A stretch of DNA of 22,175 bases from a virus: the IMG/VR virus record IMGVR_UViG_3300025645_000513, positions 1 through 22,175 of that record, one strand, 5' to 3'. The position numbers and the translations under genes are program-made. The notes below the pieces were generated by a model that saw only the letters and a program-made list of their open reading frames with translations, did not search any database and was not told the origin of the DNA. Of the stretch, positions 1-22,175 are shown in pieces; positions within the stretch are counted from its first letter, which is position 1, and each line of letters starts with the position of its first letter.

Positions 1-67
1 CTATCGCCTCGGAGTCTTCCTGTAATTTCCTTACTTCTTTCAATACGCTTTCAGCGAATTCAAGCAT
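1..67 (-). CDS. Partial CDS, unknown phage protein (N-terminus only)
   Basis: Only the first 22 codons lie in the window, starting at an ATG at 67 and running off the left edge. They read MLEFAESVLKEVRKLQEDSE and predict an amphipathic helix. It is the next gene after the portal and the DUF6496-like gene, so a structural or assembly role is possible, but nothing in these residues identifies a family. A GGA lies about 10 nt upstream of the ATG as a weak ribosome site. A second ATG at 81 is out of frame and opens only a 13-codon ORF. The 52 nt between this start and the previous gene hold nothing else that I can see. Confidence 0.5.
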   Translation of the reverse strand, partial: MLEFAESVLKEVRKLQEDSEAI

Positions 68-119
68 GGTCGTTTTTCCATGAGAGCAGACAGTTTAAAG
101 CCACCGTCTGGGGGCATTC

Positions 120-359
120 TTAGTAGATCTTTACTGGGCGATTACCGTCACGTTTTTTAACGGTTCTTACTACTCCTCCGGATTTCATCTTGTTAGATTT
201 ACCGGCAGTATTCATCGCAATGGCTACAGCTTGTTTTTGAGCTGCAGTTTTGCTCTTGGGTTTACTGGCGCCTATTTTACCCTTTTTTTCGTAAGTTCCA
301 ACTAGTTCGCTGATATTTTTACCAATTGTTTTACTACTAGAACCTTTTTTCAAAGGCAT
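120..359 (-). CDS. Small basic phage protein, DUF6496-like
   Basis: A 79-aa Lys/Ser-rich protein. The N-terminal MPLKKGSSSKTIGKNISEL and the central KQAVAIAMNTAGK match the pattern I know from the short phage proteins annotated as DUF6496, where a GRPQKQAVAIAL-type helix follows a KGxSxKxIxxNI start. The function of that family is unknown. The ATG overlaps the portal stop codon by one base (TAATG), so the two are probably translationally coupled. Its C-terminus carries a GGVV turn followed by basic residues, like the GG-V motifs in the 1142-aa protein upstream. Its place directly after the portal is typical of the family in marine phages. The family call rests on memory of the pattern, not on a search. 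Confidence 0.7.
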   Translation of the reverse strand: MPLKKGSSSKTIGKNISELVGTYEKKGKIGASKPKSKTAAQKQAVAIAMNTAGKSNKMKSGGVVRTVKKRDGNRPVKIY

Positions 360-2713
360 TATTGGCCTCCTTGCTTAGGAGCATAGATTCTTTCGCGAGC
401 AATCTGCGCTTTTTCTGCGGCTATTTTTTGCTGAGAATCTATTCGAGCTTGGTTGGCTTCAGCGTTCTGAGAAATCCTAGCCTGATCAATCTTAACGCCT
501 TCCTGCTTAAGCGCTATGTCCGCTTGGTCCTTAGCGGCACGCTGCTGTAGCTCTTGAGCTTTCAGCGCTACCACTGGGTCTTCGCCAGTTCCTTCTCCAG
601 AAAGTTGGCTTTGGACCGACTTCATTTCCATCATGCCCTCAGCAACCCTTATTGAGACCATTGCCTCACGCTGAAGATCAGAAATCATGCCATCAGGGTC
701 CGCGCCGTACTCTGTGAAGAGCTCTGCTTCCGTAGCTTCCTCCGCTTTTAAGCGGATATGGTCAAGGATATGTTTCTGCAGTTCAGCAGAACCTAGAGGG
801 TTGGCCTGCATCAGAGGGGACATGCCCATCATCAAGTGGGCCGCAATATGCGCGTCGTGCTGCTGACCGGCAAAAGCCTTCAGCGACTTGTTGTCCGCCA
901 CGTCAGCATTCTCGCTTGCAGGGTCCTTAGGTAACTGGTTAGTTTCCATCTTGAGGATGCCGTCAATGTCTCGGACGTTCATTGCCTGATAGACACGGTA
1001 ATACGCCTCGTACATGTTGTGCATCTGCGGCGCACTTTGGGCCAACTGCAACTGAGCCTGAGCTAAGGTAATGCGTTGGGCCGCAGAGAATACATTTGGG
1101 TCCGCAATGGGCAATATAGCGACCATATGGGTAAAATCTGATCTTTTTACACATCTAGAGGCGCCGGGGACGTCATATGGGTATTCATCGGGTAGAAATT
1201 GCCCAAATCCTGCCGCTAACATCTCGAATTCTTGCGTCTGAGCGTAGTAAAGGCGCTTGTGTATGGCAGAGGTCACCATCGAGCCGCGTTCCAACAGCGC
1301 AAGCGTAGTGCCTACAGCGGCCTGTTGGTTAGAATCACCAACTTGCATGTCTGCAGTGCTTGCAAGTCGCTTTCCGGCGTCTACGGTAAAGCCTAGAAGC
1401 GTAAATAGGGTCTGGCTTGGCTCTTTGTAAGGCAGGGGCAGCAGTGAACCGCTTAGCTCGGCGCCACCGGCGTCAATATCCCGCCATTCGCCCGGCTGAA
1501 TGGGGTTATCATCGTCAGCAATCCGTGCACCCTTCGCCTTGAAGCCCGCAGGAAGGTTGGATAGCGTGCCTGCGTCAAGAAGTTGACGCAAAGCGGCCGT
1601 TGCAGTCTTGCTTAGGCCACCAATCAAGTGAACAAAGCCTAAACCGTAAGCGCCGGGGCCTTCAATCAGCACATAATGCACAAAATACTCGCGACGACGC
1701 TTTAATTCGTCATCTTCTAACCAGTTTCTGCGTATTCCGACCACCTGACCGCTGTTTTCGTCAATAGTAACGACGTAAGGCAGCTTGATTCCGGTCTCGT
1801 TGTTCTTTTCGTCGACATCTTCGAAGCCCATAAGGTCCAAATTGACTTGGAACTCGAGCAAGAAAATCTCTTCGGGCTCTCCACTTGCAGTTAAACCCGT
1901 GATTTTGTCGATTGCATACCTAATTTGGTTGCCGCTGACAGGGTTTTGCTCTGGATCAACCATTACATCGAGGTATTCCCCCGCCACAACGCGCTTTCTG
2001 AACTCATTTGAGTCCATTGCAATACGCTGTGTGATTCTTGGGCACTGAGAAATGACACTCGACCCGTTGTAAGGGATATAGAGGTCGTCAGGAAGAACCA
2101 AACGACTAACCATACGGCCCAGTTGTTCATCATAATAAACCTTTTTAAATGCAGAACCGCCGTATCCGACGTAAAACAGTAATTGATCAAACTCCGGTGT
2201 GTATTCTTTCATCACCGACGTGATTTGGTAATTCATAAAGTCCTGCACGCGCGATGCTTGTTGGACCTTGTCTATGGTTTCTTTGCCTAGCGTCTCAGTA
2301 CGGACAGGGCCGCCTGCGGGCATAAGCTCTTTAAACGCCTGCGACTGAAATTGAACAACGGCTTCTGTCAGCATAGGGTGGACAGCGCCTGCAGCGCCAC
2401 GGAACGGGCGTGTACGGTCCTCTATCTTCAGGCCGAGCAAATCCATTCCCTTGGAATACATTTCTTCCCAGTCCTGCCTAGAAGCCTTGTCTGCGTCAAA
2501 TAAAGCCAGTAAGTCGGATGAAATGGCGGCGAGCTCGTCCTCATCAACGACTTCGGCGAGGTTGCTGTAAAACTCAACGTCGTCTTCTTCGTTAACTTCA
2601 ATGACCGCGCTACCGTCATCCTCAAGGATGATTTCAATATCCGGCTCTTCTTCACCCATCAGTTCAATGATGTCAGTTACTGGGGCCAGATTTACGACTT
2701 TATCTACAGGCAT
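359..2713 (-). CDS. Portal protein (podovirus/P22-like)
   Basis: A 784-aa protein expected to form the dodecameric ring at the portal vertex, through which DNA enters and leaves the capsid. The first ~65 residues are strongly acidic. The body starts near residue 80 with DWEEMYSKGMDLLGLKIEDR, then PFRGAAGAVHPMLTEA and FYVGYGGSAFKKVYYDE, the conserved segments of the long portal family seen in marine podoviruses. The last ~90 residues are rich in Ala, Gln, Glu and Lys and predict a long coiled coil, like the barrel helix of P22-type portals. The length fits podoviral portals (about 700-780 aa) rather than the shorter siphoviral ones. Start ATG 2713 has AGGA 8 nt upstream. It lies downstream of the terminase large subunit but is separated from it by an unusual 1142-aa gene. 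Confidence 0.88.
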   Translation of the reverse strand: MPVDKVVNLAPVTDIIELMGEEEPDIEIILEDDGSAVIEVNEEDDVEFYSNLAEVVDEDELAAISSDLLALFDADKASRQDWEEMYSKGMDLLGLKIEDRTRPFRGAAGAVHPMLTEAVVQFQSQAFKELMPAGGPVRTETLGKETIDKVQQASRVQDFMNYQITSVMKEYTPEFDQLLFYVGYGGSAFKKVYYDEQLGRMVSRLVLPDDLYIPYNGSSVISQCPRITQRIAMDSNEFRKRVVAGEYLDVMVDPEQNPVSGNQIRYAIDKITGLTASGEPEEIFLLEFQVNLDLMGFEDVDEKNNETGIKLPYVVTIDENSGQVVGIRRNWLEDDELKRRREYFVHYVLIEGPGAYGLGFVHLIGGLSKTATAALRQLLDAGTLSNLPAGFKAKGARIADDDNPIQPGEWRDIDAGGAELSGSLLPLPYKEPSQTLFTLLGFTVDAGKRLASTADMQVGDSNQQAAVGTTLALLERGSMVTSAIHKRLYYAQTQEFEMLAAGFGQFLPDEYPYDVPGASRCVKRSDFTHMVAILPIADPNVFSAAQRITLAQAQLQLAQSAPQMHNMYEAYYRVYQAMNVRDIDGILKMETNQLPKDPASENADVADNKSLKAFAGQQHDAHIAAHLMMGMSPLMQANPLGSAELQKHILDHIRLKAEEATEAELFTEYGADPDGMISDLQREAMVSIRVAEGMMEMKSVQSQLSGEGTGEDPVVALKAQELQQRAAKDQADIALKQEGVKIDQARISQNAEANQARIDSQQKIAAEKAQIARERIYAPKQGGQ

Positions 2714-2754
2714 GACTTTGTCCTATTTATGAGTGCAGGGATTATACACTCTGG

Positions 2755-5700
2755 TTATTCCCACGGATACTTGGCGTCTTCCACATTAGTCAGAAGGTCT
2801 GTTCCCGCTTTTACGGGCTCGCCCTTCATCATTCTTCCCCGTGTTCCTTGGTTATTAATATTACCCAAAGTATCCATAATAGCGTTTTTGGCTTCTTGTC
2901 TAGATAGCCCTTGCTTCGCTAAGTTAAAACCAAATTTGTTGTTGAAGTAATCAAGGTACTCGGACCTAGGATCTGATCCCCCCATCTTTTTATTGAGACC
3001 TTGGTAAACCTCTTTAGCTTGAGCGCCAACAGCACTTAGTGGATTTTGTCCTGCGTCATATGCGAATAGCGCGTGGTTTACAGCGTTGAAGACTTCTTCA
3101 TCGCCTTTAATTCCCGTGTTCTGCCTAGTTCTTTTAGAAGCGTCCTCTGGCAGTAACAGCTCTACTCGGTACTGCTCACCTATCAACCCTGAATCTACCA
3201 TTTGATTTGTAAGGTCTACAGCTTCTTGTGATATGGCTACTTGGCGCTCATCGTCAAAACCAAGAGCTTCCGCTCCTTTTTGGATGGCTTTTTCTATTAG
3301 TCCGCCGCCTGCATACTTGCCTAATTCTTCAAGGTCTGAAGATGCAGACCCTTTAGGTTTTTTTACTTCACCACCTTCGCTAAACCCTTCTCGCAGAAGG
3401 TGACGAATATACTCGTCGGTTAGCTCTTGGCTTGGAAGGCCTTTTCCTTTTACCCCTAAGGCAAGGTCGTAATATCCCGGCCCTTTACGGCTAGGGTTGT
3501 CCGCCTTAAATTGTCTGTGCCAATCAGGGAGATACACCTCGGTAGGCGTAGGCTGCATACTAACACCTAAATCCCCTCCTCCTAGCAGAGTCGGGAAACC
3601 GGGATGAAGGTCCGGCCTATAGTCTGCAGTGCCATCCAAACTAAACAGTCGAGGTCCTGCCGCAAAAGTTGGCGCGTCACCCCCGTGTATTGGGTGAAGA
3701 AGGGCTTTTTCTGTTTCCTTAATTAGTATTTCTGTGGGTTTAAAGATTACGCCTTTCCCGCTTTTTTCTCCACCTAACGAAATTCCGCCTTTGCTTGGTG
3801 GAAGACCTTGGCCCATCATTATGTCCGCAAGTGCTGCTCTTTTTTCAAAGGTGTCTGCTTGGGCCCATATTTTAGGGTCTCGGATGTCCGCCCCTTCGCC
3901 AAAAGTAACCGCGAGGTTTATGTTGATCTTTTCTGCCAACTCAGGAGATAAATTTCCTGCCTTCATTGAAGCAACAAACCCTTTTTTTAATTTATCAAAA
4001 ACAATAGGGTTAGTCTTAAGCTGTGTTGCAGAACCAAGCATGGTCGTCCATGCTGTTTCTGGAGAAGTAAGGTTGGTTAAACGGGAAGCTGTTCCTGAAT
4101 CCATTACTCCCCATACCTTACCTGCGTAATTAGGGTCGGCTTCGCTTATTGCAGAGAAGGCTGCGCCCCCAATATTTCCGCCACCTACTCTGGTTCGGTC
4201 AGCTTGCGTGGTAGAAGTCCTTTTAAAACCCTGTTCCATTAACTGGCCGAGTGCTTCAGACGCTTTTACTGTAGGCTGAGACTCAATAAGTTTTTGTGCC
4301 TTTCTGCCTGCCGCCGCACGATCAGCAGCTTTAAGAGCCGTTGTTACAGCAGCTTTCTTAGTACCCCTTGCTCCCATGCCTAACAGAGGAGATGCACCGG
4401 CCACGGACATCAGGACCACCTGCTCGTACATCTCGGCAAGATCAGTATCCCCCGCAGCACGTGCTTCATTGGCAAGGTCAGAATATTTCTCTACGTCCAT
4501 GCCTGAACGTATCTCACCCGTTACCGGAGCCATGTCCAACGCATAGCCCACAGGATCATCCGCCGCTCCGGCTTGCATTGTCTTGCCTACGCCATAAATA
4601 TCCGCGAGCAATTTTGCAGAGGGGCTCTGACTTTGCACGACTTCCTTTCCGTACTCATAAACACTAGAAGGGATTCGTTTTGCTCCACTGAGCATGTTTT
4701 CAAGAATACTGCGGCTTTCGGTCTGTACTTGATCCGTGGGCCGTGGTTCTTGAGTATCCATCGCCATTAACTGGGCAGTAAGCTCGTCAGCCGTCATCGA
4801 GTCCGCAGGACCATTGTCCGCGAACCCTTCAGGCTTTTTTACAGGGCCACCCTCCGCGAACACCGGAACAATTCTAGCGCCACCGGCAGTGCCGAGGTCT
4901 CTGGCGAGAAGCTCTGTGTTGTAGCCTTGGGTCGTGAAGTTAGATTGACGACTCTCTTCGTCGCCCTCAGTTAATCCTGTAAACCCGCTCGTTAGGCCAT
5001 AGGGGACCTGTTCGGTATCCGCCGTGCCTTCTTCGCGTTCGGCCTCCCTTCGCATTGAGTCCTGCTGACGCATTAACGCAAAAAGCTGTGAGCGAGACAG
5101 CCCGCCACCGTAACTTCCGGTCCTATTCAAAAGGTCTGCGTATCTGTCGTAGTTGGCGCCGGACAATTGACGGAGGTCCTGAGCCGCGCGGCCTTGGGTG
5201 TAACGATTAAGCGTGCCGGTGTCCATGAGCGAACGCGGTCGGCTCGTGACAGACGGGGGAGTGAAACTGAACCCTGATCCGGTGGCCGAGAGCAACTTAG
5301 CAGCAGGCGTGTAGTCAAAGCCTGCGAGGTTGCCATACTGATCAAGGACCTCGGTCCGTGGTGGGCTGTCCCTGAACTCACGGTCGAGGGCTTCCTCGCC
5401 GGGGGCATAAATATCAGGCTGCGGTGCAATCGGCTGATAGACCGTAGGCGGAACGTACTCGGGCTGCGTTTGGGGAAAGGGGTCAGGAACTGGGTCAACA
5501 TTAATTGGTGCGTCCGGCTCCTTCGCAGCAGGCGTGTTGAACAAGATGCTAGGATCAACGCCCGCCGCTAACATGTCTTGGAAGGTTACGCCTTGCTGTG
5601 TCGCAATGGCCTGCGCTTCACGGCGCTCTGCCTCGTCTATTACGCCGTCGGCCATCAATCCAGACACGTAGTTCTGCGCGCCGCTTCTAATCTGCTCCAT

Positions 5701-6183
5701 GCTCTGGCCCGCATACGGGGCGGATTCAAATGCAGAGGCTACCGTGGAGGGAGTAGAGAACGCAGTTTCAGGGAGTGGGGCGCCAGAGGTAAAGACCGCG
5801 TCGATAGTGGACTGCTTAACGCCTGCGTCAAGTGCATCCTGTACGCTGACTCCGGACTTTAAAACCTCATTGTATGCGTTGGCCGCGTTCCACGATGCAG
5901 GGTCCGCTGCTATCTCACCAAGAATACGCTGCTCAGCACCCAAAAGTGCGTTGTTGGTAGCCATAGCCTCACTATAAGCCTGATCGGCTATGTCCCTTGA
6001 AATGCCCAAGGAGTCCGCAAGAAAGCCTAAATCTGCACCACTGCTATTGATTTTAGTAGCAATGGCTTCTACCGAGGCATCAGGATTGTTGTTGATAAAA
6101 TCCAACACGCTTTGGTTAGCAGAAGCAACTGAACCACCCTCGGCCATTCTAAGGAGCATGTCTCTAGCGGAATAATTAGGCAT
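2755..6183 (-). CDS. 1142-aa multidomain virion-associated or polyvalent-like protein
   Basis: I do not recognise the full protein. Residues ~25-73, ~86-131 and ~171-217 form three degenerate helical repeats (compare GVSVQDALDAGVKQSTID with GVTFQDMLAAGVDPS). A Pro-rich linker follows at ~220-265. A Gly/acidic motif recurs three times: MAEGGSV at 13-19, FAEGGPVKKPEG at 442-453 and FSEGGEVKKPKG at 934-945, which divides the chain into an N-terminal part, a middle part (~455-930) and a C-terminal part. The middle part, with VYLPDWHRQFKADNPSRKG and PGYYDLALGVKGKGLPS, resembles segments of large phage polyvalent proteins. The C-terminal part (~1030-1090) has NAVNHALFAYDAG followed by YLDYFNNKFGFNLAK. 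No signal peptide or long hydrophobic segment is visible. Between terminase and portal it is likely packaged, processed or ejected; this is inference. AGGG 8 nt upstream supports ATG 6183. Confidence 0.6.
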   Translation of the reverse strand: MPNYSARDMLLRMAEGGSVASANQSVLDFINNNPDASVEAIATKINSSGADLGFLADSLGISRDIADQAYSEAMATNNALLGAEQRILGEIAADPASWNAANAYNEVLKSGVSVQDALDAGVKQSTIDAVFTSGAPLPETAFSTPSTVASAFESAPYAGQSMEQIRSGAQNYVSGLMADGVIDEAERREAQAIATQQGVTFQDMLAAGVDPSILFNTPAAKEPDAPINVDPVPDPFPQTQPEYVPPTVYQPIAPQPDIYAPGEEALDREFRDSPPRTEVLDQYGNLAGFDYTPAAKLLSATGSGFSFTPPSVTSRPRSLMDTGTLNRYTQGRAAQDLRQLSGANYDRYADLLNRTGSYGGGLSRSQLFALMRQQDSMRREAEREEGTADTEQVPYGLTSGFTGLTEGDEESRQSNFTTQGYNTELLARDLGTAGGARIVPVFAEGGPVKKPEGFADNGPADSMTADELTAQLMAMDTQEPRPTDQVQTESRSILENMLSGAKRIPSSVYEYGKEVVQSQSPSAKLLADIYGVGKTMQAGAADDPVGYALDMAPVTGEIRSGMDVEKYSDLANEARAAGDTDLAEMYEQVVLMSVAGASPLLGMGARGTKKAAVTTALKAADRAAAGRKAQKLIESQPTVKASEALGQLMEQGFKRTSTTQADRTRVGGGNIGGAAFSAISEADPNYAGKVWGVMDSGTASRLTNLTSPETAWTTMLGSATQLKTNPIVFDKLKKGFVASMKAGNLSPELAEKININLAVTFGEGADIRDPKIWAQADTFEKRAALADIMMGQGLPPSKGGISLGGEKSGKGVIFKPTEILIKETEKALLHPIHGGDAPTFAAGPRLFSLDGTADYRPDLHPGFPTLLGGGDLGVSMQPTPTEVYLPDWHRQFKADNPSRKGPGYYDLALGVKGKGLPSQELTDEYIRHLLREGFSEGGEVKKPKGSASSDLEELGKYAGGGLIEKAIQKGAEALGFDDERQVAISQEAVDLTNQMVDSGLIGEQYRVELLLPEDASKRTRQNTGIKGDEEVFNAVNHALFAYDAGQNPLSAVGAQAKEVYQGLNKKMGGSDPRSEYLDYFNNKFGFNLAKQGLSRQEAKNAIMDTLGNINNQGTRGRMMKGEPVKAGTDLLTNVEDAKYPWE

Positions 6184-6227
6184 GGGTAAAGCCCTACAAA
6201 TAAGGTTAGTTATTCCGCATTCTAGGC

Positions 6228-7709
6228 CTAATAGTACTCGGGGACAAGTCCTTCATTTTCCGAAGGTTCGTCGTCCTCGTCACTGTACAGCGAAATAAAA
6301 TTACCGGCGCGAAAACGCATCAAAGCCTGCGTCGTGCTATCCACAATGTCGTCGTTATCCCCGTTAGGAAACGCGGCACACTGCTCGATCACTTCGTCCG
6401 CCCAGTCCGTCTCAGGTGCCCAGACCATGCCGGACTCGAAAATCGGTGCGACAGAGTTTGCACGGGATACCTTGTCTTGGCCCGCGCGCCGCCCGCCGGG
6501 GCTATACATCGTGACAGGAATGCCCATCCGACGCAGTTCCTGTTGAAGCGTGATCCCCGTCGCCTTGGCCTCGATTAAAACATTATCCGGCTGCCAGTAG
6601 TCATACTGCTCCTTCGCCTTACGCTTCAGGTCAGGGAAGTCCCACCGGCCTTTACGCATGTCAACAAGCAAAAGATTAGGTCCCGAGTCCTCCGTTGGGA
6701 AGAACACGGCCCACGTCGTGATAACAGAGAAGTCCGCCGTCTCCTTTTTCGAGTACGCGGTATCGTAAGACTGGATGATGTATTCCATGTGCGGCATGTA
6801 GTCCTTATCCCAAATGCGCCACCACTCACGCTTCAGGATTGCACCTTCATCGGCCGTGGGCCGTTGTTGGTACATGGCGTTCCATTTTTGCACCGACATC
6901 GATGCACGGACCGCGCGGAGCTCGTCAAGTTCCCAGAAGCTAGGCCAAAGGGCTCTTTCGTTCTCCTCACCTTCATCAAAAACAGCAGGAAACTCGATAA
7001 CCTCCCATTGGTCCGCATTCGAGTTAGATTGTGACTTAAGCAATCGGGCCGTTAGGTCCTTGGTTCCCCACCTTGTCATCACAATAACAATTGCCCCGCC
7101 CGGCTGCAATCGAGTTCTAGGGCCAGAGGTGTACCAGTCCCAAGCGTTGTCCAGAGCTAGGGCCGAGGCCGCGTCTTGCTCCGAGTGCGGGTCGTCGATG
7201 ATCAACATATCCGCACCACGGCCCGTCATCGCGCCGCCTACACCTACAGCAAAGTACTCCCCACCGTTGTTCGTGTCCCACCTTCCGGCGGCTTTACTGT
7301 CAGCCTTCAAGGCAACGTCAGGGAATACTTCCTTGTATTTATCAAGATCCATCAAGTTACGCACTTTACGGCCAAAGCGTACAGCGAGCTCGCCAGTGTG
7401 CGTCGCCTGAATGATCTTGGTCGTCGGCTTACGGCCCATGATGTAAGCAGGCAACAGATACGACGCAAATTCTGATTTGGTGTGTCGAGGAGGCATGTTC
7501 ACGATCAAGCGCTTCAGGGTTCCCTTGGCTATTCGGTCAAAGGCGTCAGCCATGATCTTATGGTGGCTACTCAAAATCGCTTCAGGCCAGACGTACTGAG
7601 AAAAACCGATGAATGTGTCCTTAGCGCGTTCTTGGCCCTCTAGCAGGGCCAGTCGGAGTTCTAGTTTTAATCGTTCGGCTTCGACATCTTGCTGCATACG
7701 AATTCCCAT
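6228..7709 (-). CDS. terL: Terminase large subunit (ATPase and nuclease)
   Basis: A 493-aa DNA-packaging motor. The ATPase domain has Walker A MPPRHTKS at 72-79, Walker B MLIIDDP at 168-174, and the coupling motif VMTRW at 210-214. The RNase H-like nuclease has its first acid in QSYDTAYS (D316), the second in VLIEAKATG (E380) and the third in the DNDDIVD cluster (451-457). The T at residue 77 replaces the more common G of PPRHGKS; I have seen this variant often in marine phage terminases. The ATG at 7709 has no clear ribosome site and lies in an AT-rich palindrome. A second ATG at 7697 (M5) has GGGA 6 nt upstream and may be the true start. The call is secure, the start is not. Confidence 0.95.
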   Translation of the reverse strand: MGIRMQQDVEAERLKLELRLALLEGQERAKDTFIGFSQYVWPEAILSSHHKIMADAFDRIAKGTLKRLIVNMPPRHTKSEFASYLLPAYIMGRKPTTKIIQATHTGELAVRFGRKVRNLMDLDKYKEVFPDVALKADSKAAGRWDTNNGGEYFAVGVGGAMTGRGADMLIIDDPHSEQDAASALALDNAWDWYTSGPRTRLQPGGAIVIVMTRWGTKDLTARLLKSQSNSNADQWEVIEFPAVFDEGEENERALWPSFWELDELRAVRASMSVQKWNAMYQQRPTADEGAILKREWWRIWDKDYMPHMEYIIQSYDTAYSKKETADFSVITTWAVFFPTEDSGPNLLLVDMRKGRWDFPDLKRKAKEQYDYWQPDNVLIEAKATGITLQQELRRMGIPVTMYSPGGRRAGQDKVSRANSVAPIFESGMVWAPETDWADEVIEQCAAFPNGDNDDIVDSTTQALMRFRAGNFISLYSDEDDEPSENEGLVPEYY

Positions 7710-7728
7710 TTAGTAAAATTTTGCTAAA
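7709..7728. promoter_or_regulatory. AT-rich palindrome over the terL start
   Basis: A 20-nt near-perfect palindrome, TTTAGTAAAATTTTGCTAAA, with one mismatched pair. It begins on the last base of the annotated terL start codon and covers the space where a ribosome site would lie. It could be an operator or affect translation start; the function is inference. Confidence 0.45.
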
Positions 7729-7779
7729 AATTTATGGCCCTTTTGATTTTAAAAAACAAGGGGGTGGGTTAGCTAGGTG

Positions 7780-7793
7780 GTTCCACGTGGAAC
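7780..7793. promoter_or_regulatory. parS-like 14-bp palindrome
   Basis: GTTCCACGTGGAAC is a perfect palindrome. It matches the core of chromosomal ParB sites: the consensus TGTTTCACGTGAAACA differs at one symmetric pair inside the 14-mer, and the Pseudomonas form, as I remember it (TGTTCCACGTGGAACC), contains the whole 14-mer. No parB gene lies in the window, so binding would need the host ParB or a gene elsewhere. A phage-encoded repressor site is the simpler alternative. Confidence 0.45.
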
Positions 7794-7880
7794 ATGGTCC
7801 ATTTTTGTTTTGGGCCAAATTAATTGTGTGAAATCTGGCTTTAGCCGTCTTGCTGAGCGGGGGGCCGGGGGAGGCGGCTG

Positions 7881-7899
7881 CCAAATGAGAATCATTCGC
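7881..7899. promoter_or_regulatory. Fur-box-like sequence
   Basis: CCAAATGAGAATCATTCGC matches 13 of 19 positions of the classical Fur consensus GATAATGATAATCATTATC, including the central AATGA-N-AATCATT. That is within the range of weak real Fur sites, but one such match could be chance. No iron-related gene is adjacent. Confidence 0.25.
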
Positions 7900-7931
7900 A
7901 TCTAGCCCCCAAAACGGCCAAAAGGGACCCG

Positions 7932-7963
7932 CTATTTCCGGTAATACCTATTACCGGAAATAG
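7932..7963. repeat. Perfect 32-nt palindrome (15-bp arms, CC centre), dif-like geometry
   Basis: The arms CTATTTCCGGTAATA and TATTACCGGAAATAG are exact complements around a CC centre. No T-run follows on either strand, so it is not a standard terminator. Read as 11+6+11 it becomes ATTTCCGGTAA - TACCTA - TTACCGGAAAT, the TAA-N6-TTA layout of XerCD dif sites; the right arm matches the XerD-side arm TTATGTTAAAT at 7 of 11 positions. It could equally be an operator for a dimeric or tetrameric repressor, or form a cruciform. Confidence 0.6.
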
Positions 7964-8055
7964 TGAATCGTTTAAAATCAAGCACTTAGCTATTTCCATG
8001 CCCCTCGATCCATGCCGATCACTACATCTTGTGGTTGCTCCGATTCGGGCACCTC

Positions 8056-8118
8056 GGGCCATGGCCCACGCATCTGGGCGCCCAGAGCCAAAACGGCGCC
8101 GTTCGCACCCCGCGCGGG
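8056..8118. repeat. Cluster of four perfect GC-rich palindromes
   Basis: Within 63 nt lie GGGCCATGGCCC (8056-8067), TCTGGGCGCCCAGA (8073-8086), AACGGCGCCGTT (8092-8103) and CCCGCGCGGG (8109-8118). Each is a perfect palindrome of 10-14 bp, they are separated by only 5 nt each time, and there is no gene. This is unlike anything else in the window. Confidence 0.65.
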
Positions 8119-8202
8119 AGCGGGCGAGGGCCCTTTCCCAGTTCCCGCCGTTGAACGATATGCCGTAAGCAGTAGGTTGGTATAGGTCTAGGCTAATCAA
8201 GC

Positions 8203-8646
8203 TCACAGCGGCTCTTTGGGCCATATACGGGCGCTTATTGCTATCTCCCTGCCTAATTCGTCCCAGTCCACTGCATTTAACGCCCACTGGGCCACCGGGA
8301 GCGTGTCTACGCCCCTCTCGTGTAGCTCCTGAGCCTGTGTGCCGTGGTACAGCAGCAGGCGTGTCTCAGAGGCTTTGGTCGTCCCCTTCGGGTGCCACTG
8401 CACCAGTATGTAGGTCGGCATCCCCATCGATCCGTGCTTCAGCGCAAAGGCTATCTGGTGAGGGCTCAGGCGTACTTTCTTCCCGGTCTTCACTACCTTG
8501 AGCTCCAACATCGAGTAGGTCGGCGGCGTCGCTATCAGGCAGTCCGGTATCCCGAGGTTCACCCTGTTTTCTAATGGCACTACCAAAGCGCCGGATAGTT
8601 TCTTCTTTACGTTCCTGTATAGCGCTGACTCTGGACCGCTCGACAT
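8203..8646 (-). CDS. VRR-NUC family PD-(D/E)xK nuclease
   Basis: A 147-aa nuclease. The core is GIPDCLI (D35), LELKVVK (E48, K50) and SPHQIAF (Q64), the PD-(D/E)xK pattern of VRR-NUC proteins, which cut branched or flap DNA structures and are common as stand-alone phage genes next to terminases. It may resolve or trim replicated DNA before packaging; this is inference. I chose ATG 8646 because GAGGAG lies 7 nt upstream; a longer reading from 8688 adds 14 Arg-rich residues with no support. The first 281 nt overlap the terminase small subunit reading frame. Downstream lies the 490-nt palindrome-rich non-coding interval. Confidence 0.8.
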   Translation of the reverse strand: MSSGPESALYRNVKKKLSGALVVPLENRVNLGIPDCLIATPPTYSMLELKVVKTGKKVRLSPHQIAFALKHGSMGMPTYILVQWHPKGTTKASETRLLLYHGTQAQELHERGVDTLPVAQWALNAVDWDELGREIAISARIWPKEPL

Positions 8647-9313
8647 CGCGCATCTCCTCGATGATTGTCTTGGCCGAGGGCGTCTCATCCACCTCTTCGG
8701 GCTCGATCTCTTCAGCCTTGATCTCTTCGGGCTCGATGTCGATCAGGGTCTGCGGTGGCGCACCGTACAACGCCTTGATCTCTTCAAGCTTACGCCTGAC
8801 TTCGTCCTTACTCATCGAGTCGATAGTGCCTACACGGATTTCCTTACGGTCTACATAGATCGTGCCGAGCGCTTGGCCGCGCCGGTATTCAGCAGAGACT
8901 GCCGCACCGAAGTTGCCTGCCTCGAGGGCTTGGTCGCGGATATGCTGCAGGTCTCGCATGTGTCTGTCGAAGTTAGTGCCGTATTTCTCTGCAAGCTCGG
9001 CGCGGTATTGTTGGATTGCTGCGACGACGTGGGGTTTCTTTTTTGGATTGGTCAGCTCCGATCCTATCGCGCTTGCCGACTCTTTTGGATAGCCTGCGCG
9101 TATCGCTGCCTCGGTCAAGGTAATGTGGCCGTCGTTCGATATGAGCTCTTGAATGAAAGTCCATTGCTGAGCGCTCACGATATGCTTCTGGTCTTTAAGG
9201 GGCGCTACTGGCTCGTTTAACCGCTGCTCAAGCTTCATTCGAGTACTGGGCCTCAGCGGGGAGGTGTTCAGAATATCTCTGCGATGCTTACCTTCTTTAC
9301 TGCTCTTGCTCAT
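8366..9313 (-). CDS. terS: Terminase small subunit
   Basis: A 315-aa protein that should recognise phage DNA and regulate the large subunit. Residues ~43-110 hold the DNA-binding helical segment: SAQQWTFIQELI, then LTEAAIRAGYPKESASAIGS, then KPHVVAAIQQYRAEL. The segment YVDRKEIRVGTIDSMSKDEV (153-172) is a conserved part of this family as I recall it. An acidic Glu/Pro tract follows (~190-213). From residue ~223 the chain is disordered-looking and is encoded over the VRR-NUC gene in another frame. ATG 9313 is preferred to TTG 9328 because GGAGG lies 5 nt upstream, and it overlaps the previous stop as ATGA. The total length is greater than the usual 150-230 aa because of the overprinted tail. 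Confidence 0.85.
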   Translation of the reverse strand: MSKSSKEGKHRRDILNTSPLRPSTRMKLEQRLNEPVAPLKDQKHIVSAQQWTFIQELISNDGHITLTEAAIRAGYPKESASAIGSELTNPKKKPHVVAAIQQYRAELAEKYGTNFDRHMRDLQHIRDQALEAGNFGAAVSAEYRRGQALGTIYVDRKEIRVGTIDSMSKDEVRRKLEEIKALYGAPPQTLIDIEPEEIKAEEIEPEEVDETPSAKTIIEEMRDVERSRVSAIQERKEETIRRFGSAIRKQGEPRDTGLPDSDAADLLDVGAQGSEDREESTPEPSPDSLCAEARIDGDADLHTGAVAPEGDDQSL

Positions 9314-9555
9314 GCGGTCCTCCGACAAGTCCAGATAGGACCTTCCGATTGCGTAACACTGAAGCGTCGGCCTGCTCCATTGCGGGATTTGTAGAACGTC
9401 GACAAAGCGCTGTTGATACGCTTAGCGTCCTCTTTCGAGCGGACAACGAAGTAATCGCCAAGGACCATCCCCTTAAAGGGGTAACGGGTTTGTTTATGGC
9501 TGCCGTTGCACAGGCGCAGGATGTGCTCCCGTGGGGTAATGTCTGAGAGTGTCAT
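9310..9555 (-). CDS. Small DUF7303-like protein, copy 1
   Basis: An 81-aa protein with YPFKGMVLGDYFVV, then AKRINSALSTFYKSRNG and RRFSVTQSEGPIWTCRR. This is the YPF-x(3-4)-VGDSFxV ... A-x-x-xxR-xGxKFxxRxxxxxxxVWR pattern of a very common small phage family, which I believe is annotated as DUF7303. Its function is unknown. GAGG 6 nt upstream supports ATG 9555. It is the first gene after the control region and its stop overlaps the terS start, so it leads the packaging operon. A second copy of the family is at 15211-15423. The family assignment is from memory and the name could be wrong; the relationship between the two copies is visible directly. Confidence 0.65.
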   Translation of the reverse strand: MTLSDITPREHILRLCNGSHKQTRYPFKGMVLGDYFVVRSKEDAKRINSALSTFYKSRNGAGRRFSVTQSEGPIWTCRRTA

Positions 9556-9581
9556 CGTAACCTCGTCAGTGAAAAAACGGT

Positions 9582-9610
9582 ATTGTATCGACTGGTTGTT
9601 AATCTGTCTA
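9582..9610 (-). promoter_or_regulatory. Sigma-70-like promoter for the packaging operon
   Basis: On the minus strand TAGACA (-35, 9605-9610) is followed after 17 nt by TACAAT (-10, 9582-9587). Transcription would start near 9575, about 20 nt before the ATG at 9555. The -10 box overlaps an AATACSGTATT-like site, so the promoter is probably controlled. Confidence 0.6.
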
Positions 9611-9618
9611 TTTTCAGG

Positions 9619-9864
9619 GGTTTCTATAGTACCGTATTCTCACAAAAAATAAGTTTTTTTTCTAAAAAATGAGTCGCGCGCGCACCCCGTATAATTGGTA
9701 AAAAGGTTACACCGTTACACCTATAATATTTAGACGTAACCTTTGACGTAACCCTCTATACCGCATAAACACTGACTGGTTACACTGGTTACACCAAACG
9801 TACCGTATTTCATTAAAAATAAAATCAAACTCTTTTTTTCTCAAAATACGGTATTATAGAAACC
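9619..9864. repeat. 31-nt inverted repeat flanking an AT-rich core
   Basis: The left arm (9619-9649) begins GGTTTCTATAGTACCGTATT. The reverse complement of the right arm (9834-9864) begins GGTTTCTATAATACCGTATT. Across 31 nt the arms agree at 27 positions. They enclose about 184 nt containing the GGTTAC repeats. Such a layout is typical of replication origins or of looped operator pairs; I cannot separate these options. Confidence 0.7.
9705..9795. repeat. GGTTACACC iteron-like repeats
   Basis: Direct copies are GGTTACACC (9705-9713), CGTTACACC (9713-9721), TGGTTACAC (9777-9785) and TGGTTACACC (9786-9795). Inverted copies are GACGTAACC ending at 9741 and 9753, exactly 12 nt apart. Further copies lie at 10039-10046 and, as CGTAACC, at 9556-9562. 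Short spaced repeats beside AT-rich DNA resemble iterons bound by a replication initiator. Confidence 0.55.
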
Positions 9865-10057
9865 GTTTGCATAGGCAGCTCCGTGGTCCATGGTCCATGC
9901 CCCTCAAAGCCCGCACCACGTGGCCTCCAGAGCATTCCACCCCTCCTTTCCCGTGGTCCACGCCACTCTTTCAATCTGACACGTTAAAGACCTCTCGTTC
10001 CTTTATCCATAAGGCACACAGCGTAATAGACAAATCACGGTTACACATGGTCACGTC

Positions 10058-10100
10058 AAAAATAAAAAAACCCACCAAAAATGCTCTTTTTGATGGGTTT
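10058..10100 (-). terminator. Rho-independent terminator of the early/middle genes
   Basis: On the minus strand a 13-bp stem (AACCCATCAAAAA pairing with TTTTTGGTGGGTT, one G-U pair) closes a 5-nt loop and runs into TTTTTATTTTT. It lies 44 nt after the stop of the gene at 10144 and marks the end of the leftward early/middle transcript before the control region. The opposite strand lacks a good T-run. Confidence 0.85.
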
Positions 10101-10143
10101 CGGGTGTGTGCAGTAACGTGGTGCAACGACGTACGGGCGTAGT

Positions 10144-10413
10144 TTACAGCGTCTCCCCGCTGCTTAATTTCTTAATCAATGCCTCGAGCTCGATCTGCTC
10201 CATCTCGCGAGCGTGGCCTTGCTTGAAGTCCCTGTGATCGTCTGTGAGGCGCCAGTAAGGGTTCGATCCAAACCATTTATTTATTTCTGCTAGGCGCTCG
10301 TGTGCTTCGAGCAGGCGCTCTACGATTTCTCTACTGGCTTCGTTGCAAGGGTAATTATCTACCAGTGCATCGCTCAGGGCGTCGATAGGGTTACGATCAG
10401 TTTGAGAGCTCAT
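10144..10413 (-). CDS. Unknown 89-aa protein
   Basis: Not recognised. It is mostly helical and acidic, with IVERLLEAHERLAEIN in the middle and MEQIELEALIKKLSSGE at the end; a central aromatic stretch is NKWFGSNPYWRLTDD. There is no membrane segment. ATG 10413 follows CAGGAGACACACA, the same strong ribosome site used by its neighbours. The gene starts inside the last codons of the zinc-ribbon gene at 10397, so the two are probably coupled. It is the last gene before the terminator. A host-takeover or replication accessory role is possible for a gene in this position, but this is a guess. Confidence 0.7.
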   Translation of the reverse strand: MSSQTDRNPIDALSDALVDNYPCNEASREIVERLLEAHERLAEINKWFGSNPYWRLTDDHRDFKQGHAREMEQIELEALIKKLSSGETL

Positions 10414-10561
10414 TGTGTGTCTCCTGTGTGGGTTTCCAAATTACGTTAAGTGTTCTGACTACTGACTTGCATCTTTCGCAGAGAGAGTTTCCTTTGAGTG
10501 CTTTAATCCAGAGGTTGCAGGACTCGCAGGGTCTGCCGTTTTGTATTTTTTCTTTCTTCAC
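10397..10561 (-). CDS. 54-aa zinc-ribbon protein (GTG start)
   Basis: Translating the minus strand by hand gives a 54-aa protein beginning VKKEKIQNGRPCESC and continuing with CERCKSVVRTLN. Two CxxC knuckles (C12-C15 and C28-C31) with 12 residues between them form a treble-clef or ribbon zinc site. The start is GTG 10561, with GGAG 7 nt upstream; no ATG is available. The short basic protein could bind nucleic acid or an RNA polymerase or nuclease partner. It overlaps the next gene by 17 nt. The paired cysteines, ribosome site and tight packing support a real gene. No specific family is recognised. Confidence 0.6.
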   Translation of the reverse strand: MKKEKIQNGRPCESCNLWIKALKGNSLCERCKSVVRTLNVIWKPTQETHNELSN

Positions 10562-10586
10562 GTTCAGGCTCCGAGGTTGGGATGGG

Positions 10587-10748
10587 TTAATTCCAAATGA
10601 TGGAGCCTAGCTCCTGTTCGGCTTTGTTGACGGCCCAGTTGCACAGGCCTTCTGTAAAAGGCTCGCCTTTAGCTAAGGCCTTGTCTAAATACTTGTCCGC
10701 TAAATCAGATATTGCTACTTGTTTTTCTTCGATCTGTTCGTGTGTCAT
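10587..10748 (-). CDS. Unknown 53-aa protein
   Basis: Found by translating the minus strand: it begins MTHEQIEEKQVAISDLADKY and ends LGSIIWN. It is acidic and helical with a single Cys. ATG 10748 lies 3 nt after the stop of the upstream gene (TAG at 10752-10754), so it is probably translated by coupling; a G-rich AAGGGGG run lies just upstream of that stop. It is followed after 25 nt by the zinc-ribbon gene. Without it the 10562-10751 stretch would be an odd gap in a tightly packed region. No family is recognised. Confidence 0.6.
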   Translation of the reverse strand: MTHEQIEEKQVAISDLADKYLDKALAKGEPFTEGLCNWAVNKAEQELGSIIWN

Positions 10749-10751
10749 TTC

Positions 10752-11042
10752 CTATGCCCCCTTGCCCAGAAAGCTGCCCGAGCGTGGGTTATCCATCGGG
10801 TGCTCACGGTGGTGCTTGTTTATCGCACCTCGGTAGCCTATCTGCGCCAGTTTGGCGATGTAGATAGTTTGTGATTTGGAAAGCGCTACCCCGTAGAGGT
10901 CCGCAGCGGCCTCCTGTGCAGGAGCGAAGAAAGTGCGGATGATTGTACTCACCGCGTTGTTACGGCCGTCAGCGGCCGCCTGTGAGACCTCTAGAGCAAT
11001 CTCTTGGATCTCGCTGTCCTTCAAGTATCGATTAACTAGCAT
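10752..11042 (-). CDS. Unknown 96-aa protein
   Basis: Not recognised. The protein is Ala-rich and helical: IQEIALEVSQAAADGRNNAV, then IIRTFFAPAQEAAADLYGVA, then a segment SKSQTIYIAKLAQIGYRGAI and a His-rich HHREHP near the end. The segment SKSQTIYIAKLAQIGY could form a helix-turn-helix, but this is weak. ATG 11042 follows ACAGGAGACAGACC, the shared strong ribosome site, itself preceded by a 5-bp stem-loop. The 53-aa gene follows after 3 nt. It is one of a row of singly controlled small genes, which suggests early host-directed functions (inference). Confidence 0.7.
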   Translation of the reverse strand: MLVNRYLKDSEIQEIALEVSQAAADGRNNAVSTIIRTFFAPAQEAAADLYGVALSKSQTIYIAKLAQIGYRGAINKHHREHPMDNPRSGSFLGKGA

Positions 11043-11080
11043 GGTCTGTCTCCTGTATGGGGTTGGCCCCAGTAGGGGCT
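11043..11080 (-). promoter_or_regulatory. Leader stem-loop plus ribosome site (leader 1)
   Basis: GCCCC-TACT-GGGGC (11066-11079, minus strand) forms a 5-bp stem with a 4-nt loop, followed by ATACAGGAGA and the ATG at 11042. It belongs to the five-member leader family described in the findings. Confidence 0.6.
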
Positions 11081-11087
11081 TAGATGT

Positions 11088-11285
11088 TTAAGCTGTGTAG
11101 CCGCCTAATCTTTTTTCTAACCTTGGTATTATTTTTTCAATTTGCTTTAGAATCTCATCTATTTCTTTTTGCGTCATTTCTGACTCTTCCCAAGTGTCCG
11201 AGTAAAAAGCAGCGTGTAATTTTTGTGCGATTATGTCTTGCGCCTTTTGTTTAGCGGTAACTTTTTTGCCTTGGTCAAGTATCAT
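11088..11285 (-). CDS. Unknown 65-aa protein
   Basis: Not recognised. It begins MILDQGKKVTAKQKAQDIIA and then forms an amphipathic acidic/basic helix with EEILKQIEKIIPRLEKRLGG-like character near the end. I chose ATG 11285, which follows CAGGAGAACGAC, rather than an upstream start at 11333 that would read through the leader stem-loop. A promoter element lies further upstream (11349-11363), so the gene is probably transcribed on its own as well as from upstream. The function is unknown. Confidence 0.7.
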   Translation of the reverse strand: MILDQGKKVTAKQKAQDIIAQKLHAAFYSDTWEESEMTQKEIDEILKQIEKIIPRLEKRLGGYTA

Positions 11286-11320
11286 GTCGTTCTCCTGTAT
11301 GCGTCGGCCAATCCGACAAC
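11286..11320 (-). promoter_or_regulatory. Leader stem-loop plus ribosome site (leader 2)
   Basis: GTCGG-ATTGG-CCGAC (11303-11317, minus strand) is followed by GCATACAGGAGA and the ATG at 11285. Confidence 0.6.
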
Positions 11321-11329
11321 TGCATCGTC

Positions 11330-11363
11330 TCACGAATTAAATACTACCGTCAACTACTTTTTT
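11330..11363 (-). promoter_or_regulatory. Promoter of the AGTAGTTGAC family (P1)
   Basis: AAAAAAGTAGTTGAC at 11349-11363 (minus strand) carries a TTGACG -35 box behind an A-tract. The -10 is weak: the best candidate is GACGAT about 18 nt downstream. The shared upstream sequence is the main evidence. Confidence 0.5.
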
Positions 11364-11373
11364 ACATTTATTT

Positions 11374-11592
11374 TTACTTAGGGTTACGCGCTTCTTCGAT
11401 CAGGCCCTCGGGGATAAAGCCGTCGCCCTGCAGGCGTGCTTCAGGGAAGCGTGCGGCGATGATCTTGATACCCTCGAGGTACTTGGGATAGGTGGCGAAG
11501 GATTCGATAAAGAAGGACTCCGGGGCGCCTGAGCCGTAGAACGAGGCGTCGAATGCTTCCGGGTCGGTGATGATTGCGAGTGTGTATGACAT
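11374..11592 (-). CDS. Unknown 72-aa protein
   Basis: Not recognised. It begins MSYTLAIITDPEAFDASFYG and contains ESFFIESFATYPKYLEGIKI and RFPEARLQGDGFIPEG. The mix of strands and aromatic residues suggests a small folded domain. ATG 11592 follows ACAGGAGAACGACC; an upstream start at 11733 would read through a perfect GC-rich stem-loop and the end of the neighbouring gene, so I rejected it. It sits between two other singly controlled small genes. Confidence 0.7.
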   Translation of the reverse strand: MSYTLAIITDPEAFDASFYGSGAPESFFIESFATYPKYLEGIKIIAARFPEARLQGDGFIPEGLIEEARNPK

Positions 11593-11635
11593 GGTCGTTC
11601 TCCTGTATTGGTTGGCCCCCTCTCGGGGGCCGGTT
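11593..11635 (-). promoter_or_regulatory. Leader stem-loop plus ribosome site (leader 3)
   Basis: GGCCCCC-GAGA-GGGGGCC (11614-11631, minus strand) is a perfect 7-bp stem with a GNRA tetraloop, followed by ATACAGGAGA and the ATG at 11592. No T-run follows, so it is not a terminator. Confidence 0.7.
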
Positions 11636-11638
11636 GGT

Positions 11639-11836
11639 TTATCGAGGGCCGTAATACTGTTCGGAAGTGCCACCCAAGCAAGCTGCATAAGCGTCCAAAA
11701 CCCGATCAGATTCTTCTTCAAAAGGGTAGCCAAATGACTCTACGTTTTGAGCCGCCTCTATTACGTGGCTTTCTGTAAGCTCTGGATATTCCGCTATTAG
11801 CGCTTCTATCTTTGCTTGAAATTGATCGCTGTACAT
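11639..11836 (-). CDS. Unknown 65-aa protein
   Basis: Not recognised. It begins MYSDQFQAKIEALIAEYPEL and continues VIEAAQNVESFGYPFEEESD, a small acidic helical protein ending GTSEQYYGPR. ATG 11836 follows ACAGGAGAAGGACA. An upstream start at 11911 was rejected because it would translate the leader hairpin. A well-formed promoter (P2) lies about 50 nt upstream, so this gene has its own transcript and a structured leader almost identical to that of the next gene upstream (12681). Confidence 0.7.
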   Translation of the reverse strand: MYSDQFQAKIEALIAEYPELTESHVIEAAQNVESFGYPFEEESDRVLDAYAACLGGTSEQYYGPR

Positions 11837-11880
11837 TGTCCTTCTCCTGTATCCGGCGGGGCCACTCCCCGACAACAACT
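11837..11880 (-). promoter_or_regulatory. Leader stem-loop plus ribosome site (leader 4)
   Basis: CGGGG-AGTGG-CCCCG (11857-11871, minus strand), preceded by AGTTGTTGT and followed by CCGGATACAGGAGA. It is nearly identical to leader 5 with a compensatory stem change. Confidence 0.7.
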
Positions 11881-11882
11881 GT

Positions 11883-11925
11883 AGAATAATCGAAGTCAGG
11901 GTCACAGTCAACTACTTTTTACTAC
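11883..11925 (-). promoter_or_regulatory. Promoter of the AGTAGTTGAC family (P2)
   Basis: On the minus strand AAAAAGTAGTTGACT holds the -35 TTGACT (11906-11911), then a 17-nt spacer and the -10 TATTCT (11883-11888). The A-rich upstream block could be an UP element. It is the clearest promoter of this family. Confidence 0.65.
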
Positions 11926-11952
11926 TTTACATCATTTTAAATTGTTTCAATT

Positions 11953-12681
11953 TTACTCTAGGTCCTCGCCCAGATATTCAAGTCCTTGGTCCACGTTCCC
12001 ATCTTCGAAGCCCTCGACCTTGGCCACCTCAGCAAGCCACTTGGCATTCTTCTTCAGGGCGTTGACTGAGATCGATTTGTAGCTGCCGTAGCGGTAACCC
12101 CGGACGCAGCTAGTATTGTGCCGCCATTGTCGCTCAGAGGCTCCTGTGTTGGGATCGTGAGCCACTATGACCATGTAGACAGCACCGGCAGGCATGCGGT
12201 AGGCGATCAGGGCGCGGTCCTCGATAGTCGCTAGGACCTCGCCCTCTCTCCAAGCTTGGTTGGCCCAGAACTCTACCCGGCGACCGACTTCAGGCTGTGC
12301 TTGCTTGGCCTGTTGCTCTTTACGGTATTTTATGATGGCGGCTTGAGCCTGAGCTTGGTACTCAGTGTAGCCAGTGCCATCTTGCCAGTCAGACCAAACG
12401 GCGTAGAAGTGATCGGCACCGTCCCTGTAGTCAGGTCCGTGGTGAGCGCGCTGTTTCTCGCTGATCTCGATTCGGCCCTGCTGTCGGTAGAGGGGCTTGC
12501 TCACGTCCTCACCGAAAGCGAACAGGTGGTATTTGCTGCTGCTGTAGTTGCACTGGATTTTGACGATTTCGACGTTCTCACCGAGCTCAGCAAAAAGCTT
12601 CTGTGCTTTCTTCTGGTAAGACTTAGGAGTTGAGTTCTCTGCACCGTGACGGTACTCAGCGTTGGCGATGATGTTTAGCAT
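11953..12681 (-). CDS. Unknown 242-aa protein
   Basis: Not recognised. It begins MLNIIANAEYRHGAENSTPK. A first part (~1-100) contains YHLFAFGEDVSKPLYRQQGR and DHFYAVWSDWQDGTGYTEYQ; a Gln/Ala-rich helix (~105-125) links to a second part beginning GRRVEFWANQAWREGEVLAT, which looks like a small beta-barrel, and ends with a highly acidic tail. The two-part layout (N-terminal domain, charged helix, beta-rich C-terminal domain) loosely resembles the 192-aa protein at 15502, and both have the same promoter type. ATG 12681 follows CAGGAGAAAGAC; a start at 12723 would read through the leader hairpin. Possible host-interaction protein (inference). Confidence 0.7.
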   Translation of the reverse strand: MLNIIANAEYRHGAENSTPKSYQKKAQKLFAELGENVEIVKIQCNYSSSKYHLFAFGEDVSKPLYRQQGRIEISEKQRAHHGPDYRDGADHFYAVWSDWQDGTGYTEYQAQAQAAIIKYRKEQQAKQAQPEVGRRVEFWANQAWREGEVLATIEDRALIAYRMPAGAVYMVIVAHDPNTGASERQWRHNTSCVRGYRYGSYKSISVNALKKNAKWLAEVAKVEGFEDGNVDQGLEYLGEDLE

Positions 12682-12725
12682 GTCTTTCTCCTGTATCCGG
12701 TCAGGGCCACTCCCTGACAACAACT
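12682..12725 (-). promoter_or_regulatory. Leader stem-loop plus ribosome site (leader 5)
   Basis: GTCAGGG-AGTGG-CCCTGAC (12700-12718, minus strand) is a 7-bp stem with loop AGTGG, followed by CGGATACAGGAGA and the ATG at 12681. Confidence 0.7.
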
Positions 12726-12734
12726 ACAGCTTAA

Positions 12735-12785
12735 GCGATCTAATCCTAAAAAACAACACTTTCGACCACTTTTTTTTACTTATTT
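12735..12785 (-). promoter_or_regulatory. Degenerate promoter of the same family (P3)
   Basis: AAGTAAAAAAAAGTGGTCGA (around 12763-12781, minus strand) aligns with the A-tract plus AGTAGTTGAC element of P1, P2 and P4. The -35 is poor and the -10 (TTAGAT or GATTAG) is uncertain. Confidence 0.4.
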
Positions 12786-12818
12786 ATATTCTAATTAATT
12801 CAATGACTTAGAGACCAG

Positions 12819-12873
12819 GGACAAAATTATCTGCACTTTTTTTCGTCCCCGGACAAAATTATCTGCACTTTTT
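12819..12873. repeat. Exact 23-nt direct repeat after the lysin gene
   Basis: A 23-nt unit beginning GGACAAAATTATCTGCAC occurs at 12819-12841 and again at 12851-12873, 32 nt apart, just downstream of the cell wall hydrolase stop. There is no gene between them. On the minus strand the junction TTTTGTCC-GG-GGACGAAAA can pair, but no T-run follows. The role is unknown. Confidence 0.7.
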
Positions 12874-12876
12874 GCG

Positions 12877-13311
12877 CTACTTCCACCCGATGTAAGGTCC
12901 GTGGTCCTCGGCGCCTGCACCCTCCCTGTAGAACAGGTGGTCGCCAATAACGGCCGTAGGACGCATTCTAAGGGCCCAGTCGGGCCGAACGTAGTAGGCA
13001 TGATAATGCGTAGCGTAACCCGTAATGTTGCTCACAGCGCCGCTGAGGACGCCTGAGGCCACCCACCGCGCTACGGTGTAGGCGCGCTCGTCTTGAGGTT
13101 TATCGGACTGGCCGTCGCAGTAGAACGAGAAGGCGCAGCGGTTGCGGACCTCGCCGCCGTCGGTAACGACGCCGCAGACGGTGTCAGGGAAGCGTGAGTC
13201 GTAGACTCTCTCGAGGACGACCTGCGCGACAGCGATCTGCCCCTGCAAGTCTTGGTTGCGCGCTTCGTGATAAATCGTAAGTGCGAGGCAGGCCAGTGCG
13301 GAGGTAAACAT
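12877..13311 (-). CDS. SleB-family cell wall hydrolase (endolysin)
   Basis: A 144-aa peptidoglycan hydrolase. The start LTIYHEARNQDLQGQIAVAQ places the catalytic Glu at residue 16, followed by VVLERV, RCAFSFYCDGQSDKP (58-72), ATHYHAYYVRPDW (100-112) and GDHLFYR (123-129), the full set of Hydrolase_2/SleB motifs. The family cleaves the glycan strand as a lytic transglycosylase or glucosaminidase. No signal peptide or membrane segment is present, so a holin, not identified here, would be needed for release. ATG 13311 overlaps the previous stop (TGATG), with GGAG 8 nt upstream. It is notable that lysis lies among the small early/middle genes rather than with the virion genes. A CCGTGGTCC motif (12899) lies within its last codons. 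Confidence 0.85.
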   Translation of the reverse strand: MFTSALACLALTIYHEARNQDLQGQIAVAQVVLERVYDSRFPDTVCGVVTDGGEVRNRCAFSFYCDGQSDKPQDERAYTVARWVASGVLSGAVSNITGYATHYHAYYVRPDWALRMRPTAVIGDHLFYREGAGAEDHGPYIGWK

Positions 13312-13469
13312 CAGCGGTGCTCCATGGTGAGATTGATTTCGTCGATGAGCTGCTCAGCAACTATTACCGCTTCACGTGCCAGTTGATCGGTAGAACGCTT
13401 CGATCTGCCGAGCAGCGCGTGCATCATTACCGTCGAGACTAAAGCTAGGATTGCTTTTTCTTCGTCCAT
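13311..13469 (-). CDS. Unknown 52-aa protein
   Basis: Found by translating the minus strand: MDEEKAILALVSTVMMHALL followed by a charged helix REAVIVAEQLIDEINLTMEH. The first 20 residues are hydrophobic apart from the charged start, but the stretch is short for a membrane segment; a tiny holin-like protein is conceivable because the lysin follows with a TGATG overlap, yet this is weak. ATG 13469 has GGAG 7 nt upstream. Its first 98 nt overlap the end of the HTH gene at 13372 in another frame; either both are real or the HTH protein's tail is incidental. Confidence 0.5.
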   Translation of the reverse strand: MDEEKAILALVSTVMMHALLGRSKRSTDQLAREAVIVAEQLIDEINLTMEHR

Positions 13470-13617
13470 TTATTTTCTCCAGATAACCCGGTCTATTAAA
13501 CCAGTCGTTCAAGGTGTGTGTTGACGGCCCGAGCTTGCGGCTGATTAATTTTTTAGGAATGCCTTCGTCACGAAGTCGGAAGGCCTCCTGTACTACTTCC
13601 CACGGCCAAGCTTTCAT
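13372..13617 (-). CDS. Small helix-turn-helix protein
   Basis: An 81-aa protein beginning MKAWPWEVVQEAFRLRDEGI, then PKKLISRKLGPSTHTLNDWF and NRPGYLEKINGRRKS. This is a helix-turn-helix of the resolvase/homeodomain-like type (residues ~6-48). The same module, with AFR-LR-G, IS, G, T-L, WF-R and LEK at matching positions, ends the sigma-like gene directly upstream, so the pair looks like a duplication. ATG 13617 overlaps the previous stop as ATGA, giving translational coupling. The last ~32 residues overlap the 52-aa gene and look disordered. It probably binds DNA, perhaps together with its neighbour (inference). Confidence 0.65.
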   Translation of the reverse strand: MKAWPWEVVQEAFRLRDEGIPKKLISRKLGPSTHTLNDWFNRPGYLEKINGRRKSNPSFSLDGNDARAARQIEAFYRSTGT

Positions 13618-14078
13618 TTCTCCAAATCCTCGTTTCGATAGAACCATGTTTCTAATTCTTTGGTAGGCACGCCAGTCATGAAGCTGATCTGATCTATGCG
13701 CCACCCGGCTCGTAAATACCTAAAGGCATCGTCGAGCTCAACGAGCATTGACTGACGTTCTTTTTCTTTCCTTCTTTGTAACCTCTGTTTTTTTTCAATG
13801 TCAAAAGCATAGCCTAACTGTAGTTCTTTGCTTTGCTTAAGTTTACGAAGAGCTTCACGTTCTATTTGTCTTATTCTTTCTCGACTCAAGCCGAACAGGT
13901 CCGCTACTTTCTGCAGGCTTTTAGGGTTTTCTCCATCTAACCCGTAGCGCAAAATAATTATTTTTTTATGCCTGTCGGTTAGTGTTCCTTTTTCTAGCGC
14001 GGTAGATAGTAAAACAGGGAACTGCTCTTTACTCAGCAGTTCTAATGGGTCTGTAATTGCTGCTGTTTTATAGTCCAT
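13614..14078 (-). CDS. Sigma-70 region 4 protein with an extra C-terminal HTH
   Basis: A 154-aa protein. Residues ~34-82 (LTDRHKKIIILRYGLDGENP, then LQKVADLFGLSRERIRQIER, then EALRKLKQ) are a textbook sigma-70 region 4, including the SRERIRQIE-x-x-ALRKL helix that contacts the -35 box and RNA polymerase beta flap. Regions 1-3 are absent. A Lys/Arg-rich helix (~95-110) leads to a second HTH (113-154, DDAFRYLRAGWRIDQISFMT), homologous to the next gene. It could steer or block host RNA polymerase at phage promoters. ATG 14078 overlaps the upstream stop (TGATG); a GTG at 14081 is also possible. Alternative: a region-4-type DNA-binding regulator that does not bind polymerase. Confidence 0.8.
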   Translation of the reverse strand: MDYKTAAITDPLELLSKEQFPVLLSTALEKGTLTDRHKKIIILRYGLDGENPKSLQKVADLFGLSRERIRQIEREALRKLKQSKELQLGYAFDIEKKQRLQRRKEKERQSMLVELDDAFRYLRAGWRIDQISFMTGVPTKELETWFYRNEDLEK

Positions 14079-14485
14079 CACAATAACCGCTTGTCTTTGA
14101 GTATCTGAAAGTTAGCCTTGTGCTGCGCTTGGATTTCTTTTTTGTTTTGCCCAGTGTAAGGCACCGCCAAATGCTCGGTGACTAGCGCAGCGTTTATCGA
14201 GGTGTCGTCGGTCAGGTAGATCGTTCCGAGGTACCGGCCGAACTTTCCTTTTTCTTTTGTCTGGAGGCGATAGGTTCCTCCGACGTGGAGCGCGTCCTCG
14301 ACAAACTCCTTCGCCAAGAGTCCGGCAGCTTTTTCCTCTGCATCTCGTGTGCGGCACTCTGGAGTATCAATACCGTACAAACGAATGCGCTCACCACGAC
14401 GCCAAGTATCAAAGCCAAGATCAATATCAACATCGACAGTATCTCCATCGACAACACGGACAATTTTGCACTGGTAGTCATACAT
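14078..14485 (-). CDS. Staphylococcal nuclease-like (SNase) nuclease
   Basis: A 135-aa single-domain protein of the thermonuclease fold. The N-terminal CKIVRVVDGDTVDVDIDLGF is the Ca-binding strand; GERIRLYGIDTPECR gives the catalytic Arg (R35) and Asp (D40); EEKAAG follows with the general-base Glu candidate (E50 or E51); KGKFGRYLGTIYL gives the second Arg (R84). All key positions appear present, so it should be active as a calcium-dependent endonuclease. No signal peptide is visible, so it would act inside the cell, perhaps on host DNA. ATG 14485 has a modest AGG close by. Its stop overlaps the sigma-like gene start. Confidence 0.85.
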   Translation of the reverse strand: MYDYQCKIVRVVDGDTVDVDIDLGFDTWRRGERIRLYGIDTPECRTRDAEEKAAGLLAKEFVEDALHVGGTYRLQTKEKGKFGRYLGTIYLTDDTSINAALVTEHLAVPYTGQNKKEIQAQHKANFQILKDKRLL

Positions 14486-14500
14486 CCTGTTTTCCCTAAA

Positions 14501-14539
14501 TTAATATGCTAGATGCTGCAATTCATCTTTAGGTATCAT
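14501..14539 (-). CDS. Possible 12-aa mini-ORF before the SNase gene
   Basis: MIPKDELQHLAY starts at ATG 14539, which follows a strong AGGAG ribosome site and overlaps the stop of the gene upstream as ATGA, then stops at 14501, 15 nt before the SNase start. It may be a leader peptide that couples translation, a gene remnant, or chance. Confidence 0.3.
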   Translation of the reverse strand: MIPKDELQHLAY

Positions 14540-14793
14540 GCGTCTTCTCCTTTCTTGTGAGCAGGGCGATGCGCCCCGATATCTCGGTTGGTTGGATCGG
14601 TTAATGAGTCTGGGCGCATGAGGCGATCAAACTTTCTCTTGGGGGCATCCGGGTCAGCTTCACTAAAAGCGCGTGGCGGACAAACGGTTATCACTCCGCC
14701 GTTGGCTTTGTATTCCTGTACCTGACGTTCTAATTCTGCACGTAAGCGAGCGCGCTCAGGTAAAGTAAGAACATTAATTCGAGTCGTGGTCAT
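14536..14793 (-). CDS. Unknown 85-aa protein
   Basis: Not firmly recognised. It begins MTTTRINVLTLPERARLRAE, continues with a helix ending QVQEYKANGGVITVCPPRAF, and has a polar Pro/Asp-rich tail. The helix followed by GG-V-I-x-V-x-PP resembles small phage and bacterial proteins that share a FLxxGGxIxxxP pattern, some of which contact RNA polymerase, but this is only a pattern likeness. The ATG overlaps the previous stop as ATGA. It belongs to a run of five overlapping genes (15423-14501) expressed together. Confidence 0.65.
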   Translation of the reverse strand: MTTTRINVLTLPERARLRAELERQVQEYKANGGVITVCPPRAFSEADPDAPKRKFDRLMRPDSLTDPTNRDIGAHRPAHKKGEDA

Positions 14794-14984
14794 TCAACAG
14801 GCTCCTTCGGGCTGAGCTCGAGCACGGTGCTTTCTGGAGACAGAGTTGACCCGTGGGCCGTGGTCCCTGACACTCGAATCGTGAGGGTGTCGACGTTGGC
14901 CTTCTTACCGAAGATGCGGTCGAAGTTGTCGTCGAACTTATCTTTGCTTACGCTTAGTGGGCGTGGTCTGCTTCCCTTACTCAT
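14790..14984 (-). CDS. Unknown 64-aa protein
   Basis: It begins MSKGSRPRPLSVSKDKFDDN and continues FDRIFGKK. The opening MSKGxRxRP...F-x-x-x-(F/W)-x-x-IFGKK is a recurrent pattern in small phage proteins of unknown function. The tail is Ser/Thr-rich. ATG 14984 follows GGAG at 8 nt and overlaps the previous stop (TAATG). A perfect GGGCCGTGGTCC motif lies inside it at 14855. Confidence 0.65.
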   Translation of the reverse strand: MSKGSRPRPLSVSKDKFDDNFDRIFGKKANVDTLTIRVSGTTAHGSTLSPESTVLELSPKEPVE

Positions 14985-15214
14985 TATTTTTCTCCGTGGC
15001 GTTTGGTTAAGCCATTAACGGGATCAGTGTTTCCTGCGCCCATGTTGTACGAGTCGACCCGCGCCTTGTGCAGGTACTCGACAAGGTTGTCGACCGTGGC
15101 GCTAGGGTCATCCATAGCAGTCTTAAGAAAGTTTATTACCTGCACCTTGTCGACAAGTTTCATCAACTCGAGATGGCTGTCCACAATCTCCTGCGTGTTA
15201 ATCGCTAACATCAT
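14984..15214 (-). CDS. Unknown 76-aa protein
   Basis: Not recognised. It begins MMLAINTQEIVDSHLELMKL and is helical up to about residue 56, then has a polar tail DPVNGLTKRHGEK. Two ATG codons are adjacent (15214 and 15211); GGAGGG lies 4-7 nt upstream and fits either. The start overlaps the stop of the DUF7303-like gene. Confidence 0.65.
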   Translation of the reverse strand: MMLAINTQEIVDSHLELMKLVDKVQVINFLKTAMDDPSATVDNLVEYLHKARVDSYNMGAGNTDPVNGLTKRHGEK

Positions 15215-15423
15215 TCTGCCCTCCAGATTCTCAGGCCGTTGTCTTCACGGCGGGCGACATACTTTTGATTGTGACGCCTACCCGTTGACATAGCAGCGCG
15301 GTAAGCGCGGCCGTTTACTTCTTCGCCGTCGAAGTAGACTGACTCGCCTACTGACATCTCGAGGAAGGGGTACTTACGAGCCCGTGAGGACTCGGGTAAT
15401 GGAACGCCTGTTTCAATTTTCAT
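15211..15423 (-). CDS. Small DUF7303-like protein, copy 2
   Basis: A 70-aa protein: MKIETGVPLPESSRARKYPF, then LEMSVGESVYFDG, AYRAAMSTGRRHNQKYVARR and NGLRIWRAE. This fits the small phage family with KYPF-xx-(M/L)-x-VGES...RIWR that I believe is DUF7303. It is a paralogue in pattern of the protein at 9310-9555, which lies at the head of the packaging operon. The function is unknown; the wide distribution suggests nucleic acid binding or a regulatory role, but I cannot show this. AAGGA about 9 nt upstream supports ATG 15423. Confidence 0.7.
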   Translation of the reverse strand: MKIETGVPLPESSRARKYPFLEMSVGESVYFDGEEVNGRAYRAAMSTGRRHNQKYVARREDNGLRIWRAE

Positions 15424-15433
15424 ACGTGGGTCC

Positions 15434-15502
15434 TTAGTTGCATTGGATATCTGGGTTGTACGAGGGCCATGTTCCGTCGGCCAGTGCTAATAGGATTCGC
15501 AT
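15434..15502 (-). CDS. Possible 22-aa mini-ORF
   Basis: MRILLALADGTWPSYNPDIQ followed by CN and a stop. Its ATG overlaps the stop of the 192-aa gene (TAATG), the same coupling used by real genes here, and it fills the otherwise empty 78-nt gap before the DUF7303-like gene. It could be a genuine micro-protein or a coupling device. Confidence 0.35.
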   Translation of the reverse strand: MRILLALADGTWPSYNPDIQCN

Positions 15503-16080
15503 TAGTGTCCGTACCCCGAAGCAGTTTGAGATTTAGGCTCACCGTTCCATTTATAGGCACCGGCGTAGCTTGCAATGTTGAAGTTGCCGAACTGGTCAAC
15601 GATCTTGTTCATGGGCTTACCTACAATGACGTTAGGGGCAGGCACAACCTTGTCTTCGTAAGCAAACTCGCTGTCTAAGTATGACTTAGCAATCTTAACC
15701 AATGTAGCCTTAGCGCCCTTAACGTCGACAATCTTATAGAAGTCAATGTTAGTTTGATCGTAGCCCCAAGAGCTGTAGTAGATGTCCCCGACTTTAAGAT
15801 TCTTGGCAGCTTCTGCTTTTTGAGCTTTGGCCTTTGCTTTTTCGTTAGCCTTGTACTCAACCATTTCGGCGTAGTCAGCAAAGAACTTGTCAATGTACTC
15901 AGCCATTCGCTCGGCAGTCTTGAAATCGTAATAGAAAGCAGGCTTGGCAGCTTTGCCTTTGAAGCCCTTGGCCACGTAGCTAGGACCGTTGTCAACGATG
16001 TATACCTCGAGGGCGCCATCGAACTTAACAATCTTTTCCTTGAACTCAGCGGGTACAAAAAATTCTCTAGTCAGTTTCAT
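15502..16080 (-). CDS. Widespread phage/plasmid accessory protein, 192 aa, function unknown
   Basis: It begins MKLTREFFVPAEFKEKIVKF. Residues ~20-80 form a mixed domain with AKGFKGKAAKPAFYYDF and an aromatic helix; a Lys/Ala-rich helix (~77-95) follows; then GDIYYSSWGYDQTNIDFYKI (98-117) opens a small beta-barrel domain. The KGKAAKPAFYY and SWGYDQTNIDFY signatures recur in phage, plasmid and conjugative-element proteins of unknown role, as I remember them. Translation is strong: CAGGAGAAAGAC lies before ATG 16080, and promoter P4 lies upstream. The tail GEPKSQTASGYGH is disordered. Its own promoter and wide spread in mobile elements suggest an early accessory or host-interaction function (inference). 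Confidence 0.75.
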   Translation of the reverse strand: MKLTREFFVPAEFKEKIVKFDGALEVYIVDNGPSYVAKGFKGKAAKPAFYYDFKTAERMAEYIDKFFADYAEMVEYKANEKAKAKAQKAEAAKNLKVGDIYYSSWGYDQTNIDFYKIVDVKGAKATLVKIAKSYLDSEFAYEDKVVPAPNVIVGKPMNKIVDQFGNFNIASYAGAYKWNGEPKSQTASGYGH

Positions 16081-16118
16081 GTCTTTCTCCTGTATCGGTT
16101 AAATTAAACTACAAACGA

Positions 16119-16160
16119 ATACTAGCACACTGATCAGGCAGCGCAACTACTTTTTTCTAC
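16119..16160 (-). promoter_or_regulatory. Promoter of the AGTAGTTG family (P4)
   Basis: On the minus strand AAAAAAGTAGTTGCGC holds the -35 TTGCGC (16141-16146), a 16-nt spacer and TAGTAT (16119-16124) preceded by TG one base upstream, an extended -10. The A-rich block upstream is shared with P1-P3. Confidence 0.6.
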
Positions 16161-16186
16161 TTATTTTAATTAACTAAATCAACAGG

Positions 16187-16441
16187 TTAGTGGACCGTGG
16201 TCTCTTCTTCAGAGTAATCGTTGAGCTTTTCCCTGTCCACGTCGTAGTGCAGTTCCATCATCACGAGAAAAGCTTCTTTCTTGACCCCTGATCCTTGGGC
16301 CGTGGCGCACAGCATATTAGTCAAGACGCACATGAGCTCACTGGGGCCGATGTCGAGAGTGTCTTCCATCTCTTCGACCACGGCCCACAACTCGTCGTAC
16401 ATCTCGACCACTAATCGGCTGAAATCTTCAATAGTTTTCAA
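16187..16441 (-). CDS. Unknown 84-aa protein (probable TTG start)
   Basis: Not recognised. From TTG 16441 the protein reads (M)KTIEDFSRLVVEMYDELWAV, then VEEMEDTLDIGPSELMCVLT and an acidic tail ending EEETTVH. It is almost all helix and acidic. TTG is preferred because GGGAG lies 7 nt upstream; the longer frame from ATG 16531 would run through the zinc-ribbon gene in another frame, and its first 30 residues look random. It overlaps the end of the zinc-ribbon gene by 14 nt. Two GGNCCRTGGYCC-type motifs lie in its coding sequence (16192 and 16297) and a third in inverse orientation (16375). Confidence 0.55.
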   Translation of the reverse strand: MKTIEDFSRLVVEMYDELWAVVEEMEDTLDIGPSELMCVLTNMLCATAQGSGVKKEAFLVMMELHYDVDREKLNDYSEEETTVH

Positions 16442-16607
16442 CGACCCTCTCCCGTAAAATTGCGTCTTCCCAATGCCTGCAGCTAAAACAATACCAACCT
16501 CGGCGCACGGGCACCAATTCTTTCTGAGCATTCTCGTCGTGGCCTATTATCTGCCCCATTGTCTCGCCGCAGGGGCAGGGCTTTTTGCTTAGGTCCTCAC
16601 TGGTCAT
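16428..16607 (-). CDS. 59-aa zinc-ribbon protein
   Basis: Found by translating the minus strand: it begins MTSEDLSKKPCPCGETMGQI and contains RRGWYCFSCRHWEDAI. Cys11/Cys13 (CPCG) and Cys40/Cys43 (CFSC) make a zinc ribbon with 26 residues between the knuckles, a pattern like Lar/Com-type small phage zinc proteins. ATG 16607 lies inside the last codons of the gene at 16597, with GGAG about 10 nt upstream. It fits the tight gene packing far better than the long competing frame. The role is unknown; related small ribbons modulate restriction or transcription in other phages, but no specific link can be shown. Confidence 0.65.
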   Translation of the reverse strand: MTSEDLSKKPCPCGETMGQIIGHDENAQKELVPVRRGWYCFSCRHWEDAILRERVVENY

Positions 16608-16791
16608 AGTTCATTGGCTCCGTCTTGTAGCGGCCAATGATGCCATGCTTGGCCTCGATGAGCCGGGCGAAGTCCTTAGCGAACAGCGGCGCAGGCTTAA
16701 CGTGCTTGGCTGCGTCCATATAGGCGAACATAATCTCGTCATGGTCCAGTGGCTTCTGGCCTAACAGCTTAGCCTTGAGTCGCTTAAACAT
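16597..16791 (-). CDS. Unknown 64-aa protein
   Basis: It begins MFKRLKAKLLGQKPLDHDEI, continues MFAYMDAAKHVKPAPLFAKD and FARLIEAKHGIIGRYKTEPM. It is a basic helical protein without a recognised family. ATG 16791 has an ideal AAGGAGG 6 nt upstream, so I rejected the upstream start at 16881, which would add 30 Arg/Lys-rich residues from the preceding gene's frame. It overlaps the previous gene by 8 nt and the zinc-ribbon gene by 11 nt. Confidence 0.65.
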   Translation of the reverse strand: MFKRLKAKLLGQKPLDHDEIMFAYMDAAKHVKPAPLFAKDFARLIEAKHGIIGRYKTEPMNYDQ

Positions 16792-16930
16792 TGCGCGCCT
16801 CCTTTTTTTCAATCTCCTGCTTAGCTCGGCCTGCAACTTCCTCTCGGCTGTACCCAAAAAAGGTGTGCTTTGTCGTGCCAACCGTGACCATGGATTTGTA
16901 CCATTTAGGCCCTATTTTATAGACTACCAT
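16784..16930 (-). CDS. Unknown 48-aa protein
   Basis: MVVYKIGPKWYKSMVTVGTT then KHTFFGYSREEVAGRAKQEI and a Lys/Glu-rich end. It looks like a small beta-hairpin followed by one helix (GYSREEVAGRAKQEIEKKEA), a shape reminiscent of the Arm DNA-binding domain of integrases, but it is far too short to be one. ATG 16930 follows CAGGAGAATGAA, the strong local ribosome site; the longer frame to 16984 overlaps its neighbour without support. Confidence 0.6.
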   Translation of the reverse strand: MVVYKIGPKWYKSMVTVGTTKHTFFGYSREEVAGRAKQEIEKKEARNV

Positions 16931-16931
16931 T

Positions 16932-17150
16932 TCATTCTCCTGTCTGATCGGTTTCGTCTTCAAGTCTGAATACCTCCGCCTCATCTAACATTGCTAACAC
17001 GTCGACTTTTCTTTTCCTGCCAGAGGGACCCCTGACGGTTATGTTTACTGCAACAATATCGACCTGTTCCGGCAACCCAAATTCAGCAGGTAGGATTTCA
17101 TAGACCACCTCAACCGGCAAGGTCAAGGAGCTGCTTACTGTATTTTTCAT
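16932..17150 (-). CDS. Unknown 72-aa protein
   Basis: It begins MKNTVSSSLTLPVEVVYEIL and is beta-rich (VDIVAVNITVRGPSGRKRKV), with an acidic C-terminal helix LAMLDEAEVFRLEDETDQTG. Family not recognised. ATG 17150 has CAGGAA about 8 nt upstream; a start at 17192 would overlap the preceding gene by a further 42 nt. It overlaps the end of the RHH-like gene by about 40 nt. Confidence 0.6.
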   Translation of the reverse strand: MKNTVSSSLTLPVEVVYEILPAEFGLPEQVDIVAVNITVRGPSGRKRKVDVLAMLDEAEVFRLEDETDQTGE

Positions 17151-17424
17151 TTTTGTATTCCTGCTCGAGGGCATGGGCTTTGACTGGGTCACTGTCTTTC
17201 AACAGATCAAGGAAATGGCGCGTGATCAACGAGCCTGCGATCTTGCTCAGCGGCGCCTCGTAGAACTCCCCTAGCTCGCGCAGCATCGCGTAATGCTCTG
17301 CCCGCACGCATAGGTTCGCCCACGGCGTTTCTCGCTTAGACGGCGAGGGCGGGGGCACGTAACCCTTCGGCCGTCTCTTTCGATTCTTGTGGACACGTCG
17401 TCGCACGTACACACCTGTTGGCAT
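17110..17424 (-). CDS. Ribbon-helix-helix-like DNA-binding protein
   Basis: A 104-aa protein with a very basic first 30 residues (MPTGVYVRRRVHKNRKRRPK) and a central segment TPWANLCVRAEHYAMLRELG then APLSKIAGSLITRHFLDLLK. The strand (ANLCVRAE) followed by two helices fits the ribbon-helix-helix fold of Arc/CopG-type regulators (~33-77). The C-terminal helix is charged. It is the first gene after the DNA polymerase, with AGGAG 7 nt before ATG 17424, and would be a reasonable candidate for a phage repressor acting on the palindromic sites in the window; this is inference. The fold call is from pattern only. Confidence 0.6.
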   Translation of the reverse strand: MPTGVYVRRRVHKNRKRRPKGYVPPPSPSKRETPWANLCVRAEHYAMLRELGEFYEAPLSKIAGSLITRHFLDLLKDSDPVKAHALEQEYKNEKYSKQLLDLAG

Positions 17425-17478
17425 AGTCTTCTCCTTTCTGATTGGTATATGAAGCTTACAGTATTATAATATACGTGG
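17425..17478 (-). promoter_or_regulatory. Possible promoter between polA and the small-gene cluster
   Basis: The 54-nt gap contains TATATTATAATAC on the minus strand, with a perfect TATAAT and a 10-bp palindrome TATTATAATA. The -35 at 17 nt is poor. Transcription could restart here for the small genes. Confidence 0.35.
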
Positions 17479-19317
17479 CTACTTTGATTCGCCCCAATTG
17501 GGCCCAACCTCAACGTCCACCTTGCTTGGCACGGCGAGCTCTACCGCTTCGCGCATGATCTTAGCGGCCCCCTCGGCCTCTTCACGGCTTTTTACAGAGA
17601 GGGCTATCTCATCATGCACCTGCAGCATGATGTTGAACCCGGCCTTGTGTAGGGCAAGCATGGCGCTCTTGCACTGGTCCGCTGCGCTTCCTTGGATCAA
17701 TTTATTCGTGCCCTTGTAGGTCATGGCGCGCTTAATTCGTGTGCCGTACTTTGCAGCAGCCTCTTCGTAGGGCAACGCCTTGTTGATTCCCCACGCCATT
17801 GGTTCCCACAAAGGAAAGCGACACTTGCGGCCGAGCAATGTTCTGATCGATCCGCCGGAGGCAGGGTATTCGATGCGCTTCTGCACTGCGTGGATTGTAG
17901 ATTTAAGGAAAGGGACCTTGGCGTGGAATGTCTGGATCAACTCCTTCGCTTCGTCGTCGTGCATGTCGAGCTCTATCGCAAGCTTCTTAACGCCCATGCC
18001 GTAAATCAATCCGAGGCCGATTGTCTTGGCCTGCTTACGATCAATCCCTGCAAGGTCGGCGACCATTTGGTGGAAGTCAGTGCCGGGGTCCTCTTGGTAC
18101 GCCTCAGCCATCTTACCGGCGCCATCCAGTTTCAACAGGCTTGCATAGTGAACCAGTAGGCGGGGCTCCTGACTCGAGAAGTCGTTAGCCGCCCATAGCT
18201 CGCCTTCCTCAGGCAAGAACAAACCTCGGACCATTGGGCCTATTATCGGATGGCGGGCAGGCACTTGCTGCAAATTCGGTTGGTTCATGGACAGTCGGCC
18301 GGTGACCGTGCCCCCGCCTTCACCTCGCAACTGGTTAATGTGCGAATGGATTCGCCCGGTGGCCTCACTGGCATCGAGGTACGGTTGCAGGAAGGTGTTG
18401 TGCGTCTTGTTTATCTCGCGCACCTCAACAATGGCCTTGGCAATCGGATGCTCGCATCCCTCGAGGAAGGACTTAGTAAAACTTGGCGCGCCCTTTTCTG
18501 TCTTAGGGTAATTGATGTTTAGCTTATCAAACGCCTTTGCAATGCTTGCCGCTGCCCACATGTCGACAGGGACGCCTGCCTCCTTGCGAATAAAAGCCAT
18601 CATCTTTTTCTCTTTCTTCTTGAGCTCCTCAGTGAGCTCTATCGCTTTCTTTCTATCAAACCGAATGCCTTTGAATGTCATGCCTACAAGCACCGGCAGT
18701 ATCTCAGTTTCCAATTGGAAGATGGATTCTACTTCCTCTTGCCTTAGCAAGGTCTCGAGGTGATGCCAGAGCTTTAGCGTGAGTGCCGCATCCTGTTCGC
18801 CGTAAGCGCCGACAAAATGCGCCGGAAGTTTCCAGAGCTCTTTCTTTGGGTGCACGCCAAAATCTGCAGCCGCCTTCTTGAGCTGCTCCTCTGACTTAAT
18901 CTCTTTGAGCATATCGAAACCCAGAGAGTTGAGTGCGTAGCTGTACCGGTTCTCGTCGACTAGGCCTGCAGCAATCATCGTGTCGATAATTGTTCCTTGG
19001 ACCTCGAACCCTGACGCCCACAGCCAACCCAAGTCGTATGCTGCGTTGTGCATCACCTTCGGGCAGGGCAGCTTTAGGATGTCCGTGATCCATGCCTCGA
19101 CCATTCTTTTATCAAGGTTGCCGCCACCGCCATGTGCGATAGGGTAGTAACCACACCACCCGTCTACTGCAACAGCATAGCCGACAATGAACCCGTCGTT
19201 GCGTGGCCAACCGGGCCCGAACTTCTCCATGTTCGGATCGCAAGTCTCGAGGTCGATGGCAATCTCTTTTGCTTCCGACAGGTCAGGGAAATGTTGTGGT
19301 GGGGTCCATTCGCTCAA
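17479..19317 (-). CDS. polA: Family A DNA polymerase with 3'-5' exonuclease
   Basis: A 612-aa replicative polymerase. The exonuclease domain has IAIDLET (D22, E24), HNAAYDLGW (D95) and YGEQDAAL (D176). The polymerase domain has motif A NDFSSQEPR (378-386), motif B RKQAKTIGLGLIYG (427-440) and motif C QVHDEIAL (566-573). There is no 5'-3' exonuclease domain. Position L435 corresponds to F762 of E. coli Pol I; leucine there is common in marine viral PolA and is thought to affect speed and fidelity. The start is TTG 19317, overlapping the helicase stop (TTGA), with GAGAGG about 10 nt upstream; the next Met (30) would cut into the exonuclease. It forms the end of the primase-helicase-polymerase unit. 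Confidence 0.95.
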   Translation of the reverse strand: MSEWTPPQHFPDLSEAKEIAIDLETCDPNMEKFGPGWPRNDGFIVGYAVAVDGWCGYYPIAHGGGGNLDKRMVEAWITDILKLPCPKVMHNAAYDLGWLWASGFEVQGTIIDTMIAAGLVDENRYSYALNSLGFDMLKEIKSEEQLKKAAADFGVHPKKELWKLPAHFVGAYGEQDAALTLKLWHHLETLLRQEEVESIFQLETEILPVLVGMTFKGIRFDRKKAIELTEELKKKEKKMMAFIRKEAGVPVDMWAAASIAKAFDKLNINYPKTEKGAPSFTKSFLEGCEHPIAKAIVEVREINKTHNTFLQPYLDASEATGRIHSHINQLRGEGGGTVTGRLSMNQPNLQQVPARHPIIGPMVRGLFLPEEGELWAANDFSSQEPRLLVHYASLLKLDGAGKMAEAYQEDPGTDFHQMVADLAGIDRKQAKTIGLGLIYGMGVKKLAIELDMHDDEAKELIQTFHAKVPFLKSTIHAVQKRIEYPASGGSIRTLLGRKCRFPLWEPMAWGINKALPYEEAAAKYGTRIKRAMTYKGTNKLIQGSAADQCKSAMLALHKAGFNIMLQVHDEIALSVKSREEAEGAAKIMREAVELAVPSKVDVEVGPNWGESK

Positions 19318-20810
19318 AATCTAAATCCTCTCTCTTCATTCTTGGGCAATACAATGTGCAGCGATTGCCTTGTGCGCGTGACGCCCACATAGAGCAATCG
19401 ATTAATGTCATCGGCGTTCTTCGCATAATCTTTTGCAAACTTAGGGCTCAGGTCCGTGAGCAATAAAACATTGTCCGCCTCTCCGCCCTTTGCTCCGTGG
19501 ATCGTAGACAGTTGTATCGCAGGCTTCACGCCTAACTTCGCACCACGCCTCAGCACAGCAATCAGGTAGTCGCGTTTGTCTTCGCCTATCTTGGTCAAGG
19601 CTTCGTGCCAGATGGCGTCGGTCAGTAACCCTTGGTTAGCTTTGAGCTCGGCCATGTCATACATAGCCTCGGGGTCCGCATGCCTTAGCGATTTAAACCC
19701 GCGCTTTATCGAGGAAGCAGGCAAGTGCTTATAGATTTGCCGCAGCACGTCATAGCCGACCGATTGGCCTTTGCGTAACCGCTCCCAACCAATGACAGAG
19801 GTCACCACCGAATCGGCAATGCTCCGTTGTCCATTGCGCTCGAAAAGTAGGCCTTGGCTTTTGATCCAGTTGTGCAGCTCGTTGAGCATGTAGTTCGTGG
19901 AGGCCATGATTAACCATTCGCCCTTGCTGATATCCACCTGCTCGAATTGGTTGTAATAATTTATCTCGCCTTGCTCCTGTCGTGGCGCCCAGATTTTCTC
20001 CTGCCTGTTCTGAATTCGCTTCACGATAGAGTTTGCAAGGAAGTGGACCTTAGCCGGTACGCGATAGGACTGCTCGAGAATCTTTACCTCACCCTCACAG
20101 GACAGGAAGCTTTCCACGTCAGCACCGGACCACGTGTACACCGCTTGGTCATCATCTCCTGCGACAAACGTGCGGTCTGCTTTCTCTGCCAATGCCATGA
20201 CGAGTTTCCACTGCAAGCGTGAGAGGTCTTGTGCCTCGTCGACAATCAGCACTTCAAGTGCAGGCAGTCGTTCCTGCTGTTCGATCAGTCTCTCGAGCAA
20301 GTCCGTAAAATCCATCAGCATGTGCGCCGCCTTAAACTTACGGTAGGCACGCTCGACGAACTCAAAGTAGAACCATTCGATTTCCATGTTGCTGCGGTTG
20401 TAATGTGTTCGCAGGTCTATGCCTCGAATGCGTGCGATGTTTATCTCGTTCAGGATTGCGTTGTCTGCGCGCACGATATAGTCGTCGCCCTCTAGCGAGG
20501 TTGACACCTCGAGGCCTGTTTCCTTTGCGAACGTCGCGTAATCCTCTGCAGACATCAGGTCCTTGGCCCCTGCTCCGAGGCAGTGATAGGCAAGACTATG
20601 TAGCGTGCGGAACCACGGAAAGTCCGTCTCGGCGTTCAGGCTAGGGAACTTCTGAATCGCTCGATCACGAGCCTCACCTGCTGCCTTGCGAGTAAACGAG
20701 AAGTAACCTATCTGGCTCGATAGCGTATTGTCGGCGAGCTCCTTCTCAACGACGTTAAGAAGGAACGTGGTTTTCCCTGAACCCGGCGGGCCAAACACCT
20801 TAGTCATCAT
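19314..20810 (-). CDS. UvrD/Rep-like SF1 DNA helicase
   Basis: A 498-aa helicase. Walker A GPPGSGKTT is at 7-15, motif Ia near GYFSFTRKAA (35-44), motif II LIVDEAQDLS (188-197), motif III GDDDQAVYTWSGAD (218-231), motif IV LEQSYRVP (245-252), motif V STIHGAKGGEADNV (435-448) and motif VI RLLYVGVTRTR (471-481). All seven SF1A motifs are present, so it should unwind DNA 3'-5'. It is shorter than UvrD (~720 aa) and lacks large 1B/2B insertions. It begins at ATG 20810, overlapping the primase stop (TAATG). It replaces the DnaB-like helicase found in many phages and probably works directly with the primase and PolA at the fork. Confidence 0.92.
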   Translation of the reverse strand: MMTKVFGPPGSGKTTFLLNVVEKELADNTLSSQIGYFSFTRKAAGEARDRAIQKFPSLNAETDFPWFRTLHSLAYHCLGAGAKDLMSAEDYATFAKETGLEVSTSLEGDDYIVRADNAILNEINIARIRGIDLRTHYNRSNMEIEWFYFEFVERAYRKFKAAHMLMDFTDLLERLIEQQERLPALEVLIVDEAQDLSRLQWKLVMALAEKADRTFVAGDDDQAVYTWSGADVESFLSCEGEVKILEQSYRVPAKVHFLANSIVKRIQNRQEKIWAPRQEQGEINYYNQFEQVDISKGEWLIMASTNYMLNELHNWIKSQGLLFERNGQRSIADSVVTSVIGWERLRKGQSVGYDVLRQIYKHLPASSIKRGFKSLRHADPEAMYDMAELKANQGLLTDAIWHEALTKIGEDKRDYLIAVLRRGAKLGVKPAIQLSTIHGAKGGEADNVLLLTDLSPKFAKDYAKNADDINRLLYVGVTRTRQSLHIVLPKNEERGFRF

Positions 20811-22175
20811 TAGAACGGCACCGAGTCATTGTTAGTAGGCGTATCGAATGGCGCATCCTGCTTATCAAACACAGGCAGCTTCCACACTCGAGCCGTGCGG
20901 CCCTTAAGCTTTATAGCGCTTGGCTCACCGCCTAGCTCACGTAACCGCTGCGCCATCTTAGGCGCGGACAACGTGCCGAAGTTGTTACGCTTCAGGTGTG
21001 CTTCGAGGTCCTTGATCCGTAGATAACAAACACCGTTCTCTTCATCGGTCCAGACACGGCCCATGAGAATCTCGTCACGGTCCATTGCCTGCTGCAAGTG
21101 AGTCGTAAACTCCTCAACAAGGTCAGCGAATCTGCCGGTGATTGTGGTGTCTTCGCTTGCCTCGGTGATGGCCTGCAACTCAACCATCTCACCTAGCAGT
21201 TCATTTACAAGCTGCTCCCAGTCAGGCTTTTTGATTGTCGGCGGCAGTACGTTCAGCCGCTCCATGCAGGCCTTCTGGAAAAACATTTGATTGAACAGGC
21301 TTTCCGTTTCAAGTTCAATGCGCTTGCCGTTAACGTCAAGGAACCACAGTGGCGGTTCGCTTGCGTACTTACTCAGTGACGTGAGCTGCGGGCTGTCCGG
21401 TCCATCGCCACCAATGCCATGCTTGCGCTGCCTGCACAGGGCAGGGTTGCAGAATGATTTTATGGGGTCGTCCTTACACTTGTAACGGTATTCTTTTTTC
21501 TCTAGCTGCTTCTGTATCAGCGCAATTTCCTGCAGCCCAAGCGGCGGATTAAAGTACTTATGGTTGTACTCCATTAGCTTGTCTTCCCATCCGACCGGGA
21601 AAGCTTTCTTGAGGTAGATGCCGACAGAGAACATGCCGTTGTTCCGTGAGCCTTCAGGAAATCCCTGCGAACAGAGGGCCTGCAGGCATGGCGGTCCATC
21701 CTTAACAGGCGTGTCAGGTTTCTCTGGAGGCTTAGGCATGACCAAAGCGTCTTGCACGTTGGCTTCGTATATCTCGAAGAACTCGTCTAGCGTCGCACTG
21801 TTACCGTCTTCCTTAAGCGCGTAGCGCAGGCTCTTCTCTCCGCCGAAGTAAGGCAGGTTGAGGTAGTTGCCGGTGTCACCCCGCTCGACTAGGATTTCAG
21901 ATTGCTTAGGGAATATCTCGCGCCCTGCTTCACCGAGCAGGCCGCCGCATGCAGTCAGATACTTTTGCATGTCGCCCGCAGGCACAGGGGTCTTGGTGAA
22001 ACAATAGACGTGTGCGCCCCCTGACTTACTGCGGAAAGTCACGAGCGGTAGCCCAAGCTTTTTAATCTTCTCGATCAGCGCCTGCAGGTCTAGCGGGTAC
22101 TGGTCAATATCTATCGCGCCCCACGTACAGCTATTGTCGGCGCGTATTGGAATGATTCCGAGTGACGGGTCTATG
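20810..22175 (-). CDS. AEP-type primase (5' end outside the window)
   Basis: The open frame runs off the right edge; 454 codons are visible. The first residues read IDPSLGIIPIRADNSCTWGA, then IDIDQYPLD, the DxD metal-binding motif of archaeo-eukaryotic primases. TFRSKSGGAHVYCF gives the SxH motif, and GNYLNLPYFGG the third conserved block. Further on, FCNPALCRQRKHGIGG is a Cys-containing motif common in phage AEP proteins, and the C-terminal ~90 residues (RVWTDEENGVCYLRIKDLEA onward) look like a winged helix. A GTG at 22042 is internal to the domain and cannot be the true start. It is the first gene of the replication unit and overlaps the helicase by one base. The enzyme should make primers for PolA. 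Confidence 0.85.
   Translation of the reverse strand, partial: IDPSLGIIPIRADNSCTWGAIDIDQYPLDLQALIEKIKKLGLPLVTFRSKSGGAHVYCFTKTPVPAGDMQKYLTACGGLLGEAGREIFPKQSEILVERGDTGNYLNLPYFGGEKSLRYALKEDGNSATLDEFFEIYEANVQDALVMPKPPEKPDTPVKDGPPCLQALCSQGFPEGSRNNGMFSVGIYLKKAFPVGWEDKLMEYNHKYFNPPLGLQEIALIQKQLEKKEYRYKCKDDPIKSFCNPALCRQRKHGIGGDGPDSPQLTSLSKYASEPPLWFLDVNGKRIELETESLFNQMFFQKACMERLNVLPPTIKKPDWEQLVNELLGEMVELQAITEASEDTTITGRFADLVEEFTTHLQQAMDRDEILMGRVWTDEENGVCYLRIKDLEAHLKRNNFGTLSAPKMAQRLRELGGEPSAIKLKGRTARVWKLPVFDKQDAPFDTPTNNDSVPF

Follow-up and report, generated by a model that had tools for sequence, protein, structure and literature searches.

A region-4-only sigma protein with a second helix-turn-helix in an accessory slot of a phage genome

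Introduction

Minimal sigma factors consisting only of a helix-turn-helix (HTH) have been described in group 2 jumbo phages. They have a single region-4-type HTH without region 2, are encoded by the phage and are thought to bind both the promoter and the beta flap of the host RNA polymerase (PMC7824862). Another small phage protein placed at the beta flap site of sigma region 4 is gp33, the late co-activator of T4, which is structurally unrelated to region 4, does not bind DNA alone and works together with the region-2 protein gp55 and the clamp gp45 (PMC7892883).

Here we analyse a stretch of viral DNA, the window (IMG/VR virus record IMGVR_UViG_3300025645_000513, 22,175 bases), which encodes a 154-aa protein containing region 4 of sigma-70 and ending in a second HTH. 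As a phage-encoded region-4-type HTH without region 2 it falls, by description, among the HTH-only minimal sigmas. It differs from the jumbo-phage proteins in its linker and second HTH, and its phage is related to HTVC023P-type phages and DSL-LC04 and is not a jumbo phage. A place at the beta flap is expected for this protein as for gp33; unlike gp33, its fold is that of sigma region 4 by sequence, and no region-2 partner was found in the fragments searched. An earlier note on this DNA had proposed that the layout matched no described system; the jumbo-phage proteins, and the short region-4 proteins described below, speak against this. In its architecture the protein goes modestly beyond the minimal sigma factors already known from phages.

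Results

The locus and its relatives

The terminase and DNA polymerase of the window are closest to those of phage DSL-LC04 (77% and 71%), followed by 023Pt_psg01 and the Pelagibacter phages HTVC023P and HTVC027P. The genomes of these related phages measure 57-62 kb and the window is therefore a genome fragment, as the sigma-bearing records are fragments of ~60 kb genomes. The predicted host of DSL-LC04 is Pseudomonas (PMC10611076). For comparison we used contigs and genomes of phages related to the window (L002-L004 and L009-L016, L016 being DSL-LC04).

The sigma gene lies on the minus strand at 13614-14078, with its ATG at 14078, and overlaps the following HTH gene (13372-13617, minus strand, an 81-aa ORF with the HTH in its first 48 aa) by 4 nt through an ATGA at 13614-13617. 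Here the coordinates, lengths, frame and coupling given in the earlier note all hold on the sequence. The two genes sit in a cassette slot bounded upstream by a thermonuclease (SNase) homologue (14078-14485, minus strand, Pfam SNase 1.1e-12) and downstream by a conserved 52-aa gene (13311-13469, minus strand) present in the window, L003, L004, L010 and L015. The last part of the HTH gene is also covered by the 52-aa gene, read in another frame. Elsewhere in the window, a 161-aa ORF (PHROG 'DNA helicase') and the 320-aa ORF of the small terminase, at 8203-8688 and 8366-9328 (minus strand), overlap by ~320 nt in different frames of the same strand, with a similar overlap in L003, and a perfect 23-bp direct repeat, GGACAAAATTATCTGCACTTTTT, occurs at 12819-12873 with its copies 32 bp apart.

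Region 4 is present and region 2 is absent

Residues 31-84 of the 154-aa protein (13827-13988, minus strand) form a sigma-70 region 4 with an intact recognition helix, SRERIRQIE. Pfam Sigma70_r4 (PF04545) matches residues 32-82 at 1.3e-16, with 60.3 bits against a cut-off of 24.1, and no other Pfam match of weight was found in the protein. A search of PDB sequences returned domain 4 of the primary sigma factors sigma-A/RpoD (best 3.9e-12), and identity to Salmonella RpoD is 24/60 (40%), with a nearly identical -35 recognition helix in which R66, E67 and Q71 are invariant in all three alleles. The NCBIfam RpoD and RpoS profiles align from residues 7-9 onwards (TIGR02393: residues 7-85), so the short stretch preceding region 4 is also retained. 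PHROG 36 'transcriptional regulator' matches region 4 as well (1.4e-5). On this sequence evidence the identity of the domain as sigma-70 region 4 is beyond doubt.

Compared with RpoD/SigA, the protein lacks regions 1-3 and has an added C-terminal HTH. Region 2, which a complete sigma-70 family factor has for the clamp and the -10 element, was found neither in the 154-aa protein by Pfam nor in the records searched, with positive controls that worked. The description of the protein as region 4 only, ending in a second HTH, is thus borne out.

This second HTH spans residues 111-154 (13617-13748, minus strand). AlphaFold2 (AF2) models the full-length chain poorly (pLDDT 62.7, pTM 0.30), placing helices, at low confidence, at 66-123, 128-135 and 139-152; Foldseek recovered sigma region 4 only weakly from it, owing to the poor model. 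When the window is compared with L004, the linker has a dN/dS of about 0.28, higher than the values of about 0.12 for region 4 and about 0.17 for the C-terminal HTH; all come from small numbers, and the HTH value argues that this is a maintained domain. Searched alone, the C-terminal HTH had no match among the Pfam and PHROG families. When the whole protein, its alignment or the C-terminal part was used to scan viral contigs, the same three records only were returned; bacterial genome contigs gave no relatives and the best match in the phage collection was no better than E = 5. By these searches the particular C-terminal domain is found in no other group of those scanned.

Short region-4 proteins are not rare among viral contigs. 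A scan for the region 4.2 signature found at least 78 proteins; among the 78 matches listed, 40 looked full-length, another 19 ran off a contig end and 19 were short, so that 19 of the 59 not cut at their start are short, some with extra domains. Four such proteins (L037, L072, L078 and L113) likewise have a region 4 and lack region 2; several are extended at one end, and the C-terminal domain of the 154-aa protein is missing from all four. In L113 (IMGVR_UViG_3300032030_000195, minus strand) region 4 (4.2e-13) shares one ORF with the C-terminal domain of RNA polymerase alpha (1.9e-16), and L037 has on its reverse strand a 123-aa ORF with region 4 only and an HTH-like extra N-terminal segment. 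The region-4 matches that we opened in the phage collection proved to be sigma factors of full length or truncated by a contig end, most of them bacterial-looking, and none was a minimal sigma. We found nothing specific in the literature on region-4-only phage proteins or on fusions of sigma region 4 to the alpha C-terminal domain.

The two HTHs are not recent copies

Residues 49-81 of the HTH gene, its last 33, overlap the 52-aa gene out of frame, so the real stand-alone unit is ~48 aa. Nine viral contigs carry these first 48 residues almost unchanged; measured against the window, dN is 0.009-0.024 and dS 0.07-0.21. Judged by substitution patterns, both the sigma gene and the stand-alone HTH gene are under purifying selection. 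AF2 models the stand-alone protein as a compact HTH (pLDDT 87-89 at residues 11-40). Its Foldseek neighbours are the HTHs of a serine recombinase (prob 0.82, E 3.3), Tc3 and SIRV1 ORF55, all weak and none significant, and the HTH_23 profile (homeodomain-like, resolvase/transposase type) scores 14.9 bits against a cut-off of 24.6. We read the gene as encoding a short HTH, possibly of a homeodomain/resolvase-like kind.

The stand-alone HTH and the sigma C-terminus had been aligned before and read as the same HTH, arisen by duplication and fusion. The alignment itself is correct: 15 of 40 positions match in an ungapped alignment (BLASTP E 0.005 when this is the only comparison), and 1 of 5,000 shuffles reaches the score. 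Profile-profile comparison gives E 1.5e-4 with a probability of 51%, the two are reciprocal best matches among 365 ORFs of related phages, and structure prediction of both proteins puts the three helices at the C-terminal HTH in register with those of the neighbouring protein, at low confidence on the sigma side. They are, however, not each other's closest relatives. The stand-alone HTH shares 17 of 34 residues with the HTH of mycobacteriophage Yeet gp124 (score 88), against a score of 46 with the sigma C-terminus and 41 with the other HTH of Yeet. Identity between the two DNA stretches is 57/120, where 54.9 +/- 3.1 is expected from the amino acids alone. The closer unrelated HTH, the lack of excess codon identity and the separate occurrence of the genes in relatives together rule out that the C-terminal HTH was recently duplicated to give the next gene. 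Membership of a common HTH superfamily explains the likeness; a duplication, if there was one, would be very old. Adjacent, nearly identical small winged-HTH-looking proteins, a genuine tandem duplication, do occur in DSL-LC04 (14214-14653, WJZ48095/WJZ48096).

The sigma gene and the HTH gene are separate cassettes

The sigma gene is present in the window, L002 (identical), L003 (91%) and L004 (76%). L004 has no HTH gene, and its sigma gene directly adjoins the 52-aa gene. L009-L015 have the HTH gene and no sigma region 4 in those records; the thermonuclease is joined directly to the HTH gene in L009-L013, and a 94-aa cysteine-containing gene lies between them in L014 and L015. The 94-aa protein in this slot (L015 3720-4004) has zinc-ribbon-like cysteines. 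Gene joints are mostly ATGA or TGATG-type overlaps. Altogether, the HTH gene occurs without the sigma gene in 7 of the 11 related records and the sigma gene without the HTH gene in one. Since each occurs without the other, the genes are independent cassettes and not one system; treating the pair as a unit, as had been proposed, is at odds with this and with the closer kinship of the HTH to an unrelated phage HTH. The sigma gene is an accessory gene, gained or lost between close relatives. Its G+C content of 41.3%, against 51.3% for the window, is consistent with a mobile accessory gene.

The promoter-leader module does not depend on the sigma gene

The sigma and HTH proteins had also been tied to four copies of a promoter motif with an unusual -35 region. 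We counted exact AGTAGTTG three times in the window. After each copy comes a conserved leader, with ATACAGGAG at its end and then a start codon. These promoter-like elements with leaders, AGTAGTTG at 16144-16151 and AGTAGTTGAC at 11907-11916 and 11349-11358, are all on the minus strand, and no link to the sigma gene was found for any of them. The repeated module reads GTAGTAAAAAGTAGTTG(AC), ~17 nt, a -10-like hexamer, often a hairpin-like stretch GTTGTCGG...GGCCGAC, then ATACAGGAG and a start codon. Its sites in the window are 16144, 11909 and 11351, with leaders near 12696, 11608 and 11058, and it is seen also in L004, L010, L012, L015 and L016.

At the -35-like position the elements read TTGAC or TTGC and are for that reason not unusual; the motif lies near the consensus -35, and the SRERIRQIE helix that would read it is nearly identical to that of RpoD. 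The module is found at about a dozen distinct sites in relatives lacking the sigma gene, once in the examined part of DSL-LC04, whose genome has no sigma region 4 anywhere, and in L004, where the stand-alone HTH gene is missing. Because it occurs in relatives lacking each, these promoters need neither the sigma protein nor the HTH protein, and the sigma-less relatives and DSL-LC04 rule out dependence on the former. Action on the host RNA polymerase, the other part of the proposal, is plausible given region 4; its connection to the AGTAGTTG promoters falls away. One DSL-LC04 protein (19405-19662, WJZ48105) is annotated 'RNA polymerase sigma-G factor', and neither region 2 nor region 4 was detected in that genome.

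A SutA-like protein lies nearby

Two genes upstream of the sigma gene, the window encodes an 85-aa protein (14536-14793, minus strand) similar to the RNA polymerase-binding domain of SutA (Pfam SutA-RBD 4e-8, above the cut-off). All ten records covering the region have a homologue (in L004 at 4791-4967), with Pfam scores above the cut-off in five and of 26.6-27.6 bits in the other five; searches of DSL-LC04 and HTVC023P/027P gave none. In its published mode of action, SutA is anchored on the beta protrusion and opens the lobe like a wedge (PMC9300723). Its acidic N-terminal region is apparently missing from the phage proteins, each of which may be a phage-encoded beta-protrusion factor without it. 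Their presence suggests that such phages act on the host RNA polymerase in any case. No single-subunit RNA polymerase was found in the records searched, using a search panel without a positive control. This and the lack of region 2 make the host RNA polymerase the likely enzyme.

Discussion

We tentatively favour the view, at slightly less than an even chance, that the phage uses the 154-aa protein as a minimal sigma acting through the host RNA polymerase. The protein would be a freed sigma-70 domain 4 with a helical linker and a second HTH. Docked on the beta-subunit flap, where it would take the place of host sigma region 4 or compete with it, it would read a near-consensus -35, and its C-terminal HTH would contact DNA just upstream. 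Promoter choice by the host holoenzyme would then shift, by activation or inhibition, and the following gene would supply a separate small DNA-binding protein from the same slot. The intact -35 helix, the missing region 2, purifying selection, mosaic presence and independence from AGTAGTTG and the HTH gene are directly supported. The retained stretch before region 4, the nearby SutA-like protein and the jumbo-phage minimal sigmas also speak for the minimal-sigma reading; the poor AF2 model, phage promoters that do not need the sigma protein, the fragmentary state of the sigma-bearing records and a polymerase search without a positive control count against it.

Proteins can also use the region-4 fold simply to bind DNA, and the ArpU-type phage regulators may be a comparable case. 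The protein might thus be a free-standing two-HTH regulator, a repressor or activator at phage promoters that replaces no sigma on the polymerase. Two HTHs in one chain with a long helix predicted between them (AF2, low confidence), the PHROG 36 match and a region full of small accessory genes fit this idea, which we nevertheless judge somewhat unlikely, as region 4 and the stretch preceding it are closer to primary sigma than kinship of fold would require. Host shut-off, in which region 4 would compete for the flap or the -35 and so lower -35-dependent host transcription, suits an accessory gene in phages whose conserved promoters do not need it, and inhibitors acting by sigma displacement are known from phages (PMC3985653). 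A plain inhibitor would need neither a -35 helix kept intact by purifying selection nor an added HTH, and we regard shut-off as unlikely. Both alternatives are serious rivals of the minimal-sigma reading.

A bolder form of the minimal-sigma reading has host region 4 swapped in an otherwise intact holoenzyme, the hybrid reading the -35 and, through the added HTH, an upstream element, with the SutA-like protein at the beta protrusion as the second part of a polymerase-remodelling kit; we think this quite improbable. It is barely credible that the C-terminal HTH gave rise to the next gene, or the reverse, and that the two work as a pair on the AGTAGTTG promoters: ungapped identity, reciprocal best matching and ATGA-coupled adjacency speak for it, and against it stand the occurrence of each gene alone, the closer Yeet gp124 HTH, the absence of excess codon identity and the promoters of sigma-less relatives.

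Close relatives with and without the sigma gene provide a ready-made comparison. If region-4-only proteins do replace or compete with host region 4, sigma domains would be exchangeable one by one on RNA polymerase, and such proteins would be a simple natural tool for promoter retargeting.
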